NCBI RefSeq assembly: GCF_001510655.1
Contig: NZ_LMVC01000001.1
Location: forward strand, 198,574 to 262,573
Reading direction: 5' to 3'
Source: Fictibacillus sp. FJAT-27399
Lineage (GTDB): Bacteria > Bacillota > Bacilli > Bacillales > Fictibacillaceae
Length of the DNA stretch: 64,000 bases
Shown: piece after piece, positions 1 to 64,000 of the stretch
Layout: each line of letters starts with the position of its first letter
Position numbering within the stretch: the stretch's first letter is position 1
Notes under the pieces: model-generated
What the model was told of the DNA's origin: nothing
Database searches by the model: none
The model's input: only the letters and a program-made list of their open reading frames with translations
Made by a program: the position numbers and the translations under genes

Positions 1-134
1 GCGGGAGTCTCACCTGTCACGCTAGTCCCGCAGGAGTCTCGCATCTTCCACTTCAATTAACTTTTCATTGAAGATTTTTCAAGCCAAAAAGGGGCTGCCT
101 GAAGGTCAATTTTCGACTTTCTGGACAGCCCCTT
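1..134 (+). repeat. Partial copy (A) of ~250 bp dispersed repeat
   Basis: This matches the right half of the full copies at 4228-4477 and 38113-38362; the left half lies outside the window. The right end holds an imperfect inverted repeat (about 88-134). Read on the minus strand it is a GC-rich stem followed by a run of T, as in an intrinsic terminator. It starts 5 bp after the stop codon of the minus-strand gene at 140-277 and probably terminates it. Confidence 0.85.
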
Positions 135-139
135 TAAAT

Positions 140-277
140 TTACAAATGATCGGTTTCTTTAGAAAACGAATGTTTACCAGCTGCTTTGTTTTTTTGTTCA
201 GCTTCATTTTTTAACTGCTGATCCGCTTGACGATCGTTTTTTTTCTTATGATTGTCTTTCGTGTATTTATGTGTCAA
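140..277 (-). CDS. Small DUF3941-like protein, 45 aa
   Basis: A small, very hydrophilic 45-residue protein rich in Lys, Asn, Gln and His. It begins with TTG, preceded by a good GGAGG site at 285-290, and ends with the residues KETDHL. From memory the DUF3941 family of Bacillaceae has this size, composition and a C-terminal TDHL, so I assign it there with moderate confidence. The function is unknown. No membrane segment or cysteine is present. The stop codon is followed within 5 bp by the terminator-like end of repeat copy A. Confidence 0.65.
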   Translation of the reverse strand: MTHKYTKDNHKKKNDRQADQQLKNEAEQKNKAAGKHSFSKETDHL

Positions 278-322
278 AAGTCTCGCCTCCTCATGAATTA
301 ACATGAGCGGGCAGGAGTAACT

Positions 323-1189
323 TTATGCATCGGAATAGGGCTTTGTAAGAAAGAACATGGCAATGGTGCCTGGACCCGCATGAGAGCCGATGGCACAGCC
401 GATCATGGATATCATAATCTGTTCACAGCCGGTTTCTGCTTTAATCATTTCTTTTAAGGCATTTGCTGCTTCTTGATCATCGGCATGGCTGATCCCGATA
501 ATTTGATCTTCAAATGAAGTTCCCCGTTCTTTCATCAATTCGATCATCCGGCCAAACACTTTCTTTTTGCCACGGATTTTTTCGATCGGATAGAGTTTTC
601 CTTCCTTCATATGAAGAACCGGCTTTATTTTCAGCAGGCTTCCCATTACTGCTGCTGTCCGGCTAACACGTCCGCCTCTTAATAAATATTCCAAGTCATC
701 TACGGTAAAAATATGCTCAGTATGGCTGAGGTAATAATTCGCTGTGTTTATTACTTCTTTTAGATTTTTTCCTTCCTTCGCAGCCTTTGCCGCCTGATAA
801 ACAACAAGGCCAAAACCAAGAGAAGCACATTGGCTGTCGATAACACTGATATTTGCATGAGGATATTCCTCAAGCACCTCCTGGCGCATGAGTTCAGCGG
901 TCTGGAAAGTTCCGCTTAAGCCTGAAGAAAGCGTGATATAAACACAAGGCGTTTCAGTTTCTGCGCATTTTTGGAAGGCTTCCTTAACAAGCAAAGGAGG
1001 AACCTGGGACGTTTTAGGTGCCGCACCTTCACGCATCTGATTATACAGCTGAAGCGGCTGTATGGTTTTACGGTCATATTCTTCATGGCTATGAATGGTT
1101 ACGACTAAAGGAAGCATATTAATTTCAAGTTCGTCTATTATGTGCTGCGGCAGATCACAGCCGCTGTCTGTAATGATCTGGACTCCCAT
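323..1189 (-). CDS. DegV family fatty-acid-binding protein (YitS-like)
   Basis: DegV-family protein of 288 residues. The family binds a fatty acid in a cleft between two domains and, where studied, presents it to fatty acid kinase; that is family knowledge. Visible signatures are the N-terminal ITDSGCDLP, the TSQVP motif around residue 60, SSGLSGTFQTA around 90, and RGGRVS followed by a KP segment near 170-190. The start is placed at the ATG at 1189 because AAGGTGAT lies six bases upstream of it; an in-frame ATG at 1204 lies upstream of that site. It is divergent from the yitT-like gene, as yitS and yitT are adjacent in B. subtilis. A second DegV gene lies at 36575-37426. Confidence 0.9.
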   Translation of the reverse strand: MGVQIITDSGCDLPQHIIDELEINMLPLVVTIHSHEEYDRKTIQPLQLYNQMREGAAPKTSQVPPLLVKEAFQKCAETETPCVYITLSSGLSGTFQTAELMRQEVLEEYPHANISVIDSQCASLGFGLVVYQAAKAAKEGKNLKEVINTANYYLSHTEHIFTVDDLEYLLRGGRVSRTAAVMGSLLKIKPVLHMKEGKLYPIEKIRGKKKVFGRMIELMKERGTSFEDQIIGISHADDQEAANALKEMIKAETGCEQIMISMIGCAIGSHAGPGTIAMFFLTKPYSDA

Positions 1190-1351
1190 ATCAATCACCT
1201 TCAATTATGTATGATATCTTCAGTGTATACTTCACTATTGGTAATGGCAATAGAATGTTTCAAGCTAAAACCTTTGTGCCTATTGACTCCAGAAGTTAAT
1301 TCTGATAAAAAAGTATAGTTGGGAAGCAATGAATCGAAAGGAAATTTAATA

Positions 1352-2203
1352 ATGAATTACACACCCATGCAAGAAATCAAGAAAATTATCGTCATTATTT
1401 TAGGTGCTGCGTTGAATGCAGCCGCCCTTAATTTATTTTTAATACCCGCCAAAGTGTATGCGAGCGGATTTACCGGTGTGGCACAGCTCGTTTCTAGCTT
1501 GCTTATCCATTCACCAGTTCCTATCTCAACTGGGATGCTTTTGTTTGCTCTAAACATTCCGGTAGCCATTCTAGGATGGATGAAGGTTGGTAAATCGTTC
1601 ACCATCTACAGCTTTTTTTGTGTTTTTATGATGTCTTTTTTTCTTGAAATCATTCCTGTTGTTGAAATCTCAAAGGATATTTTGCTCAACGCAGTATTTG
1701 GAGGAGTGATTGCAGCTGTTGGTGTTGGCTTTACCCTAAAATATGGTGCTTCAACAGGCGGCCTTGATATCGTTGCCATGATTTTGTCACGTAAACACAA
1801 CCGCCCGATCGGAACATATTTTCTTATTTTAAACGGCTGTATCATCCTTGCGGCCGGGCTGCTTTTCGGGTGGGAGAAAGCCCTTTATACACTCGTTACT
1901 TTATATGTTAGTACACGTGTCATCGATGCAATCCATACCCGCCATGAGAAACTGACGGCTATGATCGTGACAAGAAAGGGAAGCGAATTAAAAGAAGCCA
2001 TCCACTCAAGGCTGGTTAGGGGAATTACGATTGTCCCTGCAAAAGGAGCATTCTCAAACGAAAACAAGGAGATGCTAGTTATTGTCGTAACCCGTTATGA
2101 GCTATATGATTTAGAAAACATCATTAAAGAAGTCGATCCAAGTGCATTCACCAATATTGTGAACACGACTGGAGTTTTCGGGTTATTTCGAAGAGATGAT
2201 TAA
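1352..2203 (+). CDS. yitT: YitT family membrane protein
   Basis: A 283-residue integral membrane protein of the YitT family (DUF161 followed by a C-terminal DUF2179). About five hydrophobic segments fill residues 10-185; the C-terminal 90 residues are soluble and include the family-typical region ending in GVFGLFRRDD. The ATG at 1352 is preceded by AAAGGA at suitable spacing; a longer TTG-start reading from 1319 lacks such a site. The molecular function of the family is not established. It is transcribed away from the DegV gene and ends at a strong bidirectional terminator. Confidence 0.9.
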   Translation: MNYTPMQEIKKIIVIILGAALNAAALNLFLIPAKVYASGFTGVAQLVSSLLIHSPVPISTGMLLFALNIPVAILGWMKVGKSFTIYSFFCVFMMSFFLEIIPVVEISKDILLNAVFGGVIAAVGVGFTLKYGASTGGLDIVAMILSRKHNRPIGTYFLILNGCIILAAGLLFGWEKALYTLVTLYVSTRVIDAIHTRHEKLTAMIVTRKGSELKEAIHSRLVRGITIVPAKGAFSNENKEMLVIVVTRYELYDLENIIKEVDPSAFTNIVNTTGVFGLFRRDD

Positions 2204-2206
2204 TAG

Positions 2207-2255
2207 AAAAAAGAGTACCTTCAGGGAATTTCACCTGCCAGGTACTCTTTTTTTT
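2207..2255. terminator. Bidirectional intrinsic terminator
   Basis: A long stem (AAAAGAGTACCT pairing with AGGTACTCTTTT) with A and T runs on either side lies between the convergent yitT and NifU-N genes. It can serve both. Confidence 0.9.
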
Positions 2256-2257
2256 CA

Positions 2258-2515
2258 TTATAAAGTCTCCAGAACTTTTTGAATTTGGGGCACCAGTTCG
2301 TCCCAATCACTTTCAGGAAATTTGTTTACGGTAATAAAGTCTTGAAAACCGAAGATGGATTCCACACCATCAATGCCAATAAGGGATTGTGCCAATTCTG
2401 AATCAGGTGTGTCTCCTGCTCTGGCTGATAATCTGCCTTCTAAAAAGGGCTGGCTTGCTGAAAATTTAAGAGCATTTGGGTTTGGGGTTGGTTGTATTCC
2501 AAATTCTACTGCCAT
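2258..2515 (-). CDS. NifU N-terminal (Nfu_N) domain protein
   Basis: An 85-residue protein that consists only of an Nfu/NifU N-terminal scaffold domain. The motif PTPNPNALKF at residues 8-17 is diagnostic, followed by a pattern around IDGVESIFGFQDFITV. In larger Nfu proteins this domain precedes an iron-sulfur scaffold domain with CxxC; here there are no cysteines, so direct cluster binding is unlikely. The start is the ATG at 2515, because AGGAGATG overlaps the alternative ATG at 2524. It is probably co-transcribed with the acetyltransferase gene 18 bp upstream. Confidence 0.85.
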   Translation of the reverse strand: MAVEFGIQPTPNPNALKFSASQPFLEGRLSARAGDTPDSELAQSLIGIDGVESIFGFQDFITVNKFPESDWDELVPQIQKVLETL

Positions 2516-2533
2516 TCTTCTCATCTCCTGTTA

Positions 2534-2986
2534 TTAAAAATTAAAACGATACCTCTGTGATACAATATCATGAAAATCAAGGGAGTTGTACAGGTGTTTC
2601 GTGACTGAATTGTTGATTCCTGTTTCCAGCTCTATGGACTTAATCCCTTCACGTTCTGCCCAATGGATCAGATGCAGCAAAATTTTGCGGGCAATCCCTT
2701 TGTTTCGCGCATTTTCCCGGACGAAAAGTTCGTTTAACCAAAGATAGGGGCCGCCGAGAGGCAAACTGATTCCGATGTTGTAGAATGCAACTCCGAGAAT
2801 TTCTCCTGCTTCCTCGGCGATGATGACGCCTGAGTTGGAATCCTTCTGGATGGCAAGAGAAATGCCGTTTAGTACTTTTTGATAACTGCCATCATCCTCT
2901 GAACGCGTCCGCTGCTGAGAGATCAAATCCGCGATTTTCTTGGTTAAATCCTCAGTGGCGTCAGCCGGAACTTCATAGACAAACAT
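2534..2986 (-). CDS. GNAT family N-acetyltransferase
   Basis: A 150-residue GNAT acyltransferase. The core is visible: LWLNELFVRENARNKGIARK holds the beta4 strand and the acetyl-CoA pyrophosphate loop (R/Q-x-x-G-x-G/A), followed by a helix and the SIELETGINNS beta5 region. The substrate cannot be predicted. The start has GGAGG six bases upstream. It forms a likely two-gene minus-strand unit with the NifU-N gene downstream. Confidence 0.85.
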   Translation of the reverse strand: MFVYEVPADATEDLTKKIADLISQQRTRSEDDGSYQKVLNGISLAIQKDSNSGVIIAEEAGEILGVAFYNIGISLPLGGPYLWLNELFVRENARNKGIARKILLHLIHWAEREGIKSIELETGINNSVTKHLYNSLDFHDIVSQRYRFNF

Positions 2987-3113
2987 TAAAATCCTCCATG
3001 CAAATAGGTTTTGTAGCTACATTATAACAAAATAATCACTTTGCGACTGTGAGCAAATGAATTTTACAGGCGAATATTTATAATGAAACTAAAAAATGGC
3101 AAGGGGGGAGTTC

Positions 3114-3701
3114 ATGAAAACATTGGTGTGCTTCGGTGACAGCATCACTTCTGAGGAAAAAAGTGATGATGGTACACTTAGGCTGACTTCAAGGGTGCGT
3201 TTGTCCCTGCAGAAATGGAATGTTATTAATGCAGGTGTACCCGCTGAAACCACACGATTGGCGTTAACCCGTTTTCAGGAAGACGTTTTACGGCATGACC
3301 CTGATCTGGTGACCATTCTTTTTGGTGCAAATGACGCGAGCAGCCATCGTTTAATCGAAGTGGAAGAATATAAAAAAAACCTGGAATACATGATTGAAAA
3401 GCTTGGTCCATCAAAGGTCATCCTTGTTTCTCCGTCACCGGTTGACGAACGTTTTCAACATGCGAGATCAAATGAGGAGTTGAAGAATTACGCGTTAGCG
3501 GTAAGGAAACTGGCAAAAAAGTACAATACCCATTTCGTGGATTTATGGACAGAGATGATCAACAAAGATTATTGCAAGATGCTTAACAATGATGGCCTGC
3601 ATTTTAATAAAAAGGGCTATAAACTCCTTGCAGATCTCGTCATCCGAAAAATGGAAAAGCTGACAAGTTCCCAAGCTTCGAAACGAATGTTACTGCTATA
3701 A
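3114..3701 (+). CDS. SGNH/GDSL-type esterase or lipase
   Basis: A 195-residue cytoplasmic SGNH hydrolase. Block I is CFGDSIT near the N terminus (nucleophile Ser), block III is FGANDAS, and block V has DGLHFNKKGY, which supplies the catalytic Asp and His. The predicted role is hydrolysis of a carboxylic ester; the substrate is unknown. There is no signal peptide. The ATG at 3114 follows GGGGGAG closely, so the upstream in-frame ATG at 3096 is not used. A terminator follows at 3714. Confidence 0.9.
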   Translation: MKTLVCFGDSITSEEKSDDGTLRLTSRVRLSLQKWNVINAGVPAETTRLALTRFQEDVLRHDPDLVTILFGANDASSHRLIEVEEYKKNLEYMIEKLGPSKVILVSPSPVDERFQHARSNEELKNYALAVRKLAKKYNTHFVDLWTEMINKDYCKMLNNDGLHFNKKGYKLLADLVIRKMEKLTSSQASKRMLLL

Positions 3702-3713
3702 TGGGTAACCCAT

Positions 3714-3746
3714 AAAAAAAGGCTGAGAGAAAACTCTCGGCCTTTT
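3714..3746. terminator. Bidirectional intrinsic terminator
   Basis: GGCTGAGAG-AAAA-CTCTCGGCC flanked by A and T runs, between the convergent esterase gene and the small gene at 3745-3996. Confidence 0.9.
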
Positions 3747-3996
3747 ACTGCTGGTCTTGTGTGCTTTTTTTTGTCTGGTCAAGCTCTTCCTGCAGTTCAG
3801 CAAGCTGCTGGCGTTCTGCATCAGAAGAGTCAGCCATGGCGGAAGAGATAATATTCTGTGCTACTGAAACGTCTTCGTTGCTGAAGTCATTGTTTTGCTG
3901 GCTGATTTGCTCATGCTGTTCGTGTTGTCCCTCTTCATTTTTCCCAACCAGATTGGAAACTGCTTCTCTTGCTCTCTGAAAAATATTATTACCCAT
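3745..3996 (-). CDS. DUF3813-like small protein, 83 aa
   Basis: A polar, Gln/Glu-rich 83-residue protein with no membrane segment. The N terminus MGNNIFQRAREAVSNL and the later pattern VAQNIISSAMADSSDAERQQLAELQEEL resemble what I recall of the DUF3813 family of Bacillus, which includes a B. subtilis yit-region protein. The function is unknown; the C-terminal half is probably helical. The start is supported by AGGAGG ten bases upstream. The stop codon of the 47-residue gene upstream lies three bases before this gene, and the ribosome site of this gene lies inside that gene, so the two form one operon. Confidence 0.7.
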   Translation of the reverse strand: MGNNIFQRAREAVSNLVGKNEEGQHEQHEQISQQNNDFSNEDVSVAQNIISSAMADSSDAERQQLAELQEELDQTKKSTQDQQ

Positions 3997-3999
3997 CGG

Positions 4000-4143
4000 T
4001 TAATTTCCTCCTAATGTAATATTTTTTTGAACTTCTTGCTTCGTTTCTTTAATGTCTTCATTTAGCTGCTGCTGAACGTCATTATGCTTTACTTCATCAG
4101 CGCCTTGCTGTATAGCACGTTTTGATTTGCTGTGCTTGCTCAT
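4000..4143 (-). CDS. Small basic hydrophilic protein, 47 aa
   Basis: A complete 47-codon frame that starts with ATG (GGAGG upstream at 4152-4156) and reads MSKHSKSKRAIQQGADEV..., ending in ITLGGN. The N terminus is basic and the rest is rich in Gln, Glu and Lys. An overlapping ATG in another frame stops after 16 codons, so the second ATG is chosen. I do not recognise the family; its size and composition resemble small spore-core proteins, but no signature of one is present. It is translationally linked to the downstream DUF3813-like gene, whose ribosome site overlaps its last codons. Confidence 0.6.
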   Translation of the reverse strand: MSKHSKSKRAIQQGADEVKHNDVQQQLNEDIKETKQEVQKNITLGGN

Positions 4144-4227
4144 TCATCTTGGCCTCCTAACGGTTTATATTAGTTTTTACACAAGCACGAGTTTTATGTA
4201 GAAAGCTCACCCTTCCAAAATTTATAA

Positions 4228-4477
4228 AAGGGGCTGTCCAAGAAGTCTGTAAGCTGTTGATTTCCGTTCCAGGCTGCTCGCTTTCCGCGGGGCGTGCGGT
4301 GAGCCTTACCGGCGTGAACGCCTACTTTTTGGTGCAAGCACCGGCGGAAGTCTCACCTGTCACGCTAGTCCCGCAGGAGTCTCGCATCTTCCACTTCAAT
4401 TAACTTTTCATTGAAGATTTTTCAAGCCAAAAAGGGGCTGCCTGAAGGTCAATTTTCGACTTTCTGGACAGCCCCTT
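4228..4477 (+). repeat. Full copy (B) of ~250 bp dispersed repeat
   Basis: The element is bounded by a perfect 13-bp inverted repeat (AAGGGGCTGTCCA and its complement). It contains several short hairpins, including GGCGTGAACGCC at 4311-4322 and GGTGCAAGCACC at 4331-4342. A longer imperfect inverted repeat at the right end acts as a terminator-like stem when read on the minus strand. It begins 11 bp after the stop codon of the yitU-like gene. No coding capacity and no clear target duplication are visible. Confidence 0.9.
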
Positions 4478-4488
4478 AATGGATTACA

Positions 4489-5301
4489 TTATTTTAATGA
4501 CAATACATCTTCTAAGTAAAGGGCGATTCCATCTTCTTCGTTTGTTGCCGTTACAAAGTTTGCGATATTTTTCAATTCGGAAATGGCATTGCCCATCGCG
4601 ATTCCGTGTCCTGCATATTCAATCATTTCCAAGTCATTGTCTTCGTCGCCAAAGGCAATGACCCTTTCTGTTGGTATGTTGTAATATTCGGCGATCTTCT
4701 TTAATCCTACAGCTTTGTTTAAACCGGCACGTATGATTTCTATGATGTTCCAAGGAGCAGCCCATACGCGCTGGTCGATTACTTCAGCATGTTCCTGTTT
4801 CAGCTGGTCCCGTAATTCAGCAACGTGATGATCCTGAGGATGAATCAAAATGGAGGTAGGGTCATCAGTGAGCATGTTTTGAAGGTCCCCCGTCTGTGCC
4901 GGGTTCTCTCCCATGATAAACGTATTGACAATGACTTCGTCTTCTTTGTGCAAATACACATCATCCAATACTTCAGCCATAATATTTTTCACAAGAAAGT
5001 CTTCAGCAGTTTGAATGACTCTTTTCGCATGTGAAAGTTCCAATGGGGAATGGTACACACCAAACTTCTTATCGTGGGGGTGATGGACAAATGCGCCGTT
5101 AAAGTTAACAATTGGTGTGTTTAAGCCAAGTTCATCATAATACATGGTGCTTGCACGATAAGGGCGGCCGGTTGAAATGCAGATGATATGGCCCTCTTTT
5201 TTAGCCTGAAGAACGGCGTTTTTTGTTCGATCCGAAATCGTTTTTTTATCATTCAGTAAGGTGCCGTCTAGATCTAACGCGATTAAATACGGTTTCTTCA
5301 T
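4489..5301 (-). CDS. yitU: Cof-type HAD phosphatase (YitU-like)
   Basis: A 270-residue HAD-superfamily phosphatase of the Cof (C2B cap) type. Motif I is ALDLDGTLLND, motif II ISTGRPY, motif III the Lys in GLNKAVGL, and motif IV FGDEDNDLEMIEYAGHG. Such enzymes dephosphorylate small phosphometabolites. B. subtilis YitU, the positional counterpart, has been linked to flavin precursor dephosphorylation; that is family knowledge, not visible here. The start has an AGGAA site. It is followed by repeat copy B, whose hairpin end probably terminates it. Confidence 0.88.
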   Translation of the reverse strand: MKKPYLIALDLDGTLLNDKKTISDRTKNAVLQAKKEGHIICISTGRPYRASTMYYDELGLNTPIVNFNGAFVHHPHDKKFGVYHSPLELSHAKRVIQTAEDFLVKNIMAEVLDDVYLHKEDEVIVNTFIMGENPAQTGDLQNMLTDDPTSILIHPQDHHVAELRDQLKQEHAEVIDQRVWAAPWNIIEIIRAGLNKAVGLKKIAEYYNIPTERVIAFGDEDNDLEMIEYAGHGIAMGNAISELKNIANFVTATNEEDGIALYLEDVLSLK

Positions 5302-5437
5302 TCAGATTCCTGCCTTTTCTTCGGTTCTCAAGTTTAGTGTAATGCTTTCCTTAATCACTGTCCAATATAAGGAAGTTTTACAGTATCGGCTCAAGGGTAA
5401 TGCTACATACATATAGGTTCAAGAAGGAGGAGTTTCC

Positions 5438-5713
5438 ATGAAGAAGAAATATTTGCTGCTATCTGGTTTTGCATTGTCCGCTGCCGGAGTAACATCCTAC
5501 CTCTTGCGTAAGGGTTCCAACAGGGCTATGGCTAAAATGATGATCAATGACATGAAAGATAAAATCCTACCTTTTATGACAAAAGAGGAAAAAGATCAGA
5601 AACTGCCTGTGAATAAAGCGGGCCATCCCGATCCATATGATATCGATGATAATGAAATGGTGTCGGAAGGAAGCATGTATCCCGTGAATTATTACAATAA
5701 AAAGAAACAGTAA
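5438..5713 (+). CDS. Hypothetical protein with N-terminal membrane segment, 91 aa
   Basis: A 91-residue protein with a lysine-led hydrophobic segment at residues 4-24 (MKKKYLLLSGFALSAAGVTS...) and no clear cleavage site, so it is probably membrane-anchored. The remainder is soluble, with a Met/Lys-rich middle and an acidic Asp-rich stretch (YDIDDNEM). I do not recognise the family. Translation is well supported by AAGGAGGAG just upstream of the ATG. It lies alone between the divergent yitU gene and a structured repeat. Confidence 0.75.
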   Translation: MKKKYLLLSGFALSAAGVTSYLLRKGSNRAMAKMMINDMKDKILPFMTKEEKDQKLPVNKAGHPDPYDIDDNEMVSEGSMYPVNYYNKKKQ

Positions 5714-5770
5714 GGCAATGACCAAGGTAAGAAAGTATAAAGCAATTTAGCATGCATAGATGTAATGTCT

Positions 5771-5941
5771 AGCTCAATCACCCAGTGCTGAAAACGAACT
5801 TCAGTTTTCAGCATAAGTCCTCGAAAGACGAAAAATATTTACCATTTCGTCTTAGGTCGCTTCACTCTTACCCAACAACACAAAAAGCGTGTTGTTGGGT
5901 AAGAGTTCCAGCGCTGTCGGACTTTAACGGGCGATTGAGCT
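5771..5941. repeat. Multi-hairpin intergenic element
   Basis: An outer inverted repeat (AGCTCAATCACCC at 5771-5783 with GGGCGATTGAGCT at 5929-5941, 12 of 13 paired) encloses three hairpins: 5787-5812 (GCTGAAAAC / GTTTTCAGC), 5825-5853 (AAGACGAAA / TTTCGTCTT) and 5867-5903 (a perfect 15-bp stem with a 7-base loop). The ends TGTCTAGCT and AGCTTTTCTAA resemble those of dispersed intergenic repeats I recall from other Bacillaceae. It fills most of the 293-base gap before the YitV-like gene. Confidence 0.75.
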
Positions 5942-6006
5942 TTTCTAATACGCAAATTTCGATTAACTTGTTATGATAGAGAAAACAATAAGCAAAGGAG
6001 AAGTAT

Positions 6007-6771
6007 ATGGTAACCATAGAAACACGAACAATTGATAACATTCCGGTGCTGCAAGCTTTTGAAACGGGCAAAGAGAATGAAAAGCTTCCTTTAATGTTGT
6101 TTATCCATGGATTCACGAGCGCAAAGGAGCACAACCTGCACTTTGCCTATGCCCTTGCCCAAAAAGGATACCGTGTCGTTCTGCCGGATATGCTTCATCA
6201 TGGTGAACGAATGTCTGACGTTTCAGGAGATAAAAGGATGTATTCCTTCTGGGATATCGTCGTTCAAGGTATCCAGGACATACATACACTTGTTCAATCT
6301 CTTGATCGGGAAGGCATAATTGACCCAGAGAGGGTAGGGGTTTCAGGTACTTCCATGGGAGGGATCATTACATTTGGAGCTCTATCGCAGTATCCTTATA
6401 TAAAAGCCGCTGTAACACTCATGGGAACACCGTACTATGAAGATTTTGCTTATTGGCAGATTGAAAAGATGAAACAGCAGGAAGTTTCCTTTCCTTTTTC
6501 AGAAGAGGCACTCGCGAAGGTCATCTCCATCATCAAGCCCTTTGATTTAACATCGTGCATGGAAAAGCTTGATAATCGGCCTCTATTATTATGGCACAGC
6601 AAGATCGATGAAGTGGTACCTTTCAGCCAAAGCTGCGATTTCTATAGAAAAGCAAAGGCTGTTTATAAAAATCCTGAGAAAATCCAATACATCGCGGATG
6701 AAACCTCAGGGCATAAAGTATCTAGGACGGCGTATCTCGAAACGGTAAAATGGTTTGCCAAATATTTATAG
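6007..6771 (+). CDS. yitV: Alpha/beta hydrolase (YitV-like esterase)
   Basis: A 254-residue cytoplasmic serine hydrolase of the dienelactone hydrolase-like group. The oxyanion region is LFIHGFTSAKEH, the nucleophile elbow is SGTSMGG (Ser about residue 117), the acid is near KIDEVVPFS and the catalytic His is in SGHKVSR. The expected chemistry is ester hydrolysis; the substrate is unknown. AAAGGAG precedes the ATG. B. subtilis YitV has this length and position. The molybdenum cofactor genes follow 31 bp later, so co-transcription is possible. Confidence 0.88.
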   Translation: MVTIETRTIDNIPVLQAFETGKENEKLPLMLFIHGFTSAKEHNLHFAYALAQKGYRVVLPDMLHHGERMSDVSGDKRMYSFWDIVVQGIQDIHTLVQSLDREGIIDPERVGVSGTSMGGIITFGALSQYPYIKAAVTLMGTPYYEDFAYWQIEKMKQQEVSFPFSEEALAKVISIIKPFDLTSCMEKLDNRPLLLWHSKIDEVVPFSQSCDFYRKAKAVYKNPEKIQYIADETSGHKVSRTAYLETVKWFAKYL

Positions 6772-6802
6772 ATCTGAAATAACCAAAGAGAGAGAGGTGA
6801 GC

Positions 6803-8086
6803 ATGATGCCGATTGAAAAACGGGAAATCATACCCGTCTGGGAAGCAGTACGGAGTGTACTGGATCAAACATTTGAATTGCCGACCGAAAAGATTCCTCT
6901 TGAAGTAAGTGATAACCGTTATTTAGCGGAAGACATTAAAGCTACCCATGATGTGCCTCCTTTTGATCGTTCTCCTTATGATGGATTTGCAATTAGAGCT
7001 GAAGATACAAATGGTGCATCAAAACAAGCTCCTGTAATCTTAAACGTGATCGATTCAATCGGAGCAGGCCATGTTTCTGAAAAAACAGTTCAAGAGGGAG
7101 AGGCCGTACGCCTAATGACAGGGGCTGAGATCCCAAAAGGTGCAGATGCCGTCATCATGCTGGAGCTCGTGAGCGAGAGGGACAGCAGGCATATTGAGAT
7201 AAGACGAACTGTCCACCCAGGTGATAATATTTCTGAACAGGGTGAAGACACAAAACAGGGAACTCCGATCTTAAAAAAAGGCTCAAAAATTCATCCGGGT
7301 GCTGTCGCTCTTCTGGCTACCTTCGGTTATGAAAGAGTGAAGGTTATGAAGAAGCCGGTGGTGGGAATATTAGCAACTGGTACAGAGCTGCTGGATGTTG
7401 GGGAGGAGCTCGTTCCCGGAAAGATTCGAAACAGCAATGCCTACATGATTGCCTCACAGATCAAAAAAATAGGCGGTGAACCTCACATACTCGGCAAACT
7501 ACCGGATGATTTCGAGCAAACGTATACGGGTATTGTCGGCGCTTTAGAACGATGTGATGTGTTAATCACGACAGGCGGCGTTTCAGTGGGAGATTTTGAT
7601 CATTTGCCGGCAATCTATAAGAAGATGGGGGCAAAGCTGCTTTTTAATAAAATCGCGATGAGGCCGGGGAGCGTTACTTCAGCATCGGTTTACAAGGGGA
7701 AACTTTTATTTGGCCTCTCCGGCAACCCGTCAGCATGCTTTGTGGGCTGTGAGCTGTTCGTGCGTCCTTATCTTTTGAATGCCTTGAATGCCGAAAAGGT
7801 TCATCTTGGCGTTTTAAAAACAGAGTTACAGGAGGATTTCCTTAAACCGAATCCATTTACACGTTTTGTGCGAAGCAGAGTGGAATGGAGGGGCTCTGCA
7901 CCATCTTCTGTTCCAGTAGGCTTGGATAAATCGGGTTCCGTTTCCTCCCTCGCCTACGCCAATGCGCTTATCGTTCTGCCTGGGGGAACGAGGGGGTGGG
8001 AAAAAGGATCGGAAGTGACCACGCTCTTATTAGACGGGGAAGGCAGTGTATGGCCATGGGATCTGGCAGTAAAGTCCAAGTCGTAG
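6803..8086 (+). CDS. moeA: Molybdopterin molybdotransferase MoeA
   Basis: MoeA of 428 residues, which inserts molybdate into adenylylated molybdopterin. Visible elements are PPFDRSPYDGFA near residue 50, RLMTGAEIPKGADAV near 105, the MogA-like domain with LATGTELLDVG and TTGGVSVGDFDHLP, and GLSGNPSACFV, followed by a C-terminal beta domain. The ATG pair at 6803/6806 has AGAGGTGA just upstream; the longer TTG reading from 6755 runs through the end of yitV. It is first in the moeA-mobB-moaE-moaD cluster and overlaps mobB by 37 bp. Confidence 0.95.
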   Translation: MMPIEKREIIPVWEAVRSVLDQTFELPTEKIPLEVSDNRYLAEDIKATHDVPPFDRSPYDGFAIRAEDTNGASKQAPVILNVIDSIGAGHVSEKTVQEGEAVRLMTGAEIPKGADAVIMLELVSERDSRHIEIRRTVHPGDNISEQGEDTKQGTPILKKGSKIHPGAVALLATFGYERVKVMKKPVVGILATGTELLDVGEELVPGKIRNSNAYMIASQIKKIGGEPHILGKLPDDFEQTYTGIVGALERCDVLITTGGVSVGDFDHLPAIYKKMGAKLLFNKIAMRPGSVTSASVYKGKLLFGLSGNPSACFVGCELFVRPYLLNALNAEKVHLGVLKTELQEDFLKPNPFTRFVRSRVEWRGSAPSSVPVGLDKSGSVSSLAYANALIVLPGGTRGWEKGSEVTTLLLDGEGSVWPWDLAVKSKS

Positions 8087-8577
8087 GATATAAGAACAGC
8101 GGAAAAACAACTTTGATTACAAACCTATTAGAGGCTGCGGCCAAGGCTGGAATCATGACCGGAACGCTTAAGCATCATGGACATGGCGGCCGGGTTGAAT
8201 TTCGAGACGATGAAACGGATACCGCAGCACACCGCAGAGCGGGGGCAGTTGTTTCAGGGGTTGAAGGCGGGAATGCTTTTCAGCTTTGTCTTAATATGCA
8301 AGCAAGCTTATGCAAGCTGCTGGAACTCTATGAACCGCTGGGACTTGATTTGCTGCTGCTAGAGGGATTCAAGGAACATCAGCTGCCTCGCATCGTCCTG
8401 CTAAAGGAGAATGCAGATCTAAAACTTCTTGAAGACAGTGTGAAAATTCTTGCGGTGATTGCATGGCCGCCTGTTTCCAGGCAGCTGATATCAGCAGATC
8501 TTCCATTTTTCAGGATTGGCGAAAAGGAACAATATATAGATTTTCTTCTGGATTTGTTTAAGGGGTTGAATACATGA
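8050..8577 (+). CDS. mobB: Molybdopterin-guanine dinucleotide biosynthesis protein MobB
   Basis: A P-loop protein of 175 residues with Walker A GYKNSGKTTL at residues 12-21, a following GTLKHHGHGG segment and LLLLEGFKEH near residue 100, all typical of MobB. MobB supports GTP-dependent attachment of GMP to molybdopterin by MobA; MobA itself is not in this window. The ATG at 8050 has GGGGAAGG six bases upstream, giving a 37-bp overlap with moeA. The stop overlaps the moaE start as ATGA, so the genes are translationally coupled. Confidence 0.92.
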   Translation: MAMGSGSKVQVVGYKNSGKTTLITNLLEAAAKAGIMTGTLKHHGHGGRVEFRDDETDTAAHRRAGAVVSGVEGGNAFQLCLNMQASLCKLLELYEPLGLDLLLLEGFKEHQLPRIVLLKENADLKLLEDSVKILAVIAWPPVSRQLISADLPFFRIGEKEQYIDFLLDLFKGLNT

Positions 8578-9044
8578 AACGATTTGAAATTGTCACTGGA
8601 CCAGTTTTGATACAGGACATTATAGACAAAGTGATCAGGGCGGAAGCTGGTGCAGTAAATACGTTTATAGGAACTGTCAGAGAGTTGACGAAGGGTAAAA
8701 GAACGGTCTATTTAAAGTATGAAGCATATATTCCGATGGCAGAAAAACAGCTTGCGAAGATAGGCGATGAGATTAGTGCCCGCTGGCCGGGATCAAGAAC
8801 GGCCATTTCCCACCGAATCGGCAGCCTGGATATTTCTGATATTGCTGTTGTTATCGCGGTTTCTACACCTCACCGGGCAGAAGCCTTTGATGCATGCCGC
8901 TACGCGATCGAGCGCATCAAAGAAATTGTCCCCATCTGGAAAAAAGAACATTGGGATAACGGAGAGTTGTGGGTGGGAGATCAGCTTGAAACAGAGGCCT
9001 ATTCAAAAGGCCATCCTGAAAGCGAGGAAGATAAAAATGATTAG
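8574..9044 (+). CDS. moaE: Molybdopterin synthase catalytic subunit MoaE
   Basis: MoaE of 156 residues, the large subunit of molybdopterin synthase, which converts precursor Z (cPMP) to molybdopterin with sulfur from MoaD. Family motifs present are GAVNTFIGTVRE near residue 25, YLKYEAYIPMAE, RIGSLDISDIAV and VPIWKKEHW, which carries the active-site lysine. Four-base overlaps link it to mobB upstream; it overlaps moaD by 8 bp downstream, matching the paired expression expected of the two subunits. Confidence 0.94.
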   Translation: MKRFEIVTGPVLIQDIIDKVIRAEAGAVNTFIGTVRELTKGKRTVYLKYEAYIPMAEKQLAKIGDEISARWPGSRTAISHRIGSLDISDIAVVIAVSTPHRAEAFDACRYAIERIKEIVPIWKKEHWDNGELWVGDQLETEAYSKGHPESEEDKND

Positions 9045-9273
9045 AGTGTTGTTGTTTGCCGGCATGCAGGAACGCGCAGGCACGGCTGAGCTTCAGTTGG
9101 ATGAAGAACGGCTCCGTATTTCTGATATTAAATCCGCATTAGAAAAAAAGTATGATTTTCCAAAAATGTTTATAGGCTGTCTATCGGCGGTCAATGAAGA
9201 ATTTGCCGATGATGATACAGAAGTGTCCACAGGGGATACTGTCGCCTTTATTCCTCCGGTAAGCGGAGGTTAA
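9037..9273 (+). CDS. moaD: Molybdopterin synthase sulfur carrier subunit MoaD
   Basis: A 78-residue ubiquitin-like sulfur carrier. It has the beta-grasp pattern (MIRVLLFAGMQERAG...) and ends in FIPPVSGG; the terminal Gly-Gly is the site of adenylylation and thiocarboxylation. The ATG at 9037 lies inside the end of moaE. A longer frame from 8767 exists only because moaE happens to be open in that phase. It is the last gene of the cluster; its stop overlaps by 4 bp the end of a convergent zinc-ribbon gene. Confidence 0.93.
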   Translation: MIRVLLFAGMQERAGTAELQLDEERLRISDIKSALEKKYDFPKMFIGCLSAVNEEFADDDTEVSTGDTVAFIPPVSGG

Positions 9274-9398
9274 TTTTCGCGTTCTGCACACGAAAAACAT
9301 AATAATGTCGTTTGGTCCACATGAATGCCATTTAAAAAGCCCTCTAAACAATAGATGGGCTTTTTGCATTGGCTGCATTCTCCCACGTATTCCTTCAT
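9270..9398 (-). CDS. Small zinc-ribbon protein, 42 aa
   Basis: A complete 42-codon minus-strand gene with two CxxC pairs, CSQC near residue 8 and CFSC near residue 34, spaced as in a single treble-clef or zinc-ribbon fold. The ribosome site is excellent: AAAAGGAGGTG ahead of the ATG at 9398. The upstream region is shared with the divergent argC promoter. The function is unknown; small zinc ribbons may bind nucleic acid or partner proteins. Its end overlaps the moaD stop codon by 4 bp. A hairpin within it (9334-9365) looks like a terminator but is explained by the codons. Confidence 0.75.
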   Translation of the reverse strand: MKEYVGECSQCKKPIYCLEGFLNGIHVDQTTLLCFSCAEREN

Positions 9399-9452
9399 TC
9401 TCCCACCTCCTTTTCCTTATCTTAAACGCAACGATTTGTGCAATCAACTCAG

Positions 9453-9485
9453 AAAAAATAAAAATTTATAAATATACAGTTGAAT
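9453..9485 (+). promoter_or_regulatory. Possible ArgR (AhrC) operator
   Basis: An A/T-rich, partly symmetric stretch (AATAAAAATTTATAAAT) directly upstream of and touching the -35 box. Arginine repressor boxes in Bacillus are of the ATGAATAAAAATTCA type, so this is a reasonable but degenerate match; the assignment leans on the position before argC. Confidence 0.4.
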
Positions 9486-9508
9486 TTATCTTTATACATA
9501 CATATAAT
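9480..9508 (+). promoter_or_regulatory. Sigma-A promoter of the arginine operon
   Basis: TTGAAT at 9480-9485 and TATAAT at 9503-9508 are separated by exactly 17 bp, 32 bp before the argC start. This is the best promoter match upstream of the operon. Confidence 0.8.
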
Positions 9509-9540
9509 GAAACATACATTAAAAAAACGAGGTGGAAGTT

Positions 9541-10578
9541 TTGAATGTCGGTATTGTAGGAGCAACAGGCTTCGGGGGTCTTGAACTTGTGCGGCTGCTG
9601 CTGCAGCATCCCGGTGTAAAAAAGCTTACGTTGTATTCATCAAGTAAAAAAGGAGAATCGATTGAAACAATCTATCCCCATTTGAACGGCATCAAGGAGG
9701 GAAAGCTGGAAGACATTGATCCGTACAAAATTCCTGAACAGGTTGACTTTCTGTTTTCATCAGCACCTACGGGGGTCTCTGCAAGTTTGCTGCCTCCGAT
9801 TCTTGAGCGGGGGATGAAGGTGATTGACCTTGCAGGCGACTTCCGCTTAAAGAAAAGTGAGGAATATAAGCAGTGGTACAAAAAAGAACCGCCCGATGCC
9901 AGGTGGGTTGATCTAGCGGTTTATGGACTATCAGAGTGGAACACAGATCTAATAAGAAACGCTCAGATGATCGCCAACCCCGGGTGCTACCCGACGGCAG
10001 CTTTGCTCGGCCTTTTGCCGCTGATCAAAAAGAGTTTAATAGAAGTCAGTACAATTATTATTGATGCAAAGTCTGGTGTATCAGGAGCTGGGGCGGTTCC
10101 TTCTGTTTCGGCACATTTTCCGTTTGCTAACGATAATCTGCAAATCTATAAGGTAAACCAGCATCAGCATATTCCAGAAATTGAACAAATGCTTCATCAC
10201 TATTGTGAAACGAACAAGCCCATTACGTTCAGTTCACATTTGGTTCCTATGACGCGTGGAATCATGAATACGATGTATGCGAAAGTGAAGGAGGGGGTCA
10301 GTTCTAAGGAGATTGAGGAAACCTATATCGAGTATGCAGAACAGCATGATTTTATCAGGCTTTCTCCATCACAAGGATTTCCTTCCACCAGGCAGGTGTA
10401 CGGAAGCAATTTTTGTGACATCGGCTGGTCCTTTGATCACCGGACACAGCGCATAACAGCTGTATCGGTCATCGATAACCTGATGAAAGGTGCAGCAGGC
10501 CAGGCTGTACATAATTTTAATCTAATGAATGGATTTCCGGAGGCAGCCGGATTGCCGGCAAGTCCAGTTTTTCCATAA
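9541..10578 (+). CDS. argC: N-acetyl-gamma-glutamyl-phosphate reductase ArgC
   Basis: The third arginine-synthesis step: NADPH-dependent reduction of N-acetylglutamyl phosphate to the semialdehyde. The 345-residue length equals that of B. subtilis ArgC. The N-terminal Rossmann motif is GIVGATGFGG, the active-site cysteine is in NPGCYPTA near residue 145, and the catalytic His region is KVNQHQHIPEI. The start is TTG at 9541, because GAGGTGG lies at proper spacing before it and overlaps the alternative GTG at 9532. It is the first gene of the operon. Confidence 0.95.
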   Translation: MNVGIVGATGFGGLELVRLLLQHPGVKKLTLYSSSKKGESIETIYPHLNGIKEGKLEDIDPYKIPEQVDFLFSSAPTGVSASLLPPILERGMKVIDLAGDFRLKKSEEYKQWYKKEPPDARWVDLAVYGLSEWNTDLIRNAQMIANPGCYPTAALLGLLPLIKKSLIEVSTIIIDAKSGVSGAGAVPSVSAHFPFANDNLQIYKVNQHQHIPEIEQMLHHYCETNKPITFSSHLVPMTRGIMNTMYAKVKEGVSSKEIEETYIEYAEQHDFIRLSPSQGFPSTRQVYGSNFCDIGWSFDHRTQRITAVSVIDNLMKGAAGQAVHNFNLMNGFPEAAGLPASPVFP

Positions 10579-10594
10579 AGAAAGGAGAGCCGAT

Positions 10595-11824
10595 GTGGCT
10601 TCTATCGTTTCATCTCATCTAAAAAAAGTTACAGGATCAAATATTACATTGCCAAAAGGATTTTCAGCTGCGGGTATGAACTGCGGAATTAAATACAAGA
10701 AAAAAGATCTAGGTATTATTTTGAGCGAGAAACCAGCCTCAGCTGCGGCAGTATATACAACAAATAAGATCAAGGCAGCTCCCCTGGAGGTCACGAAGGA
10801 AAGCATTGAAACTGAAGGTTTGCTGCAGGCTGTGATTGTTAATTCTGGGAATGCCAACGCCTTTACGAGAGAACAGGGCAGATTGGATGCCTATGCCATG
10901 CGCAATGAAGTGAGTGAACGATTTGGATTGCAACAGAATCATGTTGGGGTAGCCTCCACAGGCATTATCGGTGAGACAATGCCGATCGATACAATATTAA
11001 AAGGAATTCAGCAATTGAATCCCGCATCCAAACTGAATCAAGCGCTGGAGTTCAGCCAATCGATTTTAACGACCGATACGAAGACAAAAAACGCTTGTTA
11101 CTCTTTTACTGTAGGCGAATCAGAGGTGGTGCTGGCGGGTACAGCGAAAGGATCTGGAATGATTCATCCGAATATGGCGACGATGCTTTCCTTTTTAACA
11201 ACGGATGCTAACATATCTCCCGAAAACCTTCATCACGCACTGAAAAAAGTGACAGATCAAAGCTTCAACTGTATTACTGTTGATGGTGAAACATCGACGA
11301 ATGACATGGTTCTCATACTTGCCAATGGATATGCAGATCATGAGGAACTCACTCCTGATCACCCTGACTGGGGAACATTCCTTCAAGCATTGACACTAAC
11401 GTGCACCGATCTTGCGAAAGCCATCGCAAGAGATGGAGAGGGAGCAACGAAATTGATCGAGGTGACGGTGGAAGGGGCGGCAAGCAGTGAGGAAGCTAGA
11501 GCGGCAGCAAAGTCCATCGTTGGTTCACCGCTAGTGAAAACGGCCATCTTCGGTTGTGATCCCAACTGGGGAAGGATCGTAGCTGTCCTTGGATATGCAG
11601 GCATCGAAATGAGTCCAGAAGCGATTGATCTTTATATAGGAGATTTTCCTGTACTGGTGCAGAGTGAAATCGAACGCTTTAACCATGAAGAGATCTCTGG
11701 CTACTTAACAGGGAGCGAAATTTCCATAACAGTCAACCTCCATACAGGAAACGGAATAGGAAAAGCTTGGGGCTGCGACCTAACCTATGATTACGTACAA
11801 ATCAATTCCAGCTATACGACGTGA
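10595..11824 (+). CDS. argJ: Bifunctional ornithine acetyltransferase / N-acetylglutamate synthase ArgJ
   Basis: ArgJ (409 residues) recycles the acetyl group from acetylornithine to glutamate and, in bifunctional forms, also makes acetylglutamate from acetyl-CoA. The self-cleavage site is visible in KGSGMIHPNMATMLSF, where the Thr after Ala becomes the nucleophile of the beta chain. GVASTGIIGE and the C-terminal residues are also conserved. The GTG at 10595 has GGAG eight bases upstream; the longer frame from 10529 overlaps argC and lacks a ribosome site. ArgJ makes the pathway cyclic here, and no argA or argE is present. Confidence 0.94.
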   Translation: MASIVSSHLKKVTGSNITLPKGFSAAGMNCGIKYKKKDLGIILSEKPASAAAVYTTNKIKAAPLEVTKESIETEGLLQAVIVNSGNANAFTREQGRLDAYAMRNEVSERFGLQQNHVGVASTGIIGETMPIDTILKGIQQLNPASKLNQALEFSQSILTTDTKTKNACYSFTVGESEVVLAGTAKGSGMIHPNMATMLSFLTTDANISPENLHHALKKVTDQSFNCITVDGETSTNDMVLILANGYADHEELTPDHPDWGTFLQALTLTCTDLAKAIARDGEGATKLIEVTVEGAASSEEARAAAKSIVGSPLVKTAIFGCDPNWGRIVAVLGYAGIEMSPEAIDLYIGDFPVLVQSEIERFNHEEISGYLTGSEISITVNLHTGNGIGKAWGCDLTYDYVQINSSYTT

Positions 11825-11836
11825 GGAGGAGACAGG

Positions 11837-12586
11837 ATGGATCAATTGGTAATCATTAAGTGCGGGGGGAGCGTTCTGAAAGCGCTGGAGCCTTCATTTT
11901 TTCAGAGGTTAAAAGATATGCAGGAAGAAGGAAAACAAATCATACTTGTTCATGGAGGCGGACCGGATATTACCAAATTTATGAATGTCCTGTCCATACC
12001 AAATGAATTTATCAACGGTGTGAGGCGAACCTCCGGCCGAGCGGCAGAAACAGCCGAAATGGTACTTGCAGGCCGGCTGAATCCCTGGTTTGTGTATCAG
12101 CTGAACCAGCTGGGGCTCAAAGCTATCGGAATAAATGGCAATGATGGTGCGCTATTGGAATGTGACTATCTGAAAAAAGAACAATGGGGCCATGTGGGCA
12201 AGATTTTAAAGGTGAACAGCGGAACGCTGACGCAGCTGATCAAAGCTGGTTTTATCCCTGTCATCGCATCAGTATCAAGGAATCTTACTGGAGAAATCTT
12301 GAACTTAAATGCGGATACAGTCGCCTTTGAAGTTGCCTCTGCCATGGAGGCGGAATCTCTGATTTTTGTGACAGACGTCAACGGAATTATGGCAGAAGGC
12401 AAGACTGTTCAAAAAGCGTCCATCGCTTCAATACATGAGCTGATTAATAACGGGGTCATAACAGGAGGGATGATTCCAAAAGTACAGGCGGCTATAGGAT
12501 GTCTGCAATCCAAAATTAAAGAGATTCAGATCGTAGGAAAAGAAATGAAAGGGACGATGATCATAAAAGAGGAGGTATACAGTTGA
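11837..12586 (+). CDS. argB: Acetylglutamate kinase ArgB
   Basis: The second step of the pathway: ATP-dependent phosphorylation of N-acetylglutamate. This is an amino acid kinase family protein of 249 residues with KCGGSVLKAL at the N terminus, LVHGGGPDITKFM near residue 40 (substrate loop), and GVITGGMIPKVQAA near residue 205. There is no N-terminal extension like that of arginine-inhibited kinases, so feedback inhibition cannot be read from the sequence. GAGGAG precedes the ATG, and the 3' end overlaps argD by 4 bp. Confidence 0.95.
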   Translation: MDQLVIIKCGGSVLKALEPSFFQRLKDMQEEGKQIILVHGGGPDITKFMNVLSIPNEFINGVRRTSGRAAETAEMVLAGRLNPWFVYQLNQLGLKAIGINGNDGALLECDYLKKEQWGHVGKILKVNSGTLTQLIKAGFIPVIASVSRNLTGEILNLNADTVAFEVASAMEAESLIFVTDVNGIMAEGKTVQKASIASIHELINNGVITGGMIPKVQAAIGCLQSKIKEIQIVGKEMKGTMIIKEEVYS

Positions 12587-13737
12587 GTGCACTATTTTCA
12601 AACTACGGCCGATGGGACCTGCAGATTGAAAGTGGAAGCGGGAGTACGTTGACCGATCAGGCGGGCAAGTCTTATCTTGATTTTACGAGCGGTATCGGTG
12701 TTTGCAATTTAGGCCATGTTCATCCAGCGGTCACAGCTGCGGTTGAAAAACAATTGAAAAAAGTCTGGCATACATCTAACCTGTTCCAATCTGATCTGCA
12801 GGAAGAAACTGCAGAACTGCTGGTTAAGCCTACTCATCTAAATAAAGTGTTTTTCTGCAACAGCGGAGCGGAAGCGAATGAAGCTGCTATTAAACTGGCA
12901 AGAAAATTTACTGGGAAAACAAAAATCATAACGTTTGAGCAGTCCTTTCATGGAAGAACCTATGGAGCAATGGCAGCAACAGGGCAGGATAAGATTAAAA
13001 AAGGATTCGGGCCGATGCTGGCGGACTTTCAAACGGTTCCTTTTAATGACTTTGATTCATTGATCAAATACGCTGATTCACAGACAGCTGCGGTAATGCT
13101 CGAAGTGGTTCAAGGAGAAGGCGGTGTCATACCGGGAAATGAATCCTTCTTGCAAAGGGTTCAGCAGCATTGCCAGGATCATGACATACTTTTGATCATT
13201 GATGAAGTGCAGACTGGGATTGGACGGACTGGGAAAGCTTTTGCTTTTCAGCATTATGGATTAAAACCTGATATCGTTACGTCCGCAAAAGGACTAGGCA
13301 ACGGTTTTCCAGTAGGTGCTGTACTGGGGACTGAGGAAGTAAGCACAGCGTTTGGACCAGGCAGCCACGGAACGACTTTCGGGGGGAATCCGCTTGCCAT
13401 GGCAGCAGCGAGTGCCGTACTAAAAGAAGTGTTCTCTGACGTATTTCTGGATGAAGTGATGAAAAAAAGCGCTTTTTTAATTGAAGAATTACAGAAAGAA
13501 CTATCTCCTTGTAAGGAAGTATTAGAAGTCAGAGGGCTGGGGTTGATGGCAGGTATTGAATTCAGTCATAAAGCCGCGCCACTCATTCAGGAACTTCAAA
13601 ACGATGGGGTGCTGGCACTGCCGGCAGGAGAGTGGGTTTTGCGTATTCTCCCGCCTCTAAACATGAGTTATGAAGAACTGGCGGAAGGCGTCAAAAAAAT
13701 ATCTAAAGCTGTTAAAAAGAAAAGCATCCTAGTATAA
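12583..13737 (+). CDS. argD: Acetylornithine aminotransferase ArgD
   Basis: A class III PLP aminotransferase (384 residues) that converts acetylglutamate semialdehyde to acetylornithine. SGIGVCNLGH, CNSGAEANEAAIKLAR (phosphate-binding region), IIDEVQTGIGRTG with the cofactor-ring Asp, and TSAKGLGNGFPVGA with the Schiff-base Lys are all present. The start is TTG at 12583, overlapping the argB stop, with GAGGAGG upstream. It is followed by 67 bp before carA, the largest gap inside the operon. Confidence 0.94.
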   Translation: MSALFSNYGRWDLQIESGSGSTLTDQAGKSYLDFTSGIGVCNLGHVHPAVTAAVEKQLKKVWHTSNLFQSDLQEETAELLVKPTHLNKVFFCNSGAEANEAAIKLARKFTGKTKIITFEQSFHGRTYGAMAATGQDKIKKGFGPMLADFQTVPFNDFDSLIKYADSQTAAVMLEVVQGEGGVIPGNESFLQRVQQHCQDHDILLIIDEVQTGIGRTGKAFAFQHYGLKPDIVTSAKGLGNGFPVGAVLGTEEVSTAFGPGSHGTTFGGNPLAMAAASAVLKEVFSDVFLDEVMKKSAFLIEELQKELSPCKEVLEVRGLGLMAGIEFSHKAAPLIQELQNDGVLALPAGEWVLRILPPLNMSYEELAEGVKKISKAVKKKSILV

Positions 13738-13757
13738 CTCATTTTTTTTTACAAGTA

Positions 13758-13778
13758 AATGCATAAAAATCCAAATAT
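13758..13778 (+). promoter_or_regulatory. Possible internal ArgR box before carA
   Basis: ATGCATAAAAATCCAAAT resembles a Bacillus arginine box and sits in the only sizeable gap of the operon. An independent promoter for carAB-argF is possible, but no convincing -35/-10 pair is visible. Confidence 0.3.
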
Positions 13779-13804
13779 ATAAATTAATATACAAAGGAGA
13801 AGGA

Positions 13805-14887
13805 ATGATGAAAGGATACTTGCAGCTTTCTAATGGAGAAAGTTTTAAAGGGATTTGGCACGGGAAGCCGCAATGCTCGAGCGGTGAAGTGGTGTTTTTT
13901 ACCGGAATGACCGGATATCAGGAGGTACTGAGCGATCCTTCTTATCACGGACAGATTGTTGTTTTTGCTTATCCTCTCATCGGAAATTATGGGATCAATA
14001 AAGAAGATTTTGAATCTATCGTTCCTCAGCCAGCCGGAGTGGTGACATGCTCTGCAGATGAAGAAGGCCATCACTATCAGAGCCAGGAGTCATTTTCAGC
14101 TTTGCTGAAGAAGCATAATATACCGCATTTGAGCGGAGCGGACACCCGGTCTCTAATAAAATTGATCCGTTCCGAGGGAGACATGAAAGGGTTATTAACC
14201 AGCAGTGAACAAACTTTGCAGGATTTCAAAGAACAAAAAGGGATGCAGGGAAGGCTGGTAAAAGAAGTAGCCGTGACAAAACCTGAGGTGTACGGCAAAG
14301 GAAAAACACATATCGTAATGATTGATTTCGGATATAAGAAATCCATTTTGGATGCCTTAATCTCGTCCGGATGCAAAGTGACCATCGTCCCTTATGATAC
14401 ACAAGAAGAAGTTCTCCATAAACTAAAACCGGATGGCCTTCTCTTTTCAAATGGACCGGGCAATCCAAAAGAACTGGCACCCTATATGCCAGTGTACAGA
14501 AGGCTAGCCGAGCTCTACCCTTCATTTGGTATTTGTCTCGGTCATCAGCTTTTGGCACTGGCTTTCGGCGGAAATACTAAAAAATTAAAATTTGGCCATC
14601 GGGGAGCGAATCATCCCATCATTAATGTGAGAACGAATAAAGTGGCGATGAGCTCGCAAAATCATGGCTATGTTGTGGAGGAAAACAGTTTAATTCATAC
14701 CGGGTTTCAAGTGCTCTATAAAAATATCAATGATGGAAGTGTAGAAGGGATGTTTCATGAAACACATCCGGTCATGACGGCCCAGTTTCATCCTGAGGCC
14801 AATCCAGGACCGGAAGATCATGCTCATTTGTTCAGCAGTTTTATTGAACTAATCAAAGAAAAGAGGAGCGAAAAGATTTATGCCTAA
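13805..14887 (+). CDS. carA: Carbamoyl phosphate synthase small subunit (arginine-specific)
   Basis: The glutaminase subunit (360 residues) that feeds ammonia to CarB. The N-terminal CarA domain (GMTGYQEVLSDPSY) is followed by a class I amidotransferase domain with the nucleophile in FGICLGHQLLALA and the His/Glu pair in QFHPEANPGPED. Its place between argD and argF marks it as the arginine-dedicated enzyme, as in B. subtilis; a pyrimidine-linked pair (pyrAA/pyrAB) would be expected elsewhere. AAAGGAG lies before the ATG. It overlaps carB by 8 bp. Confidence 0.95.
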   Translation: MMKGYLQLSNGESFKGIWHGKPQCSSGEVVFFTGMTGYQEVLSDPSYHGQIVVFAYPLIGNYGINKEDFESIVPQPAGVVTCSADEEGHHYQSQESFSALLKKHNIPHLSGADTRSLIKLIRSEGDMKGLLTSSEQTLQDFKEQKGMQGRLVKEVAVTKPEVYGKGKTHIVMIDFGYKKSILDALISSGCKVTIVPYDTQEEVLHKLKPDGLLFSNGPGNPKELAPYMPVYRRLAELYPSFGICLGHQLLALAFGGNTKKLKFGHRGANHPIINVRTNKVAMSSQNHGYVVEENSLIHTGFQVLYKNINDGSVEGMFHETHPVMTAQFHPEANPGPEDHAHLFSSFIELIKEKRSEKIYA

Positions 14888-17800
14888 GCAGCAAGAGATT
14901 CATAGTGTCCTAGTGATTGGTTCGGGGCCTATCGTCATCGGGCAGGCAGCTGAATTTGATTATGCAGGAACACAAGCCTGTGCAGCGCTGAAAGAAGAAG
15001 GAGTACATGTTGTTCTCGTCAATAATAATCCGGCTACCATCATGACGGATGAAACGTATGCCGATAAAGTATATTTTGAACCTCTGACTGCCCAGTCCTT
15101 GGCAAGCATTATCTCAAAGGAAAAACCTGACGGACTTTTGGCTTCAGTCGGCGGGCAAACCGGGTTGAATTTGGCAATGGAGCTTCAGGAAAAAGGGATT
15201 CTAGAGGAACACAATGTAAAACTGCTTGGGACAAATTTGGAGTCCATTAAAAAAGCAGAAGACCGCGAGCTTTTCCGTGCATTGATGCATGAGCTTGATG
15301 AACCTGTGCCCGACAGTGAAATTGTAACAACAGCTGAAGAAGCTGCTGCGTTTGCAGGAAAAATAGGGTTTCCGGTCATTATTCGTCCAGCATACACGCT
15401 GGGAGGCTTCGGGGGCGGTACTGCGCATACAGAGCACGAACTGAATGTCATCGTTAAAAAAGGTCTATCAGCAAGTCCGATCGGCCAATGTCTGATCGAG
15501 AAAAGCATTGCCGGATTTAAGGAAATTGAATATGAGGTGGTACGCGACTGCAATGATACGTGTATCACGATATGCAATATGGAAAATATTGATCCGGTAG
15601 GCATACATACCGGCGATTCGATGGTTGTCGCACCAAGCCAGACAATGACAGACCAGGAATACCACATGCTGCGTTCGTCAGCCATAAAAATCATCAGGGC
15701 ACTTGGTATTATCGGCGGCTGCAATATCCAGTTCGCTCTTGATCCAGAAAGCAAAGCCTATTATCTGATTGAGGTGAACCCTCGTTTAAGCCGATCATCT
15801 GCCCTGGCTTCAAAAGCAACCGGATATCCAATCGCAAAAATAGCAGCCAAGTTAAGCATTGGTTATCAGCTTCATGAGCTGAAAAATCCAGTTACTGGTT
15901 CAACGTTTGCCAGCTTTGAACCTGCTTTGGACTATATTACGGTTAAAATGCCGCGCTGGCCGTTTGACAAATTTCCGGAAGCAGAAAGAAAACTCGGAAC
16001 GCAAATGAAGGCCACCGGAGAAGTGATGGCCATCGAGAGGAACCTGGAAGCGGCTTTGCAAAAGGCTGTCCGCTCTCTGGAGCTGGACACGGAAAGTATT
16101 TTTTTGCAGGAGCTTAAGACATGGGGGAGCGGGAAGCTGAAAAATCTTTTATTAGAAGCGGACGACCGCCGGTTCTTTGCGATCACCGAATTGCTCAGCA
16201 GGGGAACTTCAGTTGAAGAGATTCATGAATGTACGAAAATCAATTCATTTTTTCTTGCTTCATTTAAAAAACTAACTAACCTCGACCAGCAGATAAAGAG
16301 CAGTTCAATGAAAGACCTGGTAGTAAACCAGCTTTCTGAATGGAAAGCTGCGGGATTCTCTGACCAGACGATCGCAGCGGCCTGGAACGTGACTGAAAAT
16401 GAAGTAAGACAAAAAAGGATTCAATCAGGAATCGTTCCTTCATATAAAATGGTCGACACATGTGCGGCAGAATTTACTGCTGATACGGCTTATTATTACT
16501 CAAGCTGGAGAGGAAAAAGTGACAAAACACCAGTGGACAAAGAAAAAGTTGCTATTATCGGTTCTGGCCCAATCCGGATCGGTCAGGGAGTGGAGTTTGA
16601 TTATTGCTGTGTTCATGGCGTGCTTGCTTTGCAGAAGGAAGGCTATGAGACCATTCTGATCAATAATAATCCGGAGACTGTAAGTACTGATTTTGAAGTG
16701 GCGGATACGCTTTATTTTGAACCTCTTTCATTTGAGGACATTATGAACGTACTTGAGTTTGAAGGAGCCGAAAAAGCGATCCTGCAGTTTGGGGGACAGA
16801 CAGCTATTAATGTAGCAAATCAGCTGGAAGAAGCGGGTATCCAAGTCCTTGGTTCAAGAGCAGATCTGATTGATGAGATGGAAAACAGGGAGAGGTTTTA
16901 TCACTTTTTGAATAAATGCAGCATCCCTCATGTGCCAGGTGAAACCGCTTATGAAAGGCATGAAGTACTGGCATTCGCAAAAAAAATCGGATTCCCTGTC
17001 TTGCTGCGCCCTTCCTACGTAATCGGCGGAGAAGGAATGGTGATTGTTCATGATGATCACGAGCTGAAGGACTATTTGAACACACAGACCATCGAGTTTC
17101 CCGTCCTAGTCGACCGTTATATTTCAGGGAAAGAAGCAGAAGTAGATGTATTAACAGATGGAGACCAAGTATTTATTCCAGGGATTTTTGAACATATCGA
17201 GCCAGCGGGCATCCACTCTGGTGACAGTACAGCTGTTACACCTCCGGTAAGTCTGCAAAAGACCACGATTGATTTTATTGTCTCTTATACAGAAACGATC
17301 GCCCGCTCGATGCCGTTCAAAGGGATTTTCAATATCCAGTTTGTCATCGAGGGGAACGAGGTTTATGTCCTTGAGATCAACCCGCGTGCATCAAGGACCG
17401 CACCTATTTTTAATAAAATATCGGGTGTGAACGTTATCCAGTCTGCCGTTCAAGTCATGCTTGGCAAGAAGCTGGCTGAGCTCGGGATTGAAGAAGGGCT
17501 GAACGAAAACCACTATTTCGCAGTAAAAGCACCTGTATTTTCCAATGTTAAGCTCCCAGGCCTTTCGCCTAAAACAGCCCCTATTATGCGTTCAACTGGA
17601 GAGGTGCTTGGAATTGGAGATTCTTTAGGGGAAGCTGCACAAAAAGTCTTTGCAGGGTGCAATCCGGCTGCCAGGACAGGAGATGTTTCTTTGCCAGCCA
17701 GCCTTTATGCAGACGTAGAGGAAGATTCCCTTACTATAGAAGAAACACAACTTCTCCGAAATTGGAAAGAGAAAGGTGTGAGCGTCTATTTTCCATCACA

Positions 17801-18023
17801 GCTCCCTTTTTTTGAGTGGAATCAATACAGGCAGACCGGCATCTACTTATCAACGGGCAGCGACGAGCTTTCGCAGAAAAAGTTAATGGAGGCCAGTCTA
17901 GCAGGCAATTATATCTTTACACAATGGGAAACATGTACATTTTATCAGTATGGCCTATTGTCTTATAACGAAAATCCTATTCATATCAAAGAAAAACAAG
18001 AAAGAAAGGGAGTTAAACTATGA
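14880..18023 (+). CDS. carB: Carbamoyl phosphate synthase large subunit (arginine-specific)
   Basis: The synthetase subunit (1047 residues) that makes carbamoyl phosphate from ammonia, bicarbonate and two ATP. The two homologous ATP-grasp halves are plain: GSGPIVIGQAAEFDYAG near residue 13 and GSGPIRIGQGVEFDY near 560, each with a paired EVNPR / EINPR metal-site motif. The C-terminal MGS-like regulatory domain (about 930-1047) is short and divergent, as in arginine-specific forms that lack uridylate control. The stop overlaps the argF start (ATGA). Confidence 0.95.
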   Translation: MPKQQEIHSVLVIGSGPIVIGQAAEFDYAGTQACAALKEEGVHVVLVNNNPATIMTDETYADKVYFEPLTAQSLASIISKEKPDGLLASVGGQTGLNLAMELQEKGILEEHNVKLLGTNLESIKKAEDRELFRALMHELDEPVPDSEIVTTAEEAAAFAGKIGFPVIIRPAYTLGGFGGGTAHTEHELNVIVKKGLSASPIGQCLIEKSIAGFKEIEYEVVRDCNDTCITICNMENIDPVGIHTGDSMVVAPSQTMTDQEYHMLRSSAIKIIRALGIIGGCNIQFALDPESKAYYLIEVNPRLSRSSALASKATGYPIAKIAAKLSIGYQLHELKNPVTGSTFASFEPALDYITVKMPRWPFDKFPEAERKLGTQMKATGEVMAIERNLEAALQKAVRSLELDTESIFLQELKTWGSGKLKNLLLEADDRRFFAITELLSRGTSVEEIHECTKINSFFLASFKKLTNLDQQIKSSSMKDLVVNQLSEWKAAGFSDQTIAAAWNVTENEVRQKRIQSGIVPSYKMVDTCAAEFTADTAYYYSSWRGKSDKTPVDKEKVAIIGSGPIRIGQGVEFDYCCVHGVLALQKEGYETILINNNPETVSTDFEVADTLYFEPLSFEDIMNVLEFEGAEKAILQFGGQTAINVANQLEEAGIQVLGSRADLIDEMENRERFYHFLNKCSIPHVPGETAYERHEVLAFAKKIGFPVLLRPSYVIGGEGMVIVHDDHELKDYLNTQTIEFPVLVDRYISGKEAEVDVLTDGDQVFIPGIFEHIEPAGIHSGDSTAVTPPVSLQKTTIDFIVSYTETIARSMPFKGIFNIQFVIEGNEVYVLEINPRASRTAPIFNKISGVNVIQSAVQVMLGKKLAELGIEEGLNENHYFAVKAPVFSNVKLPGLSPKTAPIMRSTGEVLGIGDSLGEAAQKVFAGCNPAARTGDVSLPASLYADVEEDSLTIEETQLLRNWKEKGVSVYFPSQLPFFEWNQYRQTGIYLSTGSDELSQKKLMEASLAGNYIFTQWETCTFYQYGLLSYNENPIHIKEKQERKGVKL

Positions 18024-18964
18024 ATCCGATGGCATCCATTGCGGAAACGTCACTCAAAGGCAAGGACCTGTTAACCCTGGCGGACTGGAAGGCGGATGAA
18101 ATACAACAAATCCTTCACTATGCCCTTCAGCTGAAAAAAGAAAACCAGCCAAAACACCTGTTGGCAGGAAAAACCCTAGGAATGATCTTTGAAAAATCAT
18201 CGACCAGAACCAGAGTCTCGTTTGAAGTCGGCATGCTTCAGTTGGGTGGGCATGCTCTGCACCTAAGTTCCCGTGACATTCAAATGGGAAGAGGAGAATC
18301 GATCGCCGACACCGCTAAAGTGCTGTCAAGGTATCTTGATGGAATTATGATCAGAACATTTAACCATGAGATTGTTGAAGAACTTGCTCTGCATGCAGAT
18401 ATTCCTGTAATCAACGGATTGACCGATGATTATCATCCATGCCAAGTACTTGCTGATCTCATGACCATTCTTGAATATAAATCCGCTTTTGCAGGAAAAA
18501 AATTAACGTATATTGGGGACGGAAACAACATGGCCCATTCCTTAATGATCGGCTCGGCTAAAGTGGGACTGGACTGTACCATTGTGACTCCGAAGAATTA
18601 TAAGCCGAAAGCGGAGATTGTAAGTAAAGCGCAGGAAATTGCAAAAGAATCGGGTGCGAAGATTCTTGTGACCAATGATTTAAAAGAAGGCATACAACAT
18701 GCCGATATCGTGTATACCGATGTATGGGCAAGCATGGGCTGGGAAGACGAAACCAATGAGCGTCTCAAAGCTTTCAAAGATTATCAAGTAAACAGCGAAT
18801 CTTTATCAGGCGCAAATCCAGATTATATTTTCATGCATTGCCTGCCTGCACACCGAGGGGAAGAAGTGACAGGTGAAATAATAGATGGAAATCATTCCGT
18901 TGTCTTTGAGGAAGCAGAAAACCGTCTGCATGTTCAAAAAGCACTGCTTGCATCAGTCATGTAA
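18020..18964 (+). CDS. argF: Ornithine carbamoyltransferase ArgF
   Basis: Makes citrulline from ornithine and carbamoyl phosphate (314 residues). The carbamoyl phosphate site is SSTRTRVSFEVG near residue 57, followed by DDYHPCQVLAD near 138 and the ornithine-binding Cys in HCLPAHRGEEV near 275. It is the last gene of the argCJBD-carAB-argF operon, translationally coupled to carB. The argG and argH genes needed to finish arginine are not in the window, as in B. subtilis, where they lie elsewhere. No U-rich terminator follows directly, so read-through to the next gene is possible. Confidence 0.95.
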   Translation: MNPMASIAETSLKGKDLLTLADWKADEIQQILHYALQLKKENQPKHLLAGKTLGMIFEKSSTRTRVSFEVGMLQLGGHALHLSSRDIQMGRGESIADTAKVLSRYLDGIMIRTFNHEIVEELALHADIPVINGLTDDYHPCQVLADLMTILEYKSAFAGKKLTYIGDGNNMAHSLMIGSAKVGLDCTIVTPKNYKPKAEIVSKAQEIAKESGAKILVTNDLKEGIQHADIVYTDVWASMGWEDETNERLKAFKDYQVNSESLSGANPDYIFMHCLPAHRGEEVTGEIIDGNHSVVFEEAENRLHVQKALLASVM

Positions 18965-19019
18965 GGGGATGAACACATTGGGGCTGGGTGAATAACATGT
19001 GTTAGTAAGGAGGTGCCCC

Positions 19020-19421
19020 ATGTTTAATAACCAGAATCCTTATTATGCTCAACAGCAAGGTTTCCAGCCGCAAGGCTACCAGCAACCGCAACCGGGCTTT
19101 CAGCAGCAAGGCTTCCCGCCGAATCCTCAAATGTTCAAAAAGATGCAGAAGCTGTGCCGGAAAAACATTCAGCGATTTGTTTCGGTAACCATGCTCGATG
19201 GCAGTGTATACGATGGATTTATTGAATTCATGGACGGACAGAATATTTATTTTGCTTCTCCAATCATCGATGAGGGGCAGGACAGTGAAAGAGAGAACAA
19301 CGAAACCGAATACGATTATCCATATTACGGGTTTTCGCAGCCTGTAAGAAGCTATGAAATTGAACGGTTTATCATCCCGGTATCCAACCTGGCGAACGTC
19401 ACGCCTGTTCCATATTACTAA
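19020..19421 (+). CDS. Gln/Gly/Pro/Tyr-rich protein, spore-coat-like composition, 133 aa
   Basis: A protein of 133 residues. The first 40 are low-complexity with QQQGF, QPQGY and QQPQPGF units. The middle, RFVSVTMLDGSVYDGFIEFM, could form a small beta barrel of LSm/SH3 type, and the C-terminal part is acidic and Tyr-rich. I do not recognise the family; the composition recalls Bacillus spore coat proteins, and Q/Y-rich coat proteins may become cross-linked. The ATG at 19020 has AAGGAGGTG upstream. It stands 55 bp after argF and ends at a terminator. Confidence 0.75.
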   Translation: MFNNQNPYYAQQQGFQPQGYQQPQPGFQQQGFPPNPQMFKKMQKLCRKNIQRFVSVTMLDGSVYDGFIEFMDGQNIYFASPIIDEGQDSERENNETEYDYPYYGFSQPVRSYEIERFIIPVSNLANVTPVPYY

Positions 19422-19428
19422 TTTCTGA

Positions 19429-19455
19429 GCCAGCCATTATTGGTTGGTTTTTTTG
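19429..19455 (+). terminator. Intrinsic terminator
   Basis: CCAGCC-ATTATT-GGTTGG followed by seven T, directly after the Gln-rich gene. Confidence 0.75.
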
Positions 19456-19507
19456 TGTGTTTTTGGGAATAGTAATCAACGAAAATGTAAAAAGGAGTGT
19501 GGAAACA

Positions 19508-19687
19508 TTGGGTCAGAATCATCAATTTAAACATGGGCAAAAGGCTCCAAACAATGGCATCTATGTAGAAATCGGCGAAACCGGAAGCATGGTCAACGAT
19601 CCGCAAGAGGTCCAGCTTAGTACGGGGGATCCCTTTCCGAAAAATTCAAATCATAACCGTGTTTGGACGTATAAACGAAAGCCTTGA
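19508..19687 (+). CDS. yjzC: YjzC family protein, 59 aa
   Basis: A 59-residue protein nearly collinear with B. subtilis YjzC: F-x-x-G-Q-K-A-P-N-N-G-x-Y-x-E-I-G-E-T-G-S-M-V, then G-x-x-F-P and W-x-Y-K-R-K-P at the end. The function is unknown. The start is TTG at 19508 after AAGGAG (ten-base spacing). The position after argF matches B. subtilis. A second, more diverged member of the family lies at 43846-44049. Confidence 0.88.
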   Translation: MGQNHQFKHGQKAPNNGIYVEIGETGSMVNDPQEVQLSTGDPFPKNSNHNRVWTYKRKP

Positions 19688-19703
19688 TTCTGCTGAAAAA
19701 AGA

Positions 19704-19787
19704 GATTGGCGCGTAAATTGCCGGGATCGGCGAGTAAAAAGCTAAGATCGGCGCGTAAATCATCCTGATTGGCGCGTAAAAGAAAAA
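19704..19787. repeat. Four 21-bp tandem repeat units
   Basis: Units begin at 19704, 19725, 19746 and 19767, exactly 21 bp apart. Each begins with GATYGGCGMGTAAA (third unit GATCGGCGCGTAAA); the last seven bases of each unit vary. They lie between the 3' ends of yjzC and the amidohydrolase gene and lead into a strong terminator. Confidence 0.85.
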
Positions 19788-19812
19788 AGGACCTGGTATC
19801 AGGTCCTTTTTT
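19783..19812. terminator. Bidirectional intrinsic terminator
   Basis: A perfect 13-bp stem (AAAAAAGGACCTG / CAGGTCCTTTTTT) with a GTAT loop. It includes the stop codon of the convergent M20 gene. Confidence 0.92.
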
Positions 19813-20971
19813 CGCGGTTTTCGAATTCTTCTTTGACAGTCTTTAGAAGCTGTGGATTCGTCAGGAGGTCATAGCCGGTTAGTGCAAGTGATTTTGCACC
19901 GATGAGCATTCCATCATAGCCCTTTTCTGAATTGGCTGCAGTGCAAAATTCTCTCGTATGGAGATTATGAAAGGCATCCGTAATCTTAATATACGGGTGG
20001 ATCGCTGGTATAACCTGGCTCACATTACCTAAATCGAGTGATCCATGGTCATTCCCTGTTTCAATTTCTTCGAGCGGAATGCAGAGTGAAACGAGATTTT
20101 TTGTAAACGCATCTGACATGGATTCATTCGTAAGCAGGTTGGCGTAGCCGAGTTCATAATGTGAGGCTTCCCATTCACAGCCCGAACTCATAGCTGCTCC
20201 TGCAGCACAGTCTTTTACTCTTCTCACCAGGTCTGGCAATTGTTCAACAGTGGACGCACGCACATAGAATTTAGCTTGTGTTCGATCCGGAATTACATTG
20301 GGTACGGTACCGCCCTGCGTGATTACTCCATGGATGCGGACATCTGGGGTGACCTGCTGTCGGAGAGCATTCACATTGTTAAACAATGAAATGACAGCAT
20401 CCAGAGCATTGATTCCTTCATGAGGTGAAGCAGCAGCATGCGCGGATTTGCCCTTAAAGTCAAATTGCAGAGCTTCCATCGCCATACTCGATCCGCTTCG
20501 TTCAAAGGCTTTGTATGGATGGCACATGAGAGCAGCATCTGCACGGTCAAAGTATCCTTTATCGGTAAGGTGAACCTTGGCTCCTCCAGTTTCTTCTGCA
20601 GGCGTTCCATATACAAGTACTTTTCCTCCGGTCTCGGCGAGCACACGGCTAAGTGCAATTCCGGCAGCCGTACTCATCGTACCAATCAAATTATGGCCGC
20701 AAGCGTGGTCAATTTCCGGAAGTGCATCATATTCTGCAAGAAAGCTGATGGAAGGTCCGGATTGCCCGCTGTCATAAACAGCAATAAATGCCGTTTCCAT
20801 TCCCTCGATATTCTGTTCAACCTCAAAACCAAATGATCTTAATGTGCCGATGAGTTTATTAGATGACTGATATTCATTATAGCCAAGCTCGGGATGCTCC
20901 CAAATATAGCGGGCAACTTCTTTAAATAAGTCAAAATTGTCATCCAGGAAAGCGGTAATGGATTCTTTCAT
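19799..20971 (-). CDS. M20 family metallopeptidase / amidohydrolase
   Basis: A 390-residue M20 zinc hydrolase. Visible metal and catalytic motifs are EYDALPEIDHACGHN near residue 85, GTPAEETGGAK near 125 with the general-base Glu, and a C-terminal His in the NDHGSLDLGNVS region; the dimerisation domain in the middle contains KGKSAHAAASPHEG. It probably hydrolyses an N-acyl or aminobenzoyl-glutamate-like amide (closest to the AbgB/PM20D2 group); the substrate is not determinable. GGAGG precedes the ATG. This gene interrupts the yjzC-yjzD neighbour pair of B. subtilis. Confidence 0.87.
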   Translation of the reverse strand: MKESITAFLDDNFDLFKEVARYIWEHPELGYNEYQSSNKLIGTLRSFGFEVEQNIEGMETAFIAVYDSGQSGPSISFLAEYDALPEIDHACGHNLIGTMSTAAGIALSRVLAETGGKVLVYGTPAEETGGAKVHLTDKGYFDRADAALMCHPYKAFERSGSSMAMEALQFDFKGKSAHAAASPHEGINALDAVISLFNNVNALRQQVTPDVRIHGVITQGGTVPNVIPDRTQAKFYVRASTVEQLPDLVRRVKDCAAGAAMSSGCEWEASHYELGYANLLTNESMSDAFTKNLVSLCIPLEEIETGNDHGSLDLGNVSQVIPAIHPYIKITDAFHNLHTREFCTAANSEKGYDGMLIGAKSLALTGYDLLTNPQLLKTVKEEFENREKRT

Positions 20972-21001
20972 TCGATAACCTCCAGATACGTCCTTATTAT
21001 G

Positions 21002-21031
21002 AAAAAAAGCCCTTCACGGATGTGATGGGCT
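21002..21031 (-). terminator. Intrinsic terminator after yjzD
   Basis: GCCCATCAC / GTGAAGGGC stem followed by a T run on the minus strand, directly after the yjzD stop. Confidence 0.85.
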
Positions 21032-21041
21032 GCTATTTTGG

Positions 21042-21224
21042 TTATTCTGCAGTTTCTGCTTCATTTGGAAGTACAGCACCGATGATCATGATAAATACGG
21101 CAAAGATCACGCCAAATGTTGTAGCTTTTGCGAAGTCGTATGCTCCGCCCTGCATGGAAGCCAGTACATAAAATGCCATGTTGCTTAAAAGTAATGACCA
21201 GATTAACGTCCAGAAATAGCGCAT
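21042..21224 (-). CDS. yjzD: YjzD family (DUF2929) membrane protein, 60 aa
   Basis: A 60-residue protein with two transmembrane helices (about residues 3-24 and 32-52) and a short acidic tail. It begins MRYFWTLIWSLLLSNM, matching the DUF2929/YjzD family. The function is unknown. Its place between the arginine region and the yjaU-med genes matches B. subtilis. It ends at its own terminator, so it is separate from the M20 gene downstream. Confidence 0.85.
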   Translation of the reverse strand: MRYFWTLIWSLLLSNMAFYVLASMQGGAYDFAKATTFGVIFAVFIMIIGAVLPNEAETAE

Positions 21225-21395
21225 TTAGTTCACCTCAGCTTTATGTAAACGAGTTCTTCTCTTGATATAGTAACAAAAAATCAATGTTTTGTCTTTAAAT
21301 GTTTTAGGAAATCCGGCAAGAATAGGCATATCCCTTTTCCTCTTTCACAGAACAGACATAGAATAAGTAAGAAAACTTTGGATGAGGGGAGAAAA

Positions 21396-22136
21396 GTGAG
21401 TATCGAAGAGAGATCATTCAGCTTAGATGGACAATGGAATACAATACATCTTCCTGAACAGCCAAACGGTTTTGCTGTCATGGTATTTGGAGACTGCAAT
21501 CATTTTGTTGATAATCATACAAGTTTATGGAAACAGAACACTGACCGGTTCATGCTCATCCGTACTCTGATGGAAATGGGATACACCGTTTTTTACTCTC
21601 ATCTATACGGACGCAACTGGGGGAACCCAGAGGCTGTAAATCTTGCGAGAAGAGTTTACCGATATGTTCTGAAATATGAAATTCTAAATCCGAAGATTCA
21701 TATCCTGGCAGAAGGAATGGGTGCTCTAACCGCACTCGATTTTATCAATGATATGGAAGGATACATCCGGTCTGCCATTTTTATCAACCCCTGCCTGGAT
21801 CTTAAGGGGCATTTTCAGCAGGAAAAGCAAAACAAATTATTTTTGAAGCGAATCCGCAAAGAAATCAGCCAGGCTTACGGAATAAAAAACGAACAGATCG
21901 ATGGATTTCTAGATAAAGAAATTTCTCGGTTCAACCTGAAAAGCAATGTACCGATTAAAATTTTTCATGATGCGGCAGGTTCGGTTTATCCTTTCAAAGT
22001 GCATAGCCGGCCCTTTGAATCCTCTTGCCTTGAAAAAGGTTTCTCTGTTTCGCTGACCATACAGATGCCGGGTAAAAGTGCAGAACGGTATACTTCCATC
22101 CCTTATTTTTACAGCCGCTTTGAGACCATCCTGTGA
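21396..22136 (+). CDS. yjaU: YjaU-like hydrolase
   Basis: A 246-residue protein with an alpha/beta-hydrolase-like layout: strands around FAVMVFGDCNHFVDNH and PKIHILAEGMGALTALDF, where the usual nucleophile elbow G-x-S-x-G is replaced by AEGMGA and lacks the serine. It may therefore be a non-catalytic fold member. The GTG at 21396 follows GGGGAG by four bases; the in-frame ATG at 21378 has no site. Position and size agree with B. subtilis YjaU, upstream of med. Confidence 0.7.
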   Translation: MSIEERSFSLDGQWNTIHLPEQPNGFAVMVFGDCNHFVDNHTSLWKQNTDRFMLIRTLMEMGYTVFYSHLYGRNWGNPEAVNLARRVYRYVLKYEILNPKIHILAEGMGALTALDFINDMEGYIRSAIFINPCLDLKGHFQQEKQNKLFLKRIRKEISQAYGIKNEQIDGFLDKEISRFNLKSNVPIKIFHDAAGSVYPFKVHSRPFESSCLEKGFSVSLTIQMPGKSAERYTSIPYFYSRFETIL

Positions 22137-22235
22137 CTTTATTGTTGCAGGTTTTTTTATGTGCTTTTCTTAAGATGCATACTCCTTAAGTTGAAAAATA
22201 CGATATAGAGAAGGATAAAGAACGGAGGATTGTTC

Positions 22236-23138
22236 ATGAAACGAGCACTCGTTACAGGAGCAGCAGGTTTTATTGGCTCCCACTTATGTACCAAACTTTT
22301 AGAGGATGATGTGGAGGTCATAGGAATCGATGGCTCCCAATCAACCGAAAAATTAGATTATATTGGAAGAAACGCAAACTTTGAACTCATTAATCAACGA
22401 ATCGAACAGGCGGACCTGATGAAGATTATGCAAAAGGTCGATGTGGTTTTCCATCTTGCCTGTGGGATTCAGCCAAATGAACAATGGAGTGATATTGAAG
22501 ATAGAGTAAAGGACCATGTTCATTGTATGCGGCTGTTAGCTGAATCAATAGACAGCCGAAAAACGAAATTCATCTTTTCCTCTTCTTATGATGTGTATGG
22601 AAAAAAAACAGGTGAAGTTACAGAGAACTCTGCAGCGAATCCGGAGACATTGTACGGATTGATTAAACTCACAGAAGAGAATTATATTCGGATGGCTGCT
22701 GCAAAAAAGCATTTTTCATACGTCATTCTAAGATTCCCAACAGTATATGGCCCTTGGCAGCCTGAGGGGATGACTTTTCAGCAGATCATCAGCGCAGACG
22801 AAGGAGAACGTGATGTTATGACGGTAAAAAAAGATTCTGTCACAGAGGATGCGATCTACGTTGAAGATGCCGTCAGAGCCTTATGTATGGCTGCAGAAAA
22901 CGAAAGCAGAAATGCGATATATAATATAGTCAGCGGAACAAGCGGAGAATGGCGCAAAGGATTAAAACTCCTATCTATAAAAGAAGATGAAATTCCAAAA
23001 GAAAAGCGAAACATGGTGGTTGTAGGAGAAAAGGCGGCTAAAGAACTTGGATTCAGCTCAGATGTTAAAATCGAAGAAGGTTTGAAAAAGCAGATTCAGC
23101 ATAGCAAGGAAAGGCTCAAAAATAGGTTTAAGGCATAA
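22236..23138 (+). CDS. yjaV: NAD-dependent epimerase/dehydratase (YjaV-like)
   Basis: An extended short-chain dehydrogenase of 300 residues. The Rossmann motif TGAAGFIGSH lies at residues 7-16, the catalytic SSSYDVYG and Y-x-x-x-K appear as YGLIKLTEE, and the fold continues with RFPTVYGPWQPEG. The substrate is probably a nucleotide sugar, but no sugar genes are adjacent. CGGAGG supports the ATG at 22236. It ends in a terminator and precedes med. Confidence 0.8.
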   Translation: MKRALVTGAAGFIGSHLCTKLLEDDVEVIGIDGSQSTEKLDYIGRNANFELINQRIEQADLMKIMQKVDVVFHLACGIQPNEQWSDIEDRVKDHVHCMRLLAESIDSRKTKFIFSSSYDVYGKKTGEVTENSAANPETLYGLIKLTEENYIRMAAAKKHFSYVILRFPTVYGPWQPEGMTFQQIISADEGERDVMTVKKDSVTEDAIYVEDAVRALCMAAENESRNAIYNIVSGTSGEWRKGLKLLSIKEDEIPKEKRNMVVVGEKAAKELGFSSDVKIEEGLKKQIQHSKERLKNRFKA

Positions 23139-23166
23139 AAAGGGAAAATATGTTTTCCCTTTTTTT
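23137..23166 (+). terminator. Intrinsic terminator
   Basis: AAGGGAAAA-TATG-TTTTCCCTT flanked by A and T runs, overlapping the stop of the YjaV-like gene. Confidence 0.9.
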
Positions 23167-23229
23167 ATTTATTCTTTATACTATTAAAGGGGATATCCGG
23201 CAAGCGAGGAAATGGAGTGAACGTCCAAA

Positions 23230-24216
23230 ATGCAGATTAAAACATTGCTCCTGGCAGCTTGTATACTGTTAGGTCTCACAGGATGCCAGGAAAAATCTTC
23301 ACAGAACCTTCAAAACACGGGACTCCTGATTCAGGATACAATCAATGATCAGGGCTGGGGTGACAAGGGGTATAAAGGGCTTTTAAAGATTCAGGATACA
23401 TATGGGAATGAAGTTTTTTATAAAGAAAAAATAGAAACAAAAAGCCAGGTGCTTAAAGCGGTAAAAGAGTTTCAGAAGAAAAAGGTTAACCTCGTTTTTG
23501 GCCATGGTAAGATTTATGCTGATATCTTTGATCAGATCAGCAGTGATTTTCCCAAGATGCACTTTGTGAGCTTTAATGGAAAAGTACATGGCAAAAATGT
23601 GACGAGCATTCATTTTAATTCATATGGAATGGGTTTTTTCGCTGGAATGGCAGCAGCCAAAATGAGCCGCACCAACCATCTTGGAGTAATTGCCGCCCAG
23701 GATTGGCAGCCTGAAATAGATGGCTTTATAGAGGGTGCTCGTTACCAAAAGCCCAAGATTAAAGTGGATAAGAATGTGGTACACAGCTGGAGCGATGAAC
23801 AGAAGGCTATCAGCACATTCCGTAAGATGGAAGCTTCCGGGGCAGATGTCTTCTATCCTGCAGGTGACGGATTTACCATCCCTGTTATTGAAGAAGTGAA
23901 AAAGAAAGCACTCTACGCGGTAGGCTATGTATCTGACCAATCGGATCTCGGCCGCGCTACAGTACTGACTAGTACGGTGCAAAATGTTGAATATGTGTAT
24001 GGATTTGTCGCTGACAAGTTTAATGAAGGCGATCTGAAATCCGGGAATCTGCAATATGGATTTAAGGAGAAAGCCATTTCTCTGGGCAGGTTCAGCCCGC
24101 AAGTGCCTGCTTCTTTTGAAAAGAAGATAAAGCAGGAAATTGACGAATACAAAAAATCCGGAAAGCTCCCCAACGGAAAAGTAATGAAAGAACATGTATT
24201 GGAGGAAGAACAATGA
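23230..24216 (+). CDS. med: Med, BMP-family lipoprotein, positive regulator of comK
   Basis: A 328-residue lipoprotein with a signal peptide and the lipobox LTGC (Cys about residue 19). The body matches basic membrane protein (BMP/PnrA) substrate-binding proteins, with the blocks GLLIQDTINDQGWGDKGY and GMGFFAGMAAAKMS. In B. subtilis, Med raises comK expression and so competence. There are no transporter genes nearby, which fits a regulatory role. The stop overlaps the comZ start (ATGA), as in B. subtilis. Confidence 0.9.
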   Translation: MQIKTLLLAACILLGLTGCQEKSSQNLQNTGLLIQDTINDQGWGDKGYKGLLKIQDTYGNEVFYKEKIETKSQVLKAVKEFQKKKVNLVFGHGKIYADIFDQISSDFPKMHFVSFNGKVHGKNVTSIHFNSYGMGFFAGMAAAKMSRTNHLGVIAAQDWQPEIDGFIEGARYQKPKIKVDKNVVHSWSDEQKAISTFRKMEASGADVFYPAGDGFTIPVIEEVKKKALYAVGYVSDQSDLGRATVLTSTVQNVEYVYGFVADKFNEGDLKSGNLQYGFKEKAISLGRFSPQVPASFEKKIKQEIDEYKKSGKLPNGKVMKEHVLEEEQ

Positions 24217-24386
24217 ATCAAGAACTCAATATGAAATTCATGCAAATTGCCATGAAGCATCTGCCAGAAGGAAAAGAGCTTTTGGAGAAAAAAGGAATGG
24301 AATTATCCATGGAGGATATCCAGCCTATGTTGAATCTTCTCCTTAAAGTAATGAACGATGCTTATGAGCTCGGAAAACAGGATTAA
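24213..24386 (+). CDS. comZ: ComZ, competence regulator
   Basis: A 57-residue protein, a little shorter than B. subtilis ComZ. It begins MNQELNMKFMQIAMKHLPEG and continues with a helical stretch ending AYELGKQD. In B. subtilis, ComZ is encoded directly after med and lowers comG expression. The gene overlaps the med stop by four bases and has GGAGG upstream, so translation is coupled. A terminator follows. Confidence 0.9.
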   Translation: MNQELNMKFMQIAMKHLPEGKELLEKKGMELSMEDIQPMLNLLLKVMNDAYELGKQD

Positions 24387-24398
24387 GAAATCGGAAAA

Positions 24399-24425
24399 AG
24401 GAGCCAACTCTGTGTTGGCTCTTTT
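24399..24425. terminator. Bidirectional intrinsic terminator
   Basis: GAGCCAAC-TCTGT-GTTGGCTC with T-rich flanks, between the convergent comZ and YppG-like genes. Confidence 0.88.
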
Positions 24426-24711
24426 ATTTTTTCCTAAAGGCATTAAAGAGCGGTGAGACCTGCTGTGCTACTTTAACGGTCTGATCAATAACAGCCATCA
24501 GCTTGTTATAATCAAACGCCCCATCGTTCGTCCGGAATGCACTTAATAAGGGATTGGGTCGCTGAAAGGGCTGGCGGTAAGCCATAGGTATAAAGGGCGG
24601 CTCACTTGGAGGCTGTTCTCTTGTTTGCCGCGGTGGAGGAAATGGGCTTCTTGCATGCATCAGCGGCCTTGGATGCCTTGGTGAAGGAGGCCCATAGCGA
24701 GGCGAATTCAA
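24424..24711 (-). CDS. Proline-rich YppG-like protein, 95 aa
   Basis: The first 60 residues are Pro/Arg-rich (YGPPSPRHPRP and similar). The C-terminal part, FDYNKLMAVIDQTVKVAQQV, resembles the YppG-like family of Bacillus, which also has a disordered proline-rich half and a short helical tail. The function is unknown, and a spore-associated role is only a guess. The start is TTG at 24711, with AAGGAGTGG at proper distance; the GTG at 24720 overlaps that site. It is divergent from fabH. Confidence 0.6.
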   Translation of the reverse strand: MNSPRYGPPSPRHPRPLMHARSPFPPPRQTREQPPSEPPFIPMAYRQPFQRPNPLLSAFRTNDGAFDYNKLMAVIDQTVKVAQQVSPLFNAFRKK

Positions 24712-24802
24712 ATGTACCACTCCTTATTTTCAGACTGATTACCTCTCTCTCTAGGATATGCCCTGATTTGAAGTTGGTATCTTGTACCGGAAATCTCGGT
24801 AC

Positions 24803-24831
24803 TGGACAAAAAACAAAAAATATCTTACATT
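24803..24831 (+). promoter_or_regulatory. Sigma-A promoter of fabH-fabF
   Basis: TGGACA at 24803-24808 and TACATT at 24826-24831, spaced by 17 bp, 76 bp before fabH. The -10 box overlaps the FapR-like operator. Confidence 0.6.
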
Positions 24832-24846
24832 AGTACCAGGTCTTAA
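24830..24846 (+). promoter_or_regulatory. FapR operator
   Basis: TTAGTACCAGGTCTTAA is a close match to the FapR box of Bacillus, an imperfect palindrome of the TTAGTACCTGGTACTAA type. FapR is released by malonyl-CoA, so fabH-fabF would be induced when fatty acid precursors accumulate. Confidence 0.85.
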
Positions 24847-24906
24847 AAATTGATACTAAGTTAGCTGGCGAACAAAATATAAAAAATAAACCAAAGGGGT
24901 AATGAC

Positions 24907-25839
24907 ATGAATGCTGGAATACTGGGTTTAGGTGCTTATGTCCCTGAGAAAGTGTTAACAAATTTCGATTTGGAAAAAATGGTAGATACAAGTGATGAAT
25001 GGATTCGTACTCGAACAGGAATTGAAGAACGCAGAATAGCATCTGACGATATCAATACATCACACATGTCTGAAAATGCTGCACGAGAGGCGCTTAAAAA
25101 CGCTGATATGAATGCAGAGGACATTGATCTGATTGTTGTGGCTACCGTCACTCCTGACAGGCCTTTTCCTTCCGTTGCTTGTATGATCCAGGATCGGCTG
25201 GGAGCGGTTAATGCTGTTGCTATGGATATAAGTGCAGCCTGCTCTGGGTTCATGTATGGAATGGTGATCGCTAAACAATTCATTGAATCGGGAACCTACA
25301 AAAATGTTTTGGTAGTCGGAGCTGAAAAATTGTCCAGAATTACAGACTGGAATGACAGAAATACAGCAGTGCTGTTTGGTGACGGAGCAGGTGCTGCTGT
25401 AATGTCGACAGTTTCTGAAGGCAGAGGGATCCTTTCCTTTGAACTGGGTTCAGACGGCAGAGGAGCGAAACACCTTTATCAGGACAAATATCTTTATATG
25501 AACGGCCGGGAAGTGTTTAAATTTGCTGTCCGCCAAATGGGTGAATCATCCATGAACGTTGTTGAAAAAGCTGGATTGACTAAGGATGATGTAGATTACC
25601 TTATTCCGCATCAAGCCAACATCCGGATCATGGAAGCAGCTCGGCAGCGGCTTGATCTACCGAAAGAAAAAATGGCAGTAACCGTAAATAAATATGGAAA
25701 TACTTCATCAGCATCTATTCCTATGGCTATTTCTGATGCCTTAAAAAATGGTAAAATAAAAGATGATGATCTGCTAGTACTCGTTGGATTTGGAGGCGGC
25801 CTTACATGGGGTGCAGTTGCACTTCGGTGGGGAAGATAA
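24907..25839 (+). CDS. fabH: 3-oxoacyl-ACP synthase III FabH
   Basis: Initiates fatty acid synthesis by condensing acyl-CoA primers with malonyl-ACP (310 residues). The catalytic triad is visible: Cys in AACSGFMYG near residue 112, His in IPHQANIRI near 237 and Asn in [10 protein letters not shown] near 267. In Bacillus the FabH enzymes prefer branched primers that give iso/anteiso acids; the specificity here is inferred. It is 36 bp upstream of fabF, as in the B. subtilis fabHA-fabF operon, and is preceded by a FapR site. Confidence 0.95.
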
Positions 25840-25875
25840 TAGCTAACTATTCTTCAAAGGAGAGTTGAATTAAAA

Positions 25876-27114
25876 ATGAAAAGACGCGTAGTAATTACAG
25901 GAATGGGAGCCGTTTCTCCCCTTGGAAATAGTGTAGAAGAAACATGGAACCGAATCGTTGCAGGTGAATCTGGTGTTGGCCCGCTAACACGCAGGGACCG
26001 GGATAAATTCCCGGTAAAAGTAGCTGCAGAAGCTACAGAATTTGATCCCCAGGAATTCATGGACCGCAAAGAAGCAAGAAAAATGGACCGTTTTACTCAA
26101 TTTGCAGTAGCTGCCTCTAAAATGGCAGTGGAAGATGCAGAGCTTGACATTACAGATGAGATCGCACCGCGTGTAGGGGTGTGGATCGGTTCTGGAATCG
26201 GCGGAATGGATACGCATGAAGAACAATTCCGTGTTTTTGAGAAAAAAGGCTACAGAAGGGTCAGCCCGTTCTTTGTACCGATGATGATTCCGGATATGGC
26301 AGCAGGACAGGTTTCCATTATTCTTGGAGCAAAAGGTATGAACTCCTGTACGGTAACGGCTTGTGCATCAGGTGCAAACTCCATTGGTGACGCGTTTAAA
26401 GTGATTCAGCGCGGAGATGCGGATGCGATGATCTGCGGAGGAACTGAGGCACCGATCACAGATATGGCATTGGCTGGTTTTTGCCAAGCTGGAGCACTCT
26501 CCTACAATGAGGATCCTGCAACAGCCAGCCGTCCATTTGATGCGAACCGCAGCGGTTTCGTCATTGGTGAAGGTGCAGGTATTCTTGTCCTTGAAGATCT
26601 TGAGTTTGCAAAAAAACGCGGAGCGAAAATTTACGCGGAAATCGTAGGCTATGCAGGCACCGGTGATGCCCATCACATTACAGCCCCGGCTCCAGGAGGA
26701 GAAGGCGGAGTCAGAGCCATGACACAAGCTGTTGAAGACAGCGGTCTTGCATTAGAAGAAATTGATTACATCAATGCTCATGGAACAAGCACAGATTATA
26801 ATGATAAGTTTGAAACGATGGCGATCAAAGAAGTATTTGGAGAGCATGCTTATAAAGTGGCTGTCAGTTCAACAAAATCAATGACAGGGCATCTTTTAGG
26901 CGCGGCAGGTGGAATTGAAGCGATTTTCTCAGTAAAATCCATTCAAAACAGTATCATTCCTCCTACCATTAACTATGAAACAGCGGATCCGGAGTGTGAT
27001 CTGGATTACGTGCCGAATGAAGCAAGAAAAGCAGAAGTTAACGCTGTGCTCAGCAACTCTTTAGGCTTCGGCGGCCATAACGCAACACTTATCTTTAAAA
27101 AATACAGTGAGTAG
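25876..27114 (+). CDS. fabF: 3-oxoacyl-ACP synthase II FabF
   Basis: The elongating condensing enzyme (412 residues). It has Cys in [13 protein letters not shown] near residue 163, the His of HGTSTDYND near 303 and the His of GHLLGAAGG near 340, plus the N-terminal [15 protein letters not shown]. It adds two carbons from malonyl-ACP in each cycle. It is co-transcribed with fabH (36-bp gap, AAAGGAG site). Three tandem hairpins follow the stop codon immediately. Confidence 0.96.
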
Positions 27115-27240
27115 TACAAAATCTTGGTTGATTTTTTCAACCAAGATTTTTGTTTGTGTACAAAATGATGGTTGATTTTTTCAGCCAAGATATTTGTTTG
27201 TAATACAAAACCCTGGTTGATTCTATTAACCAGGGTTTTG
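27115..27240 (+). repeat. Three tandem hairpin repeats after fabF
   Basis: Three units of 44-45 bp starting with TACAAAA at 27115, 27159 and 27204. Each contains an inverted repeat: CTTGGTTGA / TCAACCAAG, ATGGTTGA / TCAGCCA (imperfect) and CCCTGGTT / AACCAGGG. Each is followed by a T-rich tract, so each could act as a terminator. Sequence similarity between units points to tandem duplication. Confidence 0.8.
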
Positions 27241-27336
27241 TGTTCTTTTCGGGATTTTTCTTCCCATGCCATAGAATAAATTGGACAACCTCTGACTATA
27301 CTGTTTTTAACAAAACGGTTAAGCGAGGGGTTGCAG

Positions 27337-28083
27337 ATGTTATATTTACGAGATGTTTGGGTGAATTGGTTCGAAGGTGAAGAAAATGGCTATAACGTTT
27401 GTGAGTTCCATGAGTGGAGAAAGGATGACTTTATTGAATTGCTCGATCAAGTTCCAATCGTGAAAATGGATTCTTCACTCTTTCATTATATTGAAAATGA
27501 ACTTAGCGATCTTCCAGATTCCCTTTTAGAGGAAGTACACCAAAAAGCATACGTAAGAAAAAACAACCAGAGAGTGCAGCTTGATCATTGTTTTATCATA
27601 ACGGATGAGAAGAAAACGATGGTGATTGACACGATGGGCTATCGTATCCCGATACGAAAGAGCAGACTGATTCCGAGACAGGAACAGCTCGTCTATGAAA
27701 TGGCGGAACAAATGGAGACCGCAACTTACACGTTCAAACCAGAAATCAAAGAAAAAGAGCATCATATCCTATCACCGGAACCGATTATCATGAGAGGGCT
27801 CACAAGAAAAGAAAGACAGTTAAAGCAGCTCTTGTTCATGGTGCTGGATCAGCTTCATACAACTAAAAATGTTGCGGAAGTGCGTTATTGGTATACGGAG
27901 TGGATGCCTGAGAATTACATGGCCATTCAGCGAATGGAATTTGAAGAAGCATGGGCAGCACTTTATTCTGAAATTAAAGACGGCTGGAGCGACCAGCATT
28001 ATGCAATCTGTGAACGATTAGTAAAAGGGCAGCCTTACTTTGAAAAGATATGGGAACTTGAGAACGGGACACACGTAAACTGA
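27337..28083 (+). CDS. yjbA: YjbA family (UPF0736) protein
   Basis: A 248-residue soluble protein of the UPF0736/YjbA family, recognised by the start [27 protein letters not shown] and by its position before trpS and the opp genes. The function is unknown. It is rich in Trp and acidic residues, and no catalytic motif is visible. The ATG at 27337 has GAGGGG six bases upstream; the TTG at 27331 overlaps that spacing. Repeat copy C starts 12 bp after the stop and probably supplies its terminator. Confidence 0.85.
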
Positions 28084-28095
28084 CCATGAAGCAAT

Positions 28096-28343
28096 AAGGG
28101 GCTGTCCTGAAAGTCGAAAATTGACCTTCAGGCAGCTCCTTTGCCGTGAAAAATCTTCAATGAAAAGTTGATTGGAGTGCAAGGTGCGAGACTCCTGCGG
28201 GACTAGCGTGACAGGTGAGACTCCCGCAGGCGCTTGCGCCAAAAAGTAGGCGTTCACGCCGGTAAGGCTCACCGCACGCCCCGCGGAAAGCGAGCAGCCT
28301 GGAGCGGAGATCAAAAGCTATCAGACTTCTTGGACAGCCCCTT
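28096..28343 (-). repeat. Full copy (C) of ~250 bp dispersed repeat, inverted
   Basis: The reverse complement of copies B and D over 248 bp, with the same terminal inverted repeat (AAGGGGCTGTCC / GGACAGCCCCTT). The terminator-like end is on the left, facing the yjbA 3' end. Its internal hairpin reads GGCGC-GCGCC (28229-28240), where copies B and D read GGTGC-GCACC: both arms change together. Confidence 0.9.
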
Positions 28344-28484
28344 ATTATGATCTTCAGGATTGAAGCCAGGGGTGGAGTTATGTGAATACTCATTTCGAGT
28401 AACGCTCAATTAAATCAAGATTCGGATTAAATCCCTAAATTAACAACTGCTTTTCCGCAAGATTCAAACTTCAAAAAACACATA

Positions 28485-28511
28485 GAAACCCCCACTTAAA
28501 GTGGAGGTTTC
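28485..28511 (-). terminator. Intrinsic terminator after trpS
   Basis: AAACCTCCACT-TTA-AGTGGGGGTTT on the minus strand, 18 bp after the trpS stop. The following T run is weak. Confidence 0.6.
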
Positions 28512-28528
28512 TTCACGTGTTCCGGGTT

Positions 28529-29790
<1,262 letters not shown>

Positions 29791-29821
29791 TTATCATCGC
29801 CAAGATCATTCAATTAAAATA

Positions 29822-29850
29822 AGTATAGTAAATTTAAGACAGAATTGCAA
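29822..29850 (-). promoter_or_regulatory. Sigma-A promoter of trpS
   Basis: TTGCAA (29845-29850) and TATACT (29822-29827) on the minus strand with a 17-bp spacer, just upstream of the T-box leader and inside the 3' end of the DUF3899-like gene. Confidence 0.75.
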
Positions 29851-30202
29851 CCAGGCTAGAGACCACAAACAGAAAAAGACCCGAAGAGAGGAGCGGAAAA
29901 ACAAATTCTCCTGATACTCTTTCTGAAAGATAGAAGTTCGATTCGGTTTCATGGCTGCTTGCATACTCTGCAGACTTAGAGAAACTCTTCATAACTTTTT
30001 TCAGTGTCCTGGAAAACAGATCGAATAATCCTCCCCTGATGACAAAAAGGGTTAAGCCAATTAAAAGGAGGGCGAGGGAAACCATGAAAAGGTTGTTCAC
30101 TAAATGAATGAGGTGGATCTTTTTTTCAGAGACAAGCTCTATAATGAGCGAAAGTATTATGGATCCCGCGGTTAATAACAATGAGGAAGTCAAGCGTGAC
30201 AT
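29834..30202 (-). CDS. Small membrane protein, DUF3899-like, 122 aa
   Basis: A 122-residue protein with three predicted hydrophobic segments (about residues 5-24, 36-56 and 100-120) separated by a basic/polar stretch (RTLKKVMKSFSKSAEY). The layout fits DUF3899 as I recall it, a Bacillaceae membrane family of unknown function. The ATG at 30202 has AGGAG seven bases upstream; the longer frame from 30262 has none. The trpS promoter lies inside its 3' end, so transcription of the two may be linked. Confidence 0.65.
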   Translation of the reverse strand: MSRLTSSLLLTAGSIILSLIIELVSEKKIHLIHLVNNLFMVSLALLLIGLTLFVIRGGLFDLFSRTLKKVMKSFSKSAEYASSHETESNFYLSERVSGEFVFPLLSSGLFLFVVSSLVAILS

Positions 30203-30620
30203 CAAATTTCTCCTATCTGAAAAATTCAAGTTTGTTTTATACATTTTAACATGAAAATTCACGAATGGAGTAATACTTTTTACCTAGTAAATCCCCCTGT
30301 CGATCTTCTTGAAGTGAGCTTTTTGATTCAAAACAGCGGGAGAGCGAAAAAAATATGGGGTAATAAAGGAGGATATATCACCAAACATTCTGGAAATTAC
30401 TGTCTTAAAAACAGAAAGAAAACGACGGACAATAATAGGTCTTTATTCCTATTTTTTGTTAATAAAACGTAAATATTATGGGCTTTTTGTAAAAGTCGTA
30501 AAAAAAAGTATATGCATAATAGTTAGAAAACTTGTATAATACGGTTGTGGGCAAAATGTCTGATAATTCACGAAGCTTTGGTCCACTAATTAGGTAAACA
30601 GAAAAAGGGGAGGTCAATTC
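30203..30620 (+). promoter_or_regulatory. opp upstream region with probable -10 box
   Basis: A 418-base gap before oppA. A TATAAT lies at 30535-30540, but no good -35 box stands 17 bp before it. A weak hairpin (AATAGG / CCTATT, 30434-30453) followed by T occurs upstream. An open frame on the plus strand at 30251-30472 lacks a ribosome site and is not called. No riboswitch was recognised. Confidence 0.45.
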
Positions 30621-32309
30621 ATGAAGAAGTCAAAATGGTCGTTACTTCTAACGATCGTGCTCGTATTGAGCGTCTTTCTTTCTGCGTGTAGCGGAAAGAG
30701 CGGTAAAGATGACAAAGCAAATGGCAATGCATCTGAAGGTAATGGTAGTTCATCTAAAGAAAAGGTGCTTAACCTGTTAGACTCATCAGAAATTCCGTAC
30801 CTTGATAACATCATGGCGGATGACTCTGTATCTCTAAACGTTGCGAATAACGTTTACGAAGGTCTTTACACTTTAGATGACAAAGATCAGCCAGTCCTTT
30901 CTGGTGCTGCTGAAGAGCCGCAAGAAAAAGACGGCGGTAAAACATGGGTATTCAAACTTCGTGATGACGCTGTTTGGAGCAACGGTGAAAAAGTAACAGC
31001 AAATGATTATGTATTTGCTTGGAGAAAAGCTGTAGCGAAAGAAACAGCTACTCAATACTCTTTCATTTATCAAGTAGCAGGTATCCTGAATGCAGATAAA
31101 ATACTTAACCCTGAAGACAAAATGTACAACAAAACGGATCAGCTTGGTGTTAAAGCAATTGATGACAAAACTTTAGAAATTAAATTTGCAGCTGACCCTG
31201 CATCAAAACCTTACACTAAAGCGGTTCTTTCATTCCCTACTTTCTATCCGCAAAATGAAGCTTTCGTTAAAAAACAAGGCAAAGAGTTTGCTCTTGAAGC
31301 AGACAAAGCGCTTTATAACGGCCCTTACACTCTTTCTAAATGGGAGCATGAAAAAGGCTGGCAGTTGAAAAAGAACCCTAAATATTGGGACAAGAACAAC
31401 GTAAAAGTTGACACAATCAACGTAAACGTAGTTAAAGAAGAAGCAACTCGCATCAACCTGTTTGAAACTGGAAAAGCAGACCGTACTACCATTTCTGCTG
31501 AGTACGTGGATCAATACAAAGACAAGAAAGATATTTTCAGTACTGTTCCTGAATCAACATTATTCTTCTTGCGTATGAACCAAAAGAACAAAGCGTTGGC
31601 TAATGAAAACATCCGTCACGCACTAGATATGGGCTGGGACAAAAAACAGCTTACTGACGTTCTTTTAAACAATGGATCTGTTCCTGCTTACTTCCTAGTT
31701 CCTTCTAAGTTCGTTAACGGTCCAGATGGATCTGACTTCCGTGAGAAGTATGGCGACCTTAATAAAGGCGATGCTAAAAAGGCAAAAGAATATTGGGAAA
31801 AAGGCTTGAAAGAGCTTGGAACAAAGAAAGTAGATCTTACTCTACTTAACTATGACAGCGATACAGCACAAAAAGATGCGCAGTTCATCAAAAACCAACT
31901 TGAGAAAAACCTTCCTGGTCTATCTCTAAAAATTAAGCCACAACCATTCAAACAAAAACTTAAGCTTGAAGAGAAACTTGATTACGATATCTCTTATGCT
32001 GGTTGGGGACCTGACTATCCAGATCCAATGACATTCGTAGATATGTTCGTAACTAATAGTCCTCATAACGAAATGGCTTACTCAAACAAAAAGTATGACG
32101 ACCTAATCAAAAAAGCTTCATCTGAAACAGATCTTAAAAAGCGTTGGACTATGATGCAAGACGCTGAAAAAATCTTGATTCAGGATGATGCAGCAATCAG
32201 CCCGATGTACCAACGTGGTCTTGCTTACATCACTAAGCCAAACCTTAAAAACGTAGTAAACCACTCATTTGGCGGAGATTTCAGCTATAAAAACTGGGAT
32301 GTTAAGTAA
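30621..32309 (+). CDS. oppA: Oligopeptide ABC transporter, substrate-binding lipoprotein OppA
   Basis: A family 5 solute-binding protein (562 residues) that captures peptides outside the membrane. It has a lipoprotein signal peptide with lipobox LSAC (Cys about residue 23), the SBP_bac_5 hallmark WVFKLRDDAVWSNGEKVTA, and a C-terminal YAGWGPDYPDP. In B. subtilis, OppA imports signalling peptides (CSF, PhrA) for competence and sporulation. A hairpin separates it from oppB, which would allow excess OppA over the membrane parts. Its codon use looks like that of a highly expressed gene. Confidence 0.94.
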   Translation: MKKSKWSLLLTIVLVLSVFLSACSGKSGKDDKANGNASEGNGSSSKEKVLNLLDSSEIPYLDNIMADDSVSLNVANNVYEGLYTLDDKDQPVLSGAAEEPQEKDGGKTWVFKLRDDAVWSNGEKVTANDYVFAWRKAVAKETATQYSFIYQVAGILNADKILNPEDKMYNKTDQLGVKAIDDKTLEIKFAADPASKPYTKAVLSFPTFYPQNEAFVKKQGKEFALEADKALYNGPYTLSKWEHEKGWQLKKNPKYWDKNNVKVDTINVNVVKEEATRINLFETGKADRTTISAEYVDQYKDKKDIFSTVPESTLFFLRMNQKNKALANENIRHALDMGWDKKQLTDVLLNNGSVPAYFLVPSKFVNGPDGSDFREKYGDLNKGDAKKAKEYWEKGLKELGTKKVDLTLLNYDSDTAQKDAQFIKNQLEKNLPGLSLKIKPQPFKQKLKLEEKLDYDISYAGWGPDYPDPMTFVDMFVTNSPHNEMAYSNKKYDDLIKKASSETDLKKRWTMMQDAEKILIQDDAAISPMYQRGLAYITKPNLKNVVNHSFGGDFSYKNWDVK

Positions 32310-32342
32310 AAAATAATATTAAATGGTTAAATAGCTATACGC

Positions 32343-32380
32343 GGAGAGTATATGTCAGTAAGCCATATACTCTCCTTTTA
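32343..32380 (+). terminator. Hairpin between oppA and oppB (partial terminator)
   Basis: GGAGAGTATATG pairs perfectly with CATATACTCTCC across a nine-base loop, followed by TTTTAA. It sits 34 bp after the oppA stop. It is likely to stabilise the oppA transcript or reduce read-through into oppB. Confidence 0.75.
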
Positions 32381-32505
32381 ACTGCAAAATTCTCACTAGT
32401 TGAAATTTGTCGAACTTTCAAATAAAACTATTGTAGGATATTGTAATCTCAACTATTATAGATATATAGGTATATAGCTGGGGTTTATTATTAGGAGGTG
32501 CAATA

Positions 32506-33435
32506 GTGGTTCGTTTTGTACTCAAACGCATGGTTTACATGTTGATCACACTATTTATTATTTCTTCATTTACGTTTTTCTTAATGAAGCTGCTGCCAGG
32601 TTCTCCGTTTAACAACGAGGAAAAATTGACAGCAGAGCAAAAAGTTATCTTGAATGAAAAATACGGGCTGAATGATCCGATTCCTGTACAGTACTTTAAC
32701 TATATGAGCAATCTCGTAAAAGGGGACGCGGGTGTTTCCTTCCAGTATGACAACCGGCCTGTATCCACTATGATTACAGAGAGAATTGGGCCTTCTGCTG
32801 TTCTGGGTGTTGAAGCAACTATTTTTGGAACGATTATCGGATTGATCCTAGGAATTGCCGCTGCATTAAAGCAAAATTCGGCGATTGATTACGTTTCTTC
32901 ACTATTTGCTGTATTAGGGATATCCATTCCTTCATTTGTATTTGCCGGTGTTCTTCAATATTACGTGGGAGTTAAGCTAGATTGGCTGCCCGTAGCCCTT
33001 TGGGATGGTCCGAAATATCATGTTCTGCCAGCACTTTCGTTATCGGTTTTTGTAATAGCAACAGTTGCGAGGTTCATGAGAACGGAAATGCTAGAAGTGT
33101 TGGGACAAGATTATATTACAACTGCTAAATCCAAAGGTTTAAAAAATATTGTTGTTATTTGGAAACACACGATTAGAAATGCAATGATTCCGGTAGTAAC
33201 TATTTTAGGGCCTCTTGCCATCAACCTGATCACAGGTACGCTGATCATCGAACGAATTTTTGCAGTGCCTGGCCTGGGATACCAATTCGTAGGTTCGATC
33301 ACACTTAATGATTATCCGGTAATTATGGCAACTACCATTTTTTATAGTGTATGTTTCATTGTAGTCATTTTAATTGTTGACATTTTGTACGGAATTATTG
33401 ACCCGAGAATCAGGGTTGCAGGAGGCAAGGAATAA
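32506..33435 (+). CDS. oppB: Oligopeptide ABC transporter permease OppB
   Basis: An inner permease of 309 residues with about six transmembrane helices and the EAA-type motif in ALGQDYITTAKSKGL-like sequence near residue 200, which contacts the ATPases. The N terminus MVRFVLKRMVYMLITLFIIS is typical of the DppB/OppB group. The start is GTG after TTAGGAGGTG. The stop overlaps the oppC start (TAATG). Confidence 0.94.
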   Translation: MVRFVLKRMVYMLITLFIISSFTFFLMKLLPGSPFNNEEKLTAEQKVILNEKYGLNDPIPVQYFNYMSNLVKGDAGVSFQYDNRPVSTMITERIGPSAVLGVEATIFGTIIGLILGIAAALKQNSAIDYVSSLFAVLGISIPSFVFAGVLQYYVGVKLDWLPVALWDGPKYHVLPALSLSVFVIATVARFMRTEMLEVLGQDYITTAKSKGLKNIVVIWKHTIRNAMIPVVTILGPLAINLITGTLIIERIFAVPGLGYQFVGSITLNDYPVIMATTIFYSVCFIVVILIVDILYGIIDPRIRVAGGKE

Positions 33436-34454
33436 TGAGCATGCGTGAAAAACAACTTAACAATGATTTGTTCCAGCCTGCGGTGATCTCTGCGGAAGCT
33501 TCTGAAAAAATAACGAAAGAGAGCACTTCCTTTTGGCAGGATGCCAGAAGACGTTTGTTTGAAAACAAGGGAGCTGTTGCTGGGCTTATCATCATCGTAG
33601 CTATTCTCCTTTTTGCCTTTTTAGGTCCAGTTATGAGTCATAACGGCTTTGATGATCAAGACACAAGCAGAACCAATTTGCCGCCGCGTATTCCTTTACT
33701 TGAAAAGGTAAGCTTCCTTGGTGTTGATGGTGTGGACATCCGAGGCGTCGATCAGTATAAAATGAAAAACCAGACAAAAAATTACTACTGGTTTGGAACG
33801 GACGCTCTGGGCCGGGATCAGTTCGTAAGAATATGGAAAGGGACACAGATTTCTCTTTACATCGCATTCTTAGCTGCAGCCATTGACATGATTATTGGTG
33901 TAGCTTATGGAGCCATTTCAGGTTTCTTTGGCGGACGAACGGATAATATTATGCAGAGGATTATTGAGATCGTAGTCGGTATCCCCAACTTAATCGTCAT
34001 TATCCTTTTCATTCTAATTCTTGATCCAGGTATTTTATCCATCACAATGGCATTGGTTATTACAGGCTGGACAACAATGGCCCGTATTGTACGCGGACAG
34101 ATCTTAAAATTGAAAAACCAGGAATTTGTAATGGCATCAAAATCATTGGGGGCAACAAGTTCCCGTATTTTGACAAAGCACATGTTCCCGAATATTTTGG
34201 GTGCGATCATCATTACATCCATGTTTACTATTCCTAACGCTATTTTCTTTGAAGCATTCCTAAGCTTTATCGGACTTGGACTTGCTCCTCCAACAGCTTC
34301 TCTAGGGTCATTAGTAAACGAAGGATTTAAATCATTACAGATCTATCCTCACCTAGTAATGTACCCGGCTGTCATTATCTCGTTGATCATGATCAGCTTT
34401 AACCTATTGGGTGACGGATTACGTGATGCTCTGGATCCTAAGATGCGTAAATAG
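33435..34454 (+). CDS. oppC: Oligopeptide ABC transporter permease OppC
   Basis: The second permease (339 residues). It has a longer N-terminal cytoplasmic part, one membrane helix near residue 50, an external segment of about 70 residues (NGFDDQDTSRTNLPPR...) and five further helices. The EAA loop is in VMASKSLGATSSRILTKH. Together with OppB it forms the translocation pore. It is translationally coupled to oppB and lies 11 bp before oppD. Confidence 0.94.
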   Translation: MSMREKQLNNDLFQPAVISAEASEKITKESTSFWQDARRRLFENKGAVAGLIIIVAILLFAFLGPVMSHNGFDDQDTSRTNLPPRIPLLEKVSFLGVDGVDIRGVDQYKMKNQTKNYYWFGTDALGRDQFVRIWKGTQISLYIAFLAAAIDMIIGVAYGAISGFFGGRTDNIMQRIIEIVVGIPNLIVIILFILILDPGILSITMALVITGWTTMARIVRGQILKLKNQEFVMASKSLGATSSRILTKHMFPNILGAIIITSMFTIPNAIFFEAFLSFIGLGLAPPTASLGSLVNEGFKSLQIYPHLVMYPAVIISLIMISFNLLGDGLRDALDPKMRK

Positions 34455-34465
34455 GGGGAGAAAAT

Positions 34466-35485
34466 ATGAAGAATATATTAGAACTTAACAATCTTAATGT
34501 CTCCTTTCATACATTTGCAGGAGAAGTAAAAGCGGTTCGCGGGGTAAGTCTGCATCTTGAAAAGGGTGAGTCCCTTGCGATAGTAGGAGAATCCGGATCA
34601 GGTAAATCTGTTACTTCGAAAGCAATCATGCGATTATTGCCTGAAAAAACGAGTGAGATTAAGGAAGGCCAAATCTTTTTTGAAGGAAAAGATCTAGTGA
34701 AGCTCTCCAACCGCGAGATGGAGAAAATCCGTGGTTCTGAGATTTCTATGATTTTCCAGGATCCGATGACTTCCCTAAACCCGACGATGACAGTCGGGAA
34801 GCAAATCATGGAAGGTCTTCGCAAGCATCAGAACTTGTCTAAGAGCGAAGCGAAAGAAAGAGCAATCAATCTCTTAAAGCTTGTAGGAATTCCAAATCCG
34901 GAACTCCGCATTACAGAATATCCTCACCAATTCTCTGGTGGGATGAGACAGCGTGTGGTCATCGCCATCGCGCTTGCGTGTAACCCAAAAGTATTAATCG
35001 CCGATGAGCCAACAACGGCACTTGATGTTACGATTCAGGCACAGATCCTTGATTTAATGAGAGATCTGCAGCAAAAGACCGGAACAGCTATTATTCTGAT
35101 TACCCATGATCTTGGTGTAGTAGCCAATCTTTCACAAAGGGTCGCGGTAATGTACGGTGGAACGATTGTTGAAACAGGTACAACGGATGAAGTGTTCTAC
35201 AATCCTAAACATCCTTACACTTGGGGATTACTATCCTCCATGCCAAAGTTAAACACGAACGACAAAGAATTGCTGGCGATTCCTGGTACGCCGCCAAACT
35301 TGCTTAATCCGCCGAAAGGCTGCCCGTTTGCTGCACGCTGCCCTTATGCGATGCAGGTTTGTGTGGACCATATGCCGGATGCCTCAGACGTTACTTCAAC
35401 TCATAAATCGGCTTGCTGGCTGCTGGATGAGCGTGCGCCTAAGGTAGAACCGCCTGAAGCTGCATTAGTAGGAGGTGCCCGTTAA
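34466..35485 (+). CDS. oppD: Oligopeptide ABC transporter ATPase OppD
   Basis: An ABC ATPase of 339 residues: Walker A GESGSGKS near residue 40, Q-loop [13 protein letters not shown], signature FSGGMRQRV, and Walker [13 protein letters not shown]. The C-terminal oligopeptide-transporter extension carries [12 protein letters not shown] with paired cysteines that in some relatives bind an iron-sulfur cluster. It powers import together with OppF. The stop overlaps the oppF start. Confidence 0.95.
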
Positions 35486-36486
35486 TGGCAGTTGTAGAAA
35501 GAGAGAAGTTATTAGAAGTCAAGAACCTGAAAAAGCATTTTAGAGTTGGCAAGAATGCTGTGTTAAAAGCAGTTGACGATGTTAGCTTTGATATATATAA
35601 AGGTGAAACACTCGGACTTGTTGGAGAATCCGGCTGCGGAAAATCTACGACTGGAAGAACGATTATTCGTCTATACGATGCTACAGACGGCAATGTCGCC
35701 TATGAAGGTGTTGATGTTCATGGCAAAAAGTCCGGTAAAGAATTAAAATCCTTTAACCGCAAGATGCAAATGATCTTCCAGGATCCCTATGCATCCTTAA
35801 ATCCAAGGATGACGATCAAAGATATTATTGCCGAGGGAATAGATATCCACGGTCTGGCAAAGAACGACAAGGAACGTATGGAGCGTGTTTACGAGCTTCT
35901 TGAAACGGTAGGGCTGAACCGTGCACATGCCAGCCGTTACCCGCATGAATTCTCAGGCGGACAGCGTCAGCGTATCGGTATTGCCCGTGCCCTTGCAGTG
36001 GATCCTGATTTTATCATCGCTGACGAACCGATCTCAGCGTTGGACGTATCCATTCAGGCGCAGGTTGTAAACCTGCTTATGAAACTCCAAAAAGAACGCG
36101 GACTAACGTATTTATTCATCGCCCATGATCTTTCCATGGTTAAACATATTTCCGACCGCGTGGGTGTTATGTATCTTGGAAACATAGTTGAGCTTGCAGA
36201 CAGTGATGAGCTTTATGAAGAGCCTCTGCATCCGTATACTCAAGCGCTTCTTTCAGCCATACCTGTTCCGGATCCTGAAGTAGAACGAAGCCGCGAGCGA
36301 ATCATTCTTGAAGGTGATATTCCGAGCCCAATCAGCCCGCCAAGCGGATGCCGTTTCCGTACGCGCTGTCCGCATGCCATGGATGTTTGCGCAAGTACAG
36401 TTCCTAAATGGCAGGAAGCAAGAGAAGGCCACTGGGTAGCTTGCCATCTTTATGACAATGAATTGAACAAAGAGAATAAACAGTAA
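35485..36486 (+). CDS. oppF: Oligopeptide ABC transporter ATPase OppF
   Basis: The partner ATPase (333 residues): Walker [11 protein letters not shown]-loop [13 protein letters not shown], signature [10 protein letters not shown], Walker [13 protein letters not shown], and a C-terminal cysteine-containing extension ([14 protein letters not shown]). It is the last gene of oppABCDF, and a terminator follows 10 bp after the stop. The gene order is identical to B. subtilis opp; the separate app transporter genes that lie nearby in B. subtilis are absent here. Confidence 0.95.
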
Positions 36487-36495
36487 CAAATGACG

Positions 36496-36525
36496 CGATC
36501 TCCTGTATATCAGGAGGTCGTTTTA
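36496..36525 (+). terminator. Intrinsic terminator of the opp operon
   Basis: CGATCTCCTG-TATAT-CAGGAGGTCG followed by TTTTA, directly after oppF. Confidence 0.85.
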
Positions 36526-36574
36526 TGATATGTTTAAGGAGGGTTATAAGGATTATTTGAAACGAGGTAATTGA

Positions 36575-37426
36575 ATGAATATCACTTTTATTCTGGATAG
36601 TGCAAGCGACTACTGTGTAGATCATCATACATTATCCGTCCCATTTGTCATTGTTCCGCTTAATATTACTTTTAAAGACGGTCATTTTTTAGATGGGGTC
36701 GATATCAGTATGGATGAATTTTACGAGCGGATGGCAAGAGAGGAGAATCTTCCTAAGACAAGCCAGCCATCTCCACAGGCTTTCTATAATGCTTTTCATT
36801 CTGAACTTGAAAAAGGAAACGAGCTGATTTATCTAGGACTTTCATCAAACCTGAGCGGTACTGTGCAAAGTGCCGGAATCGCGAAAGGAATGCTAGATGA
36901 AGCCGTCCAGCATAAAGTGCATATTATCGATACAGGAACAGCTTCTGCAGGAATTCATGTATTGCTAAAAGAAGCGGAAAAACTTGTTCAGCAAGGCAAG
37001 AGTGCTGAAGAAATAGTAGCATCCATCAATGAGAAAAAAGAAACGGTTTTGGCTTATGTACTATTGGAAACGCTGGAAAATGTGAAAAAGGGCGGCAGGA
37101 TATCTGCTGTTCAGGGAGCCATTGCTGACTTTCTGAATATAAAACCCCTTCTTTCCGTACAGGACGGAATCGTTGAAACGGTTGGAAAGTACAGAGGGAA
37201 GAAAAAAGGATTAATGAAACTGAAAGAATTGCTGCAGGAATGGAAGCAAAAGCATCCTGAAAAAGAGCTTTTTATTATTCATAGTCTTCCTTCCAAAGAA
37301 GAAGTAATTAAGGAGTTTGGTGAACTGTTTACATTCTCTGCGTTTAAATCGATCTCGTTCACCCGATTTGGCAGTACGATTGGTACGTATGCAAGCCAAA
37401 ACGCGATCGGGTTCATCTTTCATTAA
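36575..37426 (+). CDS. DegV family fatty-acid-binding protein (second copy)
   Basis: A 283-residue DegV protein, paralogous to the one at 323-1189. Signatures are LDSASDYCVDH, KTSQPSPQAF near residue 63, GLSSNLSGTVQSAG near 90, KKGGRISAVQGAI and KPLLSVQDG. Members present fatty acids to the FakA kinase in other Firmicutes; that partner is not in the window. GAGGT precedes the ATG. It shares a bidirectional terminator with the convergent HD-domain gene. Confidence 0.9.
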   Translation: MNITFILDSASDYCVDHHTLSVPFVIVPLNITFKDGHFLDGVDISMDEFYERMAREENLPKTSQPSPQAFYNAFHSELEKGNELIYLGLSSNLSGTVQSAGIAKGMLDEAVQHKVHIIDTGTASAGIHVLLKEAEKLVQQGKSAEEIVASINEKKETVLAYVLLETLENVKKGGRISAVQGAIADFLNIKPLLSVQDGIVETVGKYRGKKKGLMKLKELLQEWKQKHPEKELFIIHSLPSKEEVIKEFGELFTFSAFKSISFTRFGSTIGTYASQNAIGFIFH

Positions 37427-37436
37427 TATATAAATA

Positions 37437-37475
37437 AAAACACTCCGTATGGATATGATCTATACGGAGTGTTTT
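37437..37475. terminator. Bidirectional intrinsic terminator
   Basis: AAACACTCCGTAT pairs with ATACGGAGTGTTT across an 11-base loop, between the DegV and HD genes; it covers the last codons of the HD gene. Confidence 0.92.
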
Positions 37476-37996
37476 AGGTTTTGTGTCTCATAATGAGCAT
37501 CCACCAATCGGTCCAGATTTTTAATTCGGTTAAGTGCCGTACTTTTATCCAGTTTTCGATAATGATGCAAACCGCCAGGCTCCTCATCTGCTTCGTCGGC
37601 AAGCGCAACTACACGCTGTAGCGGCAGAAGCTGAAGCTGTCCTTCCGGCAGATAAGAATCAGTGTGCAAAAGAATGGCTAACGCAATCTCTTTTGCTTTC
37701 CTTGGATCTTCTCCCAGCTCAATGAGCAGTTTATGCGCTCTTTCAGCACCTTTAATGGCATGAATGTCATTTTCTTTATAAAGGGAGTAATCCCATTGGC
37801 CGTTTGTATACCAAGTATAGTGGCCGACATCATGAAGAAGTGCAGCTTTTGTTGCGAGATCCGGGTTGACGCCATGCTCTTTAGCGAGTGAAAACGCATG
37901 GTATGCTGTTGAGATCGCATGCACAAGGCCAGAACGGTCCAAGTATTTCTGAGCATATGGATGAAGAAATATATCGGTTAATGTCACGTTTCTCAT
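37460..37996 (-). CDS. HD domain phosphohydrolase
   Basis: A 178-residue protein with the HD superfamily metal motif: His near residue 33 (HAFSLAKEHG), ALLHDVGHYTW with the HD pair near residue 55, and later His and Asp (LLHTDSYL, ALADEADEEPGG). It is likely a metal-dependent phosphohydrolase of a nucleotide or phosphate ester; the substrate is unknown. The ATG at 37996 follows AAAGGAG; the upstream ATG at 38017 has no site. Only the repeat lies between it and the ubiD-like region. Confidence 0.82.
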   Translation of the reverse strand: MRNVTLTDIFLHPYAQKYLDRSGLVHAISTAYHAFSLAKEHGVNPDLATKAALLHDVGHYTWYTNGQWDYSLYKENDIHAIKGAERAHKLLIELGEDPRKAKEIALAILLHTDSYLPEGQLQLLPLQRVVALADEADEEPGGLHHYRKLDKSTALNRIKNLDRLVDAHYETQNLKHSV

Positions 37997-38112
37997 CAAT
38001 TTTTCTCCTTTCTGCAAACTCCTCGAACAGGCAGGATACGAGGGATGCTAAAAATGTATATTGTTAAATACTATACCACCGTTTTGCCTCTTAATCAATA
38101 AAATAAAACAAA

Positions 38113-38362
38113 AAGGGGCTGTCCAAGAAGTCTGTAAGCTGTTGATTTCCGTTCCAGGCTGCTCGCTTTCCGCGGGGCGTGCGGTGAGCCTTACCGGCGT
38201 GAACGCCTACTTTTTGGTGCAAGCACCGGCGGGAGTCTCACCTGTCACGCTAGTCCAGCAGGAGTCTCGCATCTTCCACTTCAATTAACTTTTCATTGAA
38301 GATTTTTCAAGCCAAAAAGGGGCTGCCTGAAGGTCAATTTTCGACTTTCAGGACAGCCCCTT
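38113..38362 (+). repeat. Full copy (D) of ~250 bp dispersed repeat
   Basis: Near-identical to copy B over 250 bp, with terminal inverted repeats differing at one position. The hairpin end (38315-38362) faces the minus-strand ubiD region. One arm of a central stem has changed (TCCAGC in place of TCCCGC). Confidence 0.9.
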
Positions 38363-38499
38363 TCCATTAACTTTGTTAAAGCATATTGTTGACTTTCAAT
38401 CATATTGGGCATCGCATACTGATCATTAAAAGAGATCCTCAAGTCTTTTTCTTCAATCACACCCCACCAAAACAACACATGAACTAACAGAGCTTTTCC
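38363..38499 (-). pseudogene. Possible remnant of a small gene cut by repeat D
   Basis: Directly after the ubiD-like stop (TAATG arrangement) a codon-like minus-strand stretch reads ...LLVHVLFWWGVIEEKDLRI... and runs without a stop into the repeat. The ATG at the TAATG junction reads only five codons; one extra base near 38490 would join it to the open frame. A GTG at 38478 is also possible. This looks like a small gene with a one-base deletion and a 3' end replaced by the repeat. The family was not recognised. Confidence 0.35.
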
Positions 38500-38500
38500 A

Positions 38501-40255
38501 TTAAAAATATTCCTTCCAGCGCTTTGAAACCAATTGGTCAATATCTGGCCGTGTTTCAACCGTTTCGGGATAAAAAGGCTTCATTCTTGCATCGATAATG
38601 ACTGGTCCGCTGTATTTAATTTTATTTCGTACAACCTCACATTTGGCGTAAAGATCATATGCTGGATCAAAACGCGTAAAGGTTGTCCATAAAAATTGGG
38701 ATTGAGATGAGGCGATGGAGGCATCGTCCACTAAAAACACCAGCTGCCATTTATTAAGCTGCTGTTCGCCAGCTTGAAGCAGTTTTTCACCAAATTCGGG
38801 TTCTTCTTCAAATGTTGGTCCAGAGACACATAAACAGCCTCCGCAATACGCCTGGACGTCATGAATTCCTGGAATGGTTCCACCTTCATATACTCTTTTC
38901 AGTTCTCGTACGGGCACTCCAAGCCCTGTCATGATCGCTTTGCTGCCGGTGTTGAATTTTCGTCCTGTATAATCCAGGGTATCCATTGATGTATCATGCA
39001 GGATCAGCAAATCACGCTCAGGCAGGAATCTCTCTAACACCGCTTCGAGAAGCTGGGAGAAATCCTGAAGATCCACTTCCTTATTGGTTACCATAAGAAA
39101 TTTAGTTAATGTAAGCTGACCCTCACCCATGATTCTTAAAGCATGTGCGAGCCCTTCCTTATAATAGGATTCTCGGACAACTGCACCTGCAAGGGCGTGA
39201 AAGCCTGTCTCTGCATAGGTCCACAATTGTTTAACACCATTCATGACAACCGGGAACAGAGGGCTCATCAGCCGCTGAAGATATTCACCGATAAAGTAGT
39301 CTTCTTGTCTTGGCTTTCCAACCACTGTTGCGGGGTAGATGGCGTCTTTTCGTTTCCACATATGGTTCACATTGAATACAGGGAAGTCGTGTGCCCATGA
39401 ATAATAGCCGTAATGGTCACCAAAAGGCCCCTCGGGTTCCCTGATATGTGGTGGAACAACTCCTCCAAATGCAAACTCTGCTTCAGCGATCAGCGGATGG
39501 GAATAACCCGGCGCATGTGTAAGGTTTAGCTTGTCTCCCATCAGCATAGAGGAAAACATAAGCTCCGGAACTGCTTCAGGGAGCGGAGCAATTGCGCTGA
39601 TCATTAGGGAAGGAGGCCCGCCAAGGAATAATGTTACAGGAAGCTCCTCGTTTTTTTGTTCAGCGGCAAAGTGGTGGAAGCCGCCCCCTTTATGAATTTG
39701 CCAGTGGATGCCGGTTTTTTTTTCTTCTTTAATCTCGATTCTATACATTCCAAGATTGTGCTCGTGTTTATCAGGATGTTCGGTGTAAACAAGAGGGAGC
39801 GTAACAAACGGGTTACTGTCCATATGCCAGCCGGTTAAAGCAGGAAGCTTCTTCATGTTCACGTCAGCTGTGTAGGTTTCCATGATTGGAGCTTTTGCCG
39901 GTTTTACAGTTCTTGTGCCAATTTTCAGTACGTCTTTGATCATCCCTTTTTTTCCCCACAGTTTTGAAGCAGAAGGAGGGAGAAGGTCATCAATTGATGC
40001 GACCAGCTGCTTAACAAGAGCTTCCGGTTTAGGGCCGAACGCCATATCTACACGGCGGATTGTTCCGAATAGATTGGTTACAACAGGGATATCACTGCCT
40101 TTAACATTCGTAAAAAGCAGGGCTGGCCCCTGTTCATCGATGACCCTTCGGTGAATTTCTGGGATTTCAAGGTATGGATCAACCTCGGCTTTTATTTCAA
40201 TAATTTCATTTTCTTTTTTTAACTGCTGAATAAACGTTCGTAAATTGATATGCAT
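38501..40255 (-). CDS. UbiD family decarboxylase
   Basis: A 584-residue UbiD-type protein, longer than E. coli UbiD (about 497). UbiD enzymes use prenylated flavin for non-oxidative (de)carboxylation of aromatic or unsaturated acids. Visible blocks are GPALLFTNVKGSDIPVVTNLFG near residue 45, KTGIHWQIHKGGGFHHF near 180, the E-x-x-P-F-G motif REPEGPFGDHYGYYS near 270 and DRDLLILHDTSMDTLD. No UbiX/Pad flavin prenyltransferase gene is nearby. The substrate is unknown. Translation begins at the ATG at 40255 after GGTGGAGA. Confidence 0.88.
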   Translation of the reverse strand: MHINLRTFIQQLKKENEIIEIKAEVDPYLEIPEIHRRVIDEQGPALLFTNVKGSDIPVVTNLFGTIRRVDMAFGPKPEALVKQLVASIDDLLPPSASKLWGKKGMIKDVLKIGTRTVKPAKAPIMETYTADVNMKKLPALTGWHMDSNPFVTLPLVYTEHPDKHEHNLGMYRIEIKEEKKTGIHWQIHKGGGFHHFAAEQKNEELPVTLFLGGPPSLMISAIAPLPEAVPELMFSSMLMGDKLNLTHAPGYSHPLIAEAEFAFGGVVPPHIREPEGPFGDHYGYYSWAHDFPVFNVNHMWKRKDAIYPATVVGKPRQEDYFIGEYLQRLMSPLFPVVMNGVKQLWTYAETGFHALAGAVVRESYYKEGLAHALRIMGEGQLTLTKFLMVTNKEVDLQDFSQLLEAVLERFLPERDLLILHDTSMDTLDYTGRKFNTGSKAIMTGLGVPVRELKRVYEGGTIPGIHDVQAYCGGCLCVSGPTFEEEPEFGEKLLQAGEQQLNKWQLVFLVDDASIASSQSQFLWTTFTRFDPAYDLYAKCEVVRNKIKYSGPVIIDARMKPFYPETVETRPDIDQLVSKRWKEYF

Positions 40256-40298
40256 GAATCTCCACCTCTAGTATGTATAATCTTCTTTTATCTTCACA

Positions 40299-40332
40299 AA
40301 AAAACAACTTCTCGTAAAGTAGAAGTTGTTTA
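40299..40332 (-). terminator. Intrinsic terminator
   Basis: AAACAACTTCT / AGAAGTTGTTT stem with a T run on the minus strand, overlapping the stop of the 61-residue membrane protein gene. Confidence 0.85.
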
Positions 40333-40515
40333 CCGGTTTCTTCTTTGTACGTTACTCCAATTGGACTGAAAAGATTTAGAGTGGTCTACGAATTTAAAAA
40401 CAGATCTTCCGCCGAATACTTTAAGTGAGAACCAATGTGCGAGTATACCCATAAAAGCAGTCAATCCGATGACAAAAACAGCGAGCAGGAGTAAATCACG
40501 GAAAAACATCACCAT
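40330..40515 (-). CDS. Small membrane protein, 61 aa
   Basis: A 61-residue protein with one long hydrophobic segment (residues 5-32) and a basic C-terminal tail rich in Ser, Asn and Arg. The ATG at 40515 follows GGAGGG by five bases. I do not recognise the family. It has its own terminator and is divergent from the yjbC-like gene, so it is an independent unit. Confidence 0.65.
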   Translation of the reverse strand: MVMFFRDLLLLAVFVIGLTAFMGILAHWFSLKVFGGRSVFKFVDHSKSFQSNWSNVQRRNR

Positions 40516-40655
40516 CTAATCCCTCCATTGAAAAGGCATACATTTCCTCTTTATTGTATAAGATGTTTATCCCTTTGGAAAGAGGGAAAACTAAATCAAA
40601 TTCTATTTACTCTCTCTATAACTAAATCATTTCAGTTAGGAGCTGTCAGGACAAA

Positions 40656-41219
40656 ATGAACTGGTACGAAAAATTAAATCAATATTTCCCAATTGAAGAA
40701 ATGAAATCTCAAGAACATATGGAACTCCTTCTAGAAGACAAAGGAGATATTTATCATAAAGATGAAGGCCCCCATCATGTGCTGATGTATGTAGAACTGG
40801 ATGATTTTATTTTCATTGATTATTTGTTCGTGTCTAAAGAATCACGCGGCCAGGGGCTGGGAAAGACCTTGCTGAAAAAGCTTAAAGAAAAAGAAAAACC
40901 GATCATACTTGAAGTAGAACCCATTGACTATGAAGATACAGATACCGAAAAACGGCAGCGGTTCTATCGGCGTGAAGGATTTAAGCATGCATCAAAGATT
41001 GGTTACAGAAGAAAGTCACTTGCTACTGAACAAGTGAATGAAATGGAGATTTTGTATTGGGCTCCCAAAGGGGAAAGTGAAGAAAGTATTTATGAAAACA
41101 TGAAAAAGACGTATAATGAGATACACACGTACAAAGATAAAGAATTGTACGGTAAAGCTTATCAGGATGTAGCCGATGTGCTCACCTTTCAGCACGGTAA
41201 AGACGCCATAACCGAGTAA
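40656..41219 (+). CDS. yjbC: GNAT acetyltransferase YjbC
   Basis: A 187-residue GNAT protein. The acetyl-CoA loop is ESRGQGLGKTLL near residue 65, with preceding LDDFIFIDYLFVSKE. Order and size match B. subtilis YjbC, which is co-transcribed with spx and tied to thiol stress. Here a 42-codon gene and a terminator separate it from spx, so spx is less tightly coupled. The acetyl acceptor is unknown. Confidence 0.88.
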   Translation: MNWYEKLNQYFPIEEMKSQEHMELLLEDKGDIYHKDEGPHHVLMYVELDDFIFIDYLFVSKESRGQGLGKTLLKKLKEKEKPIILEVEPIDYEDTDTEKRQRFYRREGFKHASKIGYRRKSLATEQVNEMEILYWAPKGESEESIYENMKKTYNEIHTYKDKELYGKAYQDVADVLTFQHGKDAITE

Positions 41220-41243
41220 TTTCTATGGCAAGGAGGTATCTGC

Positions 41244-41372
41244 ATGAAAGCCAAGGATAAGAAAAAACAGAGTAAGCGGGAACTATTGAAAGAGATGTTG
41301 AGAAAGAATTTAAAAGGCTTATCCACGGGTCCGAAAAAAGGGCCGGCATCTCAATTCAAATCAATTGCATAA
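41244..41372 (+). CDS. Small lysine-rich protein, 42 aa
   Basis: A 42-residue, strongly basic protein: MKAKDKKKQSKRELLKEML..., ending with GPKKGPASQFKSIA. The first half is probably helical. The ribosome site AAGGAGGT is excellent, seven bases before the ATG, and the gene follows yjbC by 24 bp, so it is co-transcribed. The family was not recognised; it may bind nucleic acid or an acidic partner by charge alone. A terminator follows. Confidence 0.7.
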   Translation: MKAKDKKKQSKRELLKEMLRKNLKGLSTGPKKGPASQFKSIA

Positions 41373-41381
41373 AGTGATTAT

Positions 41382-41415
41382 GGGATGAAAACTTTTTCAT
41401 CCTATTTCTTTTTAT
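41382..41415 (+). terminator. Intrinsic terminator after the yjbC unit
   Basis: GGATGAAAA / TTTTCATCC with almost no loop, followed by TATTTCTTTTT. It separates yjbC and the 42-residue gene from spx. Confidence 0.65.
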
Positions 41416-41534
41416 GTTTTGTGAAACTTTTTTCGGGGTAATACGTCTATATAGATGGAACACATTGTTTTAGTTGGGTTGTATAAGTTTTATTACATTT
41501 TTGTGAAGACCTTTCTTGTTTAAAGAAAATGTAG

Positions 41535-41540
41535 TATAAT
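41535..41540 (+). promoter_or_regulatory. Probable -10 box of spx
   Basis: A TATAAT box 71 bp before the spx start, in the 238-base gap after the yjbC unit; the hexamer 17 bp upstream (TTTCTT) is a poor -35. In B. subtilis, spx has several promoters with PerR and YodB operators in this region; I could not identify those operators here with confidence. Confidence 0.45.
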
Positions 41541-41610
41541 AAAAAATATGATTTAATAACTATTTTAAAGTAGGGGTTAAATCAGTAGGATGGGGAAGGA
41601 GAAGATCCAT

Positions 41611-42006
41611 ATGGTTACTTTATTTACTTCGCCGAGTTGTACATCTTGTCGTAAGGCAAAAGCGTGGTTAAAAGAGAATGACATTCCATACCAAGAAAGA
41701 AATATCTTTTCAGAGCCTTTGAGCATAGAGGAAGTAAAACAAATCCTTCGTATGACTGAGGATGGAACGGATGAAATTATTTCAACCCGTTCAAAAACAT
41801 TTCAGGAATTAAACTTGAATGTCGAGACGATGCCTCTACAGGATCTGTATCAGCTTATCGCAGAAAACCCAGGGCTTTTAAGACGGCCGATTATCATGGA
41901 TGAAAAACGACTCCAGGTAGGCTATAATGAAGATGAAATCAGAAGGTTTTTACCTAGAAAAGTCCGTACGTATCAATTGCTCGAAGCACAGCGTATGGTT
42001 AATTAA
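41611..42006 (+). CDS. spx: Transcriptional regulator Spx
   Basis: A 131-residue ArsC-like regulator that binds the RNA polymerase alpha C-terminal domain and reprograms transcription under disulfide stress. The redox switch CTSC is at residues 10-13, and the conserved [19 protein letters not shown] and LPRKVR follow. The C-terminal end, ...EAQRMVN, differs slightly from the B. subtilis ClpXP-sensitive tail. The ATG at 41611 follows GGGAAGGAG. The gene for SpxH, its proteolysis adaptor, is at 47593-48501 in this window. Confidence 0.96.
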
Positions 42007-42047
42007 AAAAGCTTCTACAGATTAACTTCTGTAGAAGCTTTTTTTAT
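42005..42047. terminator. Bidirectional intrinsic terminator
   Basis: A long perfect stem AAAAAAGCTTCTACAG / CTGTAGAAGCTTTTTT between the convergent spx and yjbE-like genes. Confidence 0.93.
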
Positions 42048-42050
42048 CAA

Positions 42051-42719
42051 TCATTTATGTTTTCCGGTCCTCATCGATTTTGAAAGAACGCCTGCAGCAA
42101 TCACTCCGATTACGATAATGATGCTGAATGCGGATTTGATGTGGGGGCTGGACAGGAATAAAGGCTGAAGTTCTTTTTCCGAACAGATCATACCCGCTGC
42201 TGTGTAGGCCAGAATACCGGCGCCGATATAAATCAGAATTGAAAAGCGTTCCATCATATGAAGGATGGCCTTGCTTCCCCATATAATAATAGGTACAGAG
42301 ATGATAAGACCAATCACGACGAGCTGAACCGATCCATGTGAAGCACCAGCAATAGCCAGTACATTATCAAGGCCCATTGCAATATCGGCTACAACAATGG
42401 TTCGGATGGCGCTGATCAACGACATGCCTGGTTTAATATTATTTCCGTTTTCATCATGTACAAGCAGCTGGAAGGCGATGTAAATTAACAGAACTCCCCC
42501 TGTCAGGTAAAGAAGGGGAACCTTGAGCAAATAGACCACAAGAACGGTTAAGATGATTCTGACGATGATTGCGAGGCCTGTCCCAATAAAAATCGCTTTA
42601 TTTCTTTGATGCTCAGGCAAATTACGGCTGGCCAGAGCGATTACAATCGCATTATCTCCCCCAAGCAGAATATCAATGGCGATGATCTGTAAGAGGGATA
42701 TGAGGAAATCTGTTTCCAC
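42051..42719 (-). CDS. yjbE: TerC family membrane protein YjbE
   Basis: An integral membrane protein of 222 residues with about seven helices. The TerC motif GGDNAIVIALASRNL near the N terminus contains the conserved acidic membrane residues, repeated as DIAMGLDNVLAIAGA in the second half. TerC proteins including B. subtilis YjbE are linked to manganese export. The start is GTG at 42719, because AAAGGGG is at proper distance from it and too close to the TTG at 42728. It is transcribed against spx and away from mecA. Confidence 0.9.
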   Translation of the reverse strand: METDFLISLLQIIAIDILLGGDNAIVIALASRNLPEHQRNKAIFIGTGLAIIVRIILTVLVVYLLKVPLLYLTGGVLLIYIAFQLLVHDENGNNIKPGMSLISAIRTIVVADIAMGLDNVLAIAGASHGSVQLVVIGLIISVPIIIWGSKAILHMMERFSILIYIGAGILAYTAAGMICSEKELQPLFLSSPHIKSAFSIIIVIGVIAAGVLSKSMRTGKHK

Positions 42720-43033
42720 GAATGCCAAACCCCTTTCAAGTGCTAAACGGGACTATGTATGTTAAAATGTACAAAACTTCTTTCAAATTAAGACCATTTA
42801 TTTTTCCGAAAAGTCATTTAATCGTTAAAAGAGCCCGTTTAATCTAAAAAAAAGGGCAAAAAAATGGTCAGCATTTTTATTTCCAACTTCGATGTTTTGT
42901 CATAGAATAGAAGTACAAGAATGAGCCAGCTTTGGATTGAATTTTCTTTTTTTAGGGAAAAGTGACAATACATCATACCCAGGGGAAATTATCCCTTCAT
43001 AGGTTACAATACGGTTAGAAGGGAGAGAACGAA
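42720..43033. promoter_or_regulatory. Divergent yjbE-mecA intergenic region
   Basis: A 314-base gap. The mecA ribosome site (AAGGGAG) is at the right end. Candidate -10 boxes such as TACAAT near 43005 lack a convincing -35. I looked for a yybP-ykoY manganese riboswitch before yjbE and did not recognise one. Confidence 0.4.
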
Positions 43034-43708
43034 ATGGAAATAGAAAGAGTCAATGAATTTACAATTAAATTTTTCATAACGTATAGAGATATTGAAGACC
43101 GAGGTTTTGATCGTGAGGAAATCTGGTCCGACCGTGAGCGGGGGGAAGAATTGTTCTGGGAAATGATGGACGAAGCCCACCAGCAGGAACAGTTTCCTTT
43201 AGAGGGTCCGCTTTGGATTCAGGTGCAGGCCATGGATAAAGGGCTGGAGATTATTGTAACCAGAGCACAGATGTCAAAAGACGGCACCAAGCTTGAATTG
43301 CCTCTAGGTGATGAAAAAATCGATCTTCCTGTAGATAAAAATATCGAAAAGATGCTTGATCAGCAGTTTACGCCAGATGATAAAGAGGAAGCTGAAGATA
43401 TTGAACTTGCAGACGAAGATTATTTGTCCTTTCTGTTAATCTTCAGTGATTTTGAAGATATGATCATGTTATCCCACAACATTGACAGTTCTTTATTCGC
43501 AAATTCCCTTTATCACTTTGATAATAAGTATTACTTGTATGTTACGTTCAATCCAGAAACAACGGATAGGGAGCAGGATGATTTATTATCTCAGCTGCTC
43601 GAATATGGCACAGATTCTGATGCATCCATCCATCGAATTCAAGAGTACGGAAAACAGATTATTGCTGAGCGGGCCCTTGAAGACATTTCGGCTCACTTTA
43701 CATTGTAA
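43034..43708 (+). CDS. mecA: ClpC adaptor protein MecA
   Basis: MecA (224 residues; B. subtilis 218) delivers ComK and ComS to ClpCP. The N-terminal substrate domain begins MEIERVNEFTIKFFITYRDIEDRGF; an acidic linker (DDKEEAEDIELADEDY) and the C-terminal ClpC-binding domain with FEDMIMLS and YYLYVTF follow. Together with the med-comZ genes and coiA in this window, it is part of the competence control network. A terminator follows directly. Confidence 0.95.
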   Translation: MEIERVNEFTIKFFITYRDIEDRGFDREEIWSDRERGEELFWEMMDEAHQQEQFPLEGPLWIQVQAMDKGLEIIVTRAQMSKDGTKLELPLGDEKIDLPVDKNIEKMLDQQFTPDDKEEAEDIELADEDYLSFLLIFSDFEDMIMLSHNIDSSLFANSLYHFDNKYYLYVTFNPETTDREQDDLLSQLLEYGTDSDASIHRIQEYGKQIIAERALEDISAHFTL

Positions 43709-43712
43709 GCAC

Positions 43713-43750
43713 GCACCGATTTCATTACTTGGAATCGGTGTTTTTATTTT
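43713..43750 (+). terminator. Intrinsic terminator of mecA
   Basis: CACCGATT / AATCGGTG stem with an 11-base loop followed by TTTTTATTTT. Confidence 0.9.
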
Positions 43751-43820
43751 GAAAAACGCCAGTTCCTTGTTTACTCCAACAAGAGCTGGAGCTGGACAAT
43801 ATATCTATGCAGCTCATTGA

Positions 43821-43848
43821 AAAAAACAGACGATTATCGCCTGTTTTA
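43821..43848 (-). terminator. Intrinsic terminator
   Basis: AAACAGGCGATAATCGTCTGTTTTTTT on the minus strand, overlapping the stop of the YjzC-like gene. Confidence 0.8.
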
Positions 43849-44049
43849 CTTAACTAGCTTCCATTGGTGCTGCCGATTGCGGGTTTTGGTCTTGCCGCCG
43901 TGTGAAATTTCTATTGTGTAAGGTTTTAGTTCAGGAAACGTTGAACCTTCTTGAAGTTCCACACGCTGTCCTCTTTTTACTTTGCCGCCGCCATGGCCTG
44001 CTTCAGCATATGTCCCGTTTACGTTTACGGTTTCTCCGGATTTAAACAT
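43846..44049 (-). CDS. YjzC-like protein, 67 aa
   Basis: A 67-residue diverged relative of YjzC (compare 19508-19687). It shares F-K-x-G, N-G-x-Y-x-E-x-G-x-x-G, a V-x-L-x-x-G-x-x-F-P block and a C-terminal Trp followed by basic residues. It is also Gly-rich in the middle (GHGGGKVKRG). The ATG at 44049 has AAGAAGG upstream; a longer open frame to 44364 runs antisense into coiA and is not used. The function is unknown. Two family members in one window suggest an old duplication. Confidence 0.75.
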   Translation of the reverse strand: MFKSGETVNVNGTYAEAGHGGGKVKRGQRVELQEGSTFPELKPYTIEISHGGKTKTRNRQHQWKLVK

Positions 44050-44208
44050 GATCATACCTTCTTTCTGTTCATATTTAAGCTCACAAGTTGAATGATAGTC
44101 TGACAAATATAGTATAGCAATACATGAAAATATTTCCACTCTAAATCGACCATCTTCTTGAAAATGGGATTTCTTTACCATAAAATAAAAGAAAAAAGAG
44201 GTGATGCT

Positions 44209-45429
44209 ATGCTTGTTGCCCATACGAGCACAGGTAAAAGAATCAGTCTTCATACCGGCTACTCGAAAGAAGAGCTGAGGTCTATTCAAAAAAGCAGCGG
44301 TTTTTATTGTCCCCAATGCAATGAAAAAGTTCAGATCAAAGCGGGAATCATGAAGATCTGGCATTTTTCACACGTTCCCGGCGTTACCAATTGTACTTTA
44401 TCCAGAGGAGAATCAATGTACCATCTGCTCGGCAAAAAGCTCTTGTATGAACATGTCAATAAGGAATTTCCCAATGCACTTCTGGAACCATTCTTTCCGG
44501 ATATCTCCCAGCGCCCCGATATATGGATACCACCCCAGATTCCCATAGAGTTTCAATGCTCTGCTATTCCATCCCCCATTTTGATTGAAAGATCCAAAGG
44601 CTACATCAGCAGGGGAATGACCCCTTTTTGGATCCTCGGTAAGAAAAGGCTTAAAACACTTAGTTCCACTACTTTTCAGATCTCATCATTTGATTGGCTG
44701 ACCGCGCGAATTTCTTCTGTTAACCACTTGCCCTCACTTTATTACTTCTGTCCTGTTGAAGCAAAAGTGTATCATCTCTCCTCCATTGTTCCTGTTACAT
44801 CAACAAGAGTGTATGGAAAGCTTGATTCATATCCCCTATGTGAATATTCCTTTCAAACTCCTCATCATCTTCAACCATCAAAAAGAGATTCCCCATTGTT
44901 TCAAGTTAAATCCTGGCTGAACGCAAAAAAACAATGGAGACTCCACGCCTTTAAACAAAACCATCAAACCTACCGCCAACTGAAAATCCTCTTTTTTAAA
45001 AATCATTCAACGCTTACTTACTTTCCTTCTGAAGCAGGGATGCCTGTCCCTTTTGCTTATACTCTAAAGGAACCTTCATTTATATGGCAGTCATATGTGC
45101 TGCTGTACTCCATCATTCCTGTACAGATTGGTGAATCCATTCAGTTCTCCAGCGTATTTAACCATATGAAATGGCTTATCCATAAAAAAATAATAACTCT
45201 GCGGGAACTGCCGCTCATTGCAGATGTACATTATTCATTTGCTGTCATGCATTATCTTAACCTGCTTTGCTTTTATGGGATCATTAAACGAGTTGGAAAA
45301 AAAGAGTTTGTAAAGATCAGAGACCCCGTTTTCCCAAATACGATGGATCAGGCATTGGCCAATGATTTTATTTTAATGGAGTCGGGGGTAAAACATGGTG
45401 TGAATATTCTGTTTTCTGGTAAAATGTAG
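44209..45429 (+). CDS. coiA: Competence protein CoiA
   Basis: A 406-residue CoiA-like protein needed for recombination of incoming DNA during transformation. The N-terminal zinc-finger-like CPQCNEKVQIKAG region is followed by a predicted endonuclease core (HFSHVPG, then PDISQRPDIWIPPQIPIEFQCSA-type residues with D and E-x-Q), as in the CoiA/nuclease family. The C-terminal half is variable. The ATG at 44209 follows AAGAGGTGATG. Its place after mecA and before pepF matches B. subtilis yjbF. Confidence 0.9.
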   Translation: MLVAHTSTGKRISLHTGYSKEELRSIQKSSGFYCPQCNEKVQIKAGIMKIWHFSHVPGVTNCTLSRGESMYHLLGKKLLYEHVNKEFPNALLEPFFPDISQRPDIWIPPQIPIEFQCSAIPSPILIERSKGYISRGMTPFWILGKKRLKTLSSTTFQISSFDWLTARISSVNHLPSLYYFCPVEAKVYHLSSIVPVTSTRVYGKLDSYPLCEYSFQTPHHLQPSKRDSPLFQVKSWLNAKKQWRLHAFKQNHQTYRQLKILFFKNHSTLTYFPSEAGMPVPFAYTLKEPSFIWQSYVLLYSIIPVQIGESIQFSSVFNHMKWLIHKKIITLRELPLIADVHYSFAVMHYLNLLCFYGIIKRVGKKEFVKIRDPVFPNTMDQALANDFILMESGVKHGVNILFSGKM

Positions 45430-45463
45430 GTATGCACGAAATTAAAGCAGGAGGTGCCGCTGC

Positions 45464-47281
45464 ATGGCTCAAACAAAATCAAAATCTCTTCCGAAACGAG
45501 AAGAATTATTACAGCAGGATACATGGGATCTTGAAGCCATTTACGCAACAAATGACAAATGGGAAGAAGAATTCAATGAAGTTAAAGGCCTGTTGCCTGA
45601 ATTGAAGGAATTTCAAGGAAAACTTGGAGAATCGGCAGAAACGCTCTATCATTACTTTCAAAAACAGGACGAGCTCACAAAAAAGCTTGGGAAGCTCTAT
45701 ACATACGCCCATATGCGGTACGATCAAGACACAACAAACTCTTTTTACCAAGGATTGAATGACCGGGCATCAAATCTAGCAACTCAGGTAAGCAGTTCTT
45801 TATCATTTGCTGTACCGGAAATTCTGTCGTTGCCCGAGGAGACCATTCAAACCTATGTTAAAGAGTATAAAGAACTGGCCTTATACAAGCATGCCTTGGA
45901 TGAAATCAACCGCCAGCGGCCGCATGTTCTTTCTAAAGAGGAAGAAGCTCTTCTGGCTGATGTCAGTGAAGTGACGGCAAATGCCAGTACCACATTCGGA
46001 ATGCTCAACAATGCCGACCTTAAATTTCCTGAAATCAAAGATGAGAACGGAGATGAAGTCGAGGTTACACATGGCAGGTACATCCGGTTTCTGGAAAGCA
46101 GCGACCGACGTGTAAGGGAAGATGCGTTTAAAGCTGTTTATGGAACGTATGATAGATTTAAAAATACATTTGCAAGCACGCTGGCAGGTACCGTGAAAAA
46201 AGATAACTTTTTTGCCAGGACAAGAAAGTTTGAGTCTGCAAGGCAGGCCGCTTTAGACAGCAATAATATTCCTGAAGAAGTGTATGAAAATCTCGTTAAA
46301 ACAGTGAATGACCATCTTCATCTCCTTCATCGTTATGTCGACATCCGAAGGCGGGCACTGAATGTAGATGAACTTCATATGTACGATCTGTATACACCCC
46401 TAGTTCAGGATGTGAAGATGGAAGTTCCTTATGAGGAAGCGAAAAACCTTGTGTTAGAAAGCCTGAAGCCGATGGGCGAAGAGTATGTGGGTATCGTGAA
46501 AGAGGGCTTGGAAAAGCGCTGGATTGATGTACATGAAAATGCAGGGAAACGAAGCGGAGCCTATTCATCTGGAGCATACGGGACGATGCCTTATATCTTG
46601 CTGAACTGGCAGGACAATGTTAATAACCTGTTTACATTGACACATGAAATAGGGCACTCGGTTCACAGCTATTATACGAGAGAATATCAGCCATATCCTT
46701 ATGCTGATTATTCCATCTTTGTCGCTGAAGTAGCTTCTACCTGTAATGAAGCGCTGTTAAATCACTACATGTTAAATAAAACAAAAAATAAGCAGGAAAA
46801 GCTTTACTTGTTGAATCACCACTTGGAAGGCTTCAGGGGGACGGTATTCCGTCAGACCATGTTTGCAGAATTTGAACAAGCTATCCATGTTAAGGCAGCA
46901 AACGGTGAGCCATTAACACCAGAACTTCTCACCAAGATTTATTACGATCTAAATCTGAAATATTTTGGTGAGAATGTGGTGATCGATAAAGAGATCGGCC
47001 TGGAATGGTCAAGGATTCCACATTTCTATTACAATTTTTATGTGTATCAATACGCTACTGGCTTCAGTGCGGCATCTTCTCTTTCAAAACAGATCCTGGA
47101 AGAAGGAGAAAGTGCAGTTTCCCGTTACATTGACTTCTTAAAAGCCGGAAGCTCTGATTATCCAATAGAAGTGCTGAAAAAAGCAGGAGTTGATATGACG
47201 ACGTCTAAACCGATCGAGGATGCATTAAAAGTGTTTGAAGAAATTCTGGATGAGATGGAAGACCTGCTATTTGAGAAATAA
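45464..47281 (+). CDS. pepF: Oligoendopeptidase F
   Basis: An M3B zinc metallopeptidase of 605 residues that degrades short peptides in the cytoplasm. The zinc motif is TLTHEIGHSVHS near residue 390, with the third ligand Glu in VAEVASTCNEALL 26 residues later. It corresponds to B. subtilis YjbG/PepF, whose overexpression affects sporulation, probably through loss of signalling peptides. The ATG follows AGGAGGTG. A long, GC-rich terminator ends the gene. Confidence 0.95.
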   Translation: MAQTKSKSLPKREELLQQDTWDLEAIYATNDKWEEEFNEVKGLLPELKEFQGKLGESAETLYHYFQKQDELTKKLGKLYTYAHMRYDQDTTNSFYQGLNDRASNLATQVSSSLSFAVPEILSLPEETIQTYVKEYKELALYKHALDEINRQRPHVLSKEEEALLADVSEVTANASTTFGMLNNADLKFPEIKDENGDEVEVTHGRYIRFLESSDRRVREDAFKAVYGTYDRFKNTFASTLAGTVKKDNFFARTRKFESARQAALDSNNIPEEVYENLVKTVNDHLHLLHRYVDIRRRALNVDELHMYDLYTPLVQDVKMEVPYEEAKNLVLESLKPMGEEYVGIVKEGLEKRWIDVHENAGKRSGAYSSGAYGTMPYILLNWQDNVNNLFTLTHEIGHSVHSYYTREYQPYPYADYSIFVAEVASTCNEALLNHYMLNKTKNKQEKLYLLNHHLEGFRGTVFRQTMFAEFEQAIHVKAANGEPLTPELLTKIYYDLNLKYFGENVVIDKEIGLEWSRIPHFYYNFYVYQYATGFSAASSLSKQILEEGESAVSRYIDFLKAGSSDYPIEVLKKAGVDMTTSKPIEDALKVFEEILDEMEDLLFEK

Positions 47282-47288
47282 AAACAAG

Positions 47289-47327
47289 AGGAGCTCTTTA
47301 CCGGTTAGACCGGTAAAGAGCTCCTTT
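47289..47327. terminator. Bidirectional intrinsic terminator
   Basis: GGAGCTCTTTACCGGT-TAG-ACCGGTAAAGAGCTCC, a perfect 16-bp stem followed by TTTAATT. Confidence 0.92.
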
Positions 47328-47508
47328 AATTGTGAAAGGGTCTTTTCAATTTGTTTCGGTAATTGATACATAACATGAAAAGAAGGATGGAAAGAAAAAG
47401 CAAGGGAACGGATAAAGCAAGAGAAATCATTTTTAACAATGAAAGGAGAAAAAAATAAAAGCAGCCGGCAATAAAGAATAAGGACATCGTGAATAAGAAC
47501 AAATACAT
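47326..47508 (-). CDS. Small two-helix membrane protein, 60 aa
   Basis: A 60-residue protein made almost entirely of two hydrophobic helices (residues 2-24 and 27-48), with a basic C-terminal tail (NYRNKLKRPFHN). The ATG at 47508 is preceded by AAGGAGGG at ideal spacing; a longer frame from 47538 passes through that site. The family was not recognised. It is convergent with pepF, and the spxH terminator region lies upstream. Confidence 0.65.
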   Translation of the reverse strand: MYLFLFTMSLFFIAGCFYFFLLSLLKMISLALSVPLLFLSILLFMLCINYRNKLKRPFHN

Positions 47509-47556
47509 GGCGACCCTCCTTGTCTCCATTGTATTCACCCTGTTCAGCCGCTATTC

Positions 47557-47590
47557 AAAAAAAGACGAACCTTTATGTGAAAGGTCCGTC
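47557..47590 (-). terminator. Intrinsic terminator of spxH
   Basis: GACGGACCTTT-CACAT-AAAGGTTCGTC followed by TTTTTTT on the minus strand. Confidence 0.92.
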
Positions 47591-47592
47591 AG

Positions 47593-48501
47593 TCAACCGA
47601 CTTGTGATGAATTGTATCTCCAGAATGTACCGTACTTTACCGGAACACGTTCTACCACCTGTTGAAGAACGAGCTTTTTCATGGCTGTTTCTATCTCATT
47701 GGCTGCCAAGTTGTACACGACGGAAAGCTCTTTCGTTGCGACGAACCGGTAAATTTTCATGAACTCTTCAAGAGGGGGAGGGGATTTGGGTTCAGGATGA
47801 AACCCAAGCATCTCGCCAATAATTTCAACATAAATCGAATATTGGTAGCTGCCGGCAATTTTTATTCCGTCTTCTTCGGCCTTATCATTAAATATGATAA
47901 GGGTAGGAATCTGGTCGATTTCCATTTCATTTGTAAATTCCCAATCGCATTGAAGGGCTTTTATAGCCGATTGTGAATGCATATCTTTTATGAATTCATA
48001 AGCGTCCAAGCCAACGTTCTTGGCGATTTCAAAAAGCACTTCTTCTTTTGAAATGTTTTGCTTCTGCAAAAATAAATGCTCTCTAAGCTTGCGCAAAAAT
48101 TTGTTTCCTGACTGCTTGCCTTGAAGTTCCGCTGCTTTAATGGCAAGGAATACAAGGTAGGGCGCAAGGATGGGATCTTCAAACCAGAGATCACCGTCAC
48201 AGCTCATGCCCGTCATATTTGCTGTTTTTTCCCATCGGTCTGCAATTCGTTCAGCAGACTGATAGCCTTTCCGTCTTCGAAATGAATTTAAGGAGTCCAA
48301 TTTCCCGCCAATGATGTGCCTTAATGTGAAATATTGTCCATACTCAACCTGCAATTTCTTTAAGATAGGTTCCAGCGCCCAGCATTCGGGGCATAATGGG
48401 TCAATGACAGAGTATAATTCCAAGGGCTTATGACAGCTGGAAGCAGTAAAGTTACCCTTGTGCTTCGCTTCATAAGGATATTCGGCTTCAAAAGGTGTCA
48501 A
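47593..48501 (-). CDS. spxH: ClpXP adaptor SpxH (YjbH)
   Basis: A DsbA-like adaptor (302 residues) that binds Spx and speeds its degradation by ClpXP. The thioredoxin-fold core [17 protein letters not shown] has the CPEC motif at residues 37-40, and His/Cys residues near the N terminus (SSCHKP) may take part in zinc or oxidant sensing. The start is TTG at 48501, after AAGGAG, overlapping the truncated haemoglobin stop by 4 bp, so the two are coupled as in B. subtilis yjbIH. Confidence 0.93.
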
Positions 48502-48908
48502 TATTTATTCTCCTTTCCATGGCTATCATCGGACGTATTTACCATATGATAAGCAGTCATGGTTAGACGGCTGATAATAAAATCCCTGAGGGGGCCTTCA
48601 AGGGATACAGAATCCATTGCTTTCCCCATACACTCCAGCCAAGCTTTTGCATGGCGCTCTGTAATCGGAAAAGGCATATGCCGTGCTCTTAGCATAGGAT
48701 GCCCATGTTCCATCGTGTATAATGAGGGACCGCCAAGAAACTGAGTAAGAAATTGAATCTGTTTACGTGCAGTTTCAGTAAGATCATCAGGAAACAGGGG
48801 CGCTAGATCCTCGTTTTGTTTGACATGTTGATAAAAATTGGTGACCATTTTTGTAAGAACAGCCTCTCCGCCCAGATGTTCATATGGGGTCATATCCATT
48901 TCATTCAT
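48498..48908 (-). CDS. yjbI: Truncated haemoglobin YjbI
   Basis: A group II truncated haemoglobin (136 residues). It has the N-terminal [18 protein letters not shown], Phe/Trp-type heme-pocket residues in [12 protein letters not shown], and the proximal His in [10 protein letters not shown] near residue 81. In B. subtilis, YjbI cooperates with YjbH in protecting against oxidative protein damage. It is first in the yjbI-spxH unit, with AAGGAG before the ATG. Confidence 0.93.
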
Positions 48909-49097
48909 GGTGAAAACTCCTTCAAGACTTTTTCACAAAATCAGATTCATTAACTGGGATTTGGGTGACCGCTGATCACGTTCAAAAAATCCTCAGAGTT
49001 TGTTTGTTTTCGAACTCCGCATTTGATGATGCGATAAACTTATTGTAGCAAGGGTATAGCCGGATTAGCAAACAATAGGATTCCCGGAAAAGCCCAT

Positions 49098-49126
49098 AAA
49101 AAAACCGCACCTTTCATAAGGGCGGT
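49098..49126 (-). terminator. Intrinsic terminator of cwlQ
   Basis: ACCGCCCTT-ATGA-AAGGTGCGGT followed by a T run on the minus strand; the stem has one bulge. Confidence 0.7.
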
Positions 49127-49749
49127 CAAGCATTCATGCTCTGGTATGATTCCATCACTTTATTTACATAATTTTGTGTTTCTTGAAAAGGAGGGATGCC
49201 TCCATATTTAGCTACATTGCCAGGGCCAGCATTATAAGCTGCGAGAGCAAGCTTTTCATCACCGTTATAGTGGTCAAGCATCTGTTTAATGTACTTCACG
49301 CCGCCTTCGATATTATCTTCAGGGTTATAGGGATTCTGTACACCAAGCGCCTTTGCCGTCTCAGGCATGAGCTGCATCAATCCCATGGCACCTGCCGGGC
49401 TTTTGCTTAATGGGTTAAAACCTGATTCATGCTGTATGACCGACCGGATCAGGCTGGGGTTTACATCATATTTAGCACTGATTCTTTCAAGAATTGAATC
49501 GATATCTTTTGCTCCGGATGGGTGCGTTAGCTGTAATGAAGGCTTGGTATTCGGAACAGCCGGCAATGCAGAGACTGTCTTCACTGGTATTACTGGTTCT
49601 CCACCAGGCTGATCTAACCCCGCGGCTTCACTCAACTGCTGAAGAATCATGGCAAAGGGTGAAGATACAGGAGCAGCTGCTGTCCCATTTACATTTAACT
49701 GCTGAAGCGCTTGAAGCTCCATCAGCATTTTTATAGCATCAATTTTCAT
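49126..49749 (-). CDS. cwlQ: Lytic transglycosylase CwlQ (YjbJ)
   Basis: An SLT-type peptidoglycan lytic enzyme (207 residues). The catalytic Glu is in RSVIQHESGFNP near residue 110, followed by AGAMGLMQLMPETAKALG, NPYNPEDNIEGGVKY and LALAAYNAGPGNV, the full set of transglycosylase SLT blocks. No signal peptide is visible, as in B. subtilis CwlQ; the N-terminal 90 residues are low-complexity (Ala/Pro/Val). It cleaves glycan strands in the cell wall. Confidence 0.9.
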   Translation of the reverse strand: MKIDAIKMLMELQALQQLNVNGTAAAPVSSPFAMILQQLSEAAGLDQPGGEPVIPVKTVSALPAVPNTKPSLQLTHPSGAKDIDSILERISAKYDVNPSLIRSVIQHESGFNPLSKSPAGAMGLMQLMPETAKALGVQNPYNPEDNIEGGVKYIKQMLDHYNGDEKLALAAYNAGPGNVAKYGGIPPFQETQNYVNKVMESYQSMNA

Positions 49750-49807
49750 TTTTGTTCTCTCCTCAAACTATATGTATAATCATATCAAATGAGGAAGAAT
49801 TAAACAA

Positions 49808-50389
49808 TTAGAGTTCGCTGTTTTTAGCTTCAAAAAAACGTTGTATTTTATTGAGTGTTTTTCTTTCAGGTATTCCGTATTGCTTCAAGAAAGTGCTAAA
49901 TTCAAATTCACCTTTTTTTCTTTCTTTCGCTTCATATTCCAGTTCGTAATCGATAACGGAAAGATATTGATTTTCATCGAGGACAAGGAGGCCGTCGGTG
50001 GTTTCTTTTTCCGCTCGCTTCGTTTTCAGCGTTCCAAGGTAAACGATGCTTTTCGGATCAACGCCTAAATCGGTCAGGATGGAATAAACATGGCCTTCCG
50101 CAAACTTTTCGTTATTCATGTAAGAGCTGTATTCTGCTTCGCTGAGTTGTTGATGCGTTTCGAGCAGTCCATCGGGATGAGGCTGCTTTAAGGTTAAAAC
50201 AAAAGATCCGTTTTTTTCGCGGATTCGCAGGGCACAGCGGTGACTTTTAAGTGAAAAATCGGGGGTATCGAAATAATGGTTCGTCTGTGTGGTAAAAGAC
50301 TCTTCCTTGAGTGAAAGTTCATTAGATAACAGGAAGAATTCATCAGGGGTGAGCATATTTTTAAACTCTATTTCAACTTCTTGCTCCAT
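49808..50389 (-). CDS. yjbK: CYTH domain protein YjbK
   Basis: A 193-residue CYTH-superfamily protein (triphosphate tunnel metalloenzyme fold). The defining N-terminal E-x-E-x-K is EVEIEFK, and charged strands RIREKNGSFVLTLKQPH and YELEYEAKERKKGEFE line the tunnel. It may hydrolyse inorganic triphosphate or nucleoside triphosphates; the substrate is not known. The ATG at 50389 has AAGGAG upstream. It lies divergent from yjbL-yjbM, as in B. subtilis. Confidence 0.9.
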   Translation of the reverse strand: MEQEVEIEFKNMLTPDEFFLLSNELSLKEESFTTQTNHYFDTPDFSLKSHRCALRIREKNGSFVLTLKQPHPDGLLETHQQLSEAEYSSYMNNEKFAEGHVYSILTDLGVDPKSIVYLGTLKTKRAEKETTDGLLVLDENQYLSVIDYELEYEAKERKKGEFEFSTFLKQYGIPERKTLNKIQRFFEAKNSEL

Positions 50390-50521
50390 ATTTAGCACTC
50401 CTTCGTATATGTACTGCACGAATCCCATTATGACACAGCCTTATTTGATTCTCAAATGACAAACTGTCTCTATAATTGTGTTAAACTAAAGAGTAGAATA
50501 ATTGTTTTTAGGAGGTACAGC

Positions 50522-50905
50522 ATGGCAATCAGACATAACATAAATCAAGCAGAAATAGGTGAACAGCTTACACTGAGCATAGAGAAGGGTGAAGGCTTTT
50601 CCGAATGGAAAGACGGCAGCAGGATGCTTGTTGATTCGGATCAGCTTTCATTCATCTATGTCATGGAAACAGAGGATGACCTCGTATATATTTCGCTGCC
50701 AGAGCAGTTTTGGGGACAATTGAGTGAAGCCCTTTCTAAAGAACTTCCCGTTGTACTAAAAACAGCTGAAGAAGACCATTCCTTCGAGCTGTCTGCTCTG
50801 CATTCTGAACTGTCTTATTTGCTCGAAAACATAAAAGGCAACAGCAATTATGGCGATAATATGCTTGAGGCTGTAGAACGATTGTTTCCAGCGAATAGCA
50901 AGTAA
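50522..50905 (+). CDS. yjbL: YjbL-like protein, 127 aa
   Basis: A 127-residue acidic soluble protein recognised mainly by position and size relative to B. subtilis YjbL (between yjbK and yjbM). The N-terminal half resembles a small alpha/beta domain (SIEKGEGFSEWKDGSRMLVD), and the C-terminal part is helical. The function is unknown. The ATG at 50522 has TAGGAGGT upstream. Only 22 bases separate it from the alarmone synthetase gene, suggesting co-transcription. Confidence 0.75.
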   Translation: MAIRHNINQAEIGEQLTLSIEKGEGFSEWKDGSRMLVDSDQLSFIYVMETEDDLVYISLPEQFWGQLSEALSKELPVVLKTAEEDHSFELSALHSELSYLLENIKGNSNYGDNMLEAVERLFPANSK

Positions 50906-50927
50906 TAACAGGAAGGTGGATGAGGCA

Positions 50928-51569
50928 ATGGATTGGGAGACCCTTCTCGCCCCCTACAAACAAGCAGTAGATGAATTAAAAGTAAAATTCAGAGGAATAA
51001 GGGAACAATTTCAGAAGACCACAAAGCAATCACCGATTGAATTCGTCACAGGAAGGGTAAAGCCTATTAATTCTATTTTGAATAAGGCGTGGCAAAAAAA
51101 TATACCGTTTGAAAAAATAGAAGAAGAAATTCAGGACATTGCCGGTTTGCGCATCATGTGCCAGTTTACGGATGATATTAAAAAAGTGACAGATATGCTC
51201 AGGAACCGCAAAGACTTCGAAATAGTTGAAGAGCGGGATTACATCACGAACAAAAAGCCAAGCGGCTACAGATCCTATCATCTGGTCATCCGTTACCCTG
51301 TGCAGACCTTGGAAGGGGAGAAGCCATTGCTGGCAGAAGTTCAAATCCGTACGCTTGCGATGAATTTTTGGGCAACCATTGAGCATTCTTTAAACTATAA
51401 ATATCAGGGACAGATCCCGAAAGACATTCAGCTGCGCCTGCAGCGGGCAGCGGAGGCCGCAGGCCGTCTGGATGAAGAAATGGCTGAGATCAGAGGCGAG
51501 GTTCAGGAGGCACAAATCGTATTTTCGGAAAGAACGGATGATGGGAAAGGATCCAGTCCGACTACATAA
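50928..51569 (+). CDS. yjbM: Small alarmone synthetase SasB (YjbM/RelQ)
   Basis: A single-domain (p)ppGpp synthetase of 213 residues, without hydrolase or regulatory domains. The core motifs [43 protein letters not shown] and [23 protein letters not shown] are nearly invariant in the RelQ/SasB class. It makes the alarmone that slows growth under stress. The ATG at 50928 is chosen, since GGAAGGTGG lies nine bases before it; an ATG four codons upstream is possible. It is followed by nadK, as in B. subtilis. Confidence 0.94.
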
Positions 51570-51595
51570 TTTCTTCGAAAGAAGGTGATCCATTC

Positions 51596-52390
51596 GTGAA
51601 TTTTGCCATTATTTCAAAAGGCGACCAAAAGTCAAATACGCTGAAACAAAAAATTAAGACCTATCTGCAGGAATTTGAGCTGCAATACAATGAGACGGAA
51701 CCGGATATCGTGATTACGGTTGGCGGGGATGGCACATTGCTTCACGCTTTCCATCACTATGTACACCGGATTGACCAGACCGCATTTGTCGGGATTCACA
51801 CGGGCCACTTAGGCTTTTTCGCCGATTGGGTGCCGGATGAAGTGGAAAAGCTCGTGATTCATATTGCAAAAACACCCTACCAAATTGTAGAATATCCGCT
51901 TCTTGAAGTGACAGTACGCTATCTGGATGATGTTGATGAAAAAAGCTATCTCGCCCTTAATGAATGTACAGTCAAAAGCGGCGAGGGCTCTCTTGTCATG
52001 GATGTGGAAATTAAAGGTGATCTGTTTGAAACGTTCCGCGGGGATGGACTCTGTATTTCTACACCATCAGGAAGTACGGCTTATAACAAGGCTCTTGGAG
52101 GAGCGATCATTCATCCTTCACTTCCATCCATCCAGCTTTCGGAAATGGCTTCGATCAATAACCGTGTATTCCGTACAATTGGTTCACCCCTGGTGCTTCC
52201 TCAGCATCATACATGCATGCTGAAACCGGTGAACGATGTGGATTTCCATATTACCATCGACCATTTGTTTCTGCTGCAAAAGAAAGTCAAATCGATACAA
52301 TGCCGGGTAGCTGAAGAAAAGATCCGGTTTGCCCGATTCCGTCCTTTCCCATTCTGGAAACGGGTGAAAGAAGCCTTCGTTACCGATTAA
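51596..52390 (+). CDS. nadK: NAD kinase
   Basis: Phosphorylates NAD to NADP (264 residues; B. subtilis YjbN/NadF is 266). It has the diacylglycerol-kinase-like glycine motif [12 protein letters not shown] near residue 43, NECTVKS with Asn-Glu, and [19 protein letters not shown] near 155. The start is GTG at 51596 after AAGGTGAT. It is part of the yjbL-yjbM-nadK-yjbO run, with 11 bp to the next gene. Confidence 0.95.
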
Positions 52391-52401
52391 CAGGAGACAT
52401 T

Positions 52402-53304
52402 ATGACCACATTTACAATAACGTGGAAGGTTAAAGAAAATGAGGCTGGTTTGCTGCGTGAATTTTTGCGGCTTCATAAAAATATTTCTAAAAGCGCACTG
52501 GCTGATATTAAGTTTACAGGAGGAGAGCTTCTCGTAAATGGAGTACCTTCTACTGTCAGAAAAAGTGTGAACACCGGGGATGAGGTTGAGGTCCGGTTTC
52601 CACCCGAGGAAATCAGTTCTCATATGGAGCCGATTCCTATGCTGCTTGATATCCTGTATGAGGATGAACATCTTCTCTTCGTAAACAAGCCTGCAGGGAT
52701 TCCTACCATACCATCACGCTACCAGCAGAACGGCTCCCTTGCCCAGGGAGTCCTTTCCTATTATGAACAGGAAGGGATTCAGAGCACATTTCATGCCGTC
52801 AACCGTCTTGATAAGGATACTTCGGGTCTCGTCATGATTGCGAAGCACCGTTTTGCACATTCGTTATTGTCTCAGCAGCAGAAGATAAAAGCGATCAAGC
52901 GAACCTATCTAGCAGGTGTGGAAGGCAGGTTTGAAAGTCTGAGCGGGACAGTGGACGCCACCATTGGAAGGAATCCTGATAGTCTGGTTGAAAGAATGGT
53001 CACAGATCAGGGTCAGAAGGCCATTACTCATTTTAAAGTGCTGAAGGAGTTGGCGGGGAACAGTCTTGTTTCTCTGCAGCTTGAAACCGGTCGGACCCAT
53101 CAGATACGCGTTCATATGGCCCATATCGGACATCCGCTGCTCGGAGACGACCTATATGGTGGACCGGTAGATCTGATTGTCCGACAGGCCCTCCATAGCT
53201 GGCAAGTCTCCTTCTATCATCCGTTAGAGGAAAAGATGATGAACGTAGAAGCACCGCTGCCGCAGGATTTACAGCAGATTTTTGGAGACGTAGCAGAACA
53301 GTAA
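52402..53304 (+). CDS. yjbO: RluD-type pseudouridine synthase YjbO
   Basis: An RNA pseudouridine synthase of 300 residues with an S4-like N-terminal part (HKNISKSALADIKF, VNGVPSTVRKSVNTGDEVEV) and the RluA/RluD catalytic domain. The catalytic Asp is in NRLDKDTSGLVM near residue 138. GRTHQIRVHMAHIGHPLLGDDLYGG-type residues follow. The target is probably 23S rRNA or tRNA and is not determined. It is the last gene before a terminator. Confidence 0.93.
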   Translation: MTTFTITWKVKENEAGLLREFLRLHKNISKSALADIKFTGGELLVNGVPSTVRKSVNTGDEVEVRFPPEEISSHMEPIPMLLDILYEDEHLLFVNKPAGIPTIPSRYQQNGSLAQGVLSYYEQEGIQSTFHAVNRLDKDTSGLVMIAKHRFAHSLLSQQQKIKAIKRTYLAGVEGRFESLSGTVDATIGRNPDSLVERMVTDQGQKAITHFKVLKELAGNSLVSLQLETGRTHQIRVHMAHIGHPLLGDDLYGGPVDLIVRQALHSWQVSFYHPLEEKMMNVEAPLPQDLQQIFGDVAEQ

Positions 53305-53331
53305 AAAAAAGCCCTTTTGGGGGCTTTTTTT
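53303..53331. terminator. Bidirectional intrinsic terminator
   Basis: AAAAAAGCCC-TTTTGG-GGGCTTTTTTT between the convergent yjbO-like and prpE genes. Confidence 0.9.
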
Positions 53332-53344
53332 GTTGGTCCAGTTC

Positions 53345-54082
53345 TTACAAGAAACTCCGAAACTTTTCTTCAACAAATGGCATAGACGAAGGTACAGAAA
53401 CGGTCTGTTTCTCAGGATGGCGCAGGGCAGTCAGGCGGTTGCCGAACACGCAGCCGGTATCAATGTTAATGGTGCCATTCACTTCCCGCGGTTCTAAGAC
53501 AGGAGTATGGCCATAGACGATGCAGGCATTCCCGCTATAATGACTGGCCCAATCCCTTCTAACGGGTGTTCCGTCCGGATTGGTTTTACCCGTAATATCA
53601 CCGTACAATACAAAGGTCTCAACTTTCTTCCCGGTCTTCCCGATATAATCCTCTCGAATTCCGGCATGGGCAATCACAAGCTGGCCATGGTCAAGTACAA
53701 GATATAGGGGAGAGCTTTCATACAGCTCCATGAAATGATTTTTCACCTGATTAAACTCGCTGGGCGGAAGCTCATTTAGCTCAGCTACGGTTGTTTCCAG
53801 TCCGTGAGTAATCTTAACATTACGGCCCAGGAAATATCGGTAAAGCTTATTGCAGTGGTTTCCCGGAACATACAAGGCTTGATCAGCCTTGAACAGCTGA
53901 TAGACATGTTCCATCAATTTGATAGAGCAGGGGCCACGGTCCGTAAGATCACCAACGAAAACCAGTTTCCGATCCTCATCATGTACAGGCATTTCATTTT
54001 TCCATATGTATCCTAGCTTCATGGTTAGTTCATAATATTCATCCCAGCAGCCGTGAATGTCTCCGATTACATCGTAGTTCAT
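53345..54082 (-). CDS. prpE: Bis(5'-nucleosyl)-tetraphosphatase / phosphatase PrpE
   Basis: A calcineurin-like metallophosphatase of 245 residues. All PPP-family blocks are present: [10 protein letters not shown] at the N terminus, VGDLTDRGP near residue 45, PGNHCNK near 75, and HAGI and GHTPV further on. In B. subtilis, PrpE hydrolyses Ap4A and affects spore germination. The ATG at 54082 follows GAGGTGA; the GTG at 54091 overlaps that site. Confidence 0.92.
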
Positions 54083-54130
54083 GTTCGTCACCTCAATTAT
54101 CCTTTACTTACTATAACCTCAAGAGAAAAG

Positions 54131-54158
54131 AAAAACACCTGCAATAACAGGTGTTTTA
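54131..54158 (-). terminator. Intrinsic terminator
   Basis: AAAAACACCTG-CAATAA-CAGGTGTTTT between the RodA-like gene end and prpE; it overlaps the RodA-like stop. Confidence 0.85.
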
Positions 54159-55313
54159 CTCAAACATATATTTTCTTGTCCTTGATCGAACATTGAGCAC
54201 GAGGCCAAAAGCGATCATCTGGGCCAGAACCGAACTTCCTCCGTAACTGATGAAGGGGAGTGGAATTCCTGTGATCGGCATGACCTGAATATTCATTCCG
54301 ATATTTTGGAAAACCTGGAACGTGACCATCCCGATTACACCTGCACACAGGTAGCTTCCAAATGCTTCATTGCTTTCTAATGCTGTATTGATCATTCGGT
54401 AGATCATAAGGAAGAATAAAGAGATCAATACGCTTGTACCGATAAAGCCCCATTCTTCACCAACGATCGAAAAGATGAAATCCGTCTGTGCCTCTGGAAG
54501 GTAAACAGACCCATGGGTAAAGCCCTTTCCGAACAGTTGTCCTGAACCGATGGCCATTAAGGCGTTCCGGATATGGTAACCTTCATCTTTGTGTCCATAG
54601 GGATCAAGCCAGGCATAAAAGCGTTCCAGCTGATATTCATCAAGGATATGATCCAGGAAAAATTGCGGGAAGGTAAAATAGATCCAAACCAGCAATGTGA
54701 TAAAAAGAACGCCTATTAAAATGATCACGGCAATAATCCGCCACCTGATTCCGGATACGAGCATCAGACTCAGTGTAAGGGCGATAAACACCAAACTCGT
54801 ACCGAGGTCAGGCTGCATCAGGATGAGGAGCATTGGAGGCATGACGATCAGCGCAATTTTACCAATAAGCAGCAAATCTTCATGCAAGGTCCGCACAATA
54901 TATTTTTCGTTATGGGTTGCGATGGTATTGCTGATTGAAATAATCAAGGCGACCTTCATCAGCTCTGATGGCTGAAGAGCGAAGGGACCGAAGCGGAACC
55001 AAGCTCTTGCCCCATTAATATTCGGTACAAGAGATTCAGGAGCAATTACAATCCCGATCAAGAGCAGGATGCCGAAACCGTACAAATACCATGATAGTTT
55101 TCTAAACTGGTCAAAATCCAGAATCATTACACCGGCAACAGCGAAAGCGCCGACCACGTACCACATAAGCTGCTTGATAACAAAGTTAGAATCATATTGT
55201 GCAATTTCCTGAGCACTGTATATGGCCATACAGCTTATGCATATCATTAGAAACAGTAAAAATATTAAATTATAATCAATCTGCTGCAGCGGGGACTGCC
55301 TGTTATTTTCCAT
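54156..55313 (-). CDS. FtsW/RodA/SpoVE family SEDS protein
   Basis: A SEDS-family membrane glycosyltransferase (385 residues, about ten helices) that polymerises lipid II together with a class B penicillin-binding protein. Signature sequences are NGARAWFRFGPFALQPSELMK-type residues near 110 and PITGIPLPFISYGGSS near 355. It is more RodA-like than FtsW-like in length and in the QPSE region, so a role in lateral wall or spore cortex is possible. The ATG at 55313 has AAGGAG ten bases upstream. B. subtilis has no such gene between prpE and yjbQ, so this is an insertion or rearrangement. Confidence 0.88.
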   Translation of the reverse strand: MENNRQSPLQQIDYNLIFLLFLMICISCMAIYSAQEIAQYDSNFVIKQLMWYVVGAFAVAGVMILDFDQFRKLSWYLYGFGILLLIGIVIAPESLVPNINGARAWFRFGPFALQPSELMKVALIISISNTIATHNEKYIVRTLHEDLLLIGKIALIVMPPMLLILMQPDLGTSLVFIALTLSLMLVSGIRWRIIAVIILIGVLFITLLVWIYFTFPQFFLDHILDEYQLERFYAWLDPYGHKDEGYHIRNALMAIGSGQLFGKGFTHGSVYLPEAQTDFIFSIVGEEWGFIGTSVLISLFFLMIYRMINTALESNEAFGSYLCAGVIGMVTFQVFQNIGMNIQVMPITGIPLPFISYGGSSVLAQMIAFGLVLNVRSRTRKYMFE

Positions 55314-55520
55314 TGCATTCATACTCCTTATCTCGGATAACATGTTCTATCTTACCGAAAAATGAGAAGTTTGCATACTGAAAAGGGGGACATTAATTTG
55401 ACAATTACATTACTTATTTTTTATAGTGGACAAAATCAATTGGTGCATACTGATATATAAGGAGTTTTTATGTCATACATCTTGGGTAAATAAGTACTTA
55501 TTGTAAAAAAGGAGGTAGCT

Positions 55521-57362
55521 ATGGGAGGCCATGCTTCAATTTCTTCACTCGTCATCGTCATTTTAACAGCATTCTTTATACCAATTCTGCTCAACAAGTT
55601 TAAGATCAGGTTTTTACCGGTAGTGGTCGCGGAGATCATCGCCGGAATCATCATTGGAAAAAGCGGATTTGATATTGTTCATGCGGGAACATGGCTAGAT
55701 ATCCTTTCTGTGCTCGGTTTCATCTTTTTAATGTTCTTAAGCGGGCTCGAGATTGATTTCTCGGTGTTTGCTCCAAGTGCAGAGAAGAAAAAGCTGGCGA
55801 ACGGTAAGACAGAACCGAACCGGCTGGCTGTCTCCACCATTATTTTTACTTTGATTTTCGTTATCTCTTTTGCTTTATCCATGGTCTTTGTATGGACCGG
55901 GTTTACTGATAATGCGTTCTTTATGACGCTGATCATCTCGACTATATCATTGGGAGTCGTTGTACCGACTTTAAAGGAAGAGGAGTTGTCCAAGACTGGA
56001 ATCGGCCAGATTATTCTTTTGATTGCGGTCATCGCCGATCTCGTCACGATGATCCTGCTCGCTGTATTCGTTTCTCTTCAATCGGGAGACAGCGGACAGA
56101 TGTGGCTTCTGCTTATTCTATTCGGTGCTGGCATTGTACTGTATTTTATCGGAAAGTACATGCGCCATCATACGTTTCTTGAAACACTTTCTAAAGGGAC
56201 AGTACAAATTGATACACGAGCCGTGTTCACGCTAATCATCGTTCTAGTTGGTGTTTCTGAATCCGTAGGTGCTGAAAACATCCTGGGAGCCTTTTTGGCA
56301 GGGGTATTAGTCTCACTTCTTTCTCCAAATCAGCATATGGTCCATAAACTGGATTCCTTTGGCTACGGATTTCTTATTCCGATCTTTTTTGTTATGGTCG
56401 GTGTGGAGCTGGACTTGGTTTCTGTATTAAAGGACCCGAAAGTGCTCATCTTGATTCCGTTGCTGCTTTTAGGGCTCTTGATTTCTAAATTTGTTCCTAT
56501 AATAGTGCTGAGAAAATGGTATGACTGGAAGACTGTACTGGCATCAGGATTTTTATTGACATCTACCTTATCACTCGTAATTGCCGCGGCAAAGATTGGT
56601 GAAAGGATTAAAGTAATCGATTCAAGTACATCATCAGCCTTGATCTTGACGGCGGTCATCAGCTGTATTATCACACCGGTGTTCTTTAAGAAGCTGCTTC
56701 CAAGAAAAAAAATCGAAAACGCCAAAGAAAGATTGGCCATCATCGGTGCCAATCAATTTACACTTCCGGTTTCCAAAGAACTCGACAGCGGGCGCTATGA
56801 AAAGAAAGTCTATCACACGAGACAAGAAGAAAAAGATCCGAAGCAGCTGGAATCCTTTGAGATCATCGAACTGGAGGACTATTCAGCAGACACACTACAA
56901 AACAACGGTGCCTTTGATTCGGATATTCTGATCGTAGCTACGGGTGAAGACGGTGTGAACGAATCGATCGCCCATGAAGCCAGCAATTATGGCATCAAAC
57001 GGGTCATCACCCGAATTGAGGATCCCGTGAAAAGGGAAGAGCTGGGCAATAAAAATATTGAAGTGTACTCTGCCTTTTTCAGCTCTCAGGTACTGCTTAA
57101 GATGATGATTGAGAATCCATCGGTCGCGAGCTTTCTATCCCATAATGACAATTCTTTATACGAGATTTCAGTGAAAAATATGGATTATCATAAAACCGCA
57201 CTCCGAAACTTCCCGCATTTTGGAGATGCGATCATCGTCAGGATTTTCCGAGGCAAGGATTCTATCGTTCCTCATGGCGATACCGAAATTTTGTTCGGTG
57301 ATAAGCTGATTGTGACAGGCAGCAGGGAACATATTAAAGAGTTAAAGCGTGTATTAAGGTAA
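55521..57362 (+). CDS. yjbQ: CPA2-type monovalent cation/H+ antiporter YjbQ
   Basis: A 613-residue antiporter. Residues 1-395 form about 12 membrane helices with the CPA2 acidic pattern. A TrkA-N (RCK) nucleotide-binding domain begins near IAIIGANQFTLPVSK (about 405), and a TrkA-C domain occupies the last 90 residues (EISVKNMDYHKTALRNF...LIVTGSREH). It probably exports K+ under nucleotide control; cargo and regulation are inferred from the family. AAGGAGGTAG precedes the ATG. In B. subtilis the tenA-thi genes follow yjbQ; here they are missing. Confidence 0.92.
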   Translation: MGGHASISSLVIVILTAFFIPILLNKFKIRFLPVVVAEIIAGIIIGKSGFDIVHAGTWLDILSVLGFIFLMFLSGLEIDFSVFAPSAEKKKLANGKTEPNRLAVSTIIFTLIFVISFALSMVFVWTGFTDNAFFMTLIISTISLGVVVPTLKEEELSKTGIGQIILLIAVIADLVTMILLAVFVSLQSGDSGQMWLLLILFGAGIVLYFIGKYMRHHTFLETLSKGTVQIDTRAVFTLIIVLVGVSESVGAENILGAFLAGVLVSLLSPNQHMVHKLDSFGYGFLIPIFFVMVGVELDLVSVLKDPKVLILIPLLLLGLLISKFVPIIVLRKWYDWKTVLASGFLLTSTLSLVIAAAKIGERIKVIDSSTSSALILTAVISCIITPVFFKKLLPRKKIENAKERLAIIGANQFTLPVSKELDSGRYEKKVYHTRQEEKDPKQLESFEIIELEDYSADTLQNNGAFDSDILIVATGEDGVNESIAHEASNYGIKRVITRIEDPVKREELGNKNIEVYSAFFSSQVLLKMMIENPSVASFLSHNDNSLYEISVKNMDYHKTALRNFPHFGDAIIVRIFRGKDSIVPHGDTEILFGDKLIVTGSREHIKELKRVLR

Positions 57363-57367
57363 AAGAA

Positions 57368-57421
57368 GACGCACGAAAGCATGCTGTTTTTTTTCAGCAG
57401 CCTGCTTTCGGCGTCTTTTTG
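57368..57421 (+). terminator. Intrinsic terminator of yjbQ
   Basis: A long interrupted stem (GACGC..GAAAGCA..TGCTG pairing with CAGCA..TGCTTTC..GCGTC) followed by TTTTTG. Confidence 0.85.
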
Positions 57422-57464
57422 TATGAAATTACGTCCATACTAACGATAAAAAGGAGTGATGAAA

Positions 57465-57611
57465 ATGAGTTTGCCAATCGTTAGATGTCCTCAATGCCAC
57501 AAAGAAGCAGAGATTGATGCCGTACTGACGGCCCAGTCCAATCAAAATGTAATCTTTAACTGTCCCGGCTGCGGTTATGAAGCCCGAAATATTGAAACGA
57601 GCAAAGGATAA
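57465..57611 (+). CDS. Small zinc-ribbon protein, 48 aa
   Basis: A 48-residue protein with two CxxC pairs, CPQC near residue 8 and CPGC near residue 33, separated by 21 residues: a classic single zinc ribbon. It begins MSLPIVRCPQCHKEAEIDAV. The ribosome site AAGGAGTGATGA is strong. The function is unknown; such proteins often serve as nucleic-acid or protein-binding modules. It lies between yjbQ and fabI, in the place of the B. subtilis tenA-tenI-thi cluster. Confidence 0.75.
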   Translation: MSLPIVRCPQCHKEAEIDAVLTAQSNQNVIFNCPGCGYEARNIETSKG

Positions 57612-57655
57612 AAAAGATAAGAGGGTTCTAGTATTTCCTTTCTTTTAAAATCTGT

Positions 57656-57661
57656 TATACT
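57656..57661 (+). promoter_or_regulatory. Probable -10 box of fabI
   Basis: TATACT, five bases before the FapR-like site. No good -35 hexamer stands at 17 bp. Confidence 0.45.
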
Positions 57662-57665
57662 AATA

Positions 57666-57682
57666 TTAGGACTAGGTACTAA
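57666..57682 (+). promoter_or_regulatory. FapR operator before fabI
   Basis: TTAGGACTAGGTACTAA is palindromic and closely similar to the fabH operator at 24830 and to the FapR consensus. It lies just downstream of a TATACT box and 66 bp before fabI, so FapR binding would block transcription start. Confidence 0.82.
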
Positions 57683-57747
57683 TAACAATTGCTAATATGG
57701 TCCGAATGAAATTTATCCTGCCATATTTAATAAGGAGGAACTACAAA

Positions 57748-58524
57748 ATGAATCTATCACTTGAAAACCGTACATATGTCATTATGGGAGTTGCCAACAA
57801 ACGAAGTATTGCATGGGGGATTGCTCAGTCGCTGTCTAAAGCAGGAGCAAGGCTTATTTTTACATACGCTGGCGAGCGCCTCGAGAAAAACGTAAGGGAT
57901 CTTGCTGAAACGCTTGAGCGCAAGGATTCGCTGGTTCTCCCTTGTGACATTACGAACGATGATGAAATTAAATCTACTTTTGAGCAGATTAAAGCTGAAG
58001 TCGGGGTAATTCATGGGCTTGCCCACTGCATCGCTTTTGCGAATACAGATGAACTAAAAGGTGAATACCTGAATACGACGAGAGACGGGTTCTTACTCGC
58101 TCATAACATCTCTTCTTATTCGCTTACTGCGGTTGCTAAAGAAGCACGCGGCCTAATGACAGAAGGCGGAAGCATCGTAACATTAACTTACCTTGGAGGA
58201 GAGCGTGTCCTTCAGAACTACAACGTAATGGGTGTTGCCAAGGCTTCACTGGATGCCAGCGTGAAATACCTCGCGAGTGACCTTGGAAAAGAAAACATTC
58301 GTGTAAACGCGATTTCGGCCGGTCCAATCCGTACGCTCGCTGCGAAAGGAATCGGCGACTTCAACAGCATCTTAAAGCAAATTGAAGAAAAAGCCCCTCT
58401 CCGCCGTACAACGACTCCAGAAGAAGTTGGCGATACAGCTCTATTCCTGATGAGTGATCTTTCAAGAGGCATTACAGGGGAAACGATTCATGTGGACAGT
58501 GGGTACAGCATTTTAGGAAACTAA
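57748..58524 (+). CDS. fabI: Enoyl-ACP reductase FabI
   Basis: An NAD(P)H-dependent enoyl-ACP reductase (258 residues), the final reduction step of each fatty acid elongation round. The short-chain dehydrogenase motif GVANKRSIAWGIA is at residues 13-25. The catalytic Tyr-x6-Lys is in NYNVMGVAKASL near residue 160, and ISAGPIRTLAAKGI follows; these features mark the triclosan-sensitive FabI type. AAGGAGG stands before the ATG at 57748. Confidence 0.95.
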   Translation: MNLSLENRTYVIMGVANKRSIAWGIAQSLSKAGARLIFTYAGERLEKNVRDLAETLERKDSLVLPCDITNDDEIKSTFEQIKAEVGVIHGLAHCIAFANTDELKGEYLNTTRDGFLLAHNISSYSLTAVAKEARGLMTEGGSIVTLTYLGGERVLQNYNVMGVAKASLDASVKYLASDLGKENIRVNAISAGPIRTLAAKGIGDFNSILKQIEEKAPLRRTTTPEEVGDTALFLMSDLSRGITGETIHVDSGYSILGN

Positions 58525-58548
58525 TCCTTGTATAATAATATTTAATCC

Positions 58549-58588
58549 GCCAGCCAGTATACCCAGTATATTGGCTGGTATTTTTTTA
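58549..58588 (+). terminator. Intrinsic terminator of fabI
   Basis: CCAGCCAGTATA / TATATTGGCTGG stem followed by TATTTTTTT. Confidence 0.85.
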
Positions 58589-58740
58589 TGATTAATGCTG
58601 AAAACGGTGCGATGAGCAAACCGATCGTGGCCAATAAGAAATTCAATGTAATTAATAAAAACGATGTCTATTCTTGGCTCCCTTTCCTTCTAAATAATGA
58701 AACTGTAAGAACTGTAAGAAGAATTGTATAGGGACTTCTT

Positions 58741-59081
58741 TATAAAAGGCTGTTTTCGTAACCAAAGCTGCTTTTGAAAGTGGTTGATTTCTGTTTCAGG
58801 ATGCTCGCTTTTACCGGTGTAAACGCCTACTTTCGCGGGGCGGGCGGTGAGCCTTACCGGCGCCAGCGCCAACTTTCTCGGCGCAAGCGCCTGTGGGTCT
58901 CACCTGTCCCGCTAGTCCCGCAGGACAAGGAAGGCTTGGGCAGCGTTATATCGCACGAAGAAAATGTGAAATTCATTTTCGAGGAGTCTCGCACCTTGCA
59001 CTCCAATCAACTTGTCAATGAAGCCTATTTACAAAAAGGTTCCCAAAGCAACAATCTTTTAGAAATGAGCCGTATAAAAAG
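58741..59081 (+). repeat. Diverged long variant (E) of the dispersed repeat
   Basis: It shares the core of copies A-D (GCTCGCTTT..., CGGTGAGCCTTACCGGCG, TCTCACCTGTC, GCTAGTCCCGCAGGA, GAGTCTCGCACCTT) but has different ends, which are imperfectly complementary to each other. One hairpin module is duplicated (GGCGCCAGCGCC, 58859-58872 region, and GGCGCAAGCGCC at 58880-58891). A 60-bp insert (58926-58985) lies between duplicated AGGA bases. It occupies most of the 688-base gap between fabI and the sugar locus; the rest holds the fabI terminator and the region before the first glycosyltransferase. Confidence 0.8.
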
Positions 59082-59123
59082 GGCTTCGTGGCAGGGAAAT
59101 GGCTGAAAATGACCGCGTAAATA

Positions 59124-59150
59124 ACCTAAGACAAGCGGATAGCATAAAGT
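59124..59150 (+). promoter_or_regulatory. Possible sigma-K-type promoter
   Basis: AC at 59124-59125, a 17-bp spacer, then CATAAAGT at 59143-59150. This resembles the late mother-cell sigma-K pattern AC-N17-CATAnnnTA (last base differs). It lies 63 bp before the first glycosyltransferase gene. Such short patterns arise by chance, so this is tentative. Confidence 0.3.
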
Positions 59151-59212
59151 GATTGTAGGGTAATGCATCTGGAAAGAGGGATGGTTTCGTTGAAGAGAAT
59201 GAGTAGTGTTTT

Positions 59213-60202
59213 ATGCTAGTATCTGTTGTAATGCCTGTTTATAATGGTGAAGCTTTTTTAATGGAATCTGTTGATAGTGTCCTTAATCAAACCTATAAAC
59301 ATTTCGAATTAATCGTTGTAAACGATGGATCCACAGACCGTACGAAAGATATTCTGAGTTCATTGAATGATGATCGAATAAAGAGTATTCATCTGGAAAA
59401 AAACGGTGGAGCTGCAAATGCATTAAATATTGGCATCAAGGAAGCCAAAGGGGATTGGATAGCGATTCAGGATGCTGATGACATCAGCTTACCGAACAAG
59501 TTAGAGGAACAGATACGTTATATCTGTGAACATCCGGATGCAACCGCTGTAGGTTCGCTTATAGAATGTATTTCAGGCCATGCTGAAGTTCCTATGAGAA
59601 ATCTGCAAATAGAAGCCACTAGAAATCACCTTTCTTCCAAAGAGCATATTAACGCTTATCGTTTTTATTTAAACCCTTTTTGCCACGGATCAGTTTTATT
59701 TTCTAAATCAATTTTTAATCAAATAGGGGGCTATGACCCTCAATATAAAATATGTTATGACTATGATTTATGGTTAAGGATGCTTGAGTTAACCCCCATT
59801 CATAAAATACCTATTGTGTTGTACCAGTATCGAGTTCATTCTGGGTCGATCAGCCGGAAAAACCAGCAAACGATAAATGAAGATTGGCTAGTAGCTTCTA
59901 AACATTTAAAAAAACAATTACAGGAGCGTTTTAAAAGAGCGCCGAGTTTTATCGTATTTGGCAAAGAAGAGGCCTGCGAAGATTTTAAACAAGTCAGTTT
60001 AATGAACAGAATAGACGTATCAGGATATTTTTATAAGGATTTTGACAATGATGATATGCTGCAGCTTTATTATGAGAGGAACATCGATGGGATTATTTTT
60101 TTGGAAGATATTAGCCTGATAAGCCTGTTTTATAAACTGCAGGAAAAAGGATTAGAGCTGAATAAAAACCTGTATAAAATTTGGGCAGGATATTATAAAT
60201 AA
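59213..60202 (+). CDS. Family 2 glycosyltransferase
   Basis: A GT2 enzyme (329 residues): MLVSVVMPVYNGEAFLMESV, VVNDGSTDRTKDIL near residue 40 and AIQDADDISLPNK near 85, which is the metal-binding D-x-D-type motif. Acceptor-side motifs HGSVLFSKSIF and CYDYDLWLRML follow, typical of bacterial surface-polysaccharide transferases. The last 85 residues form an added domain beginning FVIFGKEEACEDF. The ribosome site is weak. It is about half identical by eye in key blocks to the gene at 61296-62282. It is first in the accessory sugar locus. Confidence 0.88.
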   Translation: MLVSVVMPVYNGEAFLMESVDSVLNQTYKHFELIVVNDGSTDRTKDILSSLNDDRIKSIHLEKNGGAANALNIGIKEAKGDWIAIQDADDISLPNKLEEQIRYICEHPDATAVGSLIECISGHAEVPMRNLQIEATRNHLSSKEHINAYRFYLNPFCHGSVLFSKSIFNQIGGYDPQYKICYDYDLWLRMLELTPIHKIPIVLYQYRVHSGSISRKNQQTINEDWLVASKHLKKQLQERFKRAPSFIVFGKEEACEDFKQVSLMNRIDVSGYFYKDFDNDDMLQLYYERNIDGIIFLEDISLISLFYKLQEKGLELNKNLYKIWAGYYK

Positions 60203-60255
60203 CACTTGCTGTAAGGATAAGAAAGTAACAATAGTTTTGAATGGGAGGCAGCAGC

Positions 60256-61302
60256 ATGGCCATTTTAGTTACGGGAGGTGCAGGTTATATTGGCACCCAT
60301 ACGTGTGTGGAGCTTTTAAATAAAGGCTATGACATTGTTGTGTTAGATAAATTGTCCAATAGTAAAAGAGAATCAGTCAACCGAGTAATGGAGATTTCAG
60401 GCAGAAGTTTTAAATTTGAGAATGTTGATCTTGTAAAGAAAAAGGAACTGGAAAGAGTTTTTACCGAGAATAAGATTGAAGCTGTCGTCCACTTTGCCGG
60501 ATTAAAGGCAGTTGGAGAGTCAGTGAAAAAGCCTCTTGATTATTATCGAAATAATGTCATGGGTACGATTTTGCTTTGTGAGGCAATGCAGCAATTTGGT
60601 GTGAAAAATGTGGTGATTAGTTCTTCTGCCGCAGTATATGGTACAACCAAGCAAATGCCAATAGCAGAAGATGCACAGCTTGGTCCGGATAACCCTTATG
60701 GCCGGACGAAGCTGATGATCGAAGAAATACTTCGAGATCTCTATGTTTCAGATAGCGAATGGAGCATTGCTCTCCTGCGATATTTCAATCCGGTTGGAGC
60801 GCATGAAAGTGGACGAATTGGGGAGGATCTGAACGGAATTCCTAGTAACTTAGCACCCTATATCACACAGGTCGCTGTCGGGAGATTGAAGGAAGTTAAT
60901 GTCTTTGGCAATGATTATCAAACAAAAGATGGTACAGGAGTCAGGGATTATATCCATATCACTGATCTGGCAAAGGGACACTTAAAGGCGTTAGATAAAG
61001 TGTTGGCCGGCAATGGTGTAGAGGCTTTTAACCTTGGGACTGGAAAAGGGTATAGTGTGATGGAAATGATTGCAGCGTTTGAAAAAGCAACTGGACAAAA
61101 GATACCTTACAAAGTGGTGGACCGCCGGCCTGGAGATGTTTCAGTCAGTTATGCAGACCCGGCAAAAGCCAAGAGGATGCTAGGATGGGAAGCCCAAAAG
61201 GGGATTGATGAAATGTGTGCTGATGCCTGGAATTGGCAGAAGAACAATTTATATGCTTCATTGATAAAAAATGACTCAGTTATAGGAGAGTATGAATGTT
61301 AG
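60256..61302 (+). CDS. galE: UDP-glucose 4-epimerase GalE
   Basis: A short-chain dehydrogenase-type epimerase (348 residues) interconverting UDP-glucose and UDP-galactose (or the N-acetyl forms). It has NAD motif GGAGYIGTHT at residues 7-16, HFAGLKAVGESV, the catalytic SSSAAVYG and YGRTK, and RYFNPVGAH. The ATG at 60256 follows GGGAGG. It provides an activated sugar for the flanking glycosyltransferases, which it separates; its end overlaps the second glycosyltransferase by 7 bp. Confidence 0.94.
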   Translation: MAILVTGGAGYIGTHTCVELLNKGYDIVVLDKLSNSKRESVNRVMEISGRSFKFENVDLVKKKELERVFTENKIEAVVHFAGLKAVGESVKKPLDYYRNNVMGTILLCEAMQQFGVKNVVISSSAAVYGTTKQMPIAEDAQLGPDNPYGRTKLMIEEILRDLYVSDSEWSIALLRYFNPVGAHESGRIGEDLNGIPSNLAPYITQVAVGRLKEVNVFGNDYQTKDGTGVRDYIHITDLAKGHLKALDKVLAGNGVEAFNLGTGKGYSVMEMIAAFEKATGQKIPYKVVDRRPGDVSVSYADPAKAKRMLGWEAQKGIDEMCADAWNWQKNNLYASLIKNDSVIGEYEC

Positions 61303-62282
61303 TTTCAGTTGTAATGGCTGTTTACAATGCTGAAGACTATGTTGAAGAGGCTATTAAAAGTATCTTAAATCAGACATATGATAAAATAGAGCTAATTATT
61401 GTTAATGATGCATCTATTGATCGGTCATATGAAATTCTTGAGTCAATAAAAGATCAAAAGGTAAAGGTTATCCATTTAGATAAAAATCAGGGAGCTGCTC
61501 ATTGCTTAAATATCGGAATTAAGCAAGCTAGCGGAAGTTGGATTGCGATTCAGGATGCCGATGATCTAAGTCTTCCAAATCGCATTGAAGAACAGGTAAA
61601 GTATGTTACAAACCATGCCGGGATAGCAGCAGTCGGCTCGTTTATTCATTGTATACATGGAAAAAAATTAATCTCAAATGAATTATTATTAATGGAAGAG
61701 GAAGGATATAATGCCTCCAGTGAACATTTAAAAGAACACCGTTTTTTTTCCTGTTTTATGTGTCATGGTTCAGTTATGTTTTCTAAATCTGTTTTTGATA
61801 AATTGGGCGGTTATAATCCGGCATATAGAATCGCCTATGATTATGATCTTTGGATGCGTATGCTTGAAATATTGCCGATTCATAAACTGCCTAAAGTATT
61901 ATATGAATACCGAATACACCCGGATTCACTTAGTCGATTAAAAAGGCAGGACACAGTTAATGAAGTTTGGCTGATTTCCAGTAAAAATATTCAAAAAAAA
62001 TTAGTGGATGGTTTAAACCATAACCCCAATTTTGTTATTATCGGCGACCGAAAGACATGTAAAGAATTTAAAAACATTGCGTGTACAGAAAATTCTCTCT
62101 CAGTCTATGATTTTTACTATAAAAACAATAGAAGTTTAAGTTCTAAAATTTATAAACTTTATTGCACCGGTAAGGTGGATGCTGTAATTTTTCTTAACAG
62201 TTATAAATTATTAGGAATTTATGAGCAGTTAAAACAACAAGGATTGATTTTTAACGATAATTTGTTCAGGATCATGGTGTAA
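61296..62282 (+). CDS. Family 2 glycosyltransferase, paralogue
   Basis: GT2 enzyme of 328 residues, paralogous to the gene at 59213-60202 along its whole length: VVMAVYNAEDYVEEAI, VNDASIDRSYEIL, AIQDADDLSLPNR, CHGSVMFSKSVFDKLGGY, AYDYDLWMRMLE. The C-terminal added domain is conserved too, starting FVIIGDRKTCKEF. It overlaps galE by 7 bp, so the two are co-translated. Base composition is visibly richer in A and T than the core genes, in keeping with an accessory origin. Confidence 0.88.
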   Translation: MLVSVVMAVYNAEDYVEEAIKSILNQTYDKIELIIVNDASIDRSYEILESIKDQKVKVIHLDKNQGAAHCLNIGIKQASGSWIAIQDADDLSLPNRIEEQVKYVTNHAGIAAVGSFIHCIHGKKLISNELLLMEEEGYNASSEHLKEHRFFSCFMCHGSVMFSKSVFDKLGGYNPAYRIAYDYDLWMRMLEILPIHKLPKVLYEYRIHPDSLSRLKRQDTVNEVWLISSKNIQKKLVDGLNHNPNFVIIGDRKTCKEFKNIACTENSLSVYDFYYKNNRSLSSKIYKLYCTGKVDAVIFLNSYKLLGIYEQLKQQGLIFNDNLFRIMV

Positions 62283-62404
62283 GATATCTTCTTACTATAA
62301 TGCAATCATAGTAATGTATAACTCCGTGGTTTTTTGCCTATACATCCCCTTAATTGCTGAATAGATTAAACTAATACAATGTATTTAAGTTTCGGGGGTG
62401 TACG

Positions 62405-63088
62405 ATGCTTAACACTGGGAATGAACGGATATTAATCATAGCACCACACTCCGATGATGAAGTATTGGGTTGTGGAGGATTGATTGAGAGAGCATGCAGG
62501 TTAGGAAATCATGTGAAAGTTGTCATTGCAGCATTAGGAGAAACAACATTCATCCATTCCGGAATGAAAGTGACAGCCGATATTAGAAAAAAGGAACTGT
62601 CCGATGCCTTATCGTTTTTGGGTTGTGAAGATTATGAAGTCTTGTTTGAAGATAAAGAAGGGATATTGGACACCATTCCGCAAAAACAATTAGTCTCAAA
62701 AATTGATGATATCTTGATGAGTTTTAAACCCTCAATGGTGTTCATACCATATCCGAGTTTTCATCAGGATCATAAGGCGCTTTTTCATGCCTGCATGGCC
62801 AGCTTAAGGCCACAGCCTCATCTAAATTATAAGTTGATTGCTATGTATGAGTACCCTTTAATCGTCTGGCAATATCCTCGAATTAACAATGCCGGTGAGC
62901 TTTTCTTGGATCTTGGTGAAAAAATAGATATGAAAGTAGAAGCAATGAAAATGCATGTTTCCCAAATCCGTGAGTCTCAACATCTTATTTCACCAGAAAG
63001 TATAAAGAAATGGGCAGAAAAAAGAGGGATGGAGAACGGGTCCCAATATGCTGAGAAATATTATATTTTACGTGCAAAGCTTTTTTAG
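62405..63088 (+). CDS. PIG-L/LmbE family deacetylase
   Basis: A zinc-dependent N-deacetylase-like protein of 227 residues. The first metal motif is PHSDDEVLGCGG (family PHPDDE), the second is SFHQDHKALFHA (H-x-D-H). The family removes acetyl groups from N-acetylglucosaminyl compounds, for example in bacillithiol synthesis or polymer modification. Position in the glycan locus favours sugar-polymer modification; bacillithiol BshB is an alternative. GGGGGTG lies before the ATG. Confidence 0.88.
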   Translation: MLNTGNERILIIAPHSDDEVLGCGGLIERACRLGNHVKVVIAALGETTFIHSGMKVTADIRKKELSDALSFLGCEDYEVLFEDKEGILDTIPQKQLVSKIDDILMSFKPSMVFIPYPSFHQDHKALFHACMASLRPQPHLNYKLIAMYEYPLIVWQYPRINNAGELFLDLGEKIDMKVEAMKMHVSQIRESQHLISPESIKKWAEKRGMENGSQYAEKYYILRAKLF

Positions 63089-63127
63089 CATTCTGCCAGG
63101 AATAAAAGAGTTATTAAGGAGGAATTT

Positions 63128-63748
63128 TTGCTGAATAACTTTTCAATAAGACCCAAAAGCAGAAATTTTGGATTCGATCGGGGAAAACCTATTGATAGAT
63201 TTTATATTGAGAAATTTTTAGAGAATAACCGCGCAGAGATAAAAGGACATGTTCTGGAAGTAGGAGATAATTATTATACGAGGACCTATGGAACTAACGT
63301 TTTGAAAAGCGATGTGCTGAACCTCATTCCTTCACCTGAAGCGACCATTGTAGGTGACTTGGCAACAGGAGAAAATATTCCTCATGAGGTTTTTGACTGT
63401 ATTATACTGACCCAGGTCATTCATGTCATATACGATATTAAAATGGCATTAAACAATACAATAAAAGCGTTAAAACCAGGAGGGACATTGCTGATAACTA
63501 CGACTGGTTTAAGCCCAAGCTGCCGAACAGATTTTCATGGAGACTATTGGAGATTTACGGATACTTCATTGCGGATGCTGTTGAATGAGCTCGTTGATGA
63601 AGAAAAGATAGAGATAGATGTATTTGGCAATGTTGCTGTAGCGAAAGCATTTCTTGACTGTTTGGCCGTTCATGAAATCCCTGAAGCCATTTTAGGCATT
63701 AAGGATGAACATTACCAGGTGATTCTAACTGCAATAGTTAAAAAATAA
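63128..63748 (+). CDS. SAM-dependent methyltransferase-like protein
   Basis: A 206-residue class I methyltransferase fold. The N terminus NFGFDRGKPIDRFYIEKFL is typical of methyltransferases in surface-sugar loci. Motif I is GHVLEVGDNYYTRTYG, lacking the usual G-x-G-x-G, so SAM binding is atypical. FDCIILTQVIHVIYD and LKPGGTLLITTTG match later motifs. The start is TTG at 63128 after AAGGAGG. It may methylate a sugar or serve as a partner of the glycosyltransferases. A terminator follows. Confidence 0.78.
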   Translation: MLNNFSIRPKSRNFGFDRGKPIDRFYIEKFLENNRAEIKGHVLEVGDNYYTRTYGTNVLKSDVLNLIPSPEATIVGDLATGENIPHEVFDCIILTQVIHVIYDIKMALNNTIKALKPGGTLLITTTGLSPSCRTDFHGDYWRFTDTSLRMLLNELVDEEKIEIDVFGNVAVAKAFLDCLAVHEIPEAILGIKDEHYQVILTAIVKK

Positions 63749-63753
63749 TGTTT

Positions 63754-63786
63754 AAAAGAGCAAATGATGAATTGCTCTTTTTTTTA
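63754..63786 (+). terminator. Intrinsic terminator
   Basis: AAAGAGCAA-ATGATGAA-TTGCTCTTT followed by a long T run. Confidence 0.88.
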
Positions 63787-63892
63787 TTTGATACAAACAT
63801 CAGTACAATCAGGATTGGAATTAAGTGCATATAAATTAATAAGGAATATTTTTTTTACAGGATATTATAAATTTTAAGAGGTGTTTAAGTAG

Positions 63893-64000
63893 TTGGATAA
63901 AGAAGTGACCATTTTAATACCTTCATTTAATTCAGGAATATATTTAAGAGAAGCTTTAGAGAGTGTGTTTAATCAAACATATCCCTATTGGAAAATTATT
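63893..64000 (+). CDS. Family 2 glycosyltransferase, partial
   Basis: The first 36 codons of a third GT2 gene, cut by the window edge: VTILIPSFNSGIYLREAL, then SVFNQTYPYW, the usual N-terminal nucleotide-binding region. The start is TTG at 63893, with AGAGGTG upstream. It lies after a terminator, so it begins a separate transcript of the same sugar locus. Confidence 0.75.
   Translation, partial: MDKEVTILIPSFNSGIYLREALESVFNQTYPYWKII

Follow-up and report, generated by a model that had tools for sequence, protein, structure and literature searches.

Results and Discussion

Three hairpin units follow fabF

Three mutually related hairpin units stand in tandem behind fabF of Fictibacillus sp. FJAT-27399, and they very probably form a terminator cluster made by local duplication. 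The array lies in the window, the 64,000-nucleotide stretch of contig NZ_LMVC01000001.1 that was analyzed (Table 1). The repeat search found a direct-repeat family of three 44-nt copies, U1, U2 and U3, spaced 44 and 45 nt apart, with 100, 91 and 73% identity to the first copy. The first base of the array is also the last of the fabF stop codon, and the array ends before a co-directional DUF3603 gene, which we take to be yjbA. In every unit, inverted-repeat arms flank a TGGTTGA core. The preliminary description had placed the array at 27115–27240; it is present there, but the repeat search corrects its limits to 27114–27246.

Table 1. Features of the fabF–yjbA region (positions in the window).
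Feature	Position	Strand	Description
fabH, beta-ketoacyl-ACP synthase III	24907..25839	+	ORF; Pfam ACP_syn_III and ACP_syn_III_C above cut-off; precedes fabF
fabF, beta-ketoacyl-ACP synthase II	25876..27114	+	ORF; Pfam ketoacyl-synt and Ketoacyl-synt_C
U1, terminator-like hairpin	27114..27157	+	Stem 27118-27131 / 27137-27150, 14 nt, perfect; -18.2 kcal/mol; T-rich tail
U2, weakened or hybrid terminator-like hairpin	27158..27201	+	7-bp perfect core 27169-27187; outer arms mismatched; -11.6 kcal/mol
U3, most stable hairpin, T-rich	27203..27246	+	Arms 27202-27221 / 27225-27244, 20 nt, 90% complementary; -25.0 kcal/mol
Conserved leader or promoter-like block	27273..27336	+	Between array and yjbA; putative promoter role
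yjbA-like gene (DUF3603)	27337..28083	+	Next gene 3' of the array, same direction as fabF
Terminator-like site of trpS-like gene	28512-28484	-	General terminator scan
trpS-like gene (by eye)	28529-29569	-	

The plus strand from 27095 to 27260 folds at -60.3 kcal/mol. Shuffled versions average -29.8 kcal/mol (sd 3.5, z = -8.8), and none of 200 shuffles was as good. Together with the repeat search, this confirms that the three related hairpin units noticed after fabF in the preliminary description are real. The minus strand of the region also folds well (z -7.2), because hairpins fold on both strands. A reverse-strand element was considered and is not needed, as the trpS-like gene has a terminator-like site of its own; a bidirectional role is possible. 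A known structured RNA family, such as a riboswitch or an attenuator, was also rejected: over the array, Rfam returned only a sub-threshold mir-973 match (23.6 bits, E 0.59; gathering score 63).

The G-C stem with a short loop near the stop codon, as in intrinsic terminators, is clear in U1 and U3, and U2 has it with its 7-bp core. A U-rich tract lies directly 3' of the stem in all three units. The 12 nt past the last G-C pair contain 9 T in U1, 6 in U2 (at the threshold) and 7 in U3, where part of the T run sits inside the extended stem. The general terminator scan lists U1 and U2 and misses U3, because the stem of U3 runs into its own T tract. The dedicated scan, in which T is counted from the last G-C pair onward, picks up all three. 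These hairpins lie on one strand, in one intergenic region and within 127 nt (27118–27244), and at least two such hairpins make a tandem cluster. A stem followed by T-rich DNA, as first described for each unit, is present throughout in the dedicated scan, but the units are unequal. U1 and U3 resemble strong intrinsic terminators. U2 is weaker because its arms no longer match: the outer 5' arm reads TGATGG and the outer 3' arm CCAAGA, which is also the U1 sequence.

At minimum energy, U1 and U2 pair with each other and form a nested structure of -32.0 kcal/mol, versus -29.8 kcal/mol for separate hairpins. U1 and U2 could then be one long hairpin, the 5' arm of U1 with the 3' arm of U2, acting as a processing site or a switch. 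The 3' arm of U2 does fit the 5' arm of U1 better than it fits its own arm, and nesting is better by 2.2 kcal/mol in the window and by 1.8 kcal/mol in a relative of the same species (G004). However, this energy difference is small, U1 should fold first during transcription, and no such fold exists in Fictibacillus terranigra. We consider the nested hairpin very unlikely. Just as unlikely is a version in which U1 and U2 co-evolve as the nested hairpin, with the 3' arm of U2 tracking the 5' arm of U1; transcripts escaping U1 would form a long stem that is processed or that protects the fabHF 3' end, and U3 would be the true final stop.

Distribution of the array among relatives

Comparing the number of units in related genomes had been suggested at the outset. 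The strict scan of 77 distinct fabF-downstream stretches found three hairpins in 3, two in 0, one in 54 and none in 20, the last figure partly reflecting an undercount of single hairpins, because a mismatch, long loop or shorter T tract lets some of them escape the strict scan. A looser scan shows one hairpin each in F. gelatini, F. nanhaiensis and F. macauensis, for instance. The sample was built from 110 loci, 15 of them without a fabF match; the other 95 gave the 77 distinct stretches and 18 duplicates, most of them due to a genome listed under two identifiers. The relatives were the best 80 of at least 573, so that the wider Bacillales were sampled rather than exhausted.

Among the 77 sampled, only the stretches of the window, F. 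terranigra and G004 have three hairpins. These genomes form one group in the fabF DNA tree of 14 rows, beside one-hairpin species, with a support of 88/90 for the fork, which is below the level starred by the tree program. F. fluitans, F. solisalsi and F. enclensis, the nearest one-hairpin species sampled, have a single GATGGTTGA...TCAACCATC hairpin (TCAGCCATC in F. enclensis) with a long T tract behind it. It resembles the array units in its place and in its TGGTTGA core, but is present in one copy instead of three. In other Fictibacillus species with a single fabF hairpin, the stem sequence is different.

The tandem duplication of a terminator, one origin offered in the preliminary description, is well supported by these data: the units are in register, three sister species have the same core in their single hairpin, and among the genomes sampled three hairpins occur only in three that group together. 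The simplest account would be that the array was gained once, in the common lineage of F. terranigra and the window's species. Because U2 of F. terranigra is so diverged, the array may instead have been gained more than once, or lost in the sister clade.

Divergence of the units

The U1 stem is ATCTTGG/CCAAGAT in the window and ATGATGG/CCATCAT in F. terranigra. Both arms have changed and the pairing is kept, a comparison of two species only, and one in which replacement by another unit could also produce such a change. U3 has CCCTGGTT/AACCAGGG in the window and F. terranigra alike. In G004, U2 shows the same arm mismatch as in the window (-12.0 kcal/mol). The F. terranigra units fold at -16.1 (U1), -9.8 (U2, poorly paired) and -16.6 kcal/mol (U3, with one bulge). 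Across the three array genomes, long stems are kept in U1 and U3 and not in U2. Relaxed sequence change in the units beyond the first, named beforehand, together with all transcripts ending at the first hairpin, as a sign against a role for the triplication, is seen in the pairing of U2 but not in U3.

In ungapped comparison, U1 of the window is identical to its neighbor U2 at 39 of 44 positions and to U1 of F. terranigra at 34 of 44. U2 of F. terranigra matches U1 of the window at 25 of 44 positions and U2 at 27 of 44. Since U1 and U2 of the window are more alike than the two U1 across species, an exchange between neighboring units or a second, later duplication is indicated.

The window and G004 differ at 5 of 132 nt of the array (27140, 27184, 27192, 27245 and 27246), 3 of them in U1–U2. 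Positions 27140 and 27184, which correspond to each other in U1 and U2, are A/G differences; the window and G004 have opposite arrangements, and either letter can pair. Positions 27245 and 27246 are at the end of the U3 tail, past its stem. In fabF the two genomes show 23 differences in 1236. Because the density of differences in the array is no lower than in fabF, slow change is no argument for constraint. Kept pairing, unlike the rate of change, is such an argument.

Proposed role of the array

From these sequences we infer that a single ancestral fabF terminator was duplicated in place, in the lineage from which the window's species and F. terranigra descend, and that the array now consists of three tandem intrinsic (Rho-independent) terminators. 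As the polymerase leaves fabF, the U1 stem and its U-rich tail would release most complexes. Those that read through would meet the weak U2 next and then U3, whose hairpin, the most stable of the three, would act as a back-up. The net effect would be a tighter termination of fabHF and the insulation of yjbA from read-through; yjbA has a conserved block just upstream of it, a putative promoter. U1 and U2 may have exchanged sequence by recombination or template switching, or been duplicated again later, with partial homogenization. U2 would be a mismatched hybrid under relaxed constraint. The extra units perhaps have some back-up value.

Whether the extra units matter is the point of a neutral account, in which slippage between repeats multiplied the terminator, the copies drift and only one unit is of importance. 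It has the same origin as the terminator cluster proposed here and differs only by denying the extra copies a role; the significance of these copies is left to it, and the odds of the two overlap. The occurrence of the array in only three grouped genomes among those sampled, the poor pairing of U2, the U1–U2 exchange expected of short direct repeats, and the undiminished density of differences between the window and G004 are all consistent with neutrality. Yet long stems persist in U1 and U3 of all three array genomes (the F. terranigra U3 having its one bulge), and both arms of U1 differ between species while still pairing. We regard neutrality of the extra copies as less likely than not, but as a serious alternative.

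A terminator hairpin that remains at the 3' end of a message commonly gives it some protection, and the fabHF mRNA would end in the stable hairpins of the array. Its main function might be such protection, which the preliminary description suggested for a highly expressed fabHF transcript, with stacked hairpins stopping 3'-5' exonucleases and lengthening the life of the message. More than one hairpin, however, would be present only on transcripts reading through U1, and U2 and U3 would be absent from most transcripts if U1 terminates well. F. fluitans, F. solisalsi and F. enclensis manage with one hairpin, and U2 is poorly paired in every array genome. Protection as the main function is thus improbable, and the terminator cluster is preferred.

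Rarity within the genome and known terminator clusters

The three related units could also suggest a dispersed repeat family or a mobile element inserted after fabF. The unit pattern has no further copy in the 4.5-Mb genome at up to 3 mismatches, and the array has no match in the plasmid collection. An inserted element was rejected for this genome, its probability being close to nil.

A back-up arrangement is familiar from the rrnB T1–T2 double terminator of E. coli, which stands behind a strongly expressed unit. The fabF array is like it in this respect. T1 and T2 are not known to be mutual repeats; the fabF array differs in consisting of mutual repeats, and it belongs to another gene and another phylum.

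The dedicated scan was applied to 464 kb, made up of the 64-kb window and another 400 kb of its genome. It found 386 same-strand clusters, of which 379 are single and 6 double, and the fabF array is the 1 triple. With a looser T threshold there are 550 clusters (535 single, 13 double and 2 triple); the hairpins of the second triple, on the minus strand, are by eye unlike one another. This rarity is valid only for the T-tract definition used, because the available part of PMC8355165 finds hairpin clusters to be common under a wider definition, with no T tract required.

Clusters of terminator hairpins are already described in that available part of PMC8355165, which reports them at termination sites in 13 genomes with RNA-seq and refers to an example in vivo in which a pair of tandem hairpins gave better termination than single hairpins. 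The fabF array is like those clusters, as far as the same text describes them, in having several hairpins on the transcribed strand within about 130 nt behind a stop codon. It is unlike them in that its units are recognizable repeats of each other, with a period of 44–45 nt, and occur in one clade only among those sampled. In a search of mainly open-access literature, by topic rather than by genus name, no report on Fictibacillus fabF terminators was found. The accessible portions of PMC8955417, PMC12207403 and PMC3498285 contain nothing on tandem terminators behind fabF.

The general picture of termination is unchanged, and the explanation is an ordinary one for a locally unusual feature. The array offers a small, clean natural example of a terminator that apparently multiplied where it stood and that can be compared with the single copy of sister species, and it could help to measure what extra terminators add.

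Neighboring genes

In the window yjbA is the gene right after fabF, and the convergent trpS-like gene comes next (27115–29569). In B. subtilis, yjaZ and the app genes are situated between fabF and yjbA; they are absent at the Fictibacillus locus here.

All 18 Fictibacillus loci examined carry the core motif of the block before yjbA. At 27273–27320 the block reads AGAATAA...GACAACCTCTGACTATACTG, then runs of T and A, and is near-identical by eye in all 18. It may be a leader, or a promoter with a putative likeness to a sporulation-sigma -10 element. The distance from the fabF stop codon to this block is about 0.9 kb in F. aquaticus and about 0.46 kb in F. macauensis, and about 80–175 nt in the other 16 loci; the two long gaps are perhaps insertions. 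In F. aquaticus the usual fabF hairpin is missing by the strict scan.

Upstream of the trpS-like gene, on the minus strand, a T-box leader (RF00230, 123.6 bits) covers 29576–29806. Upstream of fabH, ATTAGTACCAGGTCTTAAAA at 24829–24848 resembles the consensus of the FapR operator and is a candidate site.
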